From positions 248,001 through 312,000 of the forward strand of contig NZ_OCPC01000005.1 in assembly GCF_900220985.1 (NCBI RefSeq): a stretch of DNA of 64,000 nt. Direction: 5' to 3'. The notes below the pieces were generated by a model, which saw only the letters and a program-made list of their open reading frames with translations, had not been told where the DNA came from and did not search any database. Positions 1 to 64,000 of this stretch are shown one piece after another; position 1 is the stretch's first letter; each line of letters begins with the position of its first letter. Source of the DNA: Parahoeflea halophila (lineage in GTDB: Bacteria; Pseudomonadota; Alphaproteobacteria; Rhizobiales; Rhizobiaceae). A program made the translations under genes and the position numbers.

Positions 1-75
1 GCGGGCGCGACAGGTACGCGGCCGCGCAAAGTCACGCCTGCACGCTTCTGATCGGACAGCAGTGATTCCCGAGCG

Positions 76-1098
76 CTACTGAAGCAACGGATTGAGCGGC
101 AAGTTGATCAGCAGATTCTGTGGCTTCATGCGAATGCGATCATGGGCGTCGACAGCCAGACCAAGAAAGGCTGGCTTTCGGCGCATCCTGTCGATCACCC
201 GGTCGAAGTCGAGAAACTCCATCCGGAACAAGGCAACGATGCTGCCCTGGCCCTGCTCCGGAAGATATTCGCCCTCGTAGAGCGCGTTGAGGATACGGGT
301 TGCCTCCGCGTCAAGGCCGACGTGCCAGGACCAGCGCTGTTCCTTGACCGACTGCAGCGGCTGCACCCGGACCCGCATGTCGAGGAAATGCCTGATCCAG
401 CGTTCGACCAGCCGGGCAAAGGCATCTTGCCCCGGCTCGGCAAACCGGAAGTCGAGCGCCAGGTCGAAGCGGTCGGCACGAGCCCAGTAATCCCCGGCGC
501 CCTCGGCATTGAGAATTTCAAGATCGACTTCGGTGCGGCGGGGATCGCTTAGAGCCAGAAGCGCGGTTTGCCGGGCGCGGGTTTCCACCACCTCGGCATC
601 GGCCAGCATCATCCGCTCATTGGAGGTGGTCGCGGTCTGCTCGCGGAAGAACAGCTCGGCCGCGCGCGCCACCATCGCATCGGTTTCGCCCAAAAGGATA
701 TTGCCCATGATCAGATGCGCCATCTGGCTGATGAAGACCGGCGGGACCAGCGGCGCCCCGGGCGTGAACAGCGAGGCATAGCCAGCCTCGATCGACCCCT
801 TGGCGACCAGGTGATCGCGAAACCGCAGCACCACGGTGTAGTTTTCCGCCGCATCCGGATCGGCGATCTTGGCAAGTTCCCCGGCGCTGACCGGCGCGAA
901 AGGGTCGGCCATCAGCCGCTCAAACAGCGCATGTTCGACGGCACAGCTTTCCTCGACCGGATGGATCTCGGGCCGCGTGTAATAGGCGCGAAGAAAGTCC
1001 CCGCTCACCGCAAGCCAGCCGTTGTCGAGCCTGTGGGTCAGGTGCTGTCCGGCGGATTTCCAGATCACGCGCCCCGTCTTGTCATTCACCGCTGTCAC
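76..1098 (-). CDS. DUF6352-like conserved hypothetical protein of the formate dehydrogenase locus
   Basis: About 340 residues with no signal peptide or membrane segment, so probably cytoplasmic. I recognise no catalytic motif. The sequence resembles the alphaproteobacterial family annotated DUF6352, known mainly from neighbourhoods with fdh genes; that assignment is from memory. I chose the GTG at 1098 (protein begins V-T-A-V-N-D-K). A longer reading to 1176 would run deep into the upstream ligase-like gene and adds residues that look like out-of-frame sequence. With the GTG the two genes overlap by 17 bases, which suggests translational coupling. It is the last gene of the fdh transcription unit visible here; the unit may continue beyond the left edge. 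Confidence 0.6.
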   Translation of the reverse strand: MTAVNDKTGRVIWKSAGQHLTHRLDNGWLAVSGDFLRAYYTRPEIHPVEESCAVEHALFERLMADPFAPVSAGELAKIADPDAAENYTVVLRFRDHLVAKGSIEAGYASLFTPGAPLVPPVFISQMAHLIMGNILLGETDAMVARAAELFFREQTATTSNERMMLADAEVVETRARQTALLALSDPRRTEVDLEILNAEGAGDYWARADRFDLALDFRFAEPGQDAFARLVERWIRHFLDMRVRVQPLQSVKEQRWSWHVGLDAEATRILNALYEGEYLPEQGQGSIVALFRMEFLDFDRVIDRMRRKPAFLGLAVDAHDRIRMKPQNLLINLPLNPLLQ

Positions 1099-1828
1099 CG
1101 GCCATCCCCAGTCCTTGCGCAAGCGACAGGCCGCGGGCACCGCCGGTGCCATTGAGCAGCAAGCCGCCGTCTTCATCTATGCCGATCATCCGGCCTTCAT
1201 GTCTCACCGGTCCGACCTGAACGGCAACGGTGTCCGAGGGTTGCATGCGTCCGAGGAAGTCTGCGTGGGCGGCGGCAAATCCATCATGCTCCCAGGCGTC
1301 AACCCAGGACAGGAAATGCCGCGCCACTGCCTCGATCACCTGGGTCCGGTCAAGATCGCCGCAGCCCTCCTCAAACAGCGCGGTGGCGTGGCTTGCAAGC
1401 CCCGGCGCGTCGGTGATCTCGGGCGGCAGGCTCAGTGCGATCGAAAATCCCAGAACCATAAATCCGGGCGTGTCTTCAGGTCCGGCACTTCCAGGCGTCC
1501 TCAGAAACACCTCGCCGACTTCGCCGCCATTGGCAAGCAGCGTTGACGGCCACCGGTACATCAAAGCAAGATTTGGCGGTCCGATGGCGCCCAGCGCATC
1601 GCCGATCGCAACCATCAGCAGCGGCGCCATCTGCAGTGCCTTGTCCAAGGGGCAATCGGGCTCGAGAATGATCGCGGCGCGGGCGTGGGTTTCCGCCCTC
1701 GACCAGAACAGATCTCCGGCTTGAAGCTTGCCTTCGCTCATGCCCTCGAGCGCCACGGCCAACGGGTCTTGCGACGCAGGCACCGCGTGGCCTATCAAAA
1801 GCGGCGGAAATTCCGGATCTGGCAGCAT
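1082..1828 (-). CDS. Biotin/lipoate protein ligase-like protein (DUF4444 type)
   Basis: 248 residues resembling the biotin/lipoate A/B ligase fold family found beside alphaproteobacterial formate dehydrogenases (DUF4444-containing). The central part (W-P-S-T-L-L-A-N-G-G-E-V-G-E-V) resembles the W-P-N-D-x-x-x-x-G-x-K-x-x-G region of biotin ligases, but the Lys that contacts the acyl-adenylate appears to be Glu. True ligase activity is therefore doubtful. It starts 8 bases after the DUF6494-like gene and overlaps the next gene, so it is clearly operonic. A role in Fdh assembly or in sulfur or cofactor handling is inference from context only. Confidence 0.65.
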   Translation of the reverse strand: MLPDPEFPPLLIGHAVPASQDPLAVALEGMSEGKLQAGDLFWSRAETHARAAIILEPDCPLDKALQMAPLLMVAIGDALGAIGPPNLALMYRWPSTLLANGGEVGEVFLRTPGSAGPEDTPGFMVLGFSIALSLPPEITDAPGLASHATALFEEGCGDLDRTQVIEAVARHFLSWVDAWEHDGFAAAHADFLGRMQPSDTVAVQVGPVRHEGRMIGIDEDGGLLLNGTGGARGLSLAQGLGMAGDSGE

Positions 1829-1836
1829 GCTGTGGG

Positions 1837-2028
1837 TCAGGGCAACTCGACTTCGCCGGCGACGACATGATGCATGTCAGTGCCTTCGGCCGTCAGCACC
1901 ATCTTGAGTTTCAACGGTCCGTTGCCCGCTGCACCCGATCGCACCAGCTCTTCGATCTTCTGCTGGGATGTCACACCGACCTGCTTGAGAAATTTCCGCA
2001 TCGACAGGTTGAAGGTTTCGTCGCTCAT
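1837..2028 (-). CDS. DUF6494-like small protein
   Basis: 63 residues, soluble. It begins M-S-D-E-T-F-N-L-S-M-R-K-F-L-K-Q-V-G-V-T-S-Q, which matches my memory of DUF6494, a family of about 60 residues often encoded near fdh genes. The remainder has a beta-rich look (L-K-L-K-M-V-L-T-A-E-G). Function unknown. It lies between the 42-residue membrane peptide and the ligase-like gene, with short gaps on both sides. The conserved basic N-terminal half could be a protein-binding helix; that is inference. Confidence 0.65.
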   Translation of the reverse strand: MSDETFNLSMRKFLKQVGVTSQQKIEELVRSGAAGNGPLKLKMVLTAEGTDMHHVVAGEVELP

Positions 2029-2097
2029 CTCGTCATATCCATGTTTTGAGGCCGGTCGTCATGCCAGGCGGACCGTGCATGCGGAAGGCGCAGCCTG

Positions 2098-2226
2098 TCA
2101 GTCAAGGCGCACATTATCTGTCGAATAAGCCACCGCCGACGGAGTTTCCAGCAGCGGCTTGAGGCCGAACCGGGCCCCCGCAACAATCAGCAGCAGGACT
2201 ACAATGCTGAGAAGAAATGCTTTCAT
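2098..2226 (-). CDS. 42-residue single-pass membrane peptide next to fdh gamma
   Basis: Small gene of 42 codons: M-K-A-F-L-L-S-I-V-V-L-L-L-I-V-A-G-A-R-F-G, then a polar tail ending N-V-R-L-D. Residues 3-17 form one strong membrane helix with a positive N-terminus, so a single-pass inner-membrane protein with a periplasmic tail is likely. A good ribosome site (AGGAAGAG) precedes the ATG at 2226, and the gene starts 19 bases after the cytochrome subunit ends. That spacing argues it is translated and belongs to the operon. It may be an accessory subunit of the membrane-bound Fdh or an assembly factor; no family recognised. Confidence 0.6.
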   Translation of the reverse strand: MKAFLLSIVVLLLIVAGARFGLKPLLETPSAVAYSTDNVRLD

Positions 2227-2245
2227 GTTCTCTTCCTTGCCGTCA

Positions 2246-3403
2246 TCACTCGGCCGGTGCGGGTGATATCCGCTCGGGCTTCCGGGCCACCACTTCTTCC
2301 GCCCACAGCGAATGGTGCTCGCGCGCCCAGTTAAGGTCGACTTCGCCCGAGCCCATGGCGTCATAGGCACCCTGCATCCCGATCGTGCCGATATAGATAT
2401 GGGCAAAGATCAGACAGATCATCGCCACCGCGACAATACTATGCCAAACGCTGTTGAACTGCTGCTCCTGGATGGCGCTGTAGGGTGGCTCGGGCAGCCC
2501 GAGTATAGCCGGTACGTCGATGCCGATATTGCCGAGAAGCGCGAAAGTGCCTGTGAACAGCTGGTGCTCGAAGGGGAACAGCAACGCCCAGCCCGAGACC
2601 GACACCGACAGCCCGAGCAGCATCACGCCCCAGAAGATCAGCTTCTGACCGGCGTTGAATTTCTTTGCCGGAGGATGGTTTGATTTGCCAATCAGTCCGC
2701 CACCCTTGGCCAGCCAGTTGAGATCGGTCCGGTCGGGGATGTTGTGGACGATCCAAAGCACAAAAGCGAGAGCGAGCCCGATCATGAAGGCAAAGGCGGT
2801 GTAGTTGTGCGTGGCCTTGAGGAAGCCCGACAAGGGGCCGAACAGGTCCTTTCCAATGACCGGCAAGACCAGCGAACGGCCAAAAGTGAAGTTGAGCCCG
2901 CTGATGCCCAGTGTGATGAAGGACAGCGCCATCAGCCAGTGGCTCATCCGCTCAAGCGTGGAGAAACGCTTGATCTTGACGCCGGACATTCCGTGCTCGA
3001 CCTTGATGCGGCCGCGAATTGCGAAGAACACCGCCAGCAGGACGATCGTGGCCAGCATGGCATAGCCCAGGTAATCATTCATCGGGCCCTTGCGCTGGAG
3101 CCGCCAGTCCTCGCCCTGGGACTGGATCATCAGACCGGCGGACTTGTCGGGGATCGGTACGGTGCCGACCTCGCCCTGCCGGATGTCGCGCCAGATATCC
3201 GCATCCGATGCGGTGCCCTGAACCCCGCCCTGCAGGGGCGGACCGGGCGGTGCGATGGAGGTCGTTGCATTTTCCGGTGGGCGAACCGAACTCTGAGCCT
3301 TGGCCTCAGGCGGCAGCACCAGCCCGGTGAGAACCAGCAGCGCAAAGGCGATGCCAGGTAGAAGGTAGCGCGCAGACGCGCGGCGCGTCGTGAGATGCTT
3401 CAT
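2246..3403 (-). CDS. fdoI: Formate dehydrogenase gamma subunit (cytochrome b556)
   Basis: 385 residues from the ATG at 3403 (GGGAG ribosome site). It has an N-terminal export signal ending near A-K-A-Q, a Pro-rich periplasmic stretch, one membrane helix (Y-A-M-L-A-T-I-V-L-L-A-V), and then the four-helix diheme cytochrome b domain. Candidate haem histidines lie in L-E-R-M-S-H-W-L-M, K-A-T-H-N-Y-T and F-A-H-I-Y-I-G. The C-terminal A-R-E-H-H-S-L-W-A-E motif is typical of FdoI/FdnI. It passes electrons from the iron-sulfur beta subunit to quinone in the inner membrane. The extra N-terminal periplasmic part is usual for the alphaproteobacterial fdh3-type protein. Confidence 0.92.
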   Translation of the reverse strand: MKHLTTRRASARYLLPGIAFALLVLTGLVLPPEAKAQSSVRPPENATTSIAPPGPPLQGGVQGTASDADIWRDIRQGEVGTVPIPDKSAGLMIQSQGEDWRLQRKGPMNDYLGYAMLATIVLLAVFFAIRGRIKVEHGMSGVKIKRFSTLERMSHWLMALSFITLGISGLNFTFGRSLVLPVIGKDLFGPLSGFLKATHNYTAFAFMIGLALAFVLWIVHNIPDRTDLNWLAKGGGLIGKSNHPPAKKFNAGQKLIFWGVMLLGLSVSVSGWALLFPFEHQLFTGTFALLGNIGIDVPAILGLPEPPYSAIQEQQFNSVWHSIVAVAMICLIFAHIYIGTIGMQGAYDAMGSGEVDLNWAREHHSLWAEEVVARKPERISPAPAE

Positions 3404-3500
3404 CGGTGAACTCCCGGTGTCCGGATACGATCTGGCGACGACCACTCAGCCGGCAGGCAAGCCCCCGCCGGCCGCTCAGACTGTGATGGGCGAATGCCGA

Positions 3501-4094
3501 TCAACCGCCCTTCTGCTCGTAGGCTGTACCCCAGCCCCAGGCCCCGGCGCCGAAACCCCGGGCAACGATGCGCTCGCGGTAGATCTGCGAGACAGTGTCG
3601 CCATCTCCGGCCAGCAGCGCCTTGGTCGAGCACATCTCGGCACACAGCGGCAACTTGCCTTCGGCTATACGGTTGCGGCCGTATTTCTGAAACTCGGCAG
3701 CGGAGGTGTCCTCCTCCGGTCCGCCGGCGCAGAAAGTGCATTTGTCCATCTTGCCGCGGGAACCGAAGTTCGAGGCTTGCGGGAATTGCGGCGCGCCGAA
3801 GGGGCAGGCATAGAAGCAATAGCCGCACCCGATGCACAGATCCTTGTCGTGCAGCACGATGCCGTCTGCCGTCTGGTAGAAACAATCCACTGGGCAGACC
3901 GCCATGCACGGCGCGTCCGAGCAGTGCATGCAGGCGACCGAGATCGAGCGTTCACCCGGCTTGCCGTCATTGATGGTGACGACGCGCCGGCGGTTGATGC
4001 CCCAAGGCACTTCGTTCTCGTTCTTGCAGGCGGTGACGCAGGCGTTGCATTCGATGCAGCGTTCAGCGTCGCAGAGGAATTTCATTCTAGCCAT
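3501..4094 (-). CDS. fdh3B: Formate dehydrogenase beta subunit (4Fe-4S ferredoxin type, FDH3)
   Basis: 197 residues from the ATG at 4094, preceded by GGGAGGA. Four cysteine clusters are visible: C-I-E-C-N-A-C-V-T-A-C (residues 13-23), C-M-H-C-S-D-A-P-C-M-A-V-C-P, C-I-G-C-G-Y-C-F-Y-A-C-P, and C-T-F-C plus C-A-E-M-C. They would bind four 4Fe-4S centres carrying electrons from the molybdopterin subunit to cytochrome b. Unlike E. coli FdoH there is no C-terminal membrane anchor, so it must be held by the gamma subunit. It lies 14 bases after fdh alpha. An upstream in-frame extension to 4196 is not conserved sequence and was not used. Confidence 0.92.
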   Translation of the reverse strand: MARMKFLCDAERCIECNACVTACKNENEVPWGINRRRVVTINDGKPGERSISVACMHCSDAPCMAVCPVDCFYQTADGIVLHDKDLCIGCGYCFYACPFGAPQFPQASNFGSRGKMDKCTFCAGGPEEDTSAAEFQKYGRNRIAEGKLPLCAEMCSTKALLAGDGDTVSQIYRERIVARGFGAGAWGWGTAYEQKGG

Positions 4095-4108
4095 AGTGTT
4101 TATCCTCC

Positions 4109-7090
4109 CTATGCCCGTTCGATGCGGCAAAGCGTGGTTTTGGATTCCTGCATCTGCGTGACCATGTCGTAGCCATAGGTCTGCGCGGTGTTGCACGCTT
4201 CCCCAAGCACGATCGGATCAGCCCCTTCAGGATACTTGTCTCTCTGGTCCACACCCTGGAAATGCCCGCCGAAGTGGAACGGACAGAAGACGACGCCCCT
4301 ACCGACCCGCTCGGTCAGCATCGCCATGACCTTTATCTTGGCACCGGACGGGCTGTGCAGCCAGACGGTGTCACGGTCCCGGATGCCGAGATTGTTGGCG
4401 TCGAAGGTGTTGATCTCGACGAACATGTCCTGCTGCAATTCGGCCAGCCATGAATTGGAGCGGGATTCATCACCGCCACCTTCATACTCGACCAGACGCC
4501 CGGAGGTCATGACCAGCGGAAAGTCCTTGGAATGATCAACGTCCTGGATCGACTTGTAGGCTGTCGGCACACGCCAGAAAGTCTTGTCGGCGATCGTCGG
4601 GTAGTCGGCGACAAGCTCGCGATTGGGCGCGTAGAGTGGTTCGCGATGAAGCGGCACGGGGTCCGGGAAGGTCCAGACCACAGCGCGAGCCTTGGCGTTG
4701 CCATAGGGTGCGCAACCGTGATTGATGGCGACGCGCTGGATGCCGCCGGAAAGATCGACCTTCCAGTTCACGCCTCCGACCTTGTCGTCATAGTCCGACG
4801 GGATTTCGCCCTGATGCGAGGTCTCGCCGACCTCTTCCTCATTCGGGCGTTCCTTGATGATGCCGGCGACATATTCGATCATCCTGCGCTCGTACGGAGA
4901 CAGGTCCTGGTCCCAGCCGAGGCCCTTGAGCATGGCCATGGTGAATTCAGGATAACCATCCTCGATCTCCGAACCGACCGGCCAGCTGTTTTCGGCCAGC
5001 AGATTGTCGCCATTGCGCTCGACGCCGAAGCGGGCACGGAAGCCCATGCCGCCCTTGGCAACGGGAACTGACACATCATAAAGGTTGGCCGAACCGGTGT
5101 GCTTCATTTCGGGTGTTCCCCAGCACGGCCATGGCAGACCATAGAATTCACCATCATGCGGACCACCGACACCACGCAGGGTGGTCTTGTCGAAGGTGTG
5201 CTGGTTCTCCATGTGCGACTTCAACCGCTCGGGAGACTGTCCGGTCATGCCGATGGTCCACATGCCCCGGTTCCACTCGCGGGTAATGTCCTCGACCAGC
5301 GGCTCCTCACCGTTGACCTCGATGTTGCGGAACAGACGATCCTCAAAACCGAACTTCTTGGCGAACTTGTACATGATGATGTGGTCAGGCAGCGATTCGA
5401 ACAGCGGCTCGACCACGGCCTCACGCCACTGGATCGAGCGGTTGGACGCCGTCACCGAGCCGTAGGTCTCGTACTGGGTCGAGGCCGGCAGCAGATAGAC
5501 GCCGTCCTGGCGGTCCTGAAGCACCGCGGTCATGGTCGGATAGGGATCAACGACAACCAGAAGATCGAGCATCCCCATCGCCTTTTGCATTTCCGGCAGC
5601 CGGGTTTGCGAGTTCGGCGCATGACCCCAGAATACCATGACCTTGGTCTGATCAGGTTGCTCCAGATTCTCCTTGGCTTCCAGAACACCGTCGATCCAGC
5701 GCGATACCGGAATTCCGGTCTCGTTCATCATCAACTTGTCCTTGCCGTCCTTGCCCTGCATGGTGGCAAAACGACCTTTCAGCCAATCGAGGTCCTCACC
5801 CCAGACGCGCGCCCAGTGAGCGTAGGCCCCCGCCGACAGGCCGTAATAGCCGGGCAGCGTATCGGCAAGCACGCCGAGGTCGGTTGCGCCCTGCACGTTG
5901 TCGTGGCCACGGAAGATGTTGGCGCCGCCGCCGCTCGTGCCGATGTTGCCCAGGGCGAGCTGCAGGATCGAGTAGGCGCGGGTATTGGAAGACCCGTTGG
6001 TGTGCTGGGTACCGCCCATGCACCAGATCAGGGTGCCCGGACGGTTTTCAGCCAGCGTACGGGCGACCCGCTCGAGCTGCGAGCCAGGCACACCGGTTAC
6101 ACGCTCAACTTCGCCGGGGTTCCATTTCCTCACTTCTTCACGGATCTGGTCCATACCCCAGACACGGGAGGAAATGTACTCCTTGTCTTCCCAGCCGTTC
6201 TCAAAGACGTGGTAGAGAATTCCCCAGATCAGCGCCACGTCGGTGCCGGGCCGGAAACGCACGAACTCGTCGGCATGTGCCGCGGTGCGGGTAAAGCGCG
6301 GATCGCAAACGATCAACGGCGCATTGTTCTCTTCCTTGCACTTGAGAAGGTGCAGCAGCGACACCGGATGCGCCTCGGCCGGGTTCGAGCCGATCAGAAT
6401 CATCGACCTGGCATTGTGGATGTCGTTGTAAGAGTTGGTCATCGCACCATAGCCCCAGGTGTTGGCAACACCGGACACCGTGGTCGAATGGCAGATGCGG
6501 GCCTGGTGGTCGACGTTGTTCGTCCCCCAGTAGGCCGCGAATTTGCGGAACAGATAGGCCTGTTCGTTGGAGAACTTGGCTGAGCCGAGCCAGTAGACCG
6601 AATCCGGCCCCGAGGTCTCGCGCACCTCAAGCATCTTGTCGCCGATCTCGTTGATGGCCTCGTCCCAGGAGACGCGTTGCCACTTTCCGCCGACCAGCTT
6701 CATCGGATACTTCAGACGGCGGTCGCCATGCGCATGCTCGCGCACCGAGGCGCCCTTGGCACAGTGGGCGCCGATGTTGAACGGGGAATCATAGCCAGGC
6801 GCCTGACGGGTCCAGACCCCGTTCTCGACTTCAGCAATAACCGTGCAACCGACCGAGCAGTGCGTGCAGACCGATTTTCTGGTTACGACGTCTGCGGTGC
6901 CTGCGGCTGTTTGAGCTTCCGCGCGCTTGACCATCCCGCCGGAAAGCGTGGAAATGGCCGCCGCCCCACCGATGGTGAGACCGGAACGCTTGAGGAATGT
7001 CCGGCGATCGATCGCCGTCACTCCCTGCTCTGCTACCGTCGAGGACAGCCGGGAGCCTCGCGCAACCCCATTTGCCTTCTTCCTGAGCAT
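4109..7090 (-). CDS. fdh3A: Formate dehydrogenase alpha subunit (molybdopterin, Tat-exported)
   Basis: 993 residues. A Tat signal (R-R-T-F-L-K, Arg29-Arg30) precedes a hydrophobic stretch, so the folded enzyme is exported to the periplasm. A 4Fe-4S site follows (Cys75, Cys78, Cys82, Cys110). The active-site motif is A-R-I-C-H-S-T-T-V with Cys200, so this is a cysteine rather than a selenocysteine enzyme, and no in-frame TGA is needed. Molybdopterin-binding segments (G-S-N-P-A-E-A-H-P, G-G-T-Q-H-T-N-G) and the C-terminal dinucleotide-binding domain are present. It oxidises formate to CO2 and feeds the quinone pool through the beta and gamma subunits. GGAGGATACT precedes the ATG. Confidence 0.95.
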   Translation of the reverse strand: MLRKKANGVARGSRLSSTVAEQGVTAIDRRTFLKRSGLTIGGAAAISTLSGGMVKRAEAQTAAGTADVVTRKSVCTHCSVGCTVIAEVENGVWTRQAPGYDSPFNIGAHCAKGASVREHAHGDRRLKYPMKLVGGKWQRVSWDEAINEIGDKMLEVRETSGPDSVYWLGSAKFSNEQAYLFRKFAAYWGTNNVDHQARICHSTTVSGVANTWGYGAMTNSYNDIHNARSMILIGSNPAEAHPVSLLHLLKCKEENNAPLIVCDPRFTRTAAHADEFVRFRPGTDVALIWGILYHVFENGWEDKEYISSRVWGMDQIREEVRKWNPGEVERVTGVPGSQLERVARTLAENRPGTLIWCMGGTQHTNGSSNTRAYSILQLALGNIGTSGGGANIFRGHDNVQGATDLGVLADTLPGYYGLSAGAYAHWARVWGEDLDWLKGRFATMQGKDGKDKLMMNETGIPVSRWIDGVLEAKENLEQPDQTKVMVFWGHAPNSQTRLPEMQKAMGMLDLLVVVDPYPTMTAVLQDRQDGVYLLPASTQYETYGSVTASNRSIQWREAVVEPLFESLPDHIIMYKFAKKFGFEDRLFRNIEVNGEEPLVEDITREWNRGMWTIGMTGQSPERLKSHMENQHTFDKTTLRGVGGPHDGEFYGLPWPCWGTPEMKHTGSANLYDVSVPVAKGGMGFRARFGVERNGDNLLAENSWPVGSEIEDGYPEFTMAMLKGLGWDQDLSPYERRMIEYVAGIIKERPNEEEVGETSHQGEIPSDYDDKVGGVNWKVDLSGGIQRVAINHGCAPYGNAKARAVVWTFPDPVPLHREPLYAPNRELVADYPTIADKTFWRVPTAYKSIQDVDHSKDFPLVMTSGRLVEYEGGGDESRSNSWLAELQQDMFVEINTFDANNLGIRDRDTVWLHSPSGAKIKVMAMLTERVGRGVVFCPFHFGGHFQGVDQRDKYPEGADPIVLGEACNTAQTYGYDMVTQMQESKTTLCRIERA

Positions 7091-7171
7091 AGTATCCTCC
7101 GTTGGGTTTAATACGTCTCCAGGACGATCAGCAAGGGCCCTCCTCAGAACCGCGTGCTGGCATTACAAGCC

Positions 7172-7369
7172 TTAATACCGTGCACTGGCGTAATAGGCCT
7201 TGATGTGGTCGGTCTCCCGGTAGCCGGCGTCACCCGCAGGCTCGGCAAGCTCGACCGCCTGGCTTTCGCCGCCTGCGACCAGAGCTGCGCCGCCGGCAAC
7301 CGTACCCAGCCCGGCGAACTTCAGAAAACCGCGACGGTCGGTCGTGGTGTCTTCGGTCTTTGCCTTCAT
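7172..7369 (-). CDS. Small Tat-signal protein of the formate dehydrogenase region
   Basis: 65 residues: a basic N-terminus, then D-R-R-G-F-L-K-F-A-G-L-G with a hydrophobic stretch (a clear twin-arginine signal), and a short mature part ending H-I-K-A-Y-Y-A-S-A-R-Y. This matches the small 'formate region TAT' family encoded just upstream of fdh alpha subunits. It has no catalytic domain. It may travel with the alpha subunit or recruit the Tat machinery; the function is not established. GGAG lies 7 bases before the ATG. It is 81 bases upstream of fdh3A in the same orientation. Confidence 0.8.
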   Translation of the reverse strand: MKAKTEDTTTDRRGFLKFAGLGTVAGGAALVAGGESQAVELAEPAGDAGYRETDHIKAYYASARY

Positions 7370-7473
7370 TTTGGTCTCCAGTTCTCGACGCCTTTACCCG
7401 TCCGCTGCAGCCTGGCCGGGCGTCTTCTCCGGACTGCGTTACCCAATTTGCAAACACTCATCGCAAAGGCGGC

Positions 7474-8079
7474 CTACATCTCGAACGCGGCTTGCTCGAT
7501 TGCCATGAACAGGCGTCCCATGCGGCCGACAGGTTTGAAGAAGCGCGCCGATGAACAAGTCTCGAGATCTCTGAAAAAATGCGGGGTCCAGCTGCCCACA
7601 TGGCTGTCGAAGAACCGTTTCTGGACGGTCAGGGGCTGGATTGCGCCAAACGTCCCGTCGATCAGGCCTGCCATCATTTCCATCAGGGCGGCCGCGTGAT
7701 CCTCGGGATCCTTGACATCGTGGTTGCGGGCTATGCCCAGCGGGCGCATGTCGTTGCGCAGGCGCGCGAGCGGCTTCTCATGCATGAAACCGGTCAGATA
7801 ATAGGAGCCGAATGGGGTTAGCATGCCACGGCCGAGGCCTATGAACAGCATTTCATACTCGTCGCGGGCATCGGCCAGACTCGTGCCGGCCGCAGCATTT
7901 GAGAGATCGGCAATTGCCTCGCCGAGCTCAGAACTGTCGCCCGTCATCTGGGTCAGAATGGAAATGAGAGATGCATCAGGTGGTTCGCGCAGAAGTCGGG
8001 CCAGAAGCCTGTAAACATTGACCCGAGACTGATCGGTTTCATCAACTCTATTTGTCGAACGAGCTTGCTGATTCAGCAC
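7474..8079 (-). CDS. TorD/DmsD-family molybdoenzyme chaperone
   Basis: 201 residues, soluble, all-helical in appearance. Typical TorD-family segments are Y-R-L-L-A-R-L-L-R-E-P-P near the N-terminus, E-Y-E-M-L-F-I-G-L-G-R-G-M-L-T-P-F-G-S-Y-Y, and P-E-D-H-A-A-A-L-M-E-M-M in the middle. Such chaperones bind Tat signal peptides and the unfolded molybdoenzyme until cofactor is inserted. The client here is most likely the fdh alpha subunit two genes downstream. The start is a GTG at 8079 with AGGGAG upstream. It is the first gene of the fdh operon, so the operon promoter should lie in 8080-8367. Confidence 0.85.
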   Translation of the reverse strand: MLNQQARSTNRVDETDQSRVNVYRLLARLLREPPDASLISILTQMTGDSSELGEAIADLSNAAAGTSLADARDEYEMLFIGLGRGMLTPFGSYYLTGFMHEKPLARLRNDMRPLGIARNHDVKDPEDHAAALMEMMAGLIDGTFGAIQPLTVQKRFFDSHVGSWTPHFFRDLETCSSARFFKPVGRMGRLFMAIEQAAFEM

Positions 8080-8367
8080 ATGCTTTCTCCCTAAAGCAAA
8101 AAGATCACCTTTCCTGACCTAATGCAATTCAAATCGATATTGCTTTGCAATATGAAGAGCGGATCCCGACAGCGGGCATGCTTTGGTTTACACCCTTGGC
8201 AAAGAAGCACTTTCGGTCGAAAACCATGATTGGGAGATTTGCTGGAAACGCCCGCTGTGGGACCCACCAACATGGACATCCCGGCGGCGAAACCGGCCGG
8301 CGCAGTGAAGTGAACAACGCGTCGCCTGCCCACCCGCACGCAGTACGGATGGGCCAGGCGGTAACGC
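8080..8367 (-). promoter_or_regulatory. Promoter region of the fdh operon, with a small inverted repeat
   Basis: 288 bases between the TorD gene and the aldolase/SDR gene, both on the minus strand. It holds a perfect inverted repeat ATATTGC-ttt-GCAATAT at 8137-8153 and a nearby TGCAAT half-site at 8123-8128, about 60-75 bases upstream of the fdh operon start. That placement suits an activator site of LysR type. I found no convincing gene: reading frames crossing it lack coding character and ribosome sites. The rest (about 8160-8367) shows nothing I recognise; no T-run terminator for the aldolase gene is obvious. Confidence 0.4.
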
Positions 8368-10434
8368 CTAACGCAGCGCGGCCTCGATGTTGCCGCCATC
8401 GACGGTGATGACGTGGGCGGTGGTCCGCTCTGACCTGGCCAGCGCCACGAAGGCATCGGCAACATGATGCGCCTCGACTTCCGCCTTGAGCAGATTGCCC
8501 GCCATGTAATCGGATGCGGAGACACCTCTCGCCTCGGCGCGCGACTTGATGAAGTCGTCGGTCAGCAGGCCGGAGCGGATGCGGTCGGCATTGACGCCGT
8601 TGACCCGGACGCCGGCACCGCCGAGTTCCAGCGCCAATTGCCGCACTAGGAAGAAAGTGGTGGCTTTGGGAAGTCCGTAGGCACCGAAGCCCTTGCCCGG
8701 ATTGACCGCCTGCTTGGAGACGTTAAACAGCATCTGGCCGCCATGATCCTGAGCCGCAAACACCCGTGCTGCAGCGCGCGCCATGGCGAGGTGGGAGAAG
8801 AAGTTGAGCTCGAAGCTCGAGCGCAGCGTTTCCTCGTCCAGGTCAAGCAGCATGCCCGGGATGGCGGCACCGGCGTTGGACACCAGCACATCGAGACCAC
8901 CGAAGCGTTCGACGATTTCAGCCACGGCCTTGCTCGCCGCACCGTTTTCCGTCAGATCGGCAACCACGGCAAGACAGTTCTCACCGATCGAGGCGGCTGC
9001 GGCCTTGCAGGCCTCGGCGTTGAAGTCGATCAACGCAACGGCGGCGCCCTCGCGGGCAAAAGCCTTGGCGGTCGCAAGCCCAATGGCGCCGGCGCCGCCG
9101 GTGACGGCCACCACCTGCCCGGAGAAGGGTTTGGCGCTGGCCTTGCCCAATTTGGCCTGCTCGAGCGACCAGTACTCCAAGTCGAACAGATCATCCTGTC
9201 CGAGGGGTTGGAATCCGCCTGCCGCTTCACCGAGTGTCATGACTTCGACGGTCTGTTCGGCAATATCAGCGGCAGCAGAGGCTGCGGATGCATCCTTGCC
9301 GATGCCAACGATGCCGAGCCCTTCAATCCAGGCCACACAGGGGTGCGGCTCCAGCATGACCTTGCCGCCACCGAACCTCTGGTTCTGTGTCTCGAACATG
9401 GCGTGGTAAGCCTTGGCGAACTCATCCACGCGCGTCTCAACGCTTCCGTTGGCCATATCCTGCTTGCTGAGCCTCAGCATGCGGCCCTTGGTGCGAATGA
9501 CGTGATCGGGCGAGGCGACGCCGCGTTGGGCCAGTTGCTCAAGATCGCCGCGGTTGAGGAAGGCATCGATCACATCGCTGCTTCTGACATCCATGACCAC
9601 CGGCCGCGGGGCGCCGCTGTGATGCGCTCCCCGCACACGCCCGATCGCGCCGCGCAGAAGCGGCAGAACCGATGCGGCCAGATCCGTATCCGCTATGGAG
9701 CGGTTGCGCTGGACGGTACGGTTGAAGCTGCGGCCCTTGTCACGCGCCGCCAGCCATTCCTCGACCATATTGGTGTGCTCGATCACCTTGTCATAACTTT
9801 CGCGCGCAGTGGCACCAAAGGTGAAATGGCCGTGCTTGAGCAGAATCAGGCCTTCGCAATCGGGATTGGCTTCAAACACTTCGGCTGCCTTTTTGGCCAG
9901 CGCGAAGCCGGGCATGATGTAAGGCACAACCGCCAGCCGGTCGCCGAAGATCTCGCGGATTGCGGCCTCGGCATCCGGCAGGTTGGCCAGCGCCAGAAAT
10001 GCCGTTGCGTGGGTGTGATCGACAAAGGTATGCGGCAGGAAGGCGTGCAGCAGGGTCTCGACCGACGGGTTGGGGGCCGTGGAGTCGAGCAGGTTGGAAC
10101 GCTGCATGTTGACCATGGCCTCGTCCGACATGGCGTCGAGTTTGCGCGTCTCCAGCAGAGGCGAGAGCCAGAGCCCGGGAAGTCCCGGCGCCTCCAGCGT
10201 ATCGAGATCCCAACCACTGCCCTTGACGTGCAGAACCTGCCGGACATTTCCGAGAAGGTCCATGCGTTCGGTCTTGACCGAGGTGTTGCCGCCACCGTGC
10301 ATGACAAGGTCAGGATCCGCACCGATAAGGCGGGAGGAGTAGACCCTCATCGCCAGTGTCTGGTCGGAGGGATCCGAACCTGCTGCATCCACCCGCGCCT
10401 GAGCTTCCTTGTCATTCCACCTGTTTTGCCGCAT
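8368..10434 (-). CDS. Bifunctional class II aldolase / short-chain dehydrogenase fusion
   Basis: 688 residues from the ATG at 10434 (AGGAGAAGG ribosome site). N-terminal class II aldolase domain: M-H-G-G-G-N-T-S-V-K phosphate loop (residues 45-54), zinc ligands in D-H-T-H (140, 142), and a later K-H-G-H-F-T-F-G. From about residue 430 an SDR domain: T-G-G-A-G-A-I-G nucleotide loop, N-A-G, and catalytic Y-G-L-P-K. The closest known architecture is rhizobial RhaD (rhamnulose-1-phosphate aldolase/lactaldehyde dehydrogenase). Here it sits with mtnA and mtnK, so the substrate is inferred to be 5-methylthioribulose-1-phosphate or 5-deoxyribulose-1-phosphate, cleaved to DHAP plus a C2 aldehyde that the SDR domain then processes. 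Confidence 0.88.
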   Translation of the reverse strand: MRQNRWNDKEAQARVDAAGSDPSDQTLAMRVYSSRLIGADPDLVMHGGGNTSVKTERMDLLGNVRQVLHVKGSGWDLDTLEAPGLPGLWLSPLLETRKLDAMSDEAMVNMQRSNLLDSTAPNPSVETLLHAFLPHTFVDHTHATAFLALANLPDAEAAIREIFGDRLAVVPYIMPGFALAKKAAEVFEANPDCEGLILLKHGHFTFGATARESYDKVIEHTNMVEEWLAARDKGRSFNRTVQRNRSIADTDLAASVLPLLRGAIGRVRGAHHSGAPRPVVMDVRSSDVIDAFLNRGDLEQLAQRGVASPDHVIRTKGRMLRLSKQDMANGSVETRVDEFAKAYHAMFETQNQRFGGGKVMLEPHPCVAWIEGLGIVGIGKDASAASAAADIAEQTVEVMTLGEAAGGFQPLGQDDLFDLEYWSLEQAKLGKASAKPFSGQVVAVTGGAGAIGLATAKAFAREGAAVALIDFNAEACKAAAASIGENCLAVVADLTENGAASKAVAEIVERFGGLDVLVSNAGAAIPGMLLDLDEETLRSSFELNFFSHLAMARAAARVFAAQDHGGQMLFNVSKQAVNPGKGFGAYGLPKATTFFLVRQLALELGGAGVRVNGVNADRIRSGLLTDDFIKSRAEARGVSASDYMAGNLLKAEVEAHHVADAFVALARSERTTAHVITVDGGNIEAALR

Positions 10435-10519
10435 TAACCTTCTCCTGCCGACTTGAACTCGCTGCATTTGACAAAAGTCATTGCATGTTGTCAAATGTAT
10501 ATATCGACGAGGAATTGAA
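10435..10519. promoter_or_regulatory. Divergent promoter with SorC-type operator (aldolase/SDR vs regulator)
   Basis: The 85-base gap between the aldolase gene (minus) and the SorC regulator (plus) carries a perfect 10-bp inverted repeat, CATTTGACAA at 10465-10474 and TTGTCAAATG at 10488-10497, separated by 13 bases. Inside it is TGAC-AAAA-GTCA at 10469-10480. The reverse complement of that 12-mer, TGAC-TTTT-GTCA, recurs in the other divergent promoter of this locus at 13967-13978. Sharing between two promoters of one catabolic locus makes it the best candidate for the local regulator's binding site. Confidence 0.6.
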
Positions 10520-11491
10520 ATGCCTCAAAATCCGACCAGGCGTTCAACCAGGCAGATCAGCGGCGAGGATATCGTCGTCGAAACCGCATGGCTTTATTAT
10601 CATGACGGCCTCAATCAAAGCGAGATCGCCAACAAATTGCTGGTGTCGCGGGCGACGGTGGTCAACTACCTGCAGGAAGCCCGCGAGCGCGGCTACATCC
10701 ATACCAAATTGTCGCCGGAAGCCTTCAACACGCACCGGACGGCGCTGGAGCTGCGCGAACGCTTTGAACTCAAGGCCGCCTATGTGCTGCCCGACGGAAC
10801 CGGCGGTCAGGACGACCACGCAAGCCGTATCATCCGGGGTGCCGCGGACTGGCTGCCGAGCCTGATCCAGCCCGGGGACAGGCTCGGCGTGGCCTGGGGA
10901 AAGACCATCTACGATGTAGCCGAGCGGCTTGAACAGACCAACATACCTGACCTCACGGTGCTGCAACTGGTCGGATCGATGGCCACGCCCTACGGCTTCT
11001 CGGCCGACGTCTGCTCATCGATTGTGGCGCGCAAATTCTCCGCCAAGTGCATCAACCTGCATGTGCCGGCAATTCTGAGCACTGCCGAGAACGCGGCAAT
11101 GCTGAGGTCAGAATCCCTGATCGCCAACCAGCTCGATGCCATCAGCGACTGCAACAAGACGCTGTTTGCCGTGGGTTCCTGCAATCCCGACAGCCACGTC
11201 GTTTCAAGTGGCGTTGCGACACGGGCGGAGCTGGAAGACTACATTTCCAATGGGGCGGTCGGGGTGATGTGCGGGCGCTTCATCGATGCCAAGGGCGACG
11301 CGATCAGCGGCCCGCTCGACGACCGGATGATGGGCATCGGACTGGATGAGCTGCGCCACCGTGACATGGGGATCCTGGTGTCGGTCGGTGAGGAACGCGT
11401 GCCCGCTGCCGTTGCCGCCATCAGGGGCGGATATGCTACCCACCTGGTCACCAACCGGAGCTGTGCCGCAGCAATGATGAAGCTCGCCTGA
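10520..11491 (+). CDS. SorC/DeoR-type sugar-binding transcriptional regulator
   Basis: 323 residues from the ATG at 10520, preceded by GAGGAATTG. An upstream in-frame ATG at 10481 lies inside the operator and was rejected. The N-terminal helix-turn-helix is clear (L-N-Q-S-E-I-A-N-K-L-L-V-S-R-A-T-V, then L-Q-E-A-R-E-R-G). The rest is the SorC sugar-phosphate-binding domain of isomerase-like fold, with G-V-A-W-G-K-T-I, A-V-G-S-C and the C-terminal G-G-Y-A-T-H-L-V. Such regulators usually sense a phosphorylated sugar and derepress the operon. It is divergent from the aldolase/SDR gene, and the inducer is probably the MtnK or MtnA product. Confidence 0.88.
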   Translation: MPQNPTRRSTRQISGEDIVVETAWLYYHDGLNQSEIANKLLVSRATVVNYLQEARERGYIHTKLSPEAFNTHRTALELRERFELKAAYVLPDGTGGQDDHASRIIRGAADWLPSLIQPGDRLGVAWGKTIYDVAERLEQTNIPDLTVLQLVGSMATPYGFSADVCSSIVARKFSAKCINLHVPAILSTAENAAMLRSESLIANQLDAISDCNKTLFAVGSCNPDSHVVSSGVATRAELEDYISNGAVGVMCGRFIDAKGDAISGPLDDRMMGIGLDELRHRDMGILVSVGEERVPAAVAAIRGGYATHLVTNRSCAAAMMKLA

Positions 11492-11519
11492 GGCATCTGC
11501 GCCCCAGGGCGAGTGAGGG

Positions 11520-12623
11520 TCAGGCGGCGTCGCGCCGTTCCGGGAACAGCTCCAGCAGGCCTTCGCGTGTCGCTTCAGCAACGCCGCGTTCGGTGATCAG
11601 GCCGGTCACGAGCCGCGCCGGGGTGACGTCGAAGGCCGGATTGCCGCCCGGCGTTCCATCCGGCGAGATCTGCACCGAGGCGACGCTGCCATCTTCGAGA
11701 CGGCCGAAGACGTGGGTCACCTCGCGGTCATCACGCTCCTCGATCGGAATCTCGCGGACGCCATCATCCACCGTCCAGTCGATCGTGCTCGACGGCAGCG
11801 CGACATAGAACGGCACATTGTTGTCGTGTGCCGCCAGCGCCTTGAGATAGGTGCCGATCTTGTTGCAGACATCGCCCGAGGCGGTGGTGCGGTCGGTGCC
11901 GACAATGACCAGATCGACTTCGCCATGCTGCATCAGATGCCCGCCCGCATTGTCGACGATGAGATGATGCGGGATGCCGTGGCTGTTCATTTCCCAGCTG
12001 GTGAGCTGGGCGCCCTGGTTGCGCGGACGGGTCTCGTCGACCCAGACATGGAGGGGGATGCCCGCCGCCGCCGCGTGATACATGGGCGAGGTGGCTGTGC
12101 CCCAATCCACCGTCGCCAGCCAGCCAGCATTGCAATGGGTCAGAATGTTGACTGCTTCACCCGACTTTTTGGTGGCCGCAATCTTCTTGATGATCTCGAG
12201 ACCGTGCACACCGATCATCCGGTTAGTCTCGACATCGGCATCATTGATCTCTTCGGCCTTGCGGAAAGCCGCCCTGGCACGTTCGCTTTCGGGAAGTGCC
12301 GAAAGCACCTTGCGCATTTCATCCAGCGCCCAGCGCAGATTGACCGCGGTCGGCCGGGTTTCGTTCAGCCGCTCCCAGGCGTTGTCCAACGCCTCATCAG
12401 AGGCATTTCGCTGCATCTCGATGGCGATGCCATAGGCGGCCGTGGCGCCGATCAGAGGTGCGCCGCGCACCCACATGTCGCGGATCGCCGTCGCAAATTC
12501 ATCCAGCCCGTCGAGTTCGACAACCCGGAATTCGTGCGGCAGCCAGCGCTGGTCAATGATCATGACCTTCGCCTTCTCTGCATCGAACCAGATCGACCGG
12601 TAATGTGTGTTGCCAACCTTCAT
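11520..12623 (-). CDS. mtnA: S-methyl-5-thioribose-1-phosphate isomerase
   Basis: 367 residues, normal length for MtnA. Diagnostic motifs are V-R-G-A-P-L-I-G near residue 55, [11 protein letters not shown] with catalytic Cys164, and [19 protein letters not shown] with catalytic Asp244. It interconverts 5-methylthioribose-1-phosphate and 5-methylthioribulose-1-phosphate; related enzymes also take 5-deoxyribose-1-phosphate. It starts two bases after mtnK ends, so the two are co-translated. The rest of the classical methionine salvage path (MtnB, MtnC, MtnD, MtnW/X) is not in the window, whereas an aldolase is, which points to a DHAP-type shunt. Confidence 0.95.
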
Positions 12624-12625
12624 TG

Positions 12626-13888
12626 CTATGCTCCCGTCTCAGCGCGCCGCGCTGCCGCCAATACGGCATCCATGCCGGTCAGGCGGTTTCTGTTGATGAC
12701 CAGGAATTGACCCAGCTTCAGGCACTTGGCTTCGCAGCGCGCCTTCAGGTCCTCATCCTCGATGGTGTCGATCTCTGCGACATGCGCCAGTCCGAGAATG
12801 CGGCGATGCATTTCGATGCCGGCAAAGCCGACGAGATCACGGAAGATCTCGGCAAGCAGCTGCTCCGCGGCGCTTTCCGACGCGAAGTTATGCCCCTGTT
12901 CCTCGTAGAGTGCCTTCGGATAAAGAATGCCGGTACGCTCAGTGCGCCACAACCGCAGGAACTCTTGCCTAAAGACCGACCAGGTTTCCTCGATGACGGA
13001 AAGAATCCAGTCCTGGAAATCGCTGCACTTGCCAGCATCTGAGATGTGAGCCGGCATGGCGTGGTAGGCCATCAGGTAATTGCCGATCAGCATGCCAATG
13101 TCGAAGCCGAATGGGCCGTAATAGGCAAACTCCGGATCGATGATCCGTGCCTCGTCGTCGGTGACCATGATAGAGCCGGCATGCAGATCACCGTGGCACA
13201 TGGTTTCACCGCGCGAGGTAAACGCGCGCTTCATGTGCTGAACCTCAACCTTGAGCGCGGTGTCGTTGCGCAGTTCTGCCACGATGCCGTCAAGCTGCGG
13301 CGTGGTGTGCCGGTTCATCTCGGCATCGTAATACGGGTCCGTGAAAACCAGCGCTTCGGTGATGTCGCAGAGTTCGACATTGTCGGCGAACAGCGCGACA
13401 TCGGCTTTCTTGTCCTTCGCCGTCATCGACAAATCCGACCCACGGAACGCGGTGCGTGCAGCAAACAATCCCAATGTCTTGCCCAATCCGGCAACCTTGC
13501 GCCCTTCCATGGTCTGCTGGCGCAAAATAATATGCGGCTGCAGGCGTTCCATGACGATCAGCGCCTGGCTTTCATCAAAATGCAGGACTTCGGGTACGCT
13601 GCCCGGATCCCGCGCTTCCTGACGGGTCAATGCATGATATTCGAAGAACGCCCGCTTGAGCGGCAAAGGCCAGCTGTCTCCAACCAGGCGCACATAGGGA
13701 AGCGCCTGCTTGACGATGACGCTGCCGGCATCGCCTTCCACGATGAAGACGAGGTTGAGATTGCCATCGCCCACTTCGCGCACCGTCCAGGCATCGGCAT
13801 TGGCACCAACAGCCTTCTTCATGACGTTGAGTTCACCCAGCCTCTGGCACAGGGTCTCCGGCGATAAAGGTTTGTAGTTGTTGCTCAA
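12626..13888 (-). CDS. mtnK: S-methyl-5-thioribose kinase (TTG start)
   Basis: 420 residues of the aminoglycoside-phosphotransferase-like kinase fold. Motifs are G-D-G-N-L-N-L-V-F near the N-terminus, the catalytic [11 protein letters not shown] and [15 protein letters not shown], all diagnostic for MtnK. It phosphorylates 5-methylthioribose at C1 using ATP. I place the start at a TTG (13888) because GGGAGG lies 6 bases upstream and the known N-terminus (N-N-Y-K-P-L-S) begins there; the next in-frame ATG would delete conserved sequence. It is divergent from the ABC importer, across a shared operator region. Confidence 0.93.
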
Positions 13889-14011
13889 AACTATCCTCCC
13901 AATTGACAGTCGAGGCTGTTTTTCAGCCAAGCCTAGTGTTCTCGTCAATCATTTGTCAATACGTATTGACTTTTGTCATTGCTGCTGTTCTCATCATAGC
14001 GGGAGGACAGG
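13889..14011. promoter_or_regulatory. Divergent promoter with operator repeats (mtnK-mtnA vs ABC importer)
   Basis: 123 bases between mtnK (minus) and the importer ATPase gene (plus). It contains a perfect 16-bp palindrome, GTCAATACGTATTGAC at 13955-13970, running directly into TGAC-TTTT-GTCA at 13967-13978; a further GTCA half-site lies at 13943-13946. The second element is the exact reverse complement of the one at 10469-10480. A TTGACT box (13966-13971) overlaps it, so occupancy would be expected to block transcription of the importer. GGGAGGACAGG precedes the importer ATG. Confidence 0.6.
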
Positions 14012-15544
14012 ATGAACGGAACTCTTTGCGATCTGCGGGGTGTGAGCAAGTCGTTCGGGGACAATCGTGTCCTCAAGCAGCTCAATCTGTCACTTCCTGC
14101 CGGCTCCGTCACTGTGCTGATGGGTGCAAATGGCGCAGGCAAGTCCACCCTCGTGAAGATCCTGAGTGGCGTACACAAGCTTGACGCCGGCTCCATCAGC
14201 CTTCTCGGCAAGGATTTCCTACCCTCGTCGCCATCCGAAGCCATTCGCGCCGGTGTCGTGACCGTGCACCAGAACATCAATGACGGCGTGATCCCGGATC
14301 TCGACGTCGCTTCCAATCTGCTGATCGACCGGCTGGCCGAGCCGGGCTACGGCTTCTTTCTCAAGCGTCAGCAGAACTATGCCGAGGCGGAGCGTATCGC
14401 CAGTCAGATGGGATTGTCGCTCAATGTCCGGCAGTCGGTTGCCGAGCTAGGCGTGGCCGACCGGCAGTTGATCGCGATTGCCCGCGCCATGGCACATGAC
14501 CCGCAATTGCTGATCCTCGACGAGCCGACCTCCTCGCTCTCGGCCTCGGAAGCTGAGCGGCTGTTCCTGTTGATCGAGCGGCTGGCGGCCAAGGGCGTTG
14601 CGGTGCTCTACATCTCGCACCGCATGTCCGACATCCGCCGCATTGCTGACAGGATCGTCTCGATGCGGGACGGTGAAATTTCGGGCGTCTTTGAAGGCGA
14701 CTCTCTTGATTACGAAGGTGCTGTGAACGCCATGCTCGGCCACCGGATGACCGACGTGGACATTACCATCGCCCGGCCGGGCAGATGCGTGCTGGAGATC
14801 GAGAAGCTACGGCTTCTGCCCGACAGCACGCCCTTCGATCTCGAACTGTGCGAGAACGAAGTTGTCGCCGTCACCGGCCTGCTTGGCAGCGGCAAAAGCG
14901 CATTCGCCCAAAGCCTGTTCGGCCTCGGGCGTCCTGCTGCCGGCCAGATCCGTATCGACGGTCAGGATTACGCGCCTGCCACGCCGCAAGCCGCCATCCG
15001 GCACGGCGTGTTCATGTCGGCCAAGGACCGGGCCAATAACGCGGTGGTCGCCGATTTCGACATCACACGCAACATTACCCTGCCCTTCCTGACGCGCTAC
15101 TCCCACCTATCCTTTGCCCGTCGCTCTCAGGAGCGCAGAACCGCTGACGAGATGATCGAGGCGCTGTCGATTGTCTGCCGGAGCAATTCCGATCCCATTG
15201 GCACGCTTTCGGGCGGCAACCAGCAGAAGGTGATGCTGGCGCGCTGGCTGGCCGAAGAGTGCCGGCTGCTGCTGCTTGACGAACCCTTCCAGGGCGTCGA
15301 CATCCGTGCCCGCCGTGACATCGGCCGAAAGATCCGCGAGACCGCGCAGAACCGTGCGACGCTGGTGTTCGTCGCCGAACTCGACGAAGCACTGGAAGTG
15401 GCCGATCGGATCATTGTCATGACCGAGCATTCGGTCACGGCCGAATTCCGCAACGAGAACGTGGATATCAACAACATCCTGACCGCAGTAACCGGTGCTG
15501 TACTGACCGACAATGACAGCGCCGCAAGGACAGCACTCGCATGA
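14012..15544 (+). CDS. Sugar ABC importer ATPase (RbsA type), probable 5-methylthioribose/deoxypentose uptake
   Basis: 510 residues with two tandem ATPase domains, the usual architecture for CUT2 sugar importers. Domain 1 has Walker A G-A-N-G-A-G-K-S-T and Walker B L-L-I-L-D-E-P-T. Domain 2 has a variant Walker A (G-L-L-G-S-G-K-S-A), the signature L-S-G-G-N-Q-Q-K and L-L-L-L-D-E-P. The domain 1 signature is degenerate (V-A-D-R-Q-L), so the two sites may be unequal. It overlaps the permease gene by 4 bases (ATGA). Substrate is inferred from the mtnK, mtnA and aldolase neighbours. Confidence 0.92.
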   Translation: MNGTLCDLRGVSKSFGDNRVLKQLNLSLPAGSVTVLMGANGAGKSTLVKILSGVHKLDAGSISLLGKDFLPSSPSEAIRAGVVTVHQNINDGVIPDLDVASNLLIDRLAEPGYGFFLKRQQNYAEAERIASQMGLSLNVRQSVAELGVADRQLIAIARAMAHDPQLLILDEPTSSLSASEAERLFLLIERLAAKGVAVLYISHRMSDIRRIADRIVSMRDGEISGVFEGDSLDYEGAVNAMLGHRMTDVDITIARPGRCVLEIEKLRLLPDSTPFDLELCENEVVAVTGLLGSGKSAFAQSLFGLGRPAAGQIRIDGQDYAPATPQAAIRHGVFMSAKDRANNAVVADFDITRNITLPFLTRYSHLSFARRSQERRTADEMIEALSIVCRSNSDPIGTLSGGNQQKVMLARWLAEECRLLLLDEPFQGVDIRARRDIGRKIRETAQNRATLVFVAELDEALEVADRIIVMTEHSVTAEFRNENVDINNILTAVTGAVLTDNDSAARTALA

Positions 15545-16617
15545 GCATGAACCTGGACCAGACAAACCCATCCGGAAGCACCAGTCCTGGCGCGCGCAAA
15601 CCGCAACCGGGCTCATCCGGCCTCATCGACATTGCCATCCGCTACGGCTTCCTGGCGCTTCTTGTCGGGCTGGTGATCTTCTTCTCGGTGTTTGCAAACG
15701 GGTTTGCCGGACCGCGCAGCGCGGTGTTCATCTTCCAGTCGGTGGCCATCACCGGCATTCTGGCGCTGGGCGTCACCTGCACCCTGGTGGTGGGCGGCTT
15801 CGACCTTTCCATCGGTTCGGTTGCAACCTCATCAATGATGCTGGCCGCCTACATGATGGTGGTACTGGAACAGCCGGCATTCGTCGCCATCATTGCCTGT
15901 CTGGCGATGGGGGCGTTCATCGGCTTGGTCAACGGCCTGCTGATCGTCAAGACCAAGGTGCCCGACCTGCTGGCGACACTTGGCATGATGTTCCTGCTGG
16001 TCGGGCTTCAGCGCATTCCCACGGAAGGCCGCTCGATCGCAATGGGCATGACACTGCCCGACGGTTCGACCGCCGAAGGCACGTTCTCGCCGCTGTTCCT
16101 GCAGCTTGGCCGCCACCGGTTCGATTTCATGCTCGAGAACCTGCTGCCAGCGCCAGTGGTCTTCCTCATCGTGATCGGCTTGCTGGTCTGGGTGTTCCTC
16201 GAACTGACCCGCCATGGGCGACTTATGTACGCTATCGGCTCGAACGAACGGGCTGCCAGCCTGACCGGCACCAATGTCAACCAGTACAAGATCATGGCTT
16301 ACATGATTTCCGGTGTGCTGGCCTCGATCGGCGGCATGCTGCTGGCTGCCCGGCTGGGCCGCGGCGACATCGCCTCGGGCACCAATCTGCTGCTTGATGC
16401 GGTTGCAGCAGCATTGATCGGTTTTGCGGTTCTGGGGGCTGCCAAGCCCAATGCCTTCGGCACCTCGATGGGGGCGCTGTTTGTCGGCATCCTGCTGCAG
16501 GGGCTGACGATGATGAATGCACCTTACTACACCCAGGATTTCATCAAGGGTCTGGTTCTGGTTATCGCCCTTGTCTTCACATTCTCGCTGTCGGCCAGAA
16601 AAGCCGGCGGCCACTAA
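15541..16617 (+). CDS. Sugar ABC importer permease (RbsC type)
   Basis: 358 residues, strongly hydrophobic after a polar N-terminus of about 25 residues, with eight to ten predicted membrane helices. The family segment V-V-G-G-F-D-L-S-I-G-S-V (substrate path and ATPase coupling) and the later A-I-G-S-N-E-R-A-A-S-L-T-G loop match the branched-chain/ribose-type BPD_transp_2 family. It forms the inner-membrane channel with the ATPase encoded just upstream. The start overlaps the ATPase stop codon (ATGA), and a second ATG two codons on is an equally possible start. Confidence 0.92.
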   Translation: MSMNLDQTNPSGSTSPGARKPQPGSSGLIDIAIRYGFLALLVGLVIFFSVFANGFAGPRSAVFIFQSVAITGILALGVTCTLVVGGFDLSIGSVATSSMMLAAYMMVVLEQPAFVAIIACLAMGAFIGLVNGLLIVKTKVPDLLATLGMMFLLVGLQRIPTEGRSIAMGMTLPDGSTAEGTFSPLFLQLGRHRFDFMLENLLPAPVVFLIVIGLLVWVFLELTRHGRLMYAIGSNERAASLTGTNVNQYKIMAYMISGVLASIGGMLLAARLGRGDIASGTNLLLDAVAAALIGFAVLGAAKPNAFGTSMGALFVGILLQGLTMMNAPYYTQDFIKGLVLVIALVFTFSLSARKAGGH

Positions 16618-16650
16618 GCAAGACCAAGCACTTTAACGGAGGAAAACAGC

Positions 16651-17706
16651 ATGAGAATCATTCGCAGAAAGGCCCTTGCCCTGATCGCAGGCCTGGCCGC
16701 CGCAGCCGTCACCCTTCCCGCAGGCTTCGCGCAGGCCGCAGACATGCCGGCACCGCTCGACAATCCCGGTGATGTGAAGATCGCGCTTGTCCGCTACCTT
16801 TCCACCGGCGACTTCTTCCAGGCCTATCTTTCCGGCGTCGAACAGCAGGCCAAGGCGCTGGGCGTCGACCTCCGGGTTCTCGACAGCCGTCAGGACGCGG
16901 CCCTTCAGGCCGACATGGTTGACCAGGCAATTGCGCTTGGTGTCGACGGCATCATCATCCAGCACGGGCTGACTGAATCGATGAAGGAGGCCGCGCAACG
17001 TGCAGTGGATGCCGGTATCAAGGTGGTGGCTTTTGACGTTAATGTCGAAAACGACGCCATCCCGCAAATCGAGCAGTCGGATTACCTGCTCGGCAAACTC
17101 GCCCTGGAGCAGGCCATCAAGGATAACGGCACCGAATGGAAGGCCGGTTACGTCTACGTACCCGGCATTGCCCCGCTCGACCGCCGCCATGTCGCGTGGG
17201 AAGAGGTGAAGGAAGCCAATCCGGGTATCGTCGAAGCCGCACAGATGGGTACGCTGGACAATCCGATCGCCAACTCCAATGCCAACCAGGCTCGCTCGGT
17301 GCTGCAGGCCAACCCGGACATCTCAGTGTTCTTCGCCCCCTATGACGAGTTCGCAAAGGGCGTGAAGATCGCTGTCGACGAAGCAGGACTGTCGCAGGAC
17401 ATCAAGATCTACTCGGCAGATGTCTCGACCGCCGACATCTCCGCCATGCGTGAGCCCGACAGTGCCTGGGCGGCGACCGTTGCCACCAACCCCGCCGTTG
17501 TCGGCGAAGTTTCGGTGCGTGCGCTGGCGATCATGCTGACCGGTGGCAATCCCGGTGCTCAGGTGGTGGTGCCGCCGACACTGATCACGCAGGATTTCCT
17601 CAACGAAAAGGACATCAAGAACATGGAAGATCTGTCGGCCAACATGCCTCAATTTGCCCATGCCGATGTCGCGATGACGGAGTGGATGCCACTGCCGCCG
17701 CGCTGA
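16651..17706 (+). CDS. Periplasmic sugar-binding protein of the ABC importer
   Basis: 351 residues with a Sec signal peptide (basic I-R-R-K, hydrophobic core, cleavage near A-Q-A-A-D). The mature part is a periplasmic-binding-protein type I fold of the ribose/galactose class: I-A-L-V-R-Y-L-S-T-G-D-F-F-Q-A-Y start, G-V-D-G-I-I-I-Q-H-G, F-D-V-N-V and G-Y-V-Y-V-P-G-I. GGAGGAAAACAGC precedes the ATG. It is the last gene of the importer operon and is followed by a strong terminator. Hydrophobic residues in the ligand cleft would suit a methylthio or deoxy sugar, but that is not testable here. Confidence 0.9.
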   Translation: MRIIRRKALALIAGLAAAAVTLPAGFAQAADMPAPLDNPGDVKIALVRYLSTGDFFQAYLSGVEQQAKALGVDLRVLDSRQDAALQADMVDQAIALGVDGIIIQHGLTESMKEAAQRAVDAGIKVVAFDVNVENDAIPQIEQSDYLLGKLALEQAIKDNGTEWKAGYVYVPGIAPLDRRHVAWEEVKEANPGIVEAAQMGTLDNPIANSNANQARSVLQANPDISVFFAPYDEFAKGVKIAVDEAGLSQDIKIYSADVSTADISAMREPDSAWAATVATNPAVVGEVSVRALAIMLTGGNPGAQVVVPPTLITQDFLNEKDIKNMEDLSANMPQFAHADVAMTEWMPLPPR

Positions 17707-17733
17707 TCCAACATCCCTCCCAGGACCGAAGAG

Positions 17734-17760
17734 GCCGCATCTCCGGATGCGGCTTTTTTA
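17734..17760 (+). terminator. Rho-independent terminator of the importer operon
   Basis: A perfect 8-bp stem, GCCGCATC at 17734-17741 and GATGCGGC at 17746-17753, with a TCCG loop and six T residues. It lies 28 bases after the binding-protein stop codon. The T-run is only on the plus strand, so it serves the importer operon and not the convergent methyltransferase gene. Confidence 0.9.
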
Positions 17761-17773
17761 TTGGTTGAGAGCG

Positions 17774-18583
17774 TCAGACCGGCTTTTGTCCGGAATAGAC
17801 GATGCAGGGCATGCCAACATGAATTTCGCCACCTTTGGCGTATTGGCTGAAATGAGAATTGACGCTCTCGCGGATGGTCGCCTGCACAGCTTCCGTCTGA
17901 CGCGACAGTATCAGGGATATGCGCACTCCGAACCGCATGAAGAAGCTGTAGAAATCGTCGCTTGGCGCACGCAGCACACTCTCGACCTGGACGCTCTCGA
18001 TCTCGCTGAAACCAGCTTGCTGCATCAATCCGGTCGCATGATCGACATCCGAAAGCAAGAAAGCGTCCGGCGCAGGATCGGCCTTTGCCACATCGGCATG
18101 TGCCATCACAATCTTGAGGAACCCGCCGAAGAGCGGCGAAACCGAGGGCGCGGACCACTGGCTGAAAGCATACCGGCCGCCGGGCTTGAGCACCCGGTAA
18201 GCCTCGCAGATCGCCTTGGGCGGATCGGTGACATGATAGAGCACCATTCCACTGACCACCGCATCGAAACTGTTGTCTGCTTCGTCCAGGGCTTCGACAT
18301 CGGCGATTTCGAATGGCAGTTGCGGGAACCTTTTCCCCGCAACGGCAATCATTTCATCTGAAAAATCCACGCCCTTTACACGTGCGCCCAGAGCCGCTGC
18401 CGCCCCCGCCGCATAGCCCGGGCCGCATCCCGCGTCGAGAACCCGGGCGCCATGAAACAGACGGACAGCTGCAAGCATCGCGGGGATTGCCTGTGTCGTG
18501 GCGCGCGCAGTTGCGTCGTCGTAGAGACCGGCGCGTTCGCTCCAGCCAGCGCGCTCGCTGTTGCGGAAACTGTCAAAAGCCAT
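17774..18583 (-). CDS. Class I SAM-dependent methyltransferase
   Basis: 269 residues, soluble. It shows the SAM-binding motif V-L-D-A-G-C-G-P-G-Y-A-A-G, then G-V-D-F-S-D-E-M-I, F-D-A-V-V-S-G-M-V-L-Y-H-V and the L-K-P-G-G-R-Y-A-F-S-Q-W strand typical of UbiE/Methyltransf_11 proteins. The ATG at 18583 follows GGGGGAGGTGGG; an upstream extension to 18709 is not conserved. Substrate unknown. It is transcribed towards the sugar importer and away from the liv operon, so it appears to be a single-gene unit. Confidence 0.85.
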   Translation of the reverse strand: MAFDSFRNSERAGWSERAGLYDDATARATTQAIPAMLAAVRLFHGARVLDAGCGPGYAAGAAAALGARVKGVDFSDEMIAVAGKRFPQLPFEIADVEALDEADNSFDAVVSGMVLYHVTDPPKAICEAYRVLKPGGRYAFSQWSAPSVSPLFGGFLKIVMAHADVAKADPAPDAFLLSDVDHATGLMQQAGFSEIESVQVESVLRAPSDDFYSFFMRFGVRISLILSRQTEAVQATIRESVNSHFSQYAKGGEIHVGMPCIVYSGQKPV

Positions 18584-18796
18584 GGCCCACCTCCCCCTAA
18601 GGAAGCCTAGACCAGTGGGAGACTTGTGACCAGTGCTTGTCAATCCGCACCATAAGACCGGTCCAGGCCACGGACCTACCGGGGTACCGGTACCGCGGAT
18701 GGCCGGCACCGCGTTCCCGCAAGTGCAACCTACCCTCAGGGCGGACAGATGGAAAGCTGGATCTTTTTACCGAGCTGCGACCGGTTGAAGCACAAA

Positions 18797-18826
18797 GGCG
18801 CCGGACACGACAGGGTGCCCGGCGCT
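18797..18826 (-). terminator. Hairpin after livK, probable terminator
   Basis: Arms GCGCCGG (18798-18804) and CCGGCGC (18819-18825) enclose a further CAC/GTG pairing and a six-base loop. It sits 27 bases past the livK stop codon. On the minus strand a weak T-rich run (CTTTGT) follows, as expected for an intrinsic terminator of the liv operon. The remaining gap up to the methyltransferase gene shows no other feature I recognise. Confidence 0.55.
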
Positions 18827-18852
18827 CCAAGTCTTTCCTGTCCTGTCAGGTG

Positions 18853-20082
18853 TCAGTTGCCGCCGACTTCACCCGAGATGATCTCGCCGAAGTTTTCCCA
18901 ACGCTCGCCGTTGAACTTCATCAGCTGCATCTGCTCGATCGGGAAATAATCGGTTTCCGACGTGTTCATCGACATGCCGGGCAGGAACAGCGGCAAGGTC
19001 ACATCCTTCATGCTTGCGGCCTGCTTGAGCACGTTCTCGCGCGTCAGATCATCGCCAGCTTGCTCGAGGATATGTGCCATGGTTTGCGCCACGGTATAGC
19101 CGTAGGTGGTGAAGCTCGAAAGCTTGTCACCGTCCGGATAGTACTTGTCCATGAAGGCGTTCCATTCCTTCGCGCCCTGGTCATCCGCCCACTGCGGATC
19201 CTGCATGTCCTTGAGATAGGCGGTAGAAATCAGCCCGGTGGAGGCTTCCAGCCCGGCAGGCGTGAGCACCGCGCCCACCGAGTTGGAGACGTTGGCGACG
19301 ATCTGGGTCGCATCCCAGCCGATCTCGTGGGCCTTCTTGATGGCCTGGGCGGCAAATTTCGGTGTCGAGAAGCTGATGAAGACATCGGCGCCTGACGCCT
19401 TGAGCTTGACGACCTGCGAATCCACCACCGGTTCGGCCACCTCGTAGGAGGCCTCGGCAACGATCATGTCTGCCTTGTCACCGAGACCGGTCTTCAGGCC
19501 GTCGAGCAAGTCCTTGCCGAAATCGTCGTTCTGATACATCACGGCGATCTTCGCATCGGGCATCTCGTCTGCGATCCAGCGGCCATAGATGATGCCTTCG
19601 CTCTGGTAATTCGGCTGCCAACCCATGGTCCAAGGAGAGTTTTCCGGATCGCCAAACTTGGTGGCTCCTGTCGCAACGAGAAGCTGCGGCACCTTCTTCA
19701 TGTTCATGTACTTCGTGATCGCCGAATTCGACGGCGTGCCGAGCGACTGGAAGATCAGCAGTGCCTCATCGCTCTCTACCAGCTTGCGCGCCTGTTCCAC
19801 GGCCTTGGGCGGCGAATAACCGTCATCATAGGACACGAAGTTGATCTTGCGTCCGTTGATTCCGCCCTCTTCGTTGACCTTGTCGAAATAGGCGGAAATC
19901 GTCTTGGCGATGGTTGAGTAGGCAGAGGCCGGTCCGCTGTAGGGCGCAATATTGCCGATCTTGATCTCGGTATCGGTGACGCCGGGCATCTCCTGTGCCT
20001 GAGCGATCGAACCAAATGCCAGGCTGGAACTTACGACAAGCCCCGCCGCTGCATATTTCAGGATGTTACGTCTGATGTGCAT
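18853..20082 (-). CDS. livK: Branched-chain amino acid-type ABC substrate-binding protein
   Basis: 409 residues: Sec signal (M-H-I-R-R-N-I-L-K-Y, core, cleavage after A-Q-A) then a type I periplasmic-binding fold opening G-V-T-D-T-E-I-K-I-G-N-I-A-P-Y-S-G-P-A-S-A. Later motifs (N-E-E-G-G-I-N-G-R-K-I, Y-D-D-G-Y-S-P-P-K-A-V-E-Q-A-R-K-L-V) are typical of the LivK/Peripla_BP_6 group, many of which bind aromatic or aliphatic carboxylates rather than leucine. Given the divergent pim-like operon under one IclR regulator, an organic acid is a reasonable ligand; that is inference. It is the distal gene of the transporter operon. Confidence 0.9.
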   Translation of the reverse strand: MHIRRNILKYAAAGLVVSSSLAFGSIAQAQEMPGVTDTEIKIGNIAPYSGPASAYSTIAKTISAYFDKVNEEGGINGRKINFVSYDDGYSPPKAVEQARKLVESDEALLIFQSLGTPSNSAITKYMNMKKVPQLLVATGATKFGDPENSPWTMGWQPNYQSEGIIYGRWIADEMPDAKIAVMYQNDDFGKDLLDGLKTGLGDKADMIVAEASYEVAEPVVDSQVVKLKASGADVFISFSTPKFAAQAIKKAHEIGWDATQIVANVSNSVGAVLTPAGLEASTGLISTAYLKDMQDPQWADDQGAKEWNAFMDKYYPDGDKLSSFTTYGYTVAQTMAHILEQAGDDLTRENVLKQAASMKDVTLPLFLPGMSMNTSETDYFPIEQMQLMKFNGERWENFGEIISGEVGGN

Positions 20083-20104
20083 GGTTTCCTCCCATTAGGT
20101 TGCA

Positions 20105-21181
20105 CTATCCAGTCTTACTGCGCTTCGACAACGCCGTCAGCGCCGCCTTCAACAGGCCTCCCAGCCCGGTTGGTATTGCGTACATCATCAGGATCATGAT
20201 GGCACCGTAAACGGCTCCCGACAGCCCCTTGGACAGCTCCTCGGCAATGTTCGGCACGAACATGATGAAGGCGCCGCCGAACAATGCGCCGGGCAGCCAG
20301 CCGACACCGCCGACGACAAGGCCGACGACGAGGGCCACGGAAAGTGTGAAGGTAAAGGAATCAGGGGAAATATACTGAACCACAATGGCGCCGAGCGCAC
20401 CGGCCACGCCGGTGTAGAGAGCGCTGACACCAAAGGCCAGGGACTTGAACAGTGCCGTGTTTACACCCATCGATCCCGCGGCGATCGGATTGTCACGGAT
20501 TGCCATCAACGCACGCCCGGTCCGGCTGCCAACCAGGTTCCTGGCGCAGACATAGGCAACCAGACCAATCGCCAGGGTCAGGAAATACAGCCACTGGTCG
20601 GGATTGAGCGGCAGCCCTAAAGGGGCTTCCGGCTTTGAGATGACAATGCCCATCACGCCGCTGGTCCAGTGCTCGAACGGCGACAGCTTGAACAGCTGCG
20701 GGGTCACCACGGCGAGAGCAAAGGTCGCCAGCGCCAGGTAGATGCCTTCAAGCCGGAGCGCCGGCAGGCCGAACAGAAAACCCACGATGAAGCAGATTAT
20801 TCCTGCGACAGGCAAAGTCCAAAGGTAGCCGACGCCGAACTGGTCCATCATGATGGCCGCCGTGTAGGCGCCCACCGCGTAGAAAGCGCCATGGCCCAGC
20901 GAAAACTGCCCGTTGATCCCGGTCAGGATGTTGAGCCCGAGAATGGCAATGCCGTAGATCAGCATCATGGTCAGCTGGAAGATCAGGAAGTTGCCGGCCA
21001 TGAAGGGCGCCGTCAGCCCCATGATGAGCAGCGCGATGCCGGCTGTTCGCATGATCTTCGCGTTGCCGCTGGCTGCAGCGGGTTCCGGCAGGCTGACAGC
21101 CTTGACCGCGCCGGCAGGGCCTGTAGCGGTTGTGCTTGCTGCGGCCTGTCTGGCGTCGGTGGTCGTGGTGTTTACGGACAT
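20105..21181 (-). CDS. livM: Liv-type ABC permease, LivM family
   Basis: 358 residues, about ten membrane helices after an unusual polar, Ala/Thr-rich N-terminus of roughly 45 residues. The family segment G-I-N-G-Q-F-S-L-G-H-G-A-F-Y-A-V-G-A-Y (LivM signature) and R-A-L-M-A-I-R-D-N-P-I-A-A (ATPase-coupling loop) are clear. It forms the channel with LivH. It begins 3 bases after the livH stop codon and ends 22 bases before livK. Confidence 0.92.
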   Translation of the reverse strand: MSVNTTTTDARQAAASTTATGPAGAVKAVSLPEPAAASGNAKIMRTAGIALLIMGLTAPFMAGNFLIFQLTMMLIYGIAILGLNILTGINGQFSLGHGAFYAVGAYTAAIMMDQFGVGYLWTLPVAGIICFIVGFLFGLPALRLEGIYLALATFALAVVTPQLFKLSPFEHWTSGVMGIVISKPEAPLGLPLNPDQWLYFLTLAIGLVAYVCARNLVGSRTGRALMAIRDNPIAAGSMGVNTALFKSLAFGVSALYTGVAGALGAIVVQYISPDSFTFTLSVALVVGLVVGGVGWLPGALFGGAFIMFVPNIAEELSKGLSGAVYGAIMILMMYAIPTGLGGLLKAALTALSKRSKTG

Positions 21182-21184
21182 ATC

Positions 21185-22060
21185 TCAGACCCTCTGTACG
21201 ACAGTGCGGCCGAACAGGCCGGTGGGCTTGAACACCAGAACGGTGACGATCAGGAAAAGCGCGATCGGCAGCTTCAGTTCGCCACCGATCTCGGGAATGT
21301 AGGTTCCGGCCAGGTTCTCGATGATGCCGACCATGAAGCCGCCGAAGACGGCACCGATCGGACTCGTAAGGCCGCCAAGCACCGCGCCGGCAAAGCCGTA
21401 AAGCAGGATCGAGAGCATCATGTTGGGTTCGAGGAACACGATCGGCGCAATCAGGATACCGGCAATGGCGCCGATCGCCGCAGCCATGCCCCAGCCCAGC
21501 GCAATCATCCAGCCGACCCGGATGCCGACGAGACGGGCGGATGCCGGGTTTTCCGCCGCAGCGCGCATCGCAAGGCCGACGCGGGTGTAGCGGAAAAACA
21601 GGAACAGCATCAACAGAACCGTCATGGTAACCGCTATCATGCCGAGCTGGTGATTGCTGATCAGGCCGCCGAACCGGGAGCCCTCGCCGAAGGCACTGGG
21701 AAACGGCTTGATAGTGAAATCCCAGATGAAACCCGCCAGGCTGTTGATAATGGCGAACAGGCCGATGAACACGACGATATGGCTGAGCACGGGCGCATCG
21801 CCAAGCGGGCGGATGACAAGACGTTCGATGGCGACGCCACCGACAAAGGAGAGTGCGACCGTCAGCGGGATCACCAGCCAGTAGGGAACGCCCCAGGCCA
21901 GCATCTGCCAGGCTATGAAAGTGGAAAACATCGCCATCTCGCCCTGGGCGAAATTGAGGTGATGAATGGCCTGATAGATCATCACGACCGCAAGGGCCAT
22001 GCAGGCGTAGATTCCGCCGGTTGCAATGCCGGTGATGAGTTGTTGTGCCAGAAGCTCCAT
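21185..22060 (-). CDS. livH: Liv-type ABC permease, LivH family
   Basis: 291 residues, about eight membrane helices. It opens with the conserved Q-Q-L-I-T-G-I-A-T-G-G-I-Y-A-C-M-A-L, followed by N-F-A-Q-G-E-M-A-M (LivH signature), and has the coupling loop A-M-R-A-A-A-E-N-P-A-S-A-R-L-V-G-I. It pairs with LivM to form the transmembrane pore. It lies 10 bases downstream of livF in the same operon. Confidence 0.93.
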   Translation of the reverse strand: MELLAQQLITGIATGGIYACMALAVVMIYQAIHHLNFAQGEMAMFSTFIAWQMLAWGVPYWLVIPLTVALSFVGGVAIERLVIRPLGDAPVLSHIVVFIGLFAIINSLAGFIWDFTIKPFPSAFGEGSRFGGLISNHQLGMIAVTMTVLLMLFLFFRYTRVGLAMRAAAENPASARLVGIRVGWMIALGWGMAAAIGAIAGILIAPIVFLEPNMMLSILLYGFAGAVLGGLTSPIGAVFGGFMVGIIENLAGTYIPEIGGELKLPIALFLIVTVLVFKPTGLFGRTVVQRV

Positions 22061-22070
22061 CGTGTCTCCC

Positions 22071-22784
22071 TCAGTAGCCCAGATAGGCGGCGCGAATGGT
22101 TTCGTTGTCGCGGACTTCCGCAGCGGTGCCGGACATCACGATGCCCCCGGTCTCGAGAACAAAGGCATTGTCGGCAAGTTCAAGCACCACGCCGGCGTTC
22201 TGCTCAACGATCAGCATGGAGACCTGCTCTTCCTGATTGACCTTGCGAAGGATCGAGAACATTTCCTGCACGATCAGCGGCGCGAGGCCGAAGGAGGGCT
22301 CGTCGAGCAGCATCAGCCGTGGCCTGAGCATCAGCGCGCGGGCGATGGCGAGCATCTGCTGTTCGCCGCCCGACAGCGTGCCCGCCTGCTGGTTTCGCCG
22401 CTCACGCAAGCGTGGAAACCAGTGATAGGCCTGCTCTAGATCGCGGGCGATCTCTGCCCGGGACCGGCGCGTCATGGCACCGCATTGCAGGTTTTCTTCC
22501 GTCGTCAGACCGGTAAATGTCCCCCGTCCCTCCGGAACATGCGCCACGCCGAGACGAACGATTTCCTCGGTCGCCTTGCTGCTGATGTCGTTGCCTTCGA
22601 AGCGGATGGTCCCGGTGCGCTTGATCATGCCGCACAGGGCCCTCAGCGTCGTGGTCTTGCCTGCCCCATTGGCGCCGAGCAAGGTCGAGATGCCGCCTTT
22701 CTCGACGGTGAAATCGAGGCCGTGCAAGACCCGGAAATCGCCATAGGAAGCGTGCAGGCCGGTAACTTCAAGTAGCATGCTCAT
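22071..22784 (-). CDS. livF: Liv-type ABC ATPase, LivF family
   Basis: 237 residues, a single ATPase domain: Walker A G-A-N-G-A-G-K-T-T, the family segment A-H-V-P-E-G-R-G-T-F, signature L-S-G-G-E-Q-Q-M-L-A-I-A-R-A-L and Walker B R-L-M-L-L-D-E-P-S-F-G-L-A-P. It powers uptake together with LivG. The start overlaps the end of livG by 4 bases (ATGA), indicating coupled translation. Confidence 0.94.
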   Translation of the reverse strand: MSMLLEVTGLHASYGDFRVLHGLDFTVEKGGISTLLGANGAGKTTTLRALCGMIKRTGTIRFEGNDISSKATEEIVRLGVAHVPEGRGTFTGLTTEENLQCGAMTRRSRAEIARDLEQAYHWFPRLRERRNQQAGTLSGGEQQMLAIARALMLRPRLMLLDEPSFGLAPLIVQEMFSILRKVNQEEQVSMLIVEQNAGVVLELADNAFVLETGGIVMSGTAAEVRDNETIRAAYLGY

Positions 22785-23575
22785 TCGGCTGGTCCTCCCA
22801 GATAAGCCGCGATGACGTCGGGATTTTGCTGAACTTCGGCGGGGGTGCCTTCGGCGATCTTGCGGCCGAAGCTCAGCACCACAACCTTGTCAGAGATCGA
22901 CATAACCAGACCCATGTGGTGTTCGACCAGGAGGATAGTGACGCCGCGATCATCCCGGATGCTCTTGATCAGGCGCCCAAGCTCGCCCACCTCATCATGG
23001 TTGAGGCCGCCTGCCGGTTCATCAAGCAGCAGAACACCCGGCCTGATCGCCAGGGCGCGGGCGATCTCCACCCGCTTGCGGGTGCCAAAGGGCAGCCCCT
23101 CCACCGGCAGATCGGCGACGGCGCCAAGGCCGAGATAATCGATCAATTCGCTGACGGTGGCGTCGACCGCTGCTTCCTGACGCCTGACCCAGGGCAGATG
23201 AAGCGCATCGGAGAAAAAGTCGCTGCGGCTGGCGGCATGGGCGCCGACGCGGATGTTGTCGCGCACAGTCATGCGCTGGAAAAGCGCGACGTTCTGGAAC
23301 GACCGCCCGATACCGATTGCGGGCATGTCGTGCGGTCGCCTGGAAAGAACCGAATTGCCGTCGTACAGGATGTCGCCCGATGCTGGCGTGTACAGGCGGC
23401 TGAGACAGTTGAAGAGGGTCGTCTTGCCGGCCCCGTTGGGGCCGATGAGACCCAGGATCTCGCCTTTGTGCAAATCGAAAGCTATGCCGTCCAGCGCTAC
23501 GATTCCTCCGAAACGAACGACCACGTCGCGTACGGCAAGTTGGGGTGGTGCGCTGGCGGTATTAGCTTGCATCAT
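22781..23575 (-). CDS. livG: Liv-type ABC ATPase, LivG family
   Basis: 264 residues from the ATG at 23575. Walker A is G-P-N-G-A-G-K-T-T, the LivG-specific I-G-R-S-F-Q-N-V-A-L-F motif is present, Walker B is V-L-L-L-D-E-P-A-G-G-L-N, and the His-loop region reads L-L-V-E-H-H-M-G-L-V-M. I preferred 23575 over an in-frame extension to 23635, because the latter would overlap the IclR gene by 60 bases and lacks a ribosome site. At 23575 the ATG overlaps the IclR stop codon, so regulator and transporter form one operon. Confidence 0.93.
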   Translation of the reverse strand: MMQANTASAPPQLAVRDVVVRFGGIVALDGIAFDLHKGEILGLIGPNGAGKTTLFNCLSRLYTPASGDILYDGNSVLSRRPHDMPAIGIGRSFQNVALFQRMTVRDNIRVGAHAASRSDFFSDALHLPWVRRQEAAVDATVSELIDYLGLGAVADLPVEGLPFGTRKRVEIARALAIRPGVLLLDEPAGGLNHDEVGELGRLIKSIRDDRGVTILLVEHHMGLVMSISDKVVVLSFGRKIAEGTPAEVQQNPDVIAAYLGGPAE

Positions 23576-24483
23576 GGGCCTCCGTGCTCCGGTCTCTTGT
23601 CGTGTGTCCCTCCGGATATTGAAGGAGACATCCATGCTTCGTCAGGCCTGTGCGGCCGTCTTCCATTGAGGGCGTCATCAATCACACGGACAAGCGATGC
23701 CATCACCGGTCCGACGTCATTGTAGAGGCGCTCGGGCGGAAAGTGGTGCGGCGGTGCGCCGCAATTGAAAGCGTAGGTTCCCGACCCGTCGGCAGCGACA
23801 AGCGGTGCCCCGGCAGCAAAAATGTCGGGCCGCCACTCGCCGGTGGAGACCACGAAGCCATGCTGTTGGTAATCCGTGATCGCCCTGTCCAGGGTCTTGC
23901 GCATCAGCATGGCCTTGTCGGGATGCCTCTCGATGGCCAGCGCCATATGCTCCTCGCGCTCAGCCTCGGGCAGGGTGACCAGCAAGGCCAGCCCCATGGC
24001 TGTTCCGAACAATGGAATGCGGGAACCGATTTCGAGCTGAACCGTAAACGTCGCCGAGCCACGCGAGATACCGACGTAAAGCGCCTTGCTGCGGTCGAGC
24101 ACGCCCAGCGCAACCGGTGCCGCAAGCGCCTCGGCCGCCTGATCCATGAATTCGCGGGCGACATGGCGGATGCCGAGATTGGCAAGCGCTGCATAGCCAA
24201 GCGTAATGGTGCCGGGTGCAAGCTGGTATTTGCCAAGCCTGGGGATCTGCATGAGATAGCCAAGCTGGCACAAAGTATAGGTAAGACGCGTGACTGTCGG
24301 TTTGGGCAGGCTCGTGCGTTCAGCAATCTCCTGATTGCTCAGGAAACCGTCACGCGGATGGAAGCAGCGCAGAACCTCAAGTCCGCGCGCGAGTGCGGTA
24401 ACAAACTTGCGGTCGCCATCATGAGCATAGCTGTGTCTTTCAGCAGCAACGCCATAGACGTCGCCACGTGCATTGGCTGTCAT
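23572..24483 (-). CDS. IclR-family transcriptional regulator
   Basis: 303 residues from the ATG at 24483 (GGGAGGAGCGG upstream). The N-terminal winged helix is F-V-T-A-L-A-R-G-L-E-V-L-R-C-F-H, with recognition helix L-P-K-P-T-V-T-R-L-T-Y-T-L. The effector domain follows with G-Y-A-A-L-A-N-L-G-I-R and F-G-T-A-M-G-L-A. It resembles the PcaR/PobR subgroup that responds to organic or aromatic acids. It heads the liv operon and is divergent from the hydrolase/pim operon, so it probably controls both. A candidate operator lies in the shared promoter region. Confidence 0.9.
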   Translation of the reverse strand: MTANARGDVYGVAAERHSYAHDGDRKFVTALARGLEVLRCFHPRDGFLSNQEIAERTSLPKPTVTRLTYTLCQLGYLMQIPRLGKYQLAPGTITLGYAALANLGIRHVAREFMDQAAEALAAPVALGVLDRSKALYVGISRGSATFTVQLEIGSRIPLFGTAMGLALLVTLPEAEREEHMALAIERHPDKAMLMRKTLDRAITDYQQHGFVVSTGEWRPDIFAAGAPLVAADGSGTYAFNCGAPPHHFPPERLYNDVGPVMASLVRVIDDALNGRRPHRPDEAWMSPSISGGTHDKRPEHGGP

Positions 24484-24609
24484 TGCAGCCGCTCCTCCCT
24501 TTATTGACAATCAATGCATCACATTCTAGCAGTGAGGTCAAATAATAAAATTGAATTTCGCAATGCGGAACTGGGAGGTTGTTTGCGGACTTCGGAGGAC
24601 ACTGTTTCC
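24484..24609. promoter_or_regulatory. Divergent promoter, IclR/liv vs hydrolase/pim operon
   Basis: 126 bases. TTTCGC-AAT-GCGGAA at 24556-24570 is an inverted repeat with one mismatch, close to the TTCCGC-n-GCGGAA type of site bound by many IclR regulators. A TTGACA box at 24501-24506 and an AT-rich stretch (24540-24555) offer promoter elements. The operator would control the catabolic operon and its own regulator. Assignment is by pattern only. Confidence 0.45.
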
Positions 24610-25512
24610 GTGCACGAATTGCTCGACAGATCCCCTTGCGGGAGCTTGCCGGAGTGGTTGAACCATGCCGCGTATGCCCCGGTGGCGGAGCTGGACCGCC
24701 AGGCATTGCGGAGTGAGGTGGCCACTGAGGAAGGCTTCGCAGTCTGGCGCGAATGGGGCTCGGGCCCGGCGCTGGTGATGCTGCACGGTGGTGCCGGCTC
24801 ATGGACCCATTTCTGCCGTCAGATCCGCTTCTTTGCGCGCAATTACAGGGTGATAGTGCCTGACCTTCCGGGATTTGGCGACTCGGCTGACAGCAATCGG
24901 GATGCCGATCCGCACCGGATGGCGCGGATTCTGGCGGCAGGGATCGACCAGTTGATTGGTCACGACCGGCTTTACTTGGTGGGGTTCTCCTATGGCGGGA
25001 TCATCGGCAGCTTTCTTTCGAAACTGATCACGCCACGGGTTAAGGGGTTCGCCATCGTCGGCGGCGTGGGATTCGAGGCGCGACGCAATGAAGTTGCGCT
25101 GTCGAGCTGGCGCCGCATTTCCGACACCGGACAACGCCGCGCCCGGCACCGTGACAACCTGCTGGCGATCATGATCGCTGATCCGGCCCGGATCGACGCT
25201 ACGGCCATCCTTATCCAGCAAGCCAATGCCGAGCGCTCGCGTCACGACACGCGCCCGACAGCGCGAACAAGGCCGCTGACCGCAAATCTCGATGCCATCC
25301 GGATCCCGCTGGCGGCGATCTGGGGCGAGCGCGACCAGCTCGCAGCCCCCTATTTCGAAGAACGGCGGGCATGGCTTGCCGAACGTGATCCCGAGGCCTG
25401 TTTCAAGCTGATTGAGGATGCCGGGCACTGGGTACAATACGAAGCCGCAGACGCATTCAACGATGCCCTTACCGATTGTCTCCGCTCGTTTGTAGAGCGG
25501 GCGGAAACGTAA
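24610..25512 (+). CDS. Alpha/beta-fold hydrolase
   Basis: 300 residues from a GTG at 24610 with GGAGGA 10 bases upstream. An ATG at 24514 is possible but would add 32 residues of non-conserved sequence across the promoter. The fold is clear: oxyanion segment M-L-H-G-G-A-G-S-W-T-H-F, nucleophile elbow V-G-F-S-Y-G-G, acid G-E-R-D-Q-L and catalytic His in D-A-G-H-W-V-Q-Y-E. It is the first gene of the pim-like operon, ending 20 bases before the bifunctional hydratase/dehydrogenase. It may open a ring, or hydrolyse an ester or C-C bond, to yield the acid that is then activated. Confidence 0.85.
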   Translation: MHELLDRSPCGSLPEWLNHAAYAPVAELDRQALRSEVATEEGFAVWREWGSGPALVMLHGGAGSWTHFCRQIRFFARNYRVIVPDLPGFGDSADSNRDADPHRMARILAAGIDQLIGHDRLYLVGFSYGGIIGSFLSKLITPRVKGFAIVGGVGFEARRNEVALSSWRRISDTGQRRARHRDNLLAIMIADPARIDATAILIQQANAERSRHDTRPTARTRPLTANLDAIRIPLAAIWGERDQLAAPYFEERRAWLAERDPEACFKLIEDAGHWVQYEAADAFNDALTDCLRSFVERAET

Positions 25513-25532
25513 ACCTTTTCTGGGAGAAGAAC

Positions 25533-27632
25533 ATGGCAGGTGATGCACATTACGAGGTAGACGGGTCTGTTGCCGTCATCACGATCAACAACCCACCGGT
25601 CAACGCCTTCGGATTCGACGTTCGGCGCGGCGTCATCGACGCCATGGATCGCGCCGAAGCCGATTCAGCCGTTACCGGTGTGGTTCTGACCGGCGGTGGC
25701 CGGACTTTCAGCGGCGGCGCCGACATCACCGAGTTCGGCAAGACGCCGCGTGAACCATCACTTGCGGATGTAAACACCCGCTGCGAAACCATGAGCAAAC
25801 CGGTAGTCGCAGCCATTCACGGCTTTGCCTTTGGCGGCGGGCTTGAAGTTTCGCTGTCCTGCCACGGCCGGATTGCGACGGCGGATGTCAAGCTTGGATT
25901 GCCCGAAGTCAAACTCGGCCTCATTCCAGGCGCCGGAGGCACCCAGCGACTGCCTCGCCTGATCGGTCCGGAAGCCGCGCTTGACGTCATTGTTCCTGGC
26001 AATCCGGTTTCCGCCGGGAAAGCCCTGAAGGTCGGCATTCTCGATCGCATTGCAGACAACGACCTTCTGGAAGACGCCAAGGCATTCGTGCGGGATCTTG
26101 CAGCCGGAGGCATGCCGACGGCGCTGCGGGATCGCGAAGACAAGCTGGAAGCGGCGCGCCAGGATCCATCTGGCTTCGATGCACATGCCGCCAAGCTGAC
26201 CAGGAAAGCGAAAGGGCTCGAAGCGCCGCATGCCTGCGTCCGCGCGGTGCGTCTGGCAATCGACACGCCCTTCGAGGAGGGGCTTGCAAAGGAACGCGAC
26301 ATCTTCATCGAGCTGATGAATGGAGAGCAGTCGAAAGCGCAGCGGCACCTGTTCTTCGCCGAGCGCGAGGCCAACAAGGTGCCCGGAATCGGCAAGGACG
26401 TGCGCCCGCGTGCTGTGAAGACCGCTGCCGTCATCGGCGCCGGAACCATGGGCGGCGGCATTGCCATGGCGCTGGCCAATGGCGGCATCCCTGTTACCAT
26501 CCTCGAAATGAGCCAGGAAGCGATCGACCGCGGCATGGCCGTCATCCGACGCAACTACGATACCTCGGTCAAACGCGGCTCGATTTCGGAAGCCGTGCGC
26601 GACGAAAGGCTGGCACGGCTTAGCACCACAACAAGCTACGAAGATATTGCAGACTGCGACCTGGTCATTGAAGCCGTGTTTGAGGAAATGTCGGTCAAGA
26701 AGGATGTCTTCGGCAAGCTGGACGAGGTGATGAAGCCGGGAGCGGTGCTGGCCAGCAACACCTCCTATCTGGATGTTGATGATATCGGCCAGATGACAAA
26801 GCGGCCTGCGGATGTTCTCGGCATGCATTTCTTCTCGCCTGCCAATGTGATGAAACTGCTGGAGATCGTCCGCGGCAAGGAAACCGCGCCGGATGTGATC
26901 GCCACGGCGCTGGCGCTCGGCAAGCAGATCGGCAAGGTGCCGGTTGTCGTCGGTGTCTGCCACGGCTTTGTCGGCAACCGCATGCTGTCGGCGCGCTCGT
27001 CGGAAAACGAGCCGCTGCTGCTCGAGGGCGCCTCGCCGTCCGATGTCGACAAGGCATTTCTCGATTTCGGCTTCTCCATGGGACCCTTTGCAATGGGCGA
27101 CCTTGCCGGGCTCGACATCGGCTGGCGCAACCGCAAATCGCTCGGACAGACCGCCGTGATCTTCGATGCGCTGTGTGAGGAGGGCCGCTTCGGCCAGAAA
27201 ACCGGCAAGGGGTTTTACAGCTACGAAGACGGTCCGCGCGATGCCAAGCCGGATCCGTGGGTTGACGGGCTGATCGCGGAGAAGGCCAAGGAACTCGGCG
27301 TCAACCGCCGCAGCATCGATGCCACCGAGATCATCGAACGCACCATCTACCCGATGATCAACGAGGGGGCACGGATCCTTGAGGAAGGCATTGCGCTGAG
27401 GCCCTCCGACATCGACATCGTCTGGATCAACGGCTATGCCTTCCCCGTCGGCAAGGGCGGCCCCATGTTCTGGGCCGAACAGGCGGGGCTGGCTCACATT
27501 GTCGAGCGGCTTGAATACTGGCATGGCAAGACCGGCAATGCGGTGTTCGAACCGGCAGCACTCTTGCGCAAGGCCGCGCAGTCGGGTCAATCGCTGGCGG
27601 CAGCGATGGCGGACAAGGACGGCCAGGCATGA
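25533..27632 (+). CDS. pimF: Bifunctional enoyl-CoA hydratase / 3-hydroxyacyl-CoA dehydrogenase (PimF-like)
   Basis: 699 residues from the ATG at 25533 (GGGAGAAGA). Residues 1-190 are a crotonase domain (G-G-G-R-T-F-S-G-G-A-D-I-T-E-F, F-A-F-G-G-G-L-E, and the catalytic-loop region L-P-E-V-K-L-G-L-I-P-G-A-G-G-T-Q-R-L). A 3-hydroxyacyl-CoA dehydrogenase follows, with NAD loop V-I-G-A-G-T-M-G-G-G-I, catalytic F-F-S-P-A-N-V-M-K-L-L-E-I-V and the C-terminal helical domain. It carries out the hydration and second oxidation of beta-oxidation. The order pimF-A-B-C-D is that of the Rhodopseudomonas palustris dicarboxylate operon. It overlaps pimA by 4 bases. Confidence 0.9.
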   Translation: MAGDAHYEVDGSVAVITINNPPVNAFGFDVRRGVIDAMDRAEADSAVTGVVLTGGGRTFSGGADITEFGKTPREPSLADVNTRCETMSKPVVAAIHGFAFGGGLEVSLSCHGRIATADVKLGLPEVKLGLIPGAGGTQRLPRLIGPEAALDVIVPGNPVSAGKALKVGILDRIADNDLLEDAKAFVRDLAAGGMPTALRDREDKLEAARQDPSGFDAHAAKLTRKAKGLEAPHACVRAVRLAIDTPFEEGLAKERDIFIELMNGEQSKAQRHLFFAEREANKVPGIGKDVRPRAVKTAAVIGAGTMGGGIAMALANGGIPVTILEMSQEAIDRGMAVIRRNYDTSVKRGSISEAVRDERLARLSTTTSYEDIADCDLVIEAVFEEMSVKKDVFGKLDEVMKPGAVLASNTSYLDVDDIGQMTKRPADVLGMHFFSPANVMKLLEIVRGKETAPDVIATALALGKQIGKVPVVVGVCHGFVGNRMLSARSSENEPLLLEGASPSDVDKAFLDFGFSMGPFAMGDLAGLDIGWRNRKSLGQTAVIFDALCEEGRFGQKTGKGFYSYEDGPRDAKPDPWVDGLIAEKAKELGVNRRSIDATEIIERTIYPMINEGARILEEGIALRPSDIDIVWINGYAFPVGKGGPMFWAEQAGLAHIVERLEYWHGKTGNAVFEPAALLRKAAQSGQSLAAAMADKDGQA

Positions 27633-29299
27633 CTGCCGGGCGTCATGCCTGGGAGAAGTCCTATCCGGACAACATGAGATGGGATTCGCCGATCGTGACG
27701 GCGACTCTTCCGGCGCTGCTGGACGAGGCCGTTGCCGATTGTCCGGATCAGACCGTGCTCGGATTCCGCGACTGGTCGATGAGCTATGCCGGCTTGCGGG
27801 ACGAGGCGGAAGCCTTTGCCTCGGCGCTGATGGCGGCGGGCCTTGCCAAGGACCAGACCGTCGCCCTGTTCCTGCCCAACACGCCCTACCATCCGATCAC
27901 GTTCTTCGGCGCCTTGAAGGCCGGCGCGCGGCTTGCACACATGTCACCGCTCGACGCGCCACGGGAACTGGCGCACAAGCTCACCGATTCGGGCGCCCGC
28001 ACCATCGTCACCACCAATCTCGCCGGCATGCTCGAGGGCGCGATCAAGCTGATGGAGGCCGGACTGGCCGACCGCGTCATTGTCGGCGACGATGCCCGCT
28101 TCGGTGGCGACATTCCGACGCGCGAAGCCATTCCCGAGCGGGACGACGTGGTCAGGCTGGATGTCTTCTGTGCCGACGCACAGGCTCCGTCGGCCTGGCC
28201 GGAGATTGATGAAGGCGACATAGCGCTGCTGCAATATACCGGAGGCACCACCGGCCCCGCCAAGGGAGCGATGCTGACCCACACCAATCTGACCGCCGCC
28301 GTGGCCAGTTACGACGTCTGGTTCGAAGCGCTCTACGGCAGTGCAGGGCCGCGTGAAAAGGTCCTCTGCGTCCTGCCGCTGTTTCACATCTATGCGCTCA
28401 CGACAGTCCTGTTGCTGTGCGTCAAGCGGCGGGGCGAAATCGTGCTACACTTGCGGTTCGACCCGACACAGGTGCTCAGCGATATCCAGTCGAAGCAGAT
28501 CACCTCATTCCCGGGCGTGCCGACAATGTGGATAGCGCTTGCCAACCATCCTGAGCTGATGAAGACCGACCTTTCCTCGCTCAAGCGCTGCTCGTCGGGT
28601 GGCGCGCCCCTGCCCGTCGAGGTCGGGCAACGCTTCGAGGGACTGACCGGCCAGCGCCTGGCAGGAGGCTGGGGCATGACGGAAACGTCGCCTGCGGGAA
28701 CCAACCTGCTTCCCTTTGGCGAAGCCAAGCCCGGTTCCATTGGCATGCCGCTGCCCGGTGTCGAGCTGCAGATCGTTTCGCTGGAGGATCCGCACCAGGT
28801 GCTTTCGGCCGGCGAAGTCGGCGAATTGCGCGTCCGCGGCAAGAATGTGACAGCCGGATACTGGAACCAGCCGGAGGAAAACGAGGCGGCCTTTGCCGAC
28901 GGGTTCTTCCTCACCGGCGATGTCGGCTACATGGCCGAGGACGGCTATTTCTACATTGTCGACCGCAAGAAGGACATGATCCTGTCGAGCGGCTTCAACG
29001 TCTACCCGCAGATGATCGAACAGGCAATCTACGAGCATCCGGCTGTCGGCGAATGCATCGTGATCGGAATCGCTGACGAATACCGCGGCGAAGCCGCAAA
29101 GGCGTTCATCACGCTGAAGCCGGGAGCAGAGCCATTCACGCTGGAAGAGCTTGTCACCTTTCTGGAGGACCGGATCGGGCGTCACGAATTGCCCGCGGCG
29201 CTCGAGTTCAGAGACGAGCTTCCGAAGACTTCCGTCGGCAAGTTGTCGCGCAAGGAGTTGCGCGACATGGAGAAAGGCAAATTATCAGCCGCCGAGTGA
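27629..29299 (+). CDS. pimA: Acyl-CoA ligase, dicarboxylate-CoA ligase type (PimA-like)
   Basis: 556 residues, an AMP-forming adenylating enzyme: P-loop Y-T-G-G-T-T-G-P-A-K-G-A, G-W-G-M-T-E-T-S-P-A, the L-T-G-D-V-G-Y-M hinge region, D-R-K-K-D-M-I, and the catalytic Lys in K-T-S-V-G-K-L-S-R-K near the C-terminus. It activates a carboxylic acid with ATP and CoA. Within this family the N-terminus and operon position fit PimA, the dicarboxylate (C6-C14) CoA ligase, better than a generic long-chain ligase. It overlaps the pimF stop codon (ATGA). Confidence 0.88.
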   Translation: MTAGRHAWEKSYPDNMRWDSPIVTATLPALLDEAVADCPDQTVLGFRDWSMSYAGLRDEAEAFASALMAAGLAKDQTVALFLPNTPYHPITFFGALKAGARLAHMSPLDAPRELAHKLTDSGARTIVTTNLAGMLEGAIKLMEAGLADRVIVGDDARFGGDIPTREAIPERDDVVRLDVFCADAQAPSAWPEIDEGDIALLQYTGGTTGPAKGAMLTHTNLTAAVASYDVWFEALYGSAGPREKVLCVLPLFHIYALTTVLLLCVKRRGEIVLHLRFDPTQVLSDIQSKQITSFPGVPTMWIALANHPELMKTDLSSLKRCSSGGAPLPVEVGQRFEGLTGQRLAGGWGMTETSPAGTNLLPFGEAKPGSIGMPLPGVELQIVSLEDPHQVLSAGEVGELRVRGKNVTAGYWNQPEENEAAFADGFFLTGDVGYMAEDGYFYIVDRKKDMILSSGFNVYPQMIEQAIYEHPAVGECIVIGIADEYRGEAAKAFITLKPGAEPFTLEELVTFLEDRIGRHELPAALEFRDELPKTSVGKLSRKELRDMEKGKLSAAE

Positions 29300-29332
29300 C
29301 GAAAAACACCAGACACAATGAAGGAAAATACA

Positions 29333-30517
29333 ATGCAGGATGCAGTCATCGTTTCAACCGCACGCACGCCGATCGGCAAGGCCTTCCGGGGCGGGCTGAA
29401 TGACACCGACGGCGCGACACTCGGCGCCCATGCGATCAAGCACGCCGTAGAGCGGGCCGGGATCGAACCGGGCGAAGTCGAAGACGTGATCATGGGCTGC
29501 GCCTTGCAGCAGGGCACGACCGGCGGCAATGTTGCCCGCCAGGCCCTTGTGCGCGCCGGCTTGCCGGTCACGGTATCCGGCGCCACCATCGACCGGCAAT
29601 GCTCCTCGGGCCTGCAGGCAATTGCCGTTGCCTCCCGCTCGATCCAGCTCGACGGCGTTCCGGTGGCGATTGGCGGCGGGCTTGAATCGGTCAGCTTGGT
29701 GCAAAACGAGCACATGAATGCGTTTCACCGCCATGACCGCTGGCTGATGCAGCACAAGCCCGACATCTACATGCCGATGATCGATACAGCCGAGACCGTC
29801 GGCAAGCGCTACGGCATCAGCCGTGACGCCCAGGACCAGTATGCACTGGAAAGCCAGCGGCGCACCGCCGCGGCTATGGAAGCGGGCCGCTTTGACGCGG
29901 AAATCGTGCCGATCAGCACGACCATGGCGGTGATGGACAAGGTGACCAAAGAGGTCTCCTACAAGGAAGTGACGATCGAGGCCGACGAAGGTCCGCGGCC
30001 GCAGACAACGCTGGACGCACTGGCGGGCCTCGCCCCGGTGCGCGGCGAAGGCGCACTGATCACGGCCGGCAATGCCAGCCAGCTATCGGACGGCGCCTCG
30101 GCCTGTGTGGTCATGAACGCCAAGCTCGCCGAACAGAAGGGCCTTGAAGCAATGGGAGCACTGCGCGGCTTCGTGGTCGCAGGCACCGAACCCGACGAGA
30201 TGGGAATCGGTCCGGTTTTCGCCATTCCGCGCCTGCTGGAGCGCGCGGGCCTGAAGATAGGCGACATCGGACTTTGGGAACTCAACGAGGCCTTTGCGGT
30301 GCAGGTTATCTACTGCCGAGACAAGCTGGGCATTGATCCGGAGAAGCTCAACGTCAACGGCGGCAGCATTGCGGTTGGCCATCCCTACGGCATGACCGGC
30401 GCCCGGCTCTCAGGCCATGTGCTGATCGAAGGCAAGCGGCGCGGCGCCAAATACGGTGTCGTGACCATGTGTGTGGGCGGCGGCATGGGTGCTGCCGGTC
30501 TTTTCGAGATTTTCTGA
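29333..30517 (+). CDS. pimB: Acetyl-CoA acyltransferase (thiolase, PimB-like)
   Basis: 394 residues from the ATG at 29333 (AAGGAAAATACA before it). Thiolase landmarks are present: active-site Cys in [35 protein letters not shown] with catalytic His, and the C-terminal [11 protein letters not shown] Cys. It cleaves 3-oxoacyl-CoA to acetyl-CoA and a shortened acyl-CoA, completing each beta-oxidation turn. It lies between the ligase and the acyl-CoA dehydrogenase genes. Confidence 0.92.
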
Positions 30518-30528
30518 GGAGCCAGGCG

Positions 30529-31731
30529 ATGGATTTGAGATTTACAGAGGACGAGCTGGCGTTTCGCGACGAGGTCCGCAGCTTTTTCCGGCAGGCGCTT
30601 CCTGCCAGCATTCGCGACAACATTGTCGCCGGGCGCCACACCAGCAAGGAAGAGCTGGTCACGTGGACGCGGATCCTGCACGACAAGGGGTGGGCGGTGC
30701 CACACTGGCCGGTCGAGCATGGCGGCACCGGATGGAGCCCGATCAAGCAATACATCTATCTCGAGGAAATGAGCCAGGCCCCGGCGCCGGCGCCGCTGGC
30801 GTTTGGCGTCAACATGGTGGGCCCTGTGATCTACACTTTCGGCAGCGAGGCTCAGAAGAACCGCTTCCTGCCGCGTATCGCGACGCTGGAAGACTGGTGG
30901 TGCCAGGGCTTCTCCGAACCCGGCTCGGGCTCGGACCTCGCATCGCTGAAAACCCGCGCCGTGCGTGACGGCGATCACTACATCGTCAATGGCCAAAAGA
31001 CCTGGACCACGCTGGCCCAGTATGCCGACTGGATCTTCTGCCTGGTGCGCACCGATCCGGAGGCCCGCAAGCAGTCCGGCATCTCGTTCCTGCTGGTCGA
31101 CATGAAGACGCCCGGCATCACCGTACGCCCGATCCAGACCATCGACGGCGGCCACGAGGTCAATGAGGTGTTCTTCGACGATGTCCGGGTTCCGGTCGAA
31201 AACCTGGTCGGCGAGGAGAACAAGGGCTGGAACTATGCGAAGTTCCTGCTCGGCAACGAGCGCGTCAACATTGCCCGCGTCGGTGTCTCGAAGGAGCGCA
31301 TCCGGCGGATCAAGGAGCTGGCGGCAAAACAGCGTGTGGGAGGCGAGCGCATGATCGACCAGCCGGAATTTCGCGAAAAGGTGGCTGCGGTCGAGGTGCG
31401 CCTGAAAGCGCTCGAGATGACCCAGCTGCGGGTGCTTGCCGGTGAGGCGAAACGCGAGAAAGGCACCCAGGACCCGGCCAGTTCCATTCTGAAGATCAAG
31501 GGCTCGGAGATCCAGCAGGCAACGACCGAGCTGCTGATGGATGTCGTCGGCCCCTATGCCATGCCCTACCAGCCGGAGGAGGCGATCGATGGCCGCAACG
31601 AGCCGGATATCGGTCCGGACTGGGCCTCGACCATAGCGCCGGCCTATTTCAATACGCGCAAGGTCTCGATCTACGGCGGGTCCAACGAGATCCAGAAGAA
31701 CATCATCGCCAAGGCCATTCTCGGGCTTTAG
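30529..31731 (+). CDS. pimC: Acyl-CoA dehydrogenase, large subunit type (PimC-like)
   Basis: 400 residues from the ATG at 30529 (GAGGAGCCAGG). FAD acyl-CoA dehydrogenase motifs are seen: W-W-C-Q-G-F-S-E-P-G-S-G-S-D-L-A-S-L (flavin loop), D-G-D-H-Y-I-V-N-G-Q-K-T-W-T-T and the C-terminal Y-G-G-S-N-E-I-Q-K-N-I-I-A-K. In R. palustris PimC and PimD form the heteromeric pimeloyl-CoA dehydrogenase; this gene and the next have the same relation and order. It introduces the 2,3-double bond, passing electrons to ETF. Confidence 0.9.
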   Translation: MDLRFTEDELAFRDEVRSFFRQALPASIRDNIVAGRHTSKEELVTWTRILHDKGWAVPHWPVEHGGTGWSPIKQYIYLEEMSQAPAPAPLAFGVNMVGPVIYTFGSEAQKNRFLPRIATLEDWWCQGFSEPGSGSDLASLKTRAVRDGDHYIVNGQKTWTTLAQYADWIFCLVRTDPEARKQSGISFLLVDMKTPGITVRPIQTIDGGHEVNEVFFDDVRVPVENLVGEENKGWNYAKFLLGNERVNIARVGVSKERIRRIKELAAKQRVGGERMIDQPEFREKVAAVEVRLKALEMTQLRVLAGEAKREKGTQDPASSILKIKGSEIQQATTELLMDVVGPYAMPYQPEEAIDGRNEPDIGPDWASTIAPAYFNTRKVSIYGGSNEIQKNIIAKAILGL

Positions 31732-31809
31732 CACGAAAGAGTATCCGGGCCCCGGCAGCGGCGCCCCCAATTCGACACCGGGCCGCCGGCAAGTCGGGAG
31801 AACGACACA

Positions 31810-32964
31810 ATGGATTTTGACCTTTCCGAAGAACAGACCATGCTCAAGGACAGCGTGGAGCGGCTGCTCGCGGACCAGTACGGTTTCGAGGCGCGCAAGA
31901 AGCACGGCGCCGGCAAGGCCGGCTACAGCGACAGGATGTGGCAGCAATATGCGGAACTCGGCCTTCTGGCCCTGCCTTTCGCCGAGGAGGATGGCGGCAT
32001 CGGCGGTGGTGCCACCGAAACCATGCTCGTGATGGAGGCCTTCGGGAAGGCGCTGATCCTCGAGCCGTATTTTGCCAGCATCATCCTCGCCGGCGGCGTG
32101 CTGCGGCATGCCGGCAATGGCGAGCAAAAGGCAGCACTCATCCCGGCGATGGCCGAAGGCGGGCTGAAGATTGCTTTCGCCTGCGCCGAACCGCAGGGCC
32201 GCTATGATCTGTTCGATGTCGAGACCACCGCCAGAAAGGACGGCGATGGATGGGTGATCGACGGCAAGAAGGCACTGGTGCTGCACGGTGACAGCGCAGA
32301 CAAGCTGATCGTGTCCGCGCGGACATCTGGAAACGCGCGCGATGAAGACGGGATCTCGCTGTTCATCATCGATGCCGACGCCGAGGGCGTGTCGCGCAAC
32401 GGCTACCCGACACAGGACGGGTTGCGCGCCGCCGAGATCACGCTGCAGTCGGTCAAGGCTGGTCCGGACGCGCTGATCGGCAGCAAGGGGACAGCCTGGC
32501 CGGTGATCTCGCGAGTCGCCGACGAAGCCATCGCCGCGCTGTGCGCCGAAGCCGTCGGGTGCTTCGAGAAGATGCACGAGCTTACGCTCGAGTACCTGAA
32601 GACCCGCAGCCAGTTCGGCACCACCATCGGCTCGTTCCAGGCGCTGCAGCACCGGGCGGTCGACATGTTTGTCGAGCTCGAACAGTCCCGCTCGATGACG
32701 ATGTACGCCAGCATGCTGGCAACGGGTGACGATGCGGTCGAACGGGCCAGAGCTGTGTCGGCGGCGAAGGTTCAGATCGGCGAGTCCGCGAAGATTATCG
32801 GCCGCGAGGCTGTGCAGCTGCATGGCGGTGTCGGGATGACCATGGAATATGCCATCGGTCACTACTTCAAGCGCACCACCATGCTCGACATTCTCTTCGG
32901 AGACGCCAACCACCACCTCAAACGGCTTGCGCAACTGGACGGCCTGATCCGGGAAGACAGTTGA
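31810..32964 (+). CDS. pimD: Acyl-CoA dehydrogenase, small subunit type (PimD-like)
   Basis: 384 residues, GGGAGAACGACACA before the ATG. It opens M-D-F-D-L-S-E-E-Q-T-M-L-K-D-S-V-E-R-L and has R-S-Q-F-G-T-T-I-G-S-F-Q-A-L-Q-H-R and V-Q-L-H-G-G-V-G-M-T-M-E-Y. The flavin-loop segment is divergent (C-A-E-P-Q-G-R-Y-D-L), as in PimD-type partners that form a pair with a PimC-type subunit. It probably forms the medium-chain dicarboxyl-CoA dehydrogenase with the previous gene product. The 78-base gap after pimC is GC-rich with an imperfect hairpin. Confidence 0.88.
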   Translation: MDFDLSEEQTMLKDSVERLLADQYGFEARKKHGAGKAGYSDRMWQQYAELGLLALPFAEEDGGIGGGATETMLVMEAFGKALILEPYFASIILAGGVLRHAGNGEQKAALIPAMAEGGLKIAFACAEPQGRYDLFDVETTARKDGDGWVIDGKKALVLHGDSADKLIVSARTSGNARDEDGISLFIIDADAEGVSRNGYPTQDGLRAAEITLQSVKAGPDALIGSKGTAWPVISRVADEAIAALCAEAVGCFEKMHELTLEYLKTRSQFGTTIGSFQALQHRAVDMFVELEQSRSMTMYASMLATGDDAVERARAVSAAKVQIGESAKIIGREAVQLHGGVGMTMEYAIGHYFKRTTMLDILFGDANHHLKRLAQLDGLIREDS

Positions 32965-33000
32965 GGGGTCGAGCCACGGTAGCTGGGAGGACACCGCGCT

Positions 33001-33771
33001 ATGGATGCATCAATGCCATTCTCGCTTGAAGGCAAGATTGCCGTCATCACCGGTTCAAGCCGCGGCATAGGCCGGGCGACGGCTGAAACCATGGCGCGGC
33101 TCGGCGCCAAGGTCGTCGTCTCCAGCCGCACCGCCGAAGCCTGCGAACCGGTGGCCAAAGCCATCCGCGCCGAAGGTGGCGAGGCGGCTGTCGTGGCCTG
33201 CAACATCTCGCGCAAAGGCGAGGTCGAAGGTCTCATCGCCAGCACGGAAAAACTCTACGGCGCCCCGGATATCCTTGTCTGCAACGCCGCCGTCAATCCG
33301 GTCTATGGTCCGCTTGCAGAGCTGTCGGACGAAGCCTTCGACAAGATCATGGGCTCGAACGTCAAGAGCAACCTCTGGCTCTGCAACCGGGTGATTCCGG
33401 CGATGAAGCAGAAAGGCGGCGGCGCCATTGTCATCGTCTCCTCGATTGCCGGGATCCAGGGCAATTCGGTGATCGGCGGCTACGGCATTTCGAAAGCCGC
33501 CGATTTTGCCCTGGCGCGCAACCTGGCTGTTGAACACGGCCCCGACAATGTGCGGGTCAACTGCATCGCTCCGGGGCTGGTGAAAACCGATTTTGCCCGC
33601 GCCCTGTGGGAAGACGAGGACAATCTGAATCAGCGCACAGGGACCACGCCGCTCAGGCGGATCGGCCTGCCCGAGGAAATCGGCCCGGTCGCCGCGTTCC
33701 TCGCGTCTGCTGCCGCCAGCTTCATCACCGGACAAGTCATTGTCGCCGATGGCGGCGTCACCATCGCCTGA
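33001..33771 (+). CDS. SDR-family oxidoreductase of the pim-like operon
   Basis: 256 residues, GGGAGG 10 bases before the ATG. Classical SDR: T-G-S-S-R-G-I-G nucleotide loop, C-N-A-A-V-N-P-V, catalytic Ser in I-V-S-S-I-A-G, Y-G-I-S-K, and the C-terminal G-Q-V-I-V-A-D-G-G-V-T-I-A. It resembles the 3-oxoacyl reductase/DHRS4-like group. It is 36 bases after pimD and 23 before the zinc-free reductase, so it is operonic. It may reduce or oxidise a hydroxyl on a side-chain-substituted acyl-CoA; substrate not evident. Confidence 0.87.
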   Translation: MDASMPFSLEGKIAVITGSSRGIGRATAETMARLGAKVVVSSRTAEACEPVAKAIRAEGGEAAVVACNISRKGEVEGLIASTEKLYGAPDILVCNAAVNPVYGPLAELSDEAFDKIMGSNVKSNLWLCNRVIPAMKQKGGGAIVIVSSIAGIQGNSVIGGYGISKAADFALARNLAVEHGPDNVRVNCIAPGLVKTDFARALWEDEDNLNQRTGTTPLRRIGLPEEIGPVAAFLASAAASFITGQVIVADGGVTIA

Positions 33772-33794
33772 ACCGCCCCTGAAAGGAACACACC

Positions 33795-34844
33795 ATGCCT
33801 GATCAAATGCAGCGGATCGTGCTTGCCAAGCGCCCCGAAGGCCAACCCACCCGGGAGAATTTCCGTCTCGAGACCGTGGCAATGCCATCGCCCGGCGAGG
33901 GCGAAGTGTTACTCAAGGTCCTTTATATGTCGCTCGATCCCTATATGCGCGGTCGGATGGATGACGCCAAATCCTATTCGGCGCCAGTGGCAATCGACGA
34001 ACAGATGGGCGGTGGAGCAGTCGGCGAGGTCATTGAAAGCCGCTCCTCGCGATTCAATCCCGGCGACATTGCCATGGGCATGTTCGGCTGGGGCAGCCAT
34101 GGAGTGGTTGCAGCCAGCGAGCTGAGAAAGATCGATGCCGGTGTGGCGCCGGTTTCCACCTCGCTTGGCGTGCTCGGCATGCCAGGATTTACCGGCTGGT
34201 ACGGTTTCAACGAAATCGGCAAGCCGAAGGCCGGCGAAACGCTGGTCGTGGGCGCTGCTACCGGTCCGGTTGGGTCAATGGTCGGCCAATTGGCCAAGCA
34301 GAAAGGCCTTCGTGCCATCGGTATTGCCGGCGGGGCAGACAAATGCGCCTATGCGGTCGAAGAGCTCGGTTTTGATGCCTGCATCGATCACCGTGCCACA
34401 AGCGACGCCAAGGCGCTGCGCAAGGAGCTTTCCGAGGCCTGCCCGGACGGGATCGACATCTATTTCGAAAACATCGCCGGCATGACGCTTGAAGCAGTGT
34501 TGCCGATGATGAATGTCGGCGGACGGATTCCGCTGTGTGGCATGATCGCCTGGTACAATTCCGGCGCGCTCGGTGCCGGGGAAACATCCGGTCCTGATCG
34601 CCTGCCCAAGGCCTGGCGGACCATCCTCGTCAACCGGCTGACGGTGGGCGGTTTCATCATCTCCGATCACTTCGACCGCTTCGCCGATTTCCTCGCAGAG
34701 GTCGGCCCTCTTGTTGGCAACGGCAAGATCGCCTATCGCGAGGACGTGACCGAGGGGCTGGAGAACGCACCTGATGCCTTCATCCGCATGCTCGGCGGCA
34801 AGAACTTCGGCAAGACGATCGTAAAGGTTGGCGACGCCGGGTGA
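33795..34844 (+). CDS. NADP-dependent oxidoreductase, zinc-free MDR (CurA/leukotriene B4 dehydrogenase-like)
   Basis: 349 residues, GAAAGGAACACACC before the ATG. It has the CurA-type pattern: L-Y-M-S-L-D-P-Y-M-R-G-R-M near the N-terminus, G-M-F-G-W-G-S-H, G-M-P-G-F-T-G-W-Y-G-F, the nucleotide region G-A-A-T-G-P-V-G-S-M-V-G-Q-L-A, and no structural-zinc cysteine cluster. Such enzymes reduce C=C bonds next to a carbonyl with NADPH. As the last gene of the pim-like operon it could remove double bonds that block beta-oxidation. Substrate is inferred only from context. Confidence 0.88.
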   Translation: MPDQMQRIVLAKRPEGQPTRENFRLETVAMPSPGEGEVLLKVLYMSLDPYMRGRMDDAKSYSAPVAIDEQMGGGAVGEVIESRSSRFNPGDIAMGMFGWGSHGVVAASELRKIDAGVAPVSTSLGVLGMPGFTGWYGFNEIGKPKAGETLVVGAATGPVGSMVGQLAKQKGLRAIGIAGGADKCAYAVEELGFDACIDHRATSDAKALRKELSEACPDGIDIYFENIAGMTLEAVLPMMNVGGRIPLCGMIAWYNSGALGAGETSGPDRLPKAWRTILVNRLTVGGFIISDHFDRFADFLAEVGPLVGNGKIAYREDVTEGLENAPDAFIRMLGGKNFGKTIVKVGDAG

Positions 34845-34926
34845 TCTGCCTTTGAGACCACGAAAGCACCGCCCCGGGTGAGACAATGCGTCGGGGCCGG
34901 TGTGGTTGCTGACCGCCAAGGCGCCT

Positions 34927-35256
34927 TTAATGGGTGGCCGAATCTGAGAGCATGTTAAGAACGAGCACACCGGCGACGATCAGTGCAATGCCGATATAGG
35001 CATAAAGGTCCAGCTTCTGGCCAAACAGCACGATGCCGAAGAGCGTGACCAGTGCCACTCCGGCCCCGGACCAAATCGCATAGGCGATGCCGACCGGAAC
35101 GGTCTTGAGAACGATCGCAAGCAGGTAGAGCGAGATGGCGTAACCGATGATCGAGATGCTGCCATAGTCCCATCTGGTAAAGCCCTCGGAAGCCTTGAGC
35201 GCAGTGGTGGCGATGACTTCGCCAAAGATTGCCATACCAAGAAACAGCCAAGGCAT
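34927..35256 (-). CDS. Small multidrug resistance (SMR) efflux protein
   Basis: 109 residues with four membrane helices, normal SMR length. The essential Glu lies in helix 1 (F-G-E-V-I-A-T-T-A-L-K), with the Y-A-I-W-S-G-A-G and L-F-G-Q-K-L-D motifs typical of EmrE/QacE. It exports lipophilic cations or guanidinium-like compounds using proton motive force. It lies 30 bases downstream of a TetR gene on the same strand, so the two form a self-regulated efflux unit. It is convergent with the pim operon. Confidence 0.92.
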   Translation of the reverse strand: MPWLFLGMAIFGEVIATTALKASEGFTRWDYGSISIIGYAISLYLLAIVLKTVPVGIAYAIWSGAGVALVTLFGIVLFGQKLDLYAYIGIALIVAGVLVLNMLSDSATH

Positions 35257-35286
35257 CTCATTGCCCTCCTTTGCCGGGGTGTGAAT

Positions 35287-35859
35287 TCAGGACTGTCGGC
35301 CAGTGCCAAGGGTTTCCAGAAATTGCAGGATCTCGTGGCGCACGGTGGCAACCGAATCCGGGCCGCCACCGAGGTCCGACAACCACAACCCGTCAGCGGC
35401 AAGGCGCATGCACCGCGCCACCGGTGACTGGTCGGTCGCCTGGTGCTCTCGCAACTGCGCCTCAACCCAGCTGGTCCACCGGGCGCAAAAATGCGGATCG
35501 GAACTGAGCATCAGGATCAGCACCGCCAGCCGCTTCTCCGAGGGCACCGACATGTCGATTTGCGCGATCACCTGGAGGTAGGCTCGTGAGAACCGGGCCG
35601 GGCGGGTCTCGTCCGGATCAATGGCCGCTTCCACCTGACCGCCGAACCAATCGACGACCATCTCGAACAGCCCGCCGATCAGAGCATCCTTTGAACTGTA
35701 ATGATGCAGCAAGCCACCCTTGCTGACACCGGCTTCCCGCGCCACGCCGTCCAGCGTAAGCGCCGGAAGCCCGTGCTCAACGATCAACTGAGCGGCGCAG
35801 TCCAGGAGCCTGAGCCGCAGCGCCGCCGGATTGTTCTTGCGTTGAAGCCGTGTCATCAT
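35287..35859 (-). CDS. TetR-family repressor of the SMR efflux gene
   Basis: 190 residues. The N-terminal helix-turn-helix is canonical: L-L-D-C-A-A-Q-L-I-V-E-H-G, then L-D-G-V-A-R-E-A-G-V-S-K-G-G-L-L-H-H-Y-S-S-K-D-A-L. The C-terminal ligand domain matches the TetR_C_37-type group (W-F-G-G-Q-V-E, A-D-G-L-W-L-S-D-L). It is the first gene of the efflux unit and probably binds the palindrome 12 bases upstream of its start, so expression is autorepressed until a drug binds. Confidence 0.9.
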   Translation of the reverse strand: MMTRLQRKNNPAALRLRLLDCAAQLIVEHGLPALTLDGVAREAGVSKGGLLHHYSSKDALIGGLFEMVVDWFGGQVEAAIDPDETRPARFSRAYLQVIAQIDMSVPSEKRLAVLILMLSSDPHFCARWTSWVEAQLREHQATDQSPVARCMRLAADGLWLSDLGGGPDSVATVRHEILQFLETLGTGRQS

Positions 35860-35870
35860 ACTTGAAACAT

Positions 35871-35884
35871 ACCGTCTGGACGGT
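35871..35884. promoter_or_regulatory. TetR operator ACCGTC-TG-GACGGT
   Basis: Perfect 6-bp arms ACCGTC and GACGGT with a TG spacer, centred about 18 bases upstream of the TetR start. The ACCG-n6-CGGT form is common for AcrR/TetR-type repressors controlling efflux pumps, and the position over the start region fits autorepression. It is the only copy I noticed in the window. Confidence 0.7.
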
Positions 35885-36048
35885 TTTTTTCAAACTGATT
35901 CCTGACGGGCAAGACCGACTTGCAATCTCCATTGCAAATTGTAGGATGAATAGGCAGAGATCACACACCCACGGGCGATACGCGCCTCTTGACTTGGCAT
36001 TAATGCCTTCGCTATCCTTGATTTGTCCAACAATTTGGAAATCTCATT

Positions 36049-36837
36049 GTGATTGACCTGCCGCCCAAATCGGACAACCAGACCGAAAGTGCCGTCGCGA
36101 ACGGTGTCGCAGAAAAAGGGACGGGTAGCCAGCAGACGAAAGCTTCGGCGGTTGATGAACTGGTCGACCATATCCGCACACTGATTTCCGAGGACGGGCT
36201 GAAGGTCGGCGACAGCCTGCCGACCGAGAAAGAGCTGTGCGAGCGCTTTGATGCCGGCCGCAACACGGTGCGCGAGGCCATGCGCATCCTCAAGTCCTAT
36301 GGTGTGGTCAAGGTCCGCCCGAAAGTCGGCGCGGTGCTGATCGACGAACGCATGGCCCGCGCATTCGACCTTTTCGCCTTCAACACACTCGAAGTCTCGC
36401 GCGAGACATTTGTCGACATCCAGGGATTTCGCGGCCTGCTTGAGGTCGCCTCGTTCGAACTGCTGTTCGACAGGATCACGCCGGATGACATCGCCGAGCT
36501 TCACCAGGTAAACAAGGAACTCCTCGACGCCAATTCAGCCATGGAGGCCGCGGAGATCGATTTCCGCTTTCACACCCGTCTGGTGTCGGTGATCGGCAAC
36601 AAGGCTATCCTCGACGTCTACAAGATCATGAAGCCGGTGATCCTGAAAATCATGCTGAAGGCGAAAACGGTCAAGACCTTCTCGACCGTCACATACTCGG
36701 AGCATGCAGAGGTTCTCGAGACGCTGGAGCGGCGGGACCGGACGGCCTATCAGTACAAGATGAAATCCCATCTCGACGCGGGCTTCCGGAATTTCGAGGC
36801 TGCGAAACCGGCTGAGCAAGCCCCGCGCGAGAGGTAG
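36049..36837 (+). CDS. FadR/GntR-family transcriptional regulator
   Basis: 262 residues from a GTG at 36049; the ribosome site is weak (TTGGAA), so the start is uncertain by some residues. A polar N-terminus of about 30 residues precedes a GntR winged helix (V-G-D-S-L-P-T-E-K-E-L-C-E-R-F-D-A-G-R-N-T-V-R-E-A, quoted here as spaced residues). An FCD domain follows with metal-binding His in F-R-F-H-T-R-L and S-E-H-A-E-V-L-E-T-L. FCD regulators commonly sense sugar acids. It lies upstream of the IlvD/Edd dehydratase and probably regulates it. Confidence 0.87.
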   Translation: MIDLPPKSDNQTESAVANGVAEKGTGSQQTKASAVDELVDHIRTLISEDGLKVGDSLPTEKELCERFDAGRNTVREAMRILKSYGVVKVRPKVGAVLIDERMARAFDLFAFNTLEVSRETFVDIQGFRGLLEVASFELLFDRITPDDIAELHQVNKELLDANSAMEAAEIDFRFHTRLVSVIGNKAILDVYKIMKPVILKIMLKAKTVKTFSTVTYSEHAEVLETLERRDRTAYQYKMKSHLDAGFRNFEAAKPAEQAPRER

Positions 36838-37214
36838 ACGGAGATGTCGGGGGAGATGGTCGCTGCATATCGCGCCAGCTGGCAGGGTGACCATGAAGGG
36901 AAGAGTTAATGACCGGTCCGGAGGTGGTCCTGCTCAGCGAGCCGACGCGGGGCATCATGTCGGCACACCGCTGTCGCACAACCTGTAGAGCAGGTGTTCG
37001 CGGCTTGAGCCGAGCGGCAATTGCTCTCAGTGCAGCAGCGTCGACATATTCGTTTTGTAACGAAACAAAGGGCTGCTAACACAGCTTGCCCCGACGCTGC
37101 TGCCCGTCAACATCTGATCGTCAGCATCTGATCGATCGGGCTCCCGGAAAGCGGACAACAGACAACCGGCAACGGGCAAATTTAGGTGCACGCCAAACGG
37201 CATTGGAGAGGTAG
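36838..37214. promoter_or_regulatory. 377-base gap before the sugar-acid dehydratase, with nested inverted repeats
   Basis: No gene is evident. A perfect 12-bp inverted repeat, GCAGCAGCGTCG at 37032-37043 and CGACGCTGCTGC at 37092-37103, encloses a second one, TTCGTT-ttgt-AACGAA at 37049-37064. Just downstream, CATCTGATCG occurs twice as direct repeats separated by four bases (about 37111-37135). The inner palindrome suits a GntR operator, while the outer arms could form a leader hairpin in the dehydratase mRNA. GGAGAGG precedes the dehydratase ATG. Confidence 0.45.
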
Positions 37215-39014
37215 ATGTCAAGCAAGGACAAACCCGCAAAACTGCGTTCGCAATTGTGGTTCGACAATCCGGAGAACCGGGAAATGACCGCGCTCTATGT
37301 AGAGCGCTACGTCAATTACGGCCTCACCCGCGACGAGTTGCAATCGGGAAAGCCCATCATTGCCATCGCCCAGACGGGCTCGGACCTGTCCCCGTGCAAC
37401 CGCCATCACATCGAGCTTGCGAAGCGCATCCGCGACGGCATCATCGCCAATGGCGGCGTTCCACTCGAAGTGCCAGTGCATCCCATCCAGGAAACGGGCA
37501 AGCGCCCCACGGCGATGCTCGACAGGAACCTTGCCTATCTGAGCCTGGTGGAATCGCTTTACGGCTATCCGCTCGACGGTGTGGTGCTGACCATCGGCTG
37601 CGACAAGACCACCCCTGCCCTGCTGATGGCCGCGGCAACCGTCAACATTCCGGCAATCGCGTTTTCGGTCGGCCCGATGCTGAACGGCTATTTCCGCGGC
37701 GAGAGGACCGGTTCAGGCACGATCGTCTGGAAGGCCCGCGAGCTTCACGCCGAAGGCAAGATCGACGACGAGCAGTTTGCCGAGCTGGTGACCTCGTCGG
37801 CGCCTTCGGTCGGCTATTGCAACACCATGGGTACGGCCACGACGATGAACTCGCTGGCCGAAGCGCTGGGCATGCAGCTGCCGGGATCGGCCGCCATTCC
37901 GGCGCCCTATCGCGAACGCGGCCAGATGGCCTATGCCACGGGAAAACGCATCGTCGACATGGTGCGCGAAGATCTCAAGCCCTCCGACATCATGACCCGC
38001 GAAGCCTTCGAGAATGTCATCGTCACCAACTCGGCTCTCGGCGGCTCGACCAACGCACCCATCCACATGGTTGCCGTTGCCCGGCACATCGGCGTCGAGC
38101 TCACCAATGACGACTGGCAAAACCTTGGACACCACGTGCCGCTGCTGACCAATCTGCAGCCGGCAGGCACCTATCTGGGTGAGGATTTTCACCGCGCCGG
38201 CGGCGTCCCCGCTGTCATCGCCGAATTGCTCAAGGCCAATCTGCTGCCGCATCCCGGCGCCCTGACCGCGAACGGCCGCAGCATCGGCGAGAACTGCGCC
38301 GATCGCGAGACCGAGAATCCGGACGTGATCCGCCCGATCTCTGGGGCGCTGATGCAGGATGCAGGTTTCCTCAATCTCAAGGGCAACCTGTTCGACAGCG
38401 CCATCATGAAGACCTCGGTGATCTCGGACGCCTTCCGCAAGCGCTACCTGTCCAACCCCGATGACTTGGAGGCATTCGAAGGCACTGCCGTGGTGTTTGA
38501 CGGGCCCGAGCACTACAACCGGGTGATCGATGACCCGAGCCTTGGCGTCGATGAAAACTCGATCCTGGTCATGCGTGGGGCCGGACCGCTGGGGTACCCG
38601 GGCGGCGCTGAAGTGGTCAACATGCGCCCGCCAAGCTATCTCTTAAACAAGGGCGTGTCCGCCCTGCCCTGTATCGGTGACGGCCGCCAGTCGGGAACAT
38701 CGGCCTCGCCTTCCATCCTCAATGCCTCGCCGGAAGCTGCTGCCGGCGGCGGGCTCGCGCTGTTGCGCAATGGCGACCGGATCCGGATCGATCTGAGCAA
38801 AAGCCGCGTCGATGCCCTGGTGCCCAGTGAAGAATGGGCCAAGCGCGCAGAGGACCTGGCGGCTTCGGGCGGCTACCAGCTTCCGGCGAGCCAGACACCC
38901 TGGCAGAAATATTTCCGCGAACTGGCTGAACCCTTCGCGGAGGGCATGGTGTTGCGTGGCGCCGACGAATTCCAGCGCGTCGCTCAGAAATCGGTTCCGC
39001 GCGACAACCACTGA
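37215..39014 (+). CDS. IlvD/Edd-family sugar-acid dehydratase
   Basis: 599 residues, in the range of pentonate dehydratases (about 580-600) and longer than typical IlvD. Iron-sulfur cysteines are visible in [19 protein letters not shown] and [14 protein letters not shown]. The T-G-S-G-T-I-V-W and [13 protein letters not shown] motifs are those of the xylonate/arabinonate/gluconate branch. It would remove water from an aldonate to give a 2-keto-3-deoxy acid. The nearby DapA-family and FAH-family enzymes and semialdehyde dehydrogenase fit a Weimberg-type pathway for a pentose; the exact sugar is not decidable from sequence. Confidence 0.9.
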
Positions 39015-39174
39015 TCCGGCGGCCCGCCGGCTCCTTGCAGCACCCCTGGCGCAAACGCTGCGTCCGGGGTGCGTCTGAATGAAGCCTGAGGATCTCCACC
39101 GCACCCTTGCTGTGCACGCGATTTGTTACCCTGCCGGGCTTTACCGGACCGGGGAGTTCATATACGTGCACGCA

Positions 39175-39186
39175 CTAACATGTTAG
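39175..39186. promoter_or_regulatory. Palindromic GntR-type operator CTAACATGTTAG
   Basis: A perfect 12-bp palindrome, 24 bases upstream of the DapA-family gene. TAACATGTTA resembles the short palindromes used by FCD-type GntR regulators, and a GntR gene lies at the end of this two-gene unit. The overlap with the expected translation-initiation zone suggests repression. Confidence 0.45.
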
Positions 39187-39210
39187 CAACAACCAACTGG
39201 CGAATTCTCC

Positions 39211-40092
39211 ATGACCAACCCGATCTTCGGCCTTTCTGCAGCTTTGGTGACACCCTATTCGGCGTCTGGCGAAGTTGACCTTGCAAAGCTTGCCAAACAT
39301 GCGGGCAGCTTGCTGGCGCGCGGCTGCGACGGCGTCACCCTGTGTGGCACAACCGGCGAAGGCTTCGGGCTGACGCTCGACGAGCGCAAGGCGATGTTCG
39401 ACGCGGTAGCCAAGACGATGCCGGCAGGTACCCCCATACACGTTGGCATCATGGCGCCTGCCATTGACGACGCCGTTGCCCAATCCATTGCGGCACTTGA
39501 CGCAGGTGCCGCGGGGCTCTTGATGGCACCGCCCTTCTTCATGAAGGGCACGGATGAGGACGGTCTCTTCAACTGGTTCAACCAGGTGTTCATGCGCATT
39601 GGCGACAGGCTCCGTGGCGTCATCATGTATCATATTCCCGGCCAGACCGCGGTTGCGCTGTCGCCCGACCTGATCGCCCGGCTGCGCAAGGCCTGGCCCG
39701 GTATCATCACCGGCATCAAGGATTCATCCGGCGACTGGGCGACGGCGGAACGTTTCCTCGCCGGCCATGGCGACATCTCGGTGCTGGTGGGTGACGAACG
39801 ATTGCTGCCGCGCGCCATGGCAAAGGGGGCGGAAGGTTCGATCTGCGGGCTCGCCAACATCGCACCGGAGCTGCTTGCCCCGGTGATCCATTCGAAAGAC
39901 GAGGGCCGTGTGCTCATCGAACTGACAAATCTGGTTGTCTCCAATCCGATCATCCCCGCGGTCAAACTGCTTGCCGGACATCTTGCCGATGACAACGGAT
40001 TTGATGCCGTGCGCCCGCCACTGACGCAACTGAGCCCGGAGCAGAAATCGGATCTGCTTCAAGCCTTCGACGCCATCATGGCAAACGCCTGA
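39211..40092 (+). CDS. DapA-family aldolase/dehydratase acting on a 2-keto-3-deoxy sugar acid
   Basis: 293 residues, a TIM-barrel Schiff-base enzyme. Tyr140 (Y-H-I-P-G-Q-T) and the Schiff-base Lys170 (G-I-K-D-S-S-G-D) are present, with G-T-T-G-E-G-F at 47-53. Classical DapA has a different substrate loop. In this sugar-acid setting it is probably a 2-keto-3-deoxy-aldonate aldolase or 2-keto-3-deoxypentonate dehydratase. It follows the IlvD/Edd gene on the same strand but after a 196-base gap containing its own palindrome, and the ribosome site is weak. Confidence 0.85.
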   Translation: MTNPIFGLSAALVTPYSASGEVDLAKLAKHAGSLLARGCDGVTLCGTTGEGFGLTLDERKAMFDAVAKTMPAGTPIHVGIMAPAIDDAVAQSIAALDAGAAGLLMAPPFFMKGTDEDGLFNWFNQVFMRIGDRLRGVIMYHIPGQTAVALSPDLIARLRKAWPGIITGIKDSSGDWATAERFLAGHGDISVLVGDERLLPRAMAKGAEGSICGLANIAPELLAPVIHSKDEGRVLIELTNLVVSNPIIPAVKLLAGHLADDNGFDAVRPPLTQLSPEQKSDLLQAFDAIMANA

Positions 40093-40101
40093 GGAACAGA
40101 A

Positions 40102-40782
40102 ATGAGCTCGCTGCCTATATCGCACAAGGACGGTGAACCGCTCAAACTGCGCGAGCAGGCCTATGAGGGCTATACCAGAAGCCTGCTCGCGCAGGAGATC
40201 AAGCCGGGCCAGTTCATCACCCAGCGGCAGCTGGTGGAGATCACCGGCTATCCGCTCGGCGCCATTCGCGAGCTGGTGCCGCGGCTGGAAGCCGAAGGTC
40301 TGATCCGCACCGCGCCGCAGCGCGGCATGCAGGTGCCGCAGGTGGATCTCAATCTGGTACGCAACGCCTATCAGTTTCGCGAGTTCATCGAGGTCGCCGC
40401 CGTGCGGCTTTTTGCGATTAGCGCCGATCCCGATCTGGTTGCAAGCCTGCGGGCCAGTCACGAAGGTATCCTCGAGCGGTTCGAACGCGGCGACGAAGAG
40501 GGGCTGATGCAGGATGCGGAAGCAGTCGATCTGCAGCTGCACGAAGCCATCATCGATGGGCTCGGCAACGACATCATAGCCCAGGCCTACCGGGTCAACT
40601 GGATCAAGATCCGGCTGATCCGGCTTGCCGAGACCCGGCTTTACGTGCCGATGATCCCCTCGGTGATCGGCGACCACATGGCCATCATCAAGGCGCTTGA
40701 AGCCCGCGATCCCGAGGCTGCGGCGAAAGCCATGCAGACCCATATCGAGGTTGCGCGGCGGCGTGCCATCAACATGGAATAA
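40102..40782 (+). CDS. GntR-family (FCD) transcriptional regulator
   Basis: 226 residues, AGGAAC before the ATG. N-terminal winged helix (F-I-T-Q-R-Q-L-V-E-I-T-G-Y-P-L-G-A-I-R-E, spaced) and an FCD effector domain with acidic and His ligands in D-L-Q-L-H-E-A-I-I and I-G-D-H-M-A-I-I-K-A-L-E-A-R-D. It starts 9 bases after the DapA-family gene, so the two are co-transcribed and it most likely autoregulates that unit via the 39175-39186 palindrome. Confidence 0.87.
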   Translation: MSSLPISHKDGEPLKLREQAYEGYTRSLLAQEIKPGQFITQRQLVEITGYPLGAIRELVPRLEAEGLIRTAPQRGMQVPQVDLNLVRNAYQFREFIEVAAVRLFAISADPDLVASLRASHEGILERFERGDEEGLMQDAEAVDLQLHEAIIDGLGNDIIAQAYRVNWIKIRLIRLAETRLYVPMIPSVIGDHMAIIKALEARDPEAAAKAMQTHIEVARRRAINME

Positions 40783-40818
40783 CTGGTCGGCGAACCACCG
40801 GCCGGCTTCCTCTTGGTC

Positions 40819-41523
40819 TTACTGATAATCCTGCTTGGGAGACGCCTGCTGCAGCCGCGTCACTTCGGCCTCGGCCCGATCGAGATCGGCTGCGGTGGTG
40901 ATCTTGAAATTGGCCTCCGCGCCCTCGACGATAGTGACTTCCATACCCGCGGTACGGGCCACTGCCACATCGTCATGAGCCTCGCCTGCATGGTCGCGGT
41001 GGGCTGCGAGGATGCGGTCGAAATGAAACCCCTGCGGCGTCTGGGCCCGCCAGAGGCCTTCGCGGGAGACCGGTGCGATGGCATGATTTCCCTGAGCGCT
41101 CCAGAGAGCATCCACCACCGGCAGCGCGGCGAAGGCGCCCTCGGCCTCGTTCAGAGCTTCGAGTACGGCCTCGATAACCGATGCGGGCACGAAGGGCCGC
41201 GCCGCGTCGTGAACAAGAACCTTGCGGGTATTGGTTCCAGCAAAGGATTCCAGACCCAGGCGAACCGACTCCGCCCGCGTGCTGCCGCCATGCACTGGCG
41301 CGAGCAGCCGCCGGTCATCGAGCCCCGCAAGGGCCTGCTCACAAAGATGCTGATCATCGGGATGGATGACAACGCGCAGCAGATCAATTGCATCCAACGC
41401 CAGAAACGCCTCAACGGAGCGGCGCAGCGAGCTGACGCCGCCGATGGGAAGAAACTGCTTCGGGATCTCGCCACCCAGGCGGTGGCCGCGGCCGGCAGCG
41501 ACGATCAGCACGGAATTCGACAT
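40819..41523 (-). CDS. ispD: 2-C-methyl-D-erythritol 4-phosphate cytidylyltransferase, stand-alone
   Basis: 234 residues from the ATG at 41523. IspD motifs: L-I-V-A-A-G-R-G-H-R-L-G-G-E-I-P-K-Q-F (CTP-binding loop), V-L-V-H-D-A-A-R-P-F-V, L-W-R-A-Q-T-P-Q-G-F and a C-terminal F-K-I-T-T-A-A-D-L. It transfers CMP to methylerythritol phosphate in isoprenoid synthesis. Most relatives in this bacterial group carry a fused IspDF of about 400 residues; here the gene stops before any IspF domain and there are only 36 bases to the convergent GntR gene. It is either a true monofunctional IspD or a paralogue acting on another polyol phosphate. Confidence 0.85.
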   Translation of the reverse strand: MSNSVLIVAAGRGHRLGGEIPKQFLPIGGVSSLRRSVEAFLALDAIDLLRVVIHPDDQHLCEQALAGLDDRRLLAPVHGGSTRAESVRLGLESFAGTNTRKVLVHDAARPFVPASVIEAVLEALNEAEGAFAALPVVDALWSAQGNHAIAPVSREGLWRAQTPQGFHFDRILAAHRDHAGEAHDDVAVARTAGMEVTIVEGAEANFKITTAADLDRAEAEVTRLQQASPKQDYQ

Positions 41524-41637
41524 GGCGCCTGCACTAAACCAGCAGCAACGGAACTGCAATCATAGTTGCCGGTGGGGCCGCGACAGAGGGACATGAGAGC
41601 TCTCAGTCAAGCCGATGGCCCCTGTTGCACAGAACTG

Positions 41638-41714
41638 CGGCAGATTTCGATCTGCCGTGTCCACCCGCACACATGAAACCGGCCCCGATCTGTTGCTTGG
41701 ACAGGTGGGGCCGG
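41638..41714. repeat. Two hairpins, one with a UUCG loop
   Basis: CGGCAGAT-TTCG-ATCTGCCG (41638-41657) is a perfect 8-bp stem with the very stable UUCG tetraloop. A second pair, CCGGCCCC (41679-41686) and GGGGCCGG (41707-41714), follows at once. They lie after the aldehyde dehydrogenase stop (minus strand) and before ispD, so a transcript 3' end or processing structure is likely. There is no T-run. The rest of 41560-41742 shows nothing else. Confidence 0.5.
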
Positions 41715-41742
41715 CCTGATGATGAACGTGCTGCCAGGGGGT

Positions 41743-43248
41743 TCAGCCTAAGTCGTCCGGCAGCAGCTCGGCAGGCATGTTCTGGTAACAAACCGGGCGC
41801 AGAAAGCGGCGGATCGACAGCGTTCCGACCGAGGTGGCGCCGAAATTTGTCGAGGCGGGATAGGGGCCGCCGTGGACCATCGAGTCGGCCACTTCCACAC
41901 CGGTGGGGAAGCCGTTGGCGAGAACCCGGCCGGCCTTGCGCTCGAGCACCGGCATCAGCGCACGACCCAGCTCGCTGTCACCCTTGTCGAGATGCAGGGT
42001 GCAGGTAAGCTGACCGGCGAGGCTTTTTGCAATCTTCTGCATCTCGTCAAAATCGGCAGCCCGGACGACCAGACCAAGCGGGCCGAAGACTTCCTCGCCC
42101 AGCACTTCATTGTCGAGCCATTCCTTGCCGGTGGTGGCGAACAGATACGGCGTGGCATTGCGCATGTCGCAGGTCGAGGTCAGCAGTTCCCGAACACCGG
42201 TAACACCTGCAACCCGGTCACGGCCGGCGCGGTAGGCTTCAGCGATGCCATCGGTCAGCATGGTCTGGGCGCCGATGGGAGCGAGAGCTTCGGTGGCCGC
42301 TTCGACGAAGGCATCGGCTTCCGCGCTGTCGATGATGACGGCAATGCCCGGATTGGTGCAGAACTGGCCCGCTCCCATGGTCAGCGATCCGGCCCAGCCC
42401 TTTGCAATCTCCCCGCCGCGCGCCTTGACGGCCTCGGGCAGCAGGAACATCGGGTTGACCGAGCCGAGCTCACCGAAGAACGGGATCGGCTCTGGACGCT
42501 GAGCACAGAGGTCAAACAGCGCGCGGCCACCGGCGAGCGAGCCGGTGAAACCGACAGCCTTGATCAGCGGGTGCTGGACCAGGCTCTGGCCGACATCGCG
42601 CTTGCCGCCCTGGATCAGCGAGAAGATGCCGGGGTGCATGCCGAGCTTCTTGATCGCCGCATCGACGGCCTGAGCGACGATCTCGCCGGTGCCGGGATGG
42701 GCGGAATGGCCCTTGACTACGACCGGGCAGCCTGCCGCCAATGCAGCCGCGGTGTCGCCGCCGGCGGTGGAAAAGGCGAGCGGGAAATTCGACGCGCCGA
42801 AGACGGCAACCGGGCCGATCGGGCGCTGGATCATGCGCAGATCCGGGCGCGGCAGCGGCGCGCGATCAGGCAGCGCCTCGTCATGGCGGCGATCGAGATA
42901 ATCACCCTTCTCGATATGGCTGGCAAACAGCCTGAGCTGGCCGGTGGTGCGGCCACGCTCGCCCTGCAGACGGGCTTCGGGAAGACCCGATTCCGATGTG
43001 CCGATGGCGGTGATTTCTTCGCCGCGCGCCTCAATCTCGTCGGCAATGGCGTTGAGCAGGGCAGCGCGCTCGGCGCGGCTGGAATAGCCGAAGCTCCAGA
43101 AAGCCTCTTCCGCAGCCTTGGCTGCCGCATCCACGTGAGCGGGCGTGCCGACCGAGAAATCGTGCGCCTCGCCATGGGCCGGTTCGCTCTTGAAGGTGGT
43201 GTCGCCGGCAACCCAGTTTCCGGCAATCAGATGTTTTCCAGTCAGCAT
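41743..43248 (-). CDS. NADP-type aldehyde dehydrogenase, alpha-ketoglutaric semialdehyde dehydrogenase
   Basis: 501 residues of the ketoglutarate-semialdehyde branch. Cofactor and catalytic motifs: G-A-S-N-F-P-L-A-F, K-G-H-S-A-H-P-G-T, G-F-T-G-S-L-A-G-G, catalytic Glu in F-G-E-L-G-S-V-N-P and Cys in G-A-G-Q-F-C-T-N-P-G. It oxidises 2,5-dioxopentanoate to 2-oxoglutarate, the last step of the oxidative pentose and glucarate/galactarate routes. It lies 12 bases after the XylX-like gene on the same strand, so the two final Weimberg steps are co-transcribed. The ribosome site is weak (GGAAC). Confidence 0.92.
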   Translation of the reverse strand: MLTGKHLIAGNWVAGDTTFKSEPAHGEAHDFSVGTPAHVDAAAKAAEEAFWSFGYSSRAERAALLNAIADEIEARGEEITAIGTSESGLPEARLQGERGRTTGQLRLFASHIEKGDYLDRRHDEALPDRAPLPRPDLRMIQRPIGPVAVFGASNFPLAFSTAGGDTAAALAAGCPVVVKGHSAHPGTGEIVAQAVDAAIKKLGMHPGIFSLIQGGKRDVGQSLVQHPLIKAVGFTGSLAGGRALFDLCAQRPEPIPFFGELGSVNPMFLLPEAVKARGGEIAKGWAGSLTMGAGQFCTNPGIAVIIDSAEADAFVEAATEALAPIGAQTMLTDGIAEAYRAGRDRVAGVTGVRELLTSTCDMRNATPYLFATTGKEWLDNEVLGEEVFGPLGLVVRAADFDEMQKIAKSLAGQLTCTLHLDKGDSELGRALMPVLERKAGRVLANGFPTGVEVADSMVHGGPYPASTNFGATSVGTLSIRRFLRPVCYQNMPAELLPDDLG

Positions 43249-43260
43249 GTCATGTTCCAG

Positions 43261-44403
43261 TCAGATAAGGTTTCGCGCGGCGAGGTTCCGCATAAAAGAG
43301 GCAAGACCGAATGTCCATTCCGGGCATTGTGTCGACAGTCGCACCGTGTTGGTCAGGCTGCCAAGCCGAGGTGATGCAATTGTGACGACATCGCCGATCT
43401 TGTGGGTGAAGCCTTCACCCGGCGTGTTCCTGTCCTGCGTCGGAGCGAACAGCGTGCCCAGGAACAGCACCAACCCGTCGGGGTATTGGTGATGGCGGCC
43501 GAGCGTCTGGGCCACCAGATCGGCGGGATCACGGCTGATTTCCTTCATCGAGGAATGCCCCTCGAGGACATAACCGTCTTCGCCGGTCACGGTCAAATCG
43601 AGCTCGGCCTGGCGCACGTCGTCGAGCGTGAAAGTCTTGTCGAACAGGCGGATCATCGGGCCGATGGAACAGCTTGCATTGTTGTCCTTGGCCTTGCCCA
43701 GAAGCAACGCCGAGCGGCCTTCGACATCGCGCAGATTGACATCGTTGCCCAATGATGCGCCGACAATTGTGCCTTTCGAGGACACCGCGAGCACGATCTC
43801 CGGCTCGGGATTGTTCCATTTCGACACCGGGTGCAGGCCGACCTCGGCGCCGGGGCCGACCGACGACAGAACCTGCGCCTTGGTGAACACTTCCGCGTCC
43901 GGACCGATGCCGACTTCGAGATACTGGCTCCACAGCCCTTCAATGAGCAGTGCCGCCTTGACCTGTGCGGCCTGAGGCGAGCCGGCCTTGATGTTGCGCA
44001 GCGAGCCGCCGATGATATCGCCGACCCGGGTGCGGATCTCGAGCGCCTTTTTCGGGTCGCCTGCGGCCTTCTCCTCGATCACCCGCTCGACCATAGATGA
44101 GGCGAAGGTCACGCCGCAAGCCTTGACCGCCTGCAGGTCGCAGGGCGCCAGGAAGTGCGGCCTGCCCCTATCGCCTGCATTGCCGGCAATCTCCGCAAGC
44201 TCGCCGACCACGGTGCCTTCCGCATTGCGGACATAGCCCGCCGGATCCGCCATCTCGCAGATATCACGCACCGTCGGCGCCTGTTTCGAGGTGATGTCGA
44301 AAACCGATCCGTCACGGATGGTGACGACGGACGGTCCCCGGGCTTCCGGCGACCAGATGCGGCCCAGGAAAACACCATCCGCAGGCAGATTGAAATCGGT
44401 CAT
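43261..44403 (-). CDS. FAH-family 2-keto-3-deoxy-pentonate dehydratase (XylX-like)
   Basis: 380 residues, matching the long FAH-family proteins of about 385 residues such as Caulobacter XylX. It has the metal-binding pattern E-I-R-T-R-V-G-D, N-N-P-E-P-E-I-V-L-A-V (paired Glu) and G-A-S-L-G-N-D-V-N-L-R-D, and a C-terminal F-T-H-K-I-G-D-V-V-T-I. XylX dehydrates 2-keto-3-deoxy-xylonate (or -arabinonate) to 2-oxoglutarate semialdehyde, which the next gene oxidises. GGGAGGAGC precedes the ATG, and a striking palindrome lies about 120 bases upstream. Confidence 0.87.
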   Translation of the reverse strand: MTDFNLPADGVFLGRIWSPEARGPSVVTIRDGSVFDITSKQAPTVRDICEMADPAGYVRNAEGTVVGELAEIAGNAGDRGRPHFLAPCDLQAVKACGVTFASSMVERVIEEKAAGDPKKALEIRTRVGDIIGGSLRNIKAGSPQAAQVKAALLIEGLWSQYLEVGIGPDAEVFTKAQVLSSVGPGAEVGLHPVSKWNNPEPEIVLAVSSKGTIVGASLGNDVNLRDVEGRSALLLGKAKDNNASCSIGPMIRLFDKTFTLDDVRQAELDLTVTGEDGYVLEGHSSMKEISRDPADLVAQTLGRHHQYPDGLVLFLGTLFAPTQDRNTPGEGFTHKIGDVVTIASPRLGSLTNTVRLSTQCPEWTFGLASFMRNLAARNLI

Positions 44404-44504
44404 GGAACAGCTCCTCCCAGAAGCATTACGTCGCGGCTCCTGTTTCGATTACAGCGCCACGCATCTAATCGGATGCGCAAATGTCGCTGTAACACTTTGA
44501 AATG

Positions 44505-44553
44505 ATGCATGTACGTTATCGTTCAAATGAATCCATTTGAACGCGACATGCAT
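44505..44553. promoter_or_regulatory. Nested palindromes upstream of the xylX-like operon
   Basis: Inner perfect inverted repeat GTTCAAATG-aatc-CATTTGAAC at 44521-44542, flanked by ATGCATGT (44505-44512) and ACATGCAT (44546-44553), which are also reverse complements. The site is 102-150 bases upstream of the XylX-like start. A 9-bp perfect arm is unlikely by chance in GC-rich DNA and suggests a dimeric repressor or activator. The gap 44404-44667 otherwise contains only GC-rich sequence at the end of the next gene. Confidence 0.55.
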
Positions 44554-44667
44554 TAGATTGGCCTCACCCGCAACCCCGGGAACGCGACAATGACGCCGGA
44601 ACCCGGCGCCACTGACACTGCCGGATCTGCCGCCGCGGCGGCGCCATGCCGCCGATCCCGGCTTAGG

Positions 44668-45507
44668 TCAGGCCCTGCCGACTTTCTGACGCTGCTGACC
44701 CAGGCCCTCGATTCCGAGTTCCATGGTCTCGCCGCCCTTCAAGTAGGTCGGCGGCTTCTGGCCCATGCCGACGCCGGGAGGGGTGCCGGTGGAGATCACG
44801 TCGCCTGGCTGCAGGCTCATGAACTGGCTGACATAATGGACCAGATGCTGGACGCCGAAGACCATGGTGCTGGTGGACCCATCCTGATAGCGGTGGCCAT
44901 CGACTTCAAGCCACATCCTGAGGTCCTGCGGATCGGCAACCTCGTCGCGCGTTACCAGCCAGGGGCCAATCGGTCCGAAGGTGTCGCAGCCCTTGCCCTT
45001 GTCCCAGGTGCCGCAGCGTTCAATCTGGAACTCGCGCTCGGACACGTCATTGATGACGCAGTAGCCGGCGACATGATCGAGCGCGTCCGCCTCGTCGATA
45101 TAGACGCCGCCCTTGCCGATGACGATGCCAAGCTCGACTTCCCAATCGGTCTTGACCGAGTTGCGCGGGATCAAGACCGTGTCGTTGGGGCCGCAGACGG
45201 CACTGGTGGCCTTCATGAAGATCACCGGCTCCTTGGGCACATCGAGGCCACTTTCGGCCGCGTGGTCGGAGTAATTGAGCCCGATACAGATGAACTTTCC
45301 GATCTGGCCGACGCAAGGGCCGATACGGCCGGCTTCGAGCTCCGGCAATGTCGCCGGATCGATTGCGGCGATCTTGCCGAGCGTTTCGGGCAGCAGGGTG
45401 TCTCCGGCAATGTCGCCGACCACGGACGAGAGATCGCGGGCCTTGCCATCGGCATCAAGAATGGCTGGTTTTTCCTGTCCGGGGGCGCCGACGCGAAGCA
45501 GTTTCAT
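44668..45507 (-). CDS. FAH-family hydrolase, probable 2,4-diketo-3-deoxy-L-fuconate hydrolase
   Basis: 279 residues. Metal and active-site motifs: I-G-L-N-Y-S-D-H-A-A-E-S, F-M-K-A-T-S-A-V-C-G-P-N-D, D-W-E-V-E-L-G-I-V-I-G (metal-binding Glu), F-D-P-I-type region C-D-T-F-G-P-I-G-P-W, and S-T-G-T-P-P-G-V-G-M-G. This is the subgroup annotated ureidoglycolate lyase or 2,4-diketo-3-deoxy-L-fuconate hydrolase. Next to fuconate dehydratase and ketodeoxyfuconate dehydrogenase sequences, the latter is favoured; it would yield pyruvate and L-lactate. It begins 30 bases after the broken fucD and appears intact. Confidence 0.87.
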   Translation of the reverse strand: MKLLRVGAPGQEKPAILDADGKARDLSSVVGDIAGDTLLPETLGKIAAIDPATLPELEAGRIGPCVGQIGKFICIGLNYSDHAAESGLDVPKEPVIFMKATSAVCGPNDTVLIPRNSVKTDWEVELGIVIGKGGVYIDEADALDHVAGYCVINDVSEREFQIERCGTWDKGKGCDTFGPIGPWLVTRDEVADPQDLRMWLEVDGHRYQDGSTSTMVFGVQHLVHYVSQFMSLQPGDVISTGTPPGVGMGQKPPTYLKGGETMELGIEGLGQQRQKVGRA

Positions 45508-45537
45508 GATTGTATTCCTTGTCTCTGGTTTGGCCGG

Positions 45538-46170
45538 TCAGGCGACCGCAGTCTGTGACGGCGTGAAAGCATTCCGGTCTATGGAAGAGGGTTTCATCTC
45601 GATCGAGAAACCGGGGGATGCAGGCGGCATATGGGCCGCATTGCGAATTATGCAGGGTTCGACAAAGTGCTCATGCAGATGATCGACATACTCGATCACC
45701 CGCCCCTCCATTGTGCCGGATATGGCGACAAAATCAATCATCGAGAGGTGCTGCACATATTCGCACAGACCGACACCGCCGGTACGCGGCCAGACCGGCA
45801 ATTGATACTTCGCCGCCATCAGAAGAACGGCCGGCACCTCGTTGAGCCCACCCAGGCGGCAGGTGTCGATCTGCACCACGTCGATGGCACCGCCCATGAT
45901 CATCTGCTCGAAGATGATGCGGTACTGGCACATTTCGCCGGTCGCCACCTTGACCGGCGCGATCGCCTCGCAGATCGCCTTGGGGCCGGCGATATCATCG
46001 GGGCTGGTCGGTTCCTCGATGAAGAAGGGCTTGGCGAAGGCGAGCTGTTTCATCCAGTCGATGGCCTTGCCCACCTCCCAGACCTGGTTGGCGTCGATCA
46101 TCAGGAAACGGTCGGGCCCCAGCTCCTCGGGCGCGATCCGCAGACGGCGGATGTCGTCCTGTCTGGCGTG
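45538..46170 (-). pseudogene. fucD: L-fuconate dehydratase, 5' half deleted
   Basis: About 210 codons with clear similarity to the C-terminal half of L-fuconate dehydratase (about 430 residues). Present: D-D-I-R-R-L-R-I-A, M-I-D-A-N-Q-V-W-E-V (metal Asp), F-I-E-E-P-T-S-P-D-D (metal Glu), V-A-T-G-E-M and V-G-L-C-E-Y-V-Q-H-L. The similarity starts abruptly at 46170, directly after the SDR stop codon. Roughly the first 225 residues are missing, including the Lys-x-Lys segment that supplies the catalytic base. The remnant is in frame with the SDR stop (TGA 46171-46173). An ATG at 46101 could start a 187-residue product, but it could not be an active dehydratase. Confidence 0.88.
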
Positions 46171-46905
46171 TCAGATGGTCCAGCCGCCATCAATGGCGTA
46201 GGCCTGACCCGAGGTGTAGGTGGCGTTGGCCAGGTAGACGGCGAGATCGGCGATCTCTTCAGGCGTTCCGAGCCGGCCCATCGGCTGGCGCGCTATGAAG
46301 GCAGCACGGGCCGCCTCATAGTCGCCCTGGGCGCGCATGCGCTCCTGCAGCGACGGGCTTTCGACCGTGCCCGGACAGATGGCGTTGCAGCGGATGCCCT
46401 GGCCGACATAATCGGCGGCGACCGACTTGGTCAGGCCGATGACGGCCGCCTTGGTGGTGGAATAGGCGAAGCGGTTGGGCACCCCCTTCATCGAACTTGC
46501 CACCGAGGACATGTTGATGATCGCCCCACCACCGCGCTCGATCATCGCCGGCAGTACCGCGCGTATGGTGCGGATCATCGAGCGGACATTGAGATCCATG
46601 GCGAAGTCGAAATCCGCGTCGGACATCTCGAGAATGGAACCCGAATGAACGAAGCCTGCGCCGTTGAACAGCACGTCGACAGGGCCGGTGGCGGCAACCG
46701 CGTCGTTGATATCGGCATTGTCGAGCACGTCGAGCCGGCGGGTTTCAATGTCTAGCTTGCCATCCAGTTCCGAGAGCGTGGTTTCATTGATGTCGGTGGC
46801 GGTGACCCGGGCGCCCGCTGCTGCAAAAGCCAGTGCCGTTGCGCGGCCGATGCCCTGGCCGGCAGCAGTTACGAGTACACTCTTGTCCTTGACCCAGTCT
46901 GCCAT
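46171..46905 (-). CDS. SDR oxidoreductase, probable 2-keto-3-deoxy-L-fuconate dehydrogenase
   Basis: 244 residues, GGAGACAAC before the ATG. SDR motifs: [28 protein letters not shown] and a C-terminal [12 protein letters not shown]. The sequence matches the 2-keto-3-deoxy-L-fuconate 4-dehydrogenase group (DHRS6-like). It oxidises the FucD product to 2,4-diketo-3-deoxy-L-fuconate, the substrate of the FAH hydrolase two genes on. The gene itself is intact but runs directly into the fucD remnant with no intergenic space, so the deletion end lies exactly after its stop codon. Confidence 0.9.
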
Positions 46906-46926
46906 GTTGTCTCCGTTGGTTGCCGC

Positions 46927-47351
46927 TCAGGCGGTTTTGCGTTCAACGATGTAAATGTGATCGGCGACCAGCACCACTTCGCCCTTCTGGTTGATGACCT
47001 CTGTGCGCTCGAACACCCTGCCCGTGTCGGCGCGTTTGGGGTCATCCTGCTTCTCCGCGATGGTGGTGCGGGTGTGGATGGTGTCGCCGATGAACACCGG
47101 CCGGACAAAGCGCAAACGGCCGGGTTGATGGTGCTTGCCGTCAGGCCGACGCCAATCGAGCACACCATTATGCCGTGAGCGATGCGCTGGCCGAAAGCTT
47201 GCGTTTTCATGAACGCGGCGTCCATGTGATGGGGGAAGAAATCACCCGTGTAGCCGGCATGGACGACAAAATCGGTCTCGGTGATGGTGCGGCCGTAGGT
47301 CACCCGCTGGCTGCCGATCTCATAGTCTTCGAAGTAGGTGGTCTGTTCCAT
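46927..47351 (-). pseudogene. MaoC-like dehydratase, frameshifted
   Basis: The first frame (from 47351) encodes [21 protein letters not shown], spaced, then H-M-D-A-A-F-M-K and [14 protein letters not shown], the hot-dog core of MaoC dehydratases. At about 47122-47124 similarity jumps to another frame, which continues [14 protein letters not shown] to [11 protein letters not shown] single missing base in a short C run (G run on the plus strand) would explain it. Joined, the protein would be about 142 residues, the family's normal size. It starts 2 bases after the Gfo/Idh gene. A sequencing error is the main alternative. Confidence 0.85.
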
Positions 47352-47353
47352 GC

Positions 47354-48421
47354 TCAGGGTCTTTCCTGCGGCGGGGTCGCGGGAGAAGCAGACGACTGGT
47401 AGGCCGCCTCGACCAGAGCCATCGTGTTCCAGGCGTCCTCGACGGAACTGACGAGTTCCTCATCCTCACCGGCGGCAAAGCGCTGCAGGTTGGCCATTCG
47501 CCCGACGAAGGCATCCGGGAACCAGGCGCCCTGCAGCGGAACGCCGACCCATTCGTCACCGCCCTTGGGCCGGATTTCGAGAATGTCGGGTTCGCCGCGC
47601 GGATAATCGAGATTGACGCCCAGTTGCAGATAGGCGGCGCCCTCGGTACCGCAGATGCGAAATTCGCAGGCCTGATGCTTGCGGCCGAAATCATGGTCGT
47701 GATTGACCGACAGCGCACAACGCACGGTCTCGCCGTAGTCGAGGATGGCGCTGGTTCGGGTCTGGGCAACCTCGTGATTGGGATGTCCGACCGACTTGGC
47801 GTGCACGCCCTGCGGGTCTCCGAGCAACTCACGGATCAGGTCGAGATAATGGATCGAATGCATGGCAATCTCGATGCGCGGCAGGCCCTCGAGAAAAGGC
47901 CGCAATTGCCACGGAGTGGCCAGCGCGAGCCAGGCGTCGAAATCAACCACCTCACCGAGCCAGCCCCTGGCTATCGCGTCCTTCAGCGCCAGCATCATCG
48001 GGGCGAAGCGGAGCTGAAAGTTGACCGCGGCCTTGAAATTCTTTTCGCGGCAGATCTCCAGGATTTCGGTCGCGGCCTCGAGATCGCTGCCCATCGGTTT
48101 CTGGATCAGCACCGCCGCGCCCTCGGGCAAGAGCCGGAGCACTGCGGCATGGGTGTTGGGCGGTGTTGCCAGATCGAAAACCGCGTTCTCTACCGCTGCT
48201 GCTTCTTCCGCCGAGGCATAGGCCGTCACGCCCCATTCCGCAGCCAGTTTTTCCGCCTTCTCGCGGTCCGGGTCGAACAGGCCGGCAATCGGGAAATCCG
48301 CCTTCCGGTAGGCCGGGTAATGCGCATCCCCGACAATCGAACCGGCTCCGAAAGTAACGATCGGGCGCGGTTCGGAGGGCACGGGCCAGGATTGCTCCAG
48401 GCTGGCGGGGTCGAAACTCAT
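47354..48421 (-). CDS. Gfo/Idh/MocA-family oxidoreductase
   Basis: 355 residues from the ATG at 48421. N-terminal Rossmann domain with [19 protein letters not shown] and V-L-I-Q-K-P-M-G (the active-site Lys, with Gln in place of the usual Glu of E-K-P). The C-terminal alpha/beta domain includes [10 protein letters not shown]. Members oxidise or reduce sugars with NAD(P). In this L-fucose-type cluster it may be a sugar dehydrogenase. It is upstream of and coupled to the frameshifted maoC. It looks intact. Confidence 0.85.
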
Positions 48422-48508
48422 GGCGCCGGATCCTCTGTTGGTCTGCAGTTCAACCGCCCCCTCACCAACTTCGGCCATGGGCTCGCACTGCTTGCCCGGC
48501 CTTCGTAT

Positions 48509-48575
48509 CCTCTCCCACGAGGGGAGAGGTAGTCGGAAGGACGATCCCGCTGCCCCATCCCTCCCCTCGCGGGAG
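48509..48575. repeat. Two GC-rich hairpins of a rhizobial-type intergenic palindromic element
   Basis: CCTCTCCC-acga-GGGGAGAGG at about 48509-48529 is followed by CTCCC-ctcgc-GGGAG at 48561-48575, set in a region with GCTTGC/GCAAGC outer repeats. This style of paired CTCTCCC/GGGAGAG hairpin is widespread as an intergenic repeat in rhizobia-like genomes. The gap 48422-48655 holds no gene. Copy number elsewhere cannot be judged from one window. Confidence 0.5.
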
Positions 48576-48655
48576 AGAACAGCAAGCCCGCATGAGACGC
48601 AGACGTATACCTGGGCGCGCTTGGCGAGGGCGCAAGCGTTGTGGTCGGCACCCCC

Positions 48656-48913
48656 TCACTCAAGATGAAACACCTCCTCCATCATCGCCCACCATTCGCC
48701 GTTCTTGCGGGTCTCGAGTGCTGTCTGGCAGGGCATGCAGATGTTCCACCATTACTGCGTCCTCGGGTCGGCTGCCATCTTCGCTGCATCGGCCTCAAAG
48801 TCGCTGCCATGATATTCCCAATAGCCGAGCAGCAGTTTCTCGGGCTCCTTCAGGAAGATCGACTGGTTGCGGATGTTGCTTCGGGAACTCATGTCGAGGA
48901 TCTCCGGTGGACC
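48656..48913 (-). pseudogene. L-fucose/L-rhamnose mutarotase family, in-frame stop and lost N-terminus
   Basis: Reading from about 48913: P-P-E-I-L-D-M, I-R-N-Q-S-I-F-L-K-E-P-E, L-L-G-Y-W-E-Y-H-G-S-D-F-E-A-D, A-A-D-P-R-T-Q, then a TAA at 48752-48754. The same frame resumes with W-W-N-I-C-M-P-C-Q-T-A-L-E-T-R-K, then G-E-W-W-A-M-M-E-E-V-F-H-L-E and a proper TGA at 48656-48658. This is the mutarotase family of about 105-115 residues that goes with L-fucose oxidation genes. The nonsense codon falls inside a conserved block, and the first 25 or so residues, normally including the H-x-x-V-W-P-E motif, are not recognisable. Two independent lesions make a sequencing error unlikely. Confidence 0.85.
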
Positions 48914-49125
48914 ATCAATAGGACAACACCGCCCGATGCACCGGTCAATAGCTTGTCCATGAGCCTCCTCCCGAAACATTTCAACTTCTGGGACTCCCCC
49001 TTCGAACCCTTACCGATGAGTGGATCATTCACACACGAACACCATCTTCACCGATGGTCAAGGCACTGCCTCTTTGTTGTTTGCAGTATCTGCGTATATG
49101 AATTTTCAAGTTCATGGAGAAACAG

Positions 49126-49908
49126 ATGGACCCTGACGAAGACCGGTACCGCGCGCCCGCGCTGGACAAGGGGCTCGACATCCTCGAGCTTCTTGCGGAG
49201 ATCGATGGCGGGCTGACACAGGCGGAGATTGCCAAGCGGCTGGGACGGAGTCCGAACGAATTCTACCGCATGCTCGACCGGCTGGTGCGGCGCGGATATG
49301 TGACGCGGCTGGAAGGTGACCGGTACTCCCTCACCCTCAAGCTGTTCGGCCTGGCGCAGTTGCATCTCCCGGTTCGGCGCCTGGTCTCCTATGCCACACC
49401 TTTCATGCGTGAACTGGCGGAACAAACCCGGCAGGCCAACCAGCTTGCCGTCTTCGACCGCGGCTCGGTTGTCGTGGTAGCGCAGCACGAGGCCCCTGGA
49501 TACTGGGGCATTTCAATCCGTGTGGGATCACATATCGGCCTGTATGACACCGGTTCTGGTCATGTGCTGCTTGCCTTCCGTTCGCAAGAAGAGCGCCTGA
49601 TGATGATCGACGAGTATTCTGCCAGCGGCGAGGAGACAAAGATTGAGGCCGAGTTCTTCGAACGTCTCGACCAGATCCGCGAGCGGGGCTACGAAGCCAT
49701 GCCGAGCGCCCAGACCGCCGGCGTGTTCAATCTCTCGGCCCCGGTGCTGGGGCCGGATGGCCGGGCAATCGCGGCGCTCACGATACCCTACATTATCCTC
49801 GTCAACGCATCGCATGCGCCTGACATGGCGCAAACCGAGAGAATGCTGACGAGAACCTCGCGGCAATTGTCGAAGCTTGCGGGCGCCGATTTCGAGCTGC
49901 CGAAGTAA
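49126..49908 (+). CDS. IclR-family transcriptional regulator of the L-fucose-type cluster
   Basis: 260 residues from the ATG at 49126 (GGAG six bases upstream; the ATG at 49114 overlaps that site). Winged helix L-D-K-G-L-D-I-L-E-L-L-A-E and L-G-R-S-P-N-E-F-Y-R-M-L-D-R-L, then an IclR effector domain with G-I-S-I-R-V-G-S-H-I-G-L and G-S-G-H-V-L-L-A-F. Just before the gene, ATGAA and TTCAT at 49098-49115 form a small inverted repeat that could be its operator. It lies between the broken mutarotase and the lactonase, so the cluster is its probable target. Confidence 0.88.
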   Translation: MDPDEDRYRAPALDKGLDILELLAEIDGGLTQAEIAKRLGRSPNEFYRMLDRLVRRGYVTRLEGDRYSLTLKLFGLAQLHLPVRRLVSYATPFMRELAEQTRQANQLAVFDRGSVVVVAQHEAPGYWGISIRVGSHIGLYDTGSGHVLLAFRSQEERLMMIDEYSASGEETKIEAEFFERLDQIRERGYEAMPSAQTAGVFNLSAPVLGPDGRAIAALTIPYIILVNASHAPDMAQTERMLTRTSRQLSKLAGADFELPK

Positions 49909-49989
49909 TTTCTTATTTGAGTAGTCTATTTCCCTGTAGGAGTATCGGGTCGGGCGTGGTTTGGGAAGGTCAGCCCGTGAGGAGGACGT

Positions 49990-50826
49990 ATGATCATCGA
50001 TACCCATTTGCACGTCATCGATCCAGTGGCGCTGGATTACCCATGGCTTGCGGGTGTACCGGCGCTCAACCAGGCTTGGCCCTACGCGACTTACGAGCTG
50101 GAAGCGCGTCGTTCCGGAATTTCGCAGTCGCTGCACATGGAAGTCGATGTCGCAGCGGAACAGATCGAGGACGAGTGCAATTACGTCAAAACGCTTGCCG
50201 AGCGACCAGACAGCCTGATCTCGGGCGCCATTGCCTCTTGCCGACCGGAAGAGCCCGGGTTTGCGGCCTATCTCGAACGCCAGAGGCAAGACAGCTTCAT
50301 TAAGGGCTTTCGGCGAGTCCTGCATGTGGTGCCGGACGAGCTGTCCGAACAGCCACTGTTTCGGGAAAACATCAAGCGGATGTCAGGCTCCGGCCTGACC
50401 TTCGATCTCTGCGTCCTGCCGCATCAGCTGCCGCAGGCGATGGCGCTTGCGGATCTTGCCCCCGATGTGACCTTCATCCTGGATCACTGCGGGGTTCCCG
50501 ACATCAAGGGCGAAGCGCGGCAGCCTTGGCATGACAACGTCGCCGGGCTTGCCAAACGCCCAAATGTGATGGCCAAGATTTCCGGTGTCGTCGCCTATGC
50601 CGATCCGGAAAGCTGGATTGCCGAAACCTTGCGGCCATGGGTCGAGCACACGATTTCCAGCTTCGGCTGGGACCGGGTGGTCTGGGGCAGCGACTGGCCT
50701 GTCTGCACGCTCGGTGGCGGGCTCATGCCCTGGGTCGCGGCCACCCATGCTCTGCTCGAAGGCGTCAGCCCTGAGGAAAAGGCCAAGCTTCTGTCGGGCA
50801 ATGCCCGGCGTATCTGGGATCTTTGA
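49990..50826 (+). CDS. Amidohydrolase-family sugar lactonase (L-fucono-1,5-lactonase-like)
   Basis: 278 residues, GAGGACGT before the ATG. COG3618 amidohydrolase pattern: I-I-D-T-H-L-H-V-I-D metal His pair at the N-terminus, H-M-E-V-D-V, F-I-L-D-H-C-G-V-P-D and V-V-W-G-S-D-W-P-V with the catalytic Asp. This subgroup hydrolyses L-fuconolactone, L-rhamnonolactone or related sugar lactones. It would supply fuconate to FucD. The gene is intact and follows the IclR gene by 81 bases. Confidence 0.88.
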   Translation: MIIDTHLHVIDPVALDYPWLAGVPALNQAWPYATYELEARRSGISQSLHMEVDVAAEQIEDECNYVKTLAERPDSLISGAIASCRPEEPGFAAYLERQRQDSFIKGFRRVLHVVPDELSEQPLFRENIKRMSGSGLTFDLCVLPHQLPQAMALADLAPDVTFILDHCGVPDIKGEARQPWHDNVAGLAKRPNVMAKISGVVAYADPESWIAETLRPWVEHTISSFGWDRVVWGSDWPVCTLGGGLMPWVAATHALLEGVSPEEKAKLLSGNARRIWDL

Positions 50827-50832
50827 GGCTAT

Positions 50833-51462
50833 CGCCGAAAGCTTGAACTCGACCCTGATCGCGGCTGTATGTTCACCAACGCGCGGCGCTGCGCGGGTGG
50901 TCTTTGGCCGCGCAGCGCCGCGGATCGGCGAGCGGGTGGTCAGGATCGAGACGCCGTCGTCGCGCTCGACCCGCTGCAGCATGTCGAGCACCTCGAAACC
51001 CTGGCTTTCTTTCAGGGCCTCCCAGTCGAGTACCCGTACGCACCAGATGTCGGCAGACTCGAGGATTGCCAGCCACTCATCGACCGTTCGTGCCCTGATC
51101 CTGCCGGTAATCAGACGCTTGATCTCGTCCCGGGCGCTGAACCAGGATTCCGGGTCGTCGCCATAGGGCGCCAGTTCTTCCAGTTGCAGCAGCTGCTGCA
51201 GCCGCGGGATCGGCCTCGTTCTTGAGATCGATGGCGAGGCTTTCCTTGCCGGGGTTGATGGCGTCAAAGATGGTCGAGTCGCCGCCGATCTCGGTGTCGC
51301 TGAGATAGAGGGTGCGGGTGAGATCCCCGGCTCCCGGACGCTCGACCTCGATCACCCGGGCGCCGAGATCCTGCAGCCGAGGGTTGCGTAGGGACCGGAA
51401 AGAAACTGGCTCATATCGAGGACGACAAGGCCGGCGAGTGGCAGATCGGTGTTGACTGCCAT
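50833..51462 (-). pseudogene. CaiB/BaiF-type CoA-transferase, frameshift plus internal deletion
   Basis: Three pieces of one gene remain. From the ATG at 51462: [17 protein letters not shown], then a frame change near 51378-51382. Second: [19 protein letters not shown] and [15 protein letters not shown], ending near 51210. Third: [15 protein letters not shown] to V-S-I-L-T-T-R-S-P-I-R and A-P-R-V-G-E-H-T-A-A-I-R. An intact family member has about 390-400 residues, so some 180 middle residues with the catalytic Asp are gone. The C-terminal stop is also missing at the lactonase end. Clearly non-functional. Confidence 0.87.
50882..50922. repeat. Perfect 14-bp inverted repeat after the lactonase gene
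   Basis: Arms CGCGGCGCTGCGCG (50882-50895) and CGCGCAGCGCCGCG (50909-50922) with a 13-base loop. It lies inside the decayed caiB 3' part, 56 bases past the lactonase stop codon, and could end the lactonase transcript although no T-run follows. Confidence 0.6.
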
Positions 51463-51877
51463 GGCGTCTTTTCCGTCTTGCCGGAAAGTCCCGACAGGGT
51501 TTCGTTGATTGCCGTTTCGTTGAACGCGTAGCGTCGGTCAGAGCCAGTTCAGGGTTACGGGATCGTGCGACAAACGCAATGAGGTCCTGACCCCGCCCTA
51601 GCCTGCTATATGAATACTTTATTCACATATGGATTGCGGTCATAATATCAGAAACAGTCACGCACTTTTGATGATCCGATCCTCGCGTTCGGGCGTAGAG
51701 CGGCTATCATTACGAGGCGCAAGCGGGGAATTGGCGGTGCGACTGCGCATCAGCGGCGCGTGTCAGACGACACGGCCAGACAAGCCGGTATTTGTTCCAC
51801 GATGCGGGCTTGTTAACTCGTGCCAACTATGATGACTGGCAGGAAATCCATAATCCGTCGCCCTGGGGGCCCAACAG
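51463..51877. other. 415-base gap between the decayed caiB and the porin gene
   Basis: No convincing gene. A short reading frame at 51629-51832 has no ribosome site and no recognisable sequence. At about 51608-51630, TATGAATACTTTATTCACATA contains TGAAT-n5-ATTCA, which resembles the ATGAA/TTCAT repeat before the IclR gene and may be a second site for that regulator at the former caiB promoter. Nothing else recognised. Confidence 0.4.
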
Positions 51878-52654
51878 ATGATTAAAACTCTCCGCTTCAC
51901 CGCAGTTTCGCTCGCTGCAGCCACGCTTGCCGCCTTCGTCCCCCAGGCCAGTGCCCAGGACGCGACCGGCCCGGGAATCTCGCTTGAACTCGGTGTCGCC
52001 GGCAAGGTGTCGGCACGCTATTTCGGATCCAGCAAGCTGGTTCTCTCGCCGGTGCCCCTGATCCGGCTGAAGCGGCTGGAGCTGCCCAATGGCTTCACTA
52101 TCGGCGGCGGCTCGGGCGAAGGCTTTTCGCTGAGCCCCTCCATCGATGTCATCGCCAAGCGCTCGGCGGCCAATTCGCCCGAGCTGGCCGGCCTGAACAC
52201 GATCGGCACCGCCGTTGAGCTTGGTGTCGCTGCGAAGTACCAGATGGGCAATTTTCGGGTCATGGGTGCGGTCAGGCAGGGATTTGGGGGGCACAAGGGT
52301 GTTCGCGCCGAGCTTGGCGCAGATGTCATCGTCCGGCCGGACGAGCAGTGGACATTTTATGGCGGCCCGCGGCTGAACTTCGGCAACAGCAAGTTCACCA
52401 ATACCTATTTCGGCGTCACTGCTGCGGAAGCCTCGGCACTTTACCCTGCGACGACCACTTCGGGCGGGTTGTACAGTGCAGGCCTTGAAGCCGGAGTTCG
52501 GTTCCAGGTCGACAACAACTGGGCCATCGAGGCAGAAGCCGGCTGGTCGCGGCTGACCGGCGACGCAGCCTCGTCCCCGATCGCCGTTCAGGGCTCCAGG
52601 AACCAGTACAGTGCTTCGCTGGGCGTGGTCCGCCGTTTCGACATCGGCTTTTAG
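51878..52654 (+). CDS. MipA/OmpV-family outer membrane protein
   Basis: 258 residues: a Sec signal peptide (M-I-K-T-L-R-F, hydrophobic core, cleavage after A-S-A) then a beta-rich sequence with alternating hydrophobic residues and a C-terminal R-R-F-D-I-G-F ending in Phe, as in outer-membrane barrels. F-Y-G-G-P-R-L-N-F-G and F-T-N-T-Y-F-G-V-T-A-A-E-A are typical of MipA/OmpV proteins. It probably forms a scaffold or channel in the outer membrane. It stands alone with no operon partner. Confidence 0.87.
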   Translation: MIKTLRFTAVSLAAATLAAFVPQASAQDATGPGISLELGVAGKVSARYFGSSKLVLSPVPLIRLKRLELPNGFTIGGGSGEGFSLSPSIDVIAKRSAANSPELAGLNTIGTAVELGVAAKYQMGNFRVMGAVRQGFGGHKGVRAELGADVIVRPDEQWTFYGGPRLNFGNSKFTNTYFGVTAAEASALYPATTTSGGLYSAGLEAGVRFQVDNNWAIEAEAGWSRLTGDAASSPIAVQGSRNQYSASLGVVRRFDIGF

Positions 52655-52693
52655 CGTCTTACCACACCAAAACGGTATGTTTTGCGCCCGGCA

Positions 52694-53137
52694 TCAGCGC
52701 CGGGTCGATGGGCGGCGAGTCGAAAGGATCAGATTGGTTTCGCTTGCGGTGATTCCGTCGATATTGCGGATTCGAACCAGTGTGTCGTCGAGCTGCTGCA
52801 AGGTATCGGTCGCCAGGTCAATGATAAGATCCCAGCGTCCATTGGTCGAGTGGATGGCCTGAACAGCCGGCAGGCCCTGCAATTGTGCTGTGATCCGATC
52901 GGTGCCCCTGCCCTCAATGCAGACCAGGGTCAGCCCGCGAACAGGAGCTGTGGTCACGTCGGCCCGGGTCTGCACAGAGAATCCGGCTATCTCTCCGCTC
53001 GACACCAACCTTTCAATGCGGTTGCGTACCGTTGCACGGGCAAGCTTCAACTTAGCCGCAAGGTCGGAAATCGACGCGCGGCCGTCACGCCTCAAGGCGG
53101 CGATCAGGCGGGTATCAATTTCATCAAGCTTTGACAT
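52694..53137 (-). CDS. Lrp/AsnC-family regulator of the arginase operon
   Basis: 147 residues from the ATG at 53137; a longer reading to 53371 has no support. N-terminal helix-turn-helix L-D-E-I-D-T-R-L-I-A-A-L-R-R-D-G-R-A, then L-A-R-A-T-V-R-N-R-I-E-R-L, and an Lrp ligand domain ending with the G-R-W-D-L-I-I-D strand. It is divergent from arginase and ornithine cyclodeaminase, an arrangement known for arginine and ornithine catabolic genes in agrobacteria. The inducer is probably arginine or ornithine. The 53138-53385 gap would hold both promoters. Confidence 0.88.
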   Translation of the reverse strand: MSKLDEIDTRLIAALRRDGRASISDLAAKLKLARATVRNRIERLVSSGEIAGFSVQTRADVTTAPVRGLTLVCIEGRGTDRITAQLQGLPAVQAIHSTNGRWDLIIDLATDTLQQLDDTLVRIRNIDGITASETNLILSTRRPSTRR

Positions 53138-53385
53138 GACTCTTACCCGTCCGTTGGACAGATTTATCGATTTGCTCACATTCCACCAATTAGACCGCGA
53201 AATCAGTAAAGTCCACGCCAGCGAAGCGGCTGGCCAGCAGTCTGAAAGCGGTTTTTGAATGCCGCAACCTTCCAAATTGATAAATCCGCCTGCCATAAAC
53301 GCTGCCTCAATGCCCGAAATGGTCAATTTTCCTCTTTCAAGCGCCGCACGCCCCTGCGACCAAAGGCTCAACGAAGGGGTGAGAC

Positions 53386-54309
53386 ATGAACCAGCATTGC
53401 ATTATCCTGGGGGCACCGGTCGACAGCGGGCAGTCCAATCCCGGCTGCCTGATGGGGCCAGCCTCCTACCGGGTCGCGGGGCTTGCCTCCGCACTGGAAG
53501 AGCTTGGCTGCACCGTTCAGGATCAGGGTGACGTTGCTCCGCGGCCAGCGAACGCCGCGGCTTGCAACAACCCCGCAGTGCATTCGCTGCCCGAAACAAT
53601 CGCCTGGACCGAAGCGCTGTCCGCAGCGGCCCAGGATGCCGCATCACAAGGGTTTCCGATCTTTCTGGGCGGTGACCACAGCCTGTCGCTGGGAACCGTG
53701 GCCGGCGTAGCGGCCCATGCCCGCGCGATGAACAGGTCCTTGTTTGTGCTCTGGCTTGATGCGCACAGTGATTTCCACACGCCGATGACCACCGGCTCCG
53801 GCAACCTGCACGGCACGCCTGTGGCCTATATTTCCGGGCGCTCGGATTTCGACAGCTTCCCGCCTTTCCCCGACCCGGTGCCGGCAGAGCGAATCTGCCT
53901 GTTCGGTATCCGCTCGGTAGACCCGGCCGAACGCACAGCACTTGGCGAGCATGGCATAACCCCGGTTGACATGCGCGAACTCGACGAACGCGGTTTTGTT
54001 GCGCCGCTGAGGGCGTTTCTCGATCAGGTCCGTGCAGCAAACGGCATGCTGCATGTCTCCCTCGACGTCGATTTTCTCGACCCAGCAATCGCGCCGGCGG
54101 TCGGAACCACGGTGCCCGGCGGCGCCACCTTCCGCGAAGCCCATCTGGTGATGGAAATGCTGCACGAGGCACGCCTCGCGACCTCGCTCGATCTTGTCGA
54201 GCTCAATCCGTTTCTCGATGAGCGCGGGCGCACCGCCCGGCTGATGGTCGATCTGACGGCGAGCCTGATGGGCCGCAAGGTCTTCGACCGGACCAACCGA
54301 ACCAGCTGA
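53386..54309 (+). CDS. Arginase
   Basis: 307 residues, AAGGGGTGAG before the ATG. Manganese-site motifs are complete: G-G-D-H-S-L-S, L-D-A-H-S-D-F-H-T-P and S-L-D-V-D-F-L-D-P-A-I-A-P, plus the V-P-G-G loop. It hydrolyses arginine to ornithine and urea. The downstream neighbour converts ornithine to proline, so the pair is a short arginine-to-proline route yielding usable nitrogen. Confidence 0.93.
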   Translation: MNQHCIILGAPVDSGQSNPGCLMGPASYRVAGLASALEELGCTVQDQGDVAPRPANAAACNNPAVHSLPETIAWTEALSAAAQDAASQGFPIFLGGDHSLSLGTVAGVAAHARAMNRSLFVLWLDAHSDFHTPMTTGSGNLHGTPVAYISGRSDFDSFPPFPDPVPAERICLFGIRSVDPAERTALGEHGITPVDMRELDERGFVAPLRAFLDQVRAANGMLHVSLDVDFLDPAIAPAVGTTVPGGATFREAHLVMEMLHEARLATSLDLVELNPFLDERGRTARLMVDLTASLMGRKVFDRTNRTS

Positions 54310-54339
54310 CTTGCAATAGCTCTTATCCGGAGACAGCCT

Positions 54340-55392
54340 ATGACACCTCCTTCCGACCTCGCCTATGTCCCCTTCATCAGCGTCGAAAACATGATGCGGC
54401 TTGTTCACTCGATCGGCATCGAAACCGTACTGAGAGAGCTTGCCGAGGCGATCGAGCACGACTTCACCCGCTGGCCGATGTTTGACAAGACGCCGCGGCT
54501 CGGCAGCCATTCGGACGTCGGCGTCATCGAGCTGATGCCGACCTCGGACGGTGATCTCTACGGATTCAAGTATGTCAATGGTCACCCGTCCAACACCAAG
54601 CAGGGCCTGCAGACCGTGACGGCCTTCGGGCTTTTGGCGCAGGTCTCGTCCGGCTACCCGGTGCTCCTCACAGAAATGACCGTGCTTACGGCACTCAGAA
54701 CAGCCGCAACATCCGCGATGGCGGCCCGTCATCTGGCCCCGAAGGGCGCGAAAACCATGGCTGTGATCGGCAACGGCGCCCAGTCCGAATTCCAGTCCCT
54801 GGCTTTCAAGGCCGTACTTGGCATCGAACAGGTCCGGCTCTACGACATCGATCCGGCAGCGACTGCGAAGTGCGCGCGCAATCTCGCCGGGTCGGGGCTC
54901 AAGGTGACGAGTTGCTCTTCTTCCCAGGAAGCGATGGAGGGAGCACAGATCGTCACCACATGCACAGCCGACAAGCAATATGCGACCATTCTCACTGACA
55001 ACATGATCGGCGACGGCATCCACATCAACGCCATCGGCGGCGACTGCCCGGGCAAGACCGAGTTGCACAAGGACATCCTGCTGCGTTCGGACATATTCGT
55101 CGAGTACCCGCCGCAGACCCGGATCGAAGGCGAAATCCAGCAGCTGCCGGAGGATTATCCCGTAACCGAACTCTGGCAGGTGATCACCGGTCAGGCAGAG
55201 GGCCGGACATCGGCTTCGCAGATCACGCTGTTTGACGGCGTCGGCTTTGCCATCGAAGATTTTTCGGCGCTGAAGTATGTGCATCAGCGGGCGCTCAACA
55301 CCGGTCACGTCCAGCAGCTTGACATGATTGCCGATCCCGACGATCCGCGTGACCTGTTCGGCATGCTGTCACGCGCCGGCGAGCCTGGCTGA
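54340..55392 (+). CDS. Ornithine cyclodeaminase
   Basis: 350 residues, CGGAGACAGCC before the ATG. Ocd/mu-crystallin family: T-E-M-T-V-L-T-A-L-R-T-A-A-T-S-A-M-A (substrate and NAD contact), nucleotide loop A-V-I-G-N-G-A-Q-S-E-F-Q, D-I-D-P-A-A, and I-G-G-D-C-P-G-K-T-E-L with the catalytic Asp. It turns ornithine into proline and ammonia using bound NAD. It starts 30 bases after arginase and is co-transcribed with it. Confidence 0.93.
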   Translation: MTPPSDLAYVPFISVENMMRLVHSIGIETVLRELAEAIEHDFTRWPMFDKTPRLGSHSDVGVIELMPTSDGDLYGFKYVNGHPSNTKQGLQTVTAFGLLAQVSSGYPVLLTEMTVLTALRTAATSAMAARHLAPKGAKTMAVIGNGAQSEFQSLAFKAVLGIEQVRLYDIDPAATAKCARNLAGSGLKVTSCSSSQEAMEGAQIVTTCTADKQYATILTDNMIGDGIHINAIGGDCPGKTELHKDILLRSDIFVEYPPQTRIEGEIQQLPEDYPVTELWQVITGQAEGRTSASQITLFDGVGFAIEDFSALKYVHQRALNTGHVQQLDMIADPDDPRDLFGMLSRAGEPG

Positions 55393-55457
55393 AGCAGCCC
55401 CGCAAACAATCGGCCAGCAACCTTGGCGAAGCCGGTGACACGGGGTATTGGACTGTC

Positions 55458-55940
55458 ATGACCAGTCCAGCCGCTGAAACCCCGCCCATTCATCTGCTCG
55501 TGGATGCCGATGCCTGCCCGGTGCGCGAAGAGGCCGTGAAGGTGGCGCTGCGTCACGGCATCAAGGTGACCTTCGTGTCCAACAGTTTTTTTCGGATCGA
55601 GAGCGATCCGCTGGTGGAGCGGGAAATCGTGCCGGGCAATTTCGATGCCGCCGATGATCGCATCGTCGAGCTTGTCACCAGCAAGGCCGTGGTGGTGACC
55701 GCCGACATCCTGCTGGCCGAACGCTGCCTGAAGGCCGAAGCCGCCGCCGTCATGAGCCATACCGGCAAGCCGTTTACCCATGATTCCATCGGCATGGCCG
55801 TGGCGACACGCTCGATCATGGCGGACCTGAGAGCCGGCGGTGCGCAGATGGGCGGGCCGGCGCCGTTTTCCCGCCAGGACCGTTCCCGCTTTCTCTCGGC
55901 ACTGGACCTGGCCATCGTGCGGCTCAAGCGGCACGGCTGA
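55458..55940 (+). CDS. YaiI/YqxD-family protein (DUF188)
   Basis: 160 residues, the family's usual size. It opens with the conserved L-V-D-A-D-A-C-P-V-R-E-E-A and has the PIN-like acidic positions in A-D-D-R-I-V-E and V-V-T-A-D-I-L-L-A, with D-S-I-G-M-A-V-A-T-R near the C-terminus. The fold suggests a nuclease-like protein, but the function is unknown. The ribosome site is poor. It follows ornithine cyclodeaminase by 65 bases but is probably unrelated in function. Confidence 0.88.
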   Translation: MTSPAAETPPIHLLVDADACPVREEAVKVALRHGIKVTFVSNSFFRIESDPLVEREIVPGNFDAADDRIVELVTSKAVVVTADILLAERCLKAEAAAVMSHTGKPFTHDSIGMAVATRSIMADLRAGGAQMGGPAPFSRQDRSRFLSALDLAIVRLKRHG

Positions 55941-56161
55941 AGCCGGGATCTGCCCGCTCCATTTTCGCAACTTGCAAGATAATCTGCTTTGTTTTCCATT
56001 TCTTCTGGACAATCGATGGCGCAAGCGTTCAATAGGAGCGGTGAAAACGCCCGACCATGTCCGGATATGGTTCGCCCGAACAACGGCCCTGACCCAGTGG
56101 CCATGGGTGGCCTTCCGGTTGCACCGGGCGCAGAACACACTGAATACCAAGGATATGATTC

Positions 56162-57097
56162 ATGGCCTATGTGGACATGCTCAAGACATTTGTGCGCGTT
56201 TATGAGCTGGGCAGCATGTCGGCTGCCGCGCGTGACCTGCGGGTTTCGGCAGCGGTCTCTTCCAGCCGGATTTCAGACCTCGAGAAGAGCCTTGGCGTGC
56301 GCCTGTTCAACCGCACCACCCGCAGTCTGCGCGCCACGGCGCATGGCGAGTTGTTCTACAAGGGCGCGATCAAGATCCTCGACACCATCCGCGAGGTCGA
56401 AGGCGGCATTGCTGAAATCACCGCCCAGCCGAAAGGGACCCTGTTCATCTCCGCCCCGCTGGCGCTCGGCAAGAAGCTGGTGGCGCCCCTGATTCCGGCA
56501 TTCAAGGCAGAGTATCCCGATATCAATGTCCGGCTCAGGCTGTCGGACCGCAAGGTCGATATCGCCCAGGAAGGTCTTGATGCGGCCTTCGTGCTCGGCC
56601 CGCTTCCCGATTCGGACCTCCGGGTACGGGCGATCCACGATTTCGAGCGCGTGCTGGTCGCCTCGCCCGGATATATTGAAAAACACGGCATCCCCCGCGA
56701 CGGCGACGAGATCATCTCCGACAAGCACAAGTGCCTATTGCTGCGTTATCCCGGCGCCACAGAGTTCTACTGGAACCTCGTGGTCAATGGCGAAATCCGC
56801 CAGTACCATCCGGAAGGCTCGCTGGAGAGCGACGATGGTGACGTGCTTACCGCCTGGGCACTTGCCGATTGCGGCATCGCCAGCAAGACCCGTTACGACG
56901 TGGCAGCGCACCTTGATGCAGGAAATTTGATCGAAGTGGCGACCGAAACGCCGCAGACACAACAGCCCTTCTCCTGCCTCTATCCGCACAAGCGGCTGCA
57001 GGACCCGAAGGTCAAACTGTTCATCGACCACGTCATCAAGGGGATCCGGGCGGAGATAGACCGCACGGCGGCTTCAACATCTTCAGGAAAAATTTGA
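56162..57097 (+). CDS. LysR-family transcriptional regulator
   Basis: 311 residues, AAGGATATG before the ATG. LysR helix-turn-helix: M-L-K-T-F-V-R-V-Y-E-L-G-S-M-S-A-A-A-R-D (spaced), then S-R-I-S-D-L-E-K-S-L-G-V-R-L-F-N-R-T-T-R. The effector domain has the usual G-T-L-F-I-S-A-P start. It precedes allantoicase on the same strand by 80 bases, so control of purine breakdown is likely. The 55941-56161 gap upstream contains no recognised gene. Confidence 0.88.
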   Translation: MAYVDMLKTFVRVYELGSMSAAARDLRVSAAVSSSRISDLEKSLGVRLFNRTTRSLRATAHGELFYKGAIKILDTIREVEGGIAEITAQPKGTLFISAPLALGKKLVAPLIPAFKAEYPDINVRLRLSDRKVDIAQEGLDAAFVLGPLPDSDLRVRAIHDFERVLVASPGYIEKHGIPRDGDEIISDKHKCLLLRYPGATEFYWNLVVNGEIRQYHPEGSLESDDGDVLTAWALADCGIASKTRYDVAAHLDAGNLIEVATETPQTQQPFSCLYPHKRLQDPKVKLFIDHVIKGIRAEIDRTAASTSSGKI

Positions 57098-57136
57098 AAC
57101 CGGACCGCATTTTCCTTGCATACTATAGGCTTTGAA

Positions 57137-57158
57137 ATCCGGGATGGTGATCCCGGAT
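57137..57158. promoter_or_regulatory. Perfect inverted repeat before allantoicase
   Basis: ATCCGGGAT-ggtg-ATCCCGGAT, 9-bp arms, 19 bases before the allantoicase ATG and 39 after the LysR stop. There is no T-run, so an operator or a translational hairpin is more likely than a terminator. Confidence 0.5.
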
Positions 57159-57177
57159 GTATTCGTCCAGGAGAGAC

Positions 57178-58191
57178 ATGATGAGTGAGCACGCGCCGGC
57201 GCAACTCCCAGGCTTTGCCCGCAATTCCGTCAACCTCGCATCAGCGGGACTTGGCGCCAGGGGCATTTTCGTGACCGACGAGTTCTTCGCACCGCTCGAG
57301 CGCATGCTCGCAGATCAGCCCGCGGTGTTCATCGAGGACAAGTTCGATGATCACGGCAAATGGATGGATGGCTGGGAAAGCCGCCGCAAACGGGTCCTTG
57401 GCCATGATTTCGCGGTCATCCGGCTTGCAACCGCCGGGCGCATCGACGGTTTCGACGTCGACACGTCGCATTTCACCGGCAATTATCCACCCGCGGCGCG
57501 CATTGAGGCCTGCAATGTCATAGGCGATCCCGATGGCAACACCGAATGGACCGAGGTGCTTGGCACATCGCCGCTGGGGCCGAACGCGCATCATTACCTT
57601 CCGTCTCAGTCCTCCGAAATCTTCACCCATGTGCGGCTGCATATCTATCCGGACGGCGGCGTGGCGCGGCTGCGGGTTTACGGACAACCCTTCCTCGACC
57701 GGGCCCGGGTCGGCGACGGCGACATCGAACTCTCGTCCGCACTCAATGGCGGCCGCATCATCGGCTTCTCGGATGCGCATTACGGATCCTATCACCGCCT
57801 GCTGGCACCGGGCCGCGGCGAAAACATGGGCGATGGCTGGGAAACCAGCCGGCGCCGGGTTCCGGGCAACGAATGGATCGTTGTCGCCCTGGGCGCACGT
57901 GGTGTGCTCTCCGGCGCGATCGTCGACACCGCCTATTTCAAGGGCAACTTCCCCGACATGTGTTCGATCCAGGCCGCAGACATGAGCGAATTTGGAACCG
58001 ATGCCAGAGACGCCATCATCACCGCATCGATGTTCTGGCCGCAACTGATCCCGCAACAGAAGCTTCAGGCGGACCATGTGCATGATCTCTCCGCACATAT
58101 CCGGGACACCGGGCCGGTGACCCATGTGCGGCTCAACATCTACCCCGATGGCGGCGTCAGCCGGCTGAAGCTGACCGGGCGGATTGCCTAG
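57178..58191 (+). CDS. alc: Allantoicase
   Basis: 337 residues from the ATG at 57178 (AGGAG four bases upstream; the adjacent ATG at 57181 is equally possible). Allantoicase is a tandem repeat of two similar domains, and both are seen here: D-G-W-E-S-R-R-K-R near residue 70 and D-G-W-E-T-S-R-R-R near 220, each followed by F-D-V-D-T-S-H-F or V-D-T-A-Y-F-K-G-N-F-P, and V-R-L-H-I-Y-P-D-G-G-V-A-R-L or V-R-L-N-I-Y-P-D-G-G-V-S-R-L. It hydrolyses allantoate to ureidoglycolate and urea. Confidence 0.95.
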   Translation: MMSEHAPAQLPGFARNSVNLASAGLGARGIFVTDEFFAPLERMLADQPAVFIEDKFDDHGKWMDGWESRRKRVLGHDFAVIRLATAGRIDGFDVDTSHFTGNYPPAARIEACNVIGDPDGNTEWTEVLGTSPLGPNAHHYLPSQSSEIFTHVRLHIYPDGGVARLRVYGQPFLDRARVGDGDIELSSALNGGRIIGFSDAHYGSYHRLLAPGRGENMGDGWETSRRRVPGNEWIVVALGARGVLSGAIVDTAYFKGNFPDMCSIQAADMSEFGTDARDAIITASMFWPQLIPQQKLQADHVHDLSAHIRDTGPVTHVRLNIYPDGGVSRLKLTGRIA

Positions 58192-58349
58192 GGGGCAGTG
58201 ACGGGCAGTCGCGACATAGTTCGTGTGTTTTCGACGGGAACACCCGGAAAGAGACAATCTGATACGGTCCGCCGGCCCGGCATCCTGATTAAGGCCATCG
58301 CCATGCAGATCCAGACTATACGCAACGGACCAGTGGTCTCGGCAACACG

Positions 58350-58440
58350 GCCAGGATCCTGATGACGTCCGGGCTTCTGTCGGCGGCCGTCGTCTCGATC
58401 GTGCTCAACCTGATTCTGCGCGAGACCCTCGAAGACCGAG
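58350..58440 (+). pseudogene. Relic of a uracil/xanthine permease C-terminus
   Basis: In one frame: A-R-I-L-M-T-S-G-L-L, then A-A-V-V-S-I-V-L-N-L-I-L-R-E-T-L. This resembles the last membrane helix of nucleobase:cation symporters (T-S-G-x-x-x-A-x-x-x-I-V-L-N-L-x-L-P). There is no start, and nothing else of the gene remains in 58192-58349. Its place between allantoicase and the terminator fits a former purine-uptake gene of the same unit. Only about 30 codons match, so this is tentative. Confidence 0.45.
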
Positions 58441-58461
58441 AACGGCATCGACCGGAAACTC

Positions 58462-58495
58462 AAAAAGCCCCGGTTTGCGCCGGGGCTTTTTCTTT
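58462..58495. terminator. Strong bidirectional terminator
   Basis: Arms AAAAAGCCCCGG (58462-58473) and CCGGGGCTTTTT (58480-58491) form a perfect 12-bp pairing with loop TTTGCG. T-runs occur on both strands, so it ends both the allantoicase transcript (plus) and the rpe transcript (minus). Confidence 0.93.
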
Positions 58496-58536
58496 GGTGG
58501 ACCCGGTTTGACCGGTAAAGTGCCCGCCGTGCGGCT

Positions 58537-59226
58537 TCAGCCTGCAGCCTCGGCTGCGCGGCGGATGGCGGAAATGTTTCTGGCCCAGGCCTCTTCGCCG
58601 TCGCCGTTGAATACGGCCGATCCGGCAACCAGCACGTCCGCACCGGCGGCCGTGACCAGCGGCGCGGTCGCCGGGGTGACGCCGCCGTCGATCTCGATGT
58701 GGATCGGGCGGTCGCCGATCATCTTCTTGACCCGCGCCACCTTGTCGACCACCGCGGGGATGAAGGCCTGGCCGCCAAAGCCGGGGTTGACGGTCATCAA
58801 CAGGATCAGGTCAAGCCGGTCGAGCACATATTCGATGACGTTTTCCGGCGTCGACGGGTTGAGCGAAACCCCGGCCTTCTTGCCCAGCGCCCGGATCGCC
58901 TGCAGCGAGCGGTCGAGGTGCCTGGTTGCTTCGGCATGCACGGTGATGATGTCGCAGCCGGCATCGGCGAAGGCCTCGAGATAGGGATCGCAGGGCTCGA
59001 TCATCAGATGGCAGTCGAAGACCGCCTCGGTGCGCGGGCGCACGGCCTTGATGATGCCGGGACCGAAGGTGATGTTGGGCACGAAATGGCCGTCCATCAC
59101 ATCGAGATGAACCCAGTCGGCGCCGGCGCGCATGACCCCTTCGATGTCATCACCGAGGCGGGAAAAATCAGCCGAGAGGATGGACGGGGCAATCAGGATG
59201 GGCTTGGTATCTGTGGGCTTTGACAT
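58537..59226 (-). CDS. rpe: Ribulose-phosphate 3-epimerase
   Basis: 229 residues, AAGGCAAGCGCCC before the ATG. TIM-barrel epimerase motifs: [44 protein letters not shown], and [10 protein letters not shown] with the phosphate-binding end G-S-A-V-F. The catalytic Asp pair and metal His are present. It interconverts ribulose-5-phosphate and xylulose-5-phosphate in the pentose phosphate pathway. Single-gene unit, convergent with allantoicase. Confidence 0.96.
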
Positions 59227-59410
59227 GGGCGCTTGCCTTCAGTTGATAGCGGCCGTGCCCGATGGCCCCGGCCCGTTGCGCAGCGGTTTGCCCGATCCAA
59301 AGCGCCAAGGTCAAGCCGACTCTTGATCATGCCTGTGCAAAGCTCTGCTGCCTCTTGCCCGAATCATGGAGTTGCAGGCAGGCTCCGGCGCAAACTCACA
59401 GGAGCCCACA

Positions 59411-59827
59411 ATGACCAGACCGCCGATCAGCCATTCGATTGTCTTCACCTATACCACTGACCTCGGACGCGGATCGCGGTTTCTGCGCGAGGTAATGGAA
59501 CTGGACTTCGTCGTCGACCAGGGTGCCTGCCACATCTACCGGCTGACCCCGTTGAGCTATATCGGCGTGTGCAATCTGCCCGACCGCCCGCAGGGAACCG
59601 CAGGCGTTACGCTGACCATCGTTTCGCCCGACGTCGACGGATGGCGCGACTTCCTCGAAGCCAAGGGCGTGACTTACGTCAGCGGTCCGGAACACAGTGC
59701 CGAATTCGGGGTCTACTCGTCGCTGTTTCACTCGCCGGATGGTTACCGGGTGGAGATCCAGAGTTTTGACGACCCGGAGTGGGACAAGGGCACCATCGGG
59801 GGCAGTATCGGGGGCAGCATCGGCTGA
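59411..59827 (+). CDS. VOC-family (glyoxalase fold) protein
   Basis: 138 residues from the ATG at 59411 (AGGAGCCCAC upstream). Glyoxalase/bleomycin-resistance fold: I-S-H-S-I-V-F-T-Y-T-T-D-L at the start, F-Y-x-type segment F-L-R-E-V-M-E-L-D-F, and F-H-S-P-D-G-Y-R-V-E-I-Q-S-F near the end with the metal-ligand Glu. The C-terminus carries a short repeat, I-G-G-S-I-G-G-S-I-G, from a 12-base tandem duplication. Substrate unknown. It is convergent with the enolase-superfamily gene. Confidence 0.85.
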   Translation: MTRPPISHSIVFTYTTDLGRGSRFLREVMELDFVVDQGACHIYRLTPLSYIGVCNLPDRPQGTAGVTLTIVSPDVDGWRDFLEAKGVTYVSGPEHSAEFGVYSSLFHSPDGYRVEIQSFDDPEWDKGTIGGSIGGSIG

Positions 59828-59850
59828 CACTGCCCTTCCCTTCTTGCTGA

Positions 59851-61065
59851 TCAGAACCGGATCGGCTCGCGGGTCATTTCCAGATGCAGCATGTCGCCGC
59901 TCCAGGGATTGGCCTCGCAGACCGCCTCGTCGAGTTCGACACCCAGGCCCGGTTCGTCTGACGGGATCACGTAACCGTCCTGCCATTCGATCTTCTTCTT
60001 GAGAACCTCGGCATGGAAGCCGTCCCAGGTCTTGATCGATTCCAGCACCAGGAAATTGGGCAGCGTGGCGGCCAGCTGGATGTTGGCGGCGGCGACCAGT
60101 GGACCGCAATAGCAATGGGGCGCGATCTGGATGCCGAAGGCTTCTGCCATGCCGGCGATCTTCTTGGTTTCCAGCAACCCGCCGGAGCGGCCGAGATTGG
60201 GCTGCAGGATGGCCGCGGCCCGGGTCTCGATGACGCGGGCGAACTCGTGCTTGGTCACCAGCCGCTCGCCGGTGGCGACGGGGATCGATGTGCCACGAGC
60301 CACTTCAGCCATGGCACCCAGCTGGTCGGGCGGCACCGGCTCCTCGAACCACAGCGGATCTGCCGCCTCGATGGCGCGGGCCATCCGGATGGCGCCGGCG
60401 GCGGTAAACTGGCCGTGGGTGCCGAACAGAATGTCGGCGCGGGTACCGACCGCTTCGCGCACCGCGTGCACCATGCGGGCGCACAGGTCGATGTCGGTCA
60501 ATAACGGCTGATGGCCGCCCTGAACGCGGTAGGGGCCGGCCGGGTCGAATTTGACCGCGGTGAAGCCCTGGCGCACGGCCTCGATGGCCGCGGCGGCGGC
60601 CAGATCCGGATCGTTGTAGACGTTCTTGTCGCTGTCCGTGGACAACGGATCGGCGCTGCCGGTGGCGGGATAGAGATAGGTGTAGGAGCGCAAGCCTTCA
60701 TGCACCCGGCCGCCGAGCAGCTTGTGCACCGGCTGGCCGGCCTCCTTGCCGATGATGTCCCAGCAGGCCATTTCGAGCGCCGAACAGCAGGCCATCATGG
60801 TCATGTCCGGGCGCTGCGAGAAGCCCGAAGAATAGCAAAGCCGGAAGAAGTTCTCGATGTCGTGCGGATCACGGCCTACGAGATAACGCGACGCGACGTC
60901 CTCGATCAGTTTGGCGGTCAGATGCGGATCAAAGGCCGCGTCATAGGCTTCACCGTAGCCGACCACACCACCGTCGGTCACCAGCTTGACGAACAGGAAG
61001 TAGCGCCCGCCGGTCTGCGGCGGCGGGTTGGCCACCACGAAAGTCTGGACGTCCTTGATCTTCAT
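59851..61065 (-). CDS. Enolase-superfamily (mandelate racemase/muconate lactonizing) sugar-acid dehydratase
   Basis: 404 residues from the ATG at 61065 (CCGGAGAGCGC). The lid domain opens M-K-I-K-D-V-Q-T-F-V-V-A. The barrel has A-V-K-F-D-P-A-G-P-Y (catalytic Lys region), G-T-H-G-Q-F in place of the usual first metal Asp segment, L-W-F-E-E-P-V-P-P-D, V-A-T-G-E-R-L and I-A-P-H-C-Y-C-G-P with catalytic His. This is a sugar-acid dehydratase, galactonate/mannonate-related, but I cannot name the substrate. It is not adjacent to a pathway partner; the 61066-61188 gap upstream shows no feature. Confidence 0.85.
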   Translation of the reverse strand: MKIKDVQTFVVANPPPQTGGRYFLFVKLVTDGGVVGYGEAYDAAFDPHLTAKLIEDVASRYLVGRDPHDIENFFRLCYSSGFSQRPDMTMMACCSALEMACWDIIGKEAGQPVHKLLGGRVHEGLRSYTYLYPATGSADPLSTDSDKNVYNDPDLAAAAAIEAVRQGFTAVKFDPAGPYRVQGGHQPLLTDIDLCARMVHAVREAVGTRADILFGTHGQFTAAGAIRMARAIEAADPLWFEEPVPPDQLGAMAEVARGTSIPVATGERLVTKHEFARVIETRAAAILQPNLGRSGGLLETKKIAGMAEAFGIQIAPHCYCGPLVAAANIQLAATLPNFLVLESIKTWDGFHAEVLKKKIEWQDGYVIPSDEPGLGVELDEAVCEANPWSGDMLHLEMTREPIRF

Positions 61066-61188
61066 TGCGCTCTCCGGAATTACATCTGGTGGCGGCAATC
61101 GATCAGGTCTCGGCTGTAAAATCCAGCCCGCTGAGGCAGATCAGTTTGAGCTAACCACAGGCAATCACCGCGAGCGGGTATTAACGCC

Positions 61189-62001
61189 TTAGATCCGGCG
61201 CAGGAAACCGTCGGATGACGCGGTGATCATCAGCTTGGCCTCGATGACGTGATCGATCTCGAATTGCAGCGCTTCGCCGTCGGCGCCCTTCCGGTTGGCG
61301 GTGTCCTGACCGGCGAGATAGGCGTGGACCGCGGTTTTCGGGTTGTCGCCCTTGCCCCATGGCCGGTCGGCGCACATGTCGGCAGGCAGGTCCTCGACAC
61401 CGCTGTCCCAGACCACGCAATAGGAGCCTTGCGAAACCAGCGGCGCATAAGCGTGCAGTTCCGCCAGCACGTGATCATGGGTATGGTTGGAATCGAGGAA
61501 GATCATCACCCGGTCATAGCCCTCGGCAATGGCGTGAACCTCGTCGACAACCGCCTTGTCGATCGCCGAGCCCTCGATCATCTGGATCTTGTGGTGCATC
61601 GGATGCGCCTCGATGCCGGCGCGGTTGTGGGCGCGGATGTCGATGTCGATGCCGACCACCTTGCGGCGGCTGGCCCTGGGATCAAGCACAGTTCCGGCTT
61701 CGACGGCATCGCAGTAGTCAAGCATGGCCAGCATGGAGGCACTCATCACCAGCGATCCGCCATGGGCGATGCCGGTCTCGATGATCAGGTCGGGGCGATA
61801 CTGCCAGATCAATTCCTGATAGGCATAGGTGTCCTGCGGAACCTGGATGATCGGCCGCCCGAGCCAGGTGAAATTCTGCGCGTAATTGTGGCGGATGCAT
61901 TCGCGCACCCAGACCTGGGACAGGCCGCGAAATCCCGGATCGCCGGCAGCCGAAAGGATGTTGTTGTTTACGTAATTGGCGAAGTCAGCTTCCTGGCTCA
62001 C
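61189..62001 (-). CDS. Cephalosporin hydroxylase-like (CmcI/rhamnosyl O-methyltransferase family) protein
   Basis: 270 residues from a GTG at 62001 that overlaps the upstream stop codon (GTGA), with AAGGAAA before it. Family motifs: I-I-E-T-G-I-A-H-G-G-S-L (SAM site), V-V-G-I-D-I-D-I-R, H-K-I-Q-M-I-E-G-S and F-L-D-S-N-H-T-H-D-H-V. Despite the name, these proteins behave as SAM-dependent O-methyltransferases, often on sugars of surface glycans. It is the last of three overlapping methyltransferase-type genes. Confidence 0.87.
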   Translation of the reverse strand: MSQEADFANYVNNNILSAAGDPGFRGLSQVWVRECIRHNYAQNFTWLGRPIIQVPQDTYAYQELIWQYRPDLIIETGIAHGGSLVMSASMLAMLDYCDAVEAGTVLDPRASRRKVVGIDIDIRAHNRAGIEAHPMHHKIQMIEGSAIDKAVVDEVHAIAEGYDRVMIFLDSNHTHDHVLAELHAYAPLVSQGSYCVVWDSGVEDLPADMCADRPWGKGDNPKTAVHAYLAGQDTANRKGADGEALQFEIDHVIEAKLMITASSDGFLRRI

Positions 62002-62750
62002 GGTGTGGTTTCCTTGTTTTGGCTGTGCCGCGCGACATGAATGTCCCACCAGCGGGTGCGGGGGGCAAGACGAACGCCTTCACGGGTGCGAACGGTGGTC
62101 GCGTAGGTTTCGACAAAATCCTGATAGGGTTCCCAGGCTTGAGGAAGGTCCGGTCCGAACAGGCCGGAGGAGCCTTGCGGGAAAACGTGCCCGGTAGCCG
62201 GGTCATGTGTGCCGCCGATGCCGGACTGGTCGACCAGCTGAAAGACCTGATACCCGGCCTCCGCCATGAGACGGGCATAGTCAAACCCGAAGCGGCAATC
62301 CTCGATGCTGATGAAGTCGGGCAAGGCCGGGGCCCTGACCACCTGTTCCAGCACCATCATGTCCGCGCCTTCGACATCGATCTTCATGAAATGAGGCACT
62401 CCGTGCCGGCGATAAAGCGATGCCAGGCTGATGCAGTCGACGGTGATCGCCTCGCAGGCACTCTGGTCGCGTCCGGCCCAGTTGATGTCGGTGGAGCTCC
62501 AGTGATGATTGTCGAGATTGACGTGGAAGGTCACCTCGCCGTCGTGATCGCCAATGGCGGCCTTGATGATGGTCAGCTCGCCCGCGGCGATGGCATCTGC
62601 AAAACGCGCCTCGGCCAGCTCGCACAAAGCCGGATTTGCTTCGACGGCAACCACCCGGAATCCGCGCTTGAGATAGAAATCGCTATCATCGCCATTGTTC
62701 ATGCCGAGATCGTAAATCAGTCCGGGCATTGTCGCCTGCAAGTCACTCAT
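61998..62750 (-). CDS. FkbM-family methyltransferase
   Basis: 250 residues. FkbM landmarks: I-Y-D-L-G-M-N-N-G-D-D-S-D-F-Y (SAM loop with an early D-x-G), V-V-A-V-E-A-N-P-A-L-C, V-D-C-I-S-L-A-S-L, and F-M-K-I-D-V-E-G-A-D-M. These methylate hydroxyl groups of sugars or secondary metabolites. Its start overlaps the preceding FkbM stop codon (TGATG), and its own stop overlaps the next start (GTGA), so the three genes are translationally coupled. Confidence 0.9.
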   Translation of the reverse strand: MSDLQATMPGLIYDLGMNNGDDSDFYLKRGFRVVAVEANPALCELAEARFADAIAAGELTIIKAAIGDHDGEVTFHVNLDNHHWSSTDINWAGRDQSACEAITVDCISLASLYRRHGVPHFMKIDVEGADMMVLEQVVRAPALPDFISIEDCRFGFDYARLMAEAGYQVFQLVDQSGIGGTHDPATGHVFPQGSSGLFGPDLPQAWEPYQDFVETYATTVRTREGVRLAPRTRWWDIHVARHSQNKETTP

Positions 62751-63988
62751 CAGCGGGGCTTCCGTTCATCGGGTATGGCGTAGATAACCGCGCCGGTGCC
62801 GCACCAACTGTGGGTGCGCATCAGCAGGCTATAGCCTTCAAGGTTCTCGCGCATCCACTCTGCCGTGCGCCAGATCCCATCCGCATTATGATAGACGGTC
62901 ACCGCAACAAGCGGGCGACTATGGGCAAAGGTTGCAAGGCCGCCTCTGAGCGCGTCGAGTTCAGCGCCCTCCAGATGCAGCTTGACGAACCCGGGAGCGA
63001 GGTCTGCCGTATCGATGGTACCGGTTACGACACGCGAAGGCCCGTGCTCAGCGAGTTGCGACATGTATCCGAGACCATCGTGAAATTGCCGTTCGCGCGG
63101 TGTCGCATCGAGTGCGACACGCCGGAGCGCGATGCGTTCGCGCATCGTCTCCGGCAAGCTTGCGCACCAGGCCGCGAATTGATCGGCATTGGCTTCATCC
63201 GGTTCGAAGGCGACGATGCGGCCGTGCGAACCGCAGACCGCGAGAAAGGCTTCGGAAACGCTGCCGTGGTGGGCGCCACCATCGATAAAGAGATCACCCG
63301 GTTTGAGCGCATCGCGAATTTCCTGGATGAAGAAACGGTTGGAATTGTCGACCGCGACCCTGTCAAAGCGCCACTCCTGCCGGGCCAGCCGCCAGGCCAG
63401 GAACATCAGGTGATGCGCGCGGGAAAGATCGTCGTTCCAGGCGTCCAGGACTGTCCTGGCCGCCTCCAGATCTGGGCCGGAAAGCGGATCTGCAAACCAG
63501 CCGTTCGACAGCGGATGGGCCGGCCTGAAGCTCTCTGCAACATCATAGAAGGGAACACAGCGCTGCCAGCCCTGTTGCCGCAGATCTTCGAGAATGGGCA
63601 GAACCGGGCTGGTGACGACGCTCACTGCAAGCAAGGCGTCCGACTTCAGCTCACCCGGCACCTCGTCCGGCGTGCGCAGATCAATTCCTGCCCAGGCGCC
63701 GCTGCCGCGGATCCGGTCCGCCCTCGCATCAACGACCATGAGCGCTTCACTGCCCACACCGTCAAGGAAATCGAGCGCCATGCGGCCGAAATTGCCAGCG
63801 CCATAAATCACCAGGGGCGCATCCGGGGCTACCGGCGCCGCAAGGCAGGGCTGGCCTGCCAACTGATCAAGAAGCGCGCGGGCTTCGGACCGGCCGGGCA
63901 CAGAATCAAAGGTGCGCTCTGCGTAGGCAGTCGCGGCACGATCGCCTGCTGCATCTCGCCCGAAAGCTGACGGGGCGTTTTTCATCAT
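62750..63988 (-). CDS. FkbM-family methyltransferase with N-terminal Rossmann-like domain
   Basis: 412 residues. The N-terminal 150 residues include L-V-I-Y-G-A-G-N-F-G-R-M-A-L-D-F-L (a dinucleotide-binding-like loop), and the C-terminal half is FkbM: F-I-D-G-G-A-H-H-G-S-V, I-V-A-F-E-P-D-E-A-N, G-T-I-D-T-A-D-L and F-V-K-L-H-L-E-G-A-E. The two-domain form is known among glycan-modifying FkbM proteins. The ATG at 63988 has a second ATG directly after it; only 12 bases of upstream sequence are visible, so its promoter and any earlier operon gene lie outside the window. Confidence 0.88.
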   Translation of the reverse strand: MMKNAPSAFGRDAAGDRAATAYAERTFDSVPGRSEARALLDQLAGQPCLAAPVAPDAPLVIYGAGNFGRMALDFLDGVGSEALMVVDARADRIRGSGAWAGIDLRTPDEVPGELKSDALLAVSVVTSPVLPILEDLRQQGWQRCVPFYDVAESFRPAHPLSNGWFADPLSGPDLEAARTVLDAWNDDLSRAHHLMFLAWRLARQEWRFDRVAVDNSNRFFIQEIRDALKPGDLFIDGGAHHGSVSEAFLAVCGSHGRIVAFEPDEANADQFAAWCASLPETMRERIALRRVALDATPRERQFHDGLGYMSQLAEHGPSRVVTGTIDTADLAPGFVKLHLEGAELDALRGGLATFAHSRPLVAVTVYHNADGIWRTAEWMRENLEGYSLLMRTHSWCGTGAVIYAIPDERKPR

Positions 63989-64000
63989 GTTTTGACCGCT

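Follow-up and report, generated by a model that had tools for sequence, protein, structure and literature searches.

Genes and features of the locus

The window (the whole stretch of 64,000 nucleotides analysed here) contains a gene for a fused class II aldolase and short-chain dehydrogenase (SDR), close to two mtn genes, a regulator gene and the genes of a sugar ABC transporter. The features considered below are as follows:

8368..10434, minus strand: fusion gene, class II aldolase/short-chain dehydrogenase, 688 aa, product termed P0001 (open reading frame, HMMs, AlphaFold model)
9739..10362, minus strand: catalytic class II aldolase domain, residues 25-232 (PDB 3m4r, 42% identity)
9139..9717, minus strand: middle domain, residues 240-432, probable diverged second class II aldolase-like fold (model, Foldseek)
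8389..9129, minus strand: short-chain dehydrogenase domain, residues 436-682 (Pfam, structure comparison, alignment)
10465..10497, no strand: perfect palindrome CATTTGACAA-N13-TTGTCAAATG, candidate operator, between the regulator and fusion genes
10520..11491, plus strand: SorC/DeoR-type sugar-binding regulator, MtnR (YjhU)-like (PF04198)
11520..12623, minus strand: mtnA, S-methyl-5-thioribose-1-phosphate isomerase (TIGR00512, 435 bits, cut-off 279)
12626..13948, minus strand: mtnK, S-methyl-5-thioribose kinase (TIGR01767, 492.5 bits, cut-off 275)
14012..15544, plus strand: sugar ABC transporter ATPase, AraG/RbsA-like (HMMs, under named-family cut-offs)
15541..16617, plus strand: sugar ABC transporter permease, RbsC-like (HMMs, under named-family cut-offs)
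16651..17706, plus strand: periplasmic sugar-binding protein, RbsB-like (HMMs)

The coordinates first assigned to the fusion gene proved exact, with a single open frame of 688 aa that begins at the ATG at 10434 and has a Shine-Dalgarno-like GGAGAAGG immediately 5' of it. The regulator gene is divergent and lies between the fusion gene and mtnA; its start was placed at the ATG at 10520, which has a Shine-Dalgarno sequence, in preference to a TTG at 10481. Both MtnA and MtnK score above the equivalog cut-offs, and MtnA is 60% identical to the MtnA of the E. coli mtnK-mtnA-ald2 cluster. Judged by its context, the RbsB-like binding protein is likely to be specific for 5-modified ribose, and a similar sugar-binding protein is found in 13 of 15 mtnK-linked loci, the window included. 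The same neighbours surround the fusion gene in four other Hoeflea loci (fusion 82-90% identical at the protein level; the closest named genomes are Hoeflea), and the arrangement of mtn genes and fusion is therefore not due to chance. On the 3' side of the fusion gene (2246-8079, minus strand) lies a formate dehydrogenase-like set, recognised from the translations only, consisting of a molybdopterin subunit, an iron-sulphur subunit, a cytochrome b and a maturation chaperone.

Domain structure of the fusion protein

Pfam places an Aldolase_II domain at residues 40-225 of P0001 and adh_short at 440-621, with the SDR part spanning 440-681 when two HMM models are combined. Of the curated families, NCBIfam NF006192 ('bifunctional aldolase/short-chain dehydrogenase') matches best; P0001 is a member (879 bits, cut-off 639), and the family name specifies neither substrate nor pathway. 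An AlphaFold model (mean pLDDT 91.3) shows three parts, namely the aldolase, a middle domain and a classical SDR. The aldolase domain carries the HxH motif and distal His of class II metal aldolases (H140, H142, H201), the catalytic Glu (E126) and the phosphate-binding N50 and S73, and residues N50, S73, S124, E126, H140, H142 and H201 are identical in 41/41 mtn-linked rows of the alignment described below.

The middle domain, when modelled alone, reached a pLDDT of 91.7. Its top Foldseek matches were fuculose- and rhamnulose-1-phosphate aldolases, with DrdA lower in the list; TM scores were mostly 0.43-0.53 and the E-value was <0.001 for one match only. Since it most resembles these aldolases, albeit with weak E-values, the modelled domain probably represents another class II aldolase-like fold that has diverged. 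Classical SDRs are marked by TGxxxGxG, NAG and an Asn-Ser-Tyr-Lys tetrad. These motifs are all found in the C-terminal domain, with TGGAGAIG, D470, N520, N544, S573, Y586 and K590 as its characteristic residues. No full-length solved relative of P0001 was found in the top 60 of 349 sequence matches or the top 50 Foldseek matches; apart from the 3m4r aldolase domain (42%), the best structural matches listed were generic SDRs only. The VIA-align structure comparison covers the SDR part of P0001, its list being filled by SDR chains.

Relationship to the rhamnulose enzymes

The initial annotation described the fusion as a relative of rhizobial RhaD that is paired with MtnA rather than with a rhamnose isomerase. 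In total 88 loci were compared, comprising 80 regions, the window, the second fusion copy of the same genome and six of seven named contigs; the 80 regions were picked by the analyst across identity bands from match lists, not at random. Neighbouring genes were called by tblastn in fetched flanks. The full tree has 87 rows, with L149 and L150 (match <1,500 bases, no mtn gene in the flank) and L158 (an SDR-only match) excluded and L119 counted as two rows. For some rows the protein sequence was taken from the tblastn stretch, unreadable residues being given as X, and one row of the FGGY-linked type has X at 140. The trees do not include the assayed RhaEW proteins of B. subtilis and Chloroflexus.

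A rha clade of 21 rows separates from the other 66, which include P0001, with SH-aLRT support of 100, and a bootstrapped tree of 45 rows gives the same split at 100/100 with P0001 outside. When the tree is read by neighbouring isomerase, as had been proposed, mtn genes fall on the P0001 side and RhaI in the rha clade. RhaI was found in the locus of 18/21 rha-clade rows (the other three carry a rha-type regulator, and one of them also a kinase) and beside none of the 66 P0001-side rows except L119. This locus holds an mtn-type fusion together with a rha-type fusion and RhaI, a natural side-by-side comparison. The shared aldolase-SDR architecture was confirmed, with P0001 standing outside the rha clade (100/100), and so was the pairing, as mtnA is in the locus and RhaI is absent from the genome (no TIGR02629 match at E 0.001). 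The locus has no rha markers. The initial annotation would have given way had P0001 fallen inside the RhaD clade as the only RhaD of a genome with rhaI and rhamnose genes; the genome has neither RhaI nor a rha-type fusion, and both of its two fusions have Glu at 126.

The two types can be told apart at single positions. Residue 126 is Glu in 41/41 mtn-linked rows and Asp in 21/21 rha rows. At 544, which belongs to the SDR tetrad, all 41 mtn-linked rows have Asn, and the rha rows have Leu in 20 cases and Met in one; at 172, Tyr is found in 40/41 mtn-linked rows and Trp in 21/21 rha rows. The metal-binding His, the phosphate-binding Asn/Ser and the SDR Ser-Tyr-Lys are common to both. Because the remaining P0001-side rows also have Glu126 and Asn544 (apart from a gap at 126 in a truncated row), these residues mark the P0001 side as a whole and are not special to the mtn-linked members. 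P0001 is not RhaD/RhaEW, though databases group both, and belongs to a separate and common branch.

The course first suggested for the family, of an enzyme retuned from a rhamnulose aldolase, finds no support in these comparisons. The product of the rhamnulose enzyme is the C4 epimer of the FucA-type 3R,4R product. This FucA-type product has been inferred for DrdA (PMC6079011, excerpt), so more than the aldehyde end must differ between the two types. RhaE carries Asp where E. coli RhaD has its catalytic Glu117, and the genes of RhaEW are stated to be always within rha loci (PMC3870299, excerpt). The mtn-type fusions share Glu with E. coli RhaD and occur outside such loci, and RhaE may therefore be the derived form.

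Distribution and association with mtn genes

Of 289 genomes sampled from the class, 50 (that of the window included) hold a fusion with a match at E 2.1e-119 or better, and the fusion is thus no local oddity. At least one of mtnA, mtnK and mtnP lies in the flank of 41/63 P0001-side rows (the 66 minus the distant L134, L092 and L136) and of 0/21 rha rows (Fisher 4e-8, relatedness ignored). The three distant rows form a clade of fusions of ~32-35% identity with Glu126 and no mtn or rha markers in the flank. No mtn gene was seen in the fetched flank of the other 22/63 rows, some of whose contigs end there; they include L112 (73%) and L113 (68%), the closest relatives beyond the Hoeflea group. Among 17 genomes with a fusion lacking adjacent mtnA, a count that leaves out L079, L081, L106 and L109 (mtnP but no mtnA in the flank), mtnA is present elsewhere in 15; G334 shows an mtnA fragment at the contig edge by the fusion, and G112 (81% complete) shows none. 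For comparison, mtnA was found in 6/17 genomes with only the rha type, 4/20 fusion-free genomes (the first of the class sample, many of them small) and 1/3 with the FGGY-linked type.

Where both genes were found, mtnA and the fusion gene are on the same strand in 37/37 compared loci, with a gap of <200 bp in 22. Gene order shows two recurrent patterns, mtnP-(apt)-mtnA-fusion on the one hand and, on the other, ABC transporter-mtnK-mtnA-fusion adjoined by the regulator. Transketolase-like half genes adjoin the latter cluster in L114, L116, L117, L118 and L125, with one half in L118 and both halves in the other four. Beyond the class, all 15 regions taken from the phylum's other classes (L175-L186, L188-L190; 35-48% identity) have Glu126, and mtnA, mtnK or mtnP is in the flank of one only, L176 (39% identity), where mtnP, apt and mtnA are beside the fusion; L190 has apt alone.

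Other contexts were also observed. In L132, L089, L133 and L149 the fusion has an FGGY sugar kinase gene and a G1P-dehydrogenase-like gene as neighbours, a third context; the fusion of L149 is a shortened one. Shortened versions (L149:8584-9951, L150:8490-9776 and L187:9043-10287) end after the aldolase and middle domain, and L149 and L150 have a separate ORF of an SDR-like cluster nearby, as if the fusion had been split. The second fusion of the window's genome (G000:C5:33345-35372; L011:11342-13378) is 56% identical to P0001. Its neighbours are genes for a similar SorC regulator, for an iron alcohol dehydrogenase and for a nucleoside-hydrolase-like protein, with no mtn gene among them, and the enzyme may act on another sugar or on a nucleoside.

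Regulator and candidate operator

The window regulator is 35% identical (9e-74) to YjhU of E. coli and 48% identical to the regulator beside the second fusion. YjhU has been renamed MtnR and represses the mtnK-mtnA-ald2 operon (PMC12632272, excerpt). The palindrome between the regulator and fusion genes has the core TTTGACA-N15-TGTCAAA, which has a single match in the window (0.01 expected) and is therefore absent upstream of mtnK. The exact core was found just 5' of the fusion in 7/20 other loci scanned, namely four from Hoeflea (L152, L153, L154 and L156) and L114, L118 and L173, and was not seen there in 13/20, one of which (L155) lacks that region. This pattern fits an operator common to part of the clade. 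A promoter and terminator consensus scan gave nothing above chance.

Replacement of Ald2

Ald2 was searched for in 51 mtnA-positive genomes, using a threshold of 126 bits that was set after viewing the scores, at the gap to 91. At this threshold or above, it was found in 10/10 of those without an mtn-type fusion and in 4/41 of those with one, a near-exclusion (Fisher 8e-8, relatedness ignored). Both are present in G541, G533, G389 and G336; in the last, the genome of L112, mtnA adjoins Ald2 and the 73% relative of P0001 stands apart. In a further 14 of the 41 fusion genomes all class II aldolase matches are weaker (60-91 bits for the best), which is to be expected in a broad aldolase family. 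The window's own genome has no Ald2 match at E 1e-12, and BLASTP of Ald2 against both fusion types gave no meaningful match.

The classical methionine salvage dioxygenase MtnD (ARD) had no match in the window's genome and scored above cut-off in 1/26 fusion genomes, with two further weak matches. MtnP, the MTA phosphorylase, is above cut-off in 18/26; the other 8, among them the window's genome, all have mtnK-type loci, and G436 has both MtnP and an mtnK-type locus. An MTA/5dAdo nucleosidase match in the window's genome is sub-threshold (TIGR01704, 34.7 bits, cut-off 73.8). From these patterns of presence and absence, MtnP or MtnK appears mostly to feed MtnA, followed by Ald2 or the fusion. 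Most likely, the fusion stands in for Ald2 in the DHAP shunt.

Proposed pathway and alternatives

We put at roughly 0.7 the probability that the fusion acts as the last enzyme in a DHAP shunt. The structure of the gene, its clade, its residues, the neighbouring genes, the near-exclusion with Ald2 and the palindrome are direct observations; the substrates, the oxidation and the repression are inferred. The ribose-type ABC transporter would import 5-methylthioribose and/or 5-deoxyribose, MtnK would phosphorylate the 5-modified ribose at C1, and MtnA would isomerise the product to 5-modified ribulose-1-phosphate. This would in turn be cleaved to DHAP and methylthioacetaldehyde or acetaldehyde by the metal-dependent aldolase at the N-terminus (His140, His142, His201; Glu126), and the C-terminal NAD-dependent dehydrogenase would convert the aldehyde, most likely to (methylthio)acetate with the formation of NADH. 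Such an oxidation would pull the reversible cleavage forward, remove a reactive aldehyde and spare the loss of the C2 unit as alcohol. The MtnR-like repressor would act at the palindrome between the regulator and fusion genes. The aldolase role on 5-modified ribulose-1-phosphate is highly probable.

The fate of the aldehyde is a separate matter, on which oxidation seems the probable outcome by analogy. An Asp at the SDR position of Asp470 is typical of NAD-binding SDRs, and Asp470 is identical in all 87 rows. RhaEW, an assayed relative, forms DHAP and lactate only with NAD+ and has no activity with NADH (PMC3870299, excerpt); on this analogy and the NAD-type mark, conversion of the aldehyde to the acid is expected. 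The P0001 SDR differs from that of the rha clade at Asn544, His548 and Arg618, and the RhaEW dehydrogenase reaction is therefore not simply transferable. An unlikely alternative keeps the aldolase role and has the dehydrogenase half reduce the aldehyde to 2-methylthioethanol or ethanol. SDRs are often reductases, and separate alcohol dehydrogenases carry out this reduction in known DHAP shunts. The characterised shunts mostly end in the alcohol, as in R. rubrum, R. palustris and aerobic E. coli (PMC5893883, PMC10986504, excerpts); in E. coli the aerobic product of the C2 unit is ethanol and the anaerobic one a mixture with acetate (PMC10986504, excerpt). However, the invariant Asp470 predicts NAD rather than NADP, and the inactivity of RhaEW with NADH also speaks against reduction.

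That another 5-modified or deoxy sugar phosphate is the substrate, with MtnA and MtnK serving that sugar or being unrelated, is more doubtful still. The fusions of L132, L089 and L133 with their FGGY kinase and G1P-dehydrogenase-like gene would agree with it, as would the second fusion with its nucleoside-hydrolase-like gene, Fe-ADH and similar regulator, and the retention of Ald2 in 4/41 fusion genomes. On the other hand, the MtnA and MtnK of the window exceed their equivalog cut-offs and relatives of the fusion pair with mtnP, the MTA phosphorylase gene. A true RhaD/RhaEW acting on rhamnose, with the mtn genes adjacent by coincidence, is exceedingly improbable. Its domain order would be identical and P0001 does reach 465.2 bits against TIGR02632 (RhaD), but this is below the cut-off of 567.75, P0001 lies outside the clade (100/100), residue 126 is Glu where 21/21 rha rows have Asp, and the genome is without RhaI. 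On its TIGR02632 score, clade, residue 126 and absent RhaI, this identity was rejected.

Significance

If the DHAP shunt reading is correct, many Alphaproteobacteria gain an enzyme for the step after MtnA where MtnD and Ald2 are absent, and (methylthio)acetate becomes a predicted metabolite, of which there was no occurrence in the literature among the matches listed. Annotations could be sorted by a residue test, Glu versus Asp at 126 and Asn versus Leu at 544. The plasmid-borne relatives in the P0001 clade, where the record names them, are annotated only as 'bifunctional aldolase/short-chain dehydrogenase'. A wider proposal, which we judge could as easily be wrong as right, is that a one-polypeptide oxidative DHAP shunt, common across Alphaproteobacteria and perhaps present outside the class, would be a main disposal route for methylthioadenosine and 5'-deoxyadenosine where classical methionine salvage and Ald2 are missing. 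The C2 end would yield acetate or (methylthio)acetate and NADH, so that all of 5-deoxyribose could be assimilated, and the family would have split early into a Glu type (5-modified pentulose) and an Asp type (rhamnulose).

Comparison with known systems

Fusion family and DHAP shunt are each known already, and no precedent for their combination, in which the fusion replaces Ald2, turned up among the open-licence papers listed. Among the matches listed from open-licence papers, seen as excerpts, none linked the fusion to mtnA, and the excerpts of PMC6302742, PMC9025865 and PMC10418091 make no mention of the fusion in Ald2's place.

RhaEW and rhizobial RhaD (TIGR02632, NF006189) are like P0001 in being aldolase-SDR fusions of ~700 aa with the metal-binding His triad, the SDR Ser-Tyr-Lys and the NAD-type Asp, at 26-33% identity. 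DrdA of Bacillus thuringiensis, also a class II aldolase, carries out the step predicted for P0001 (on 5-deoxyribulose-1-phosphate), but unlike P0001 it is stand-alone; it works best with Mn, and acetaldehyde is its likely product in vivo (PMC6079011, excerpt). The E. coli DHAP shunt resembles the window in its MtnK, MtnA (60%), MtnR-like SorC regulator (35%) and transporter gene, with the order mtnK-mtnA-ald2-permease-yjhU. It differs in that its transporter is a permease where the window has an ABC transporter, and in that Ald2, at 213 aa, is a stand-alone aldolase that carries no dehydrogenase, unlike the fusion.
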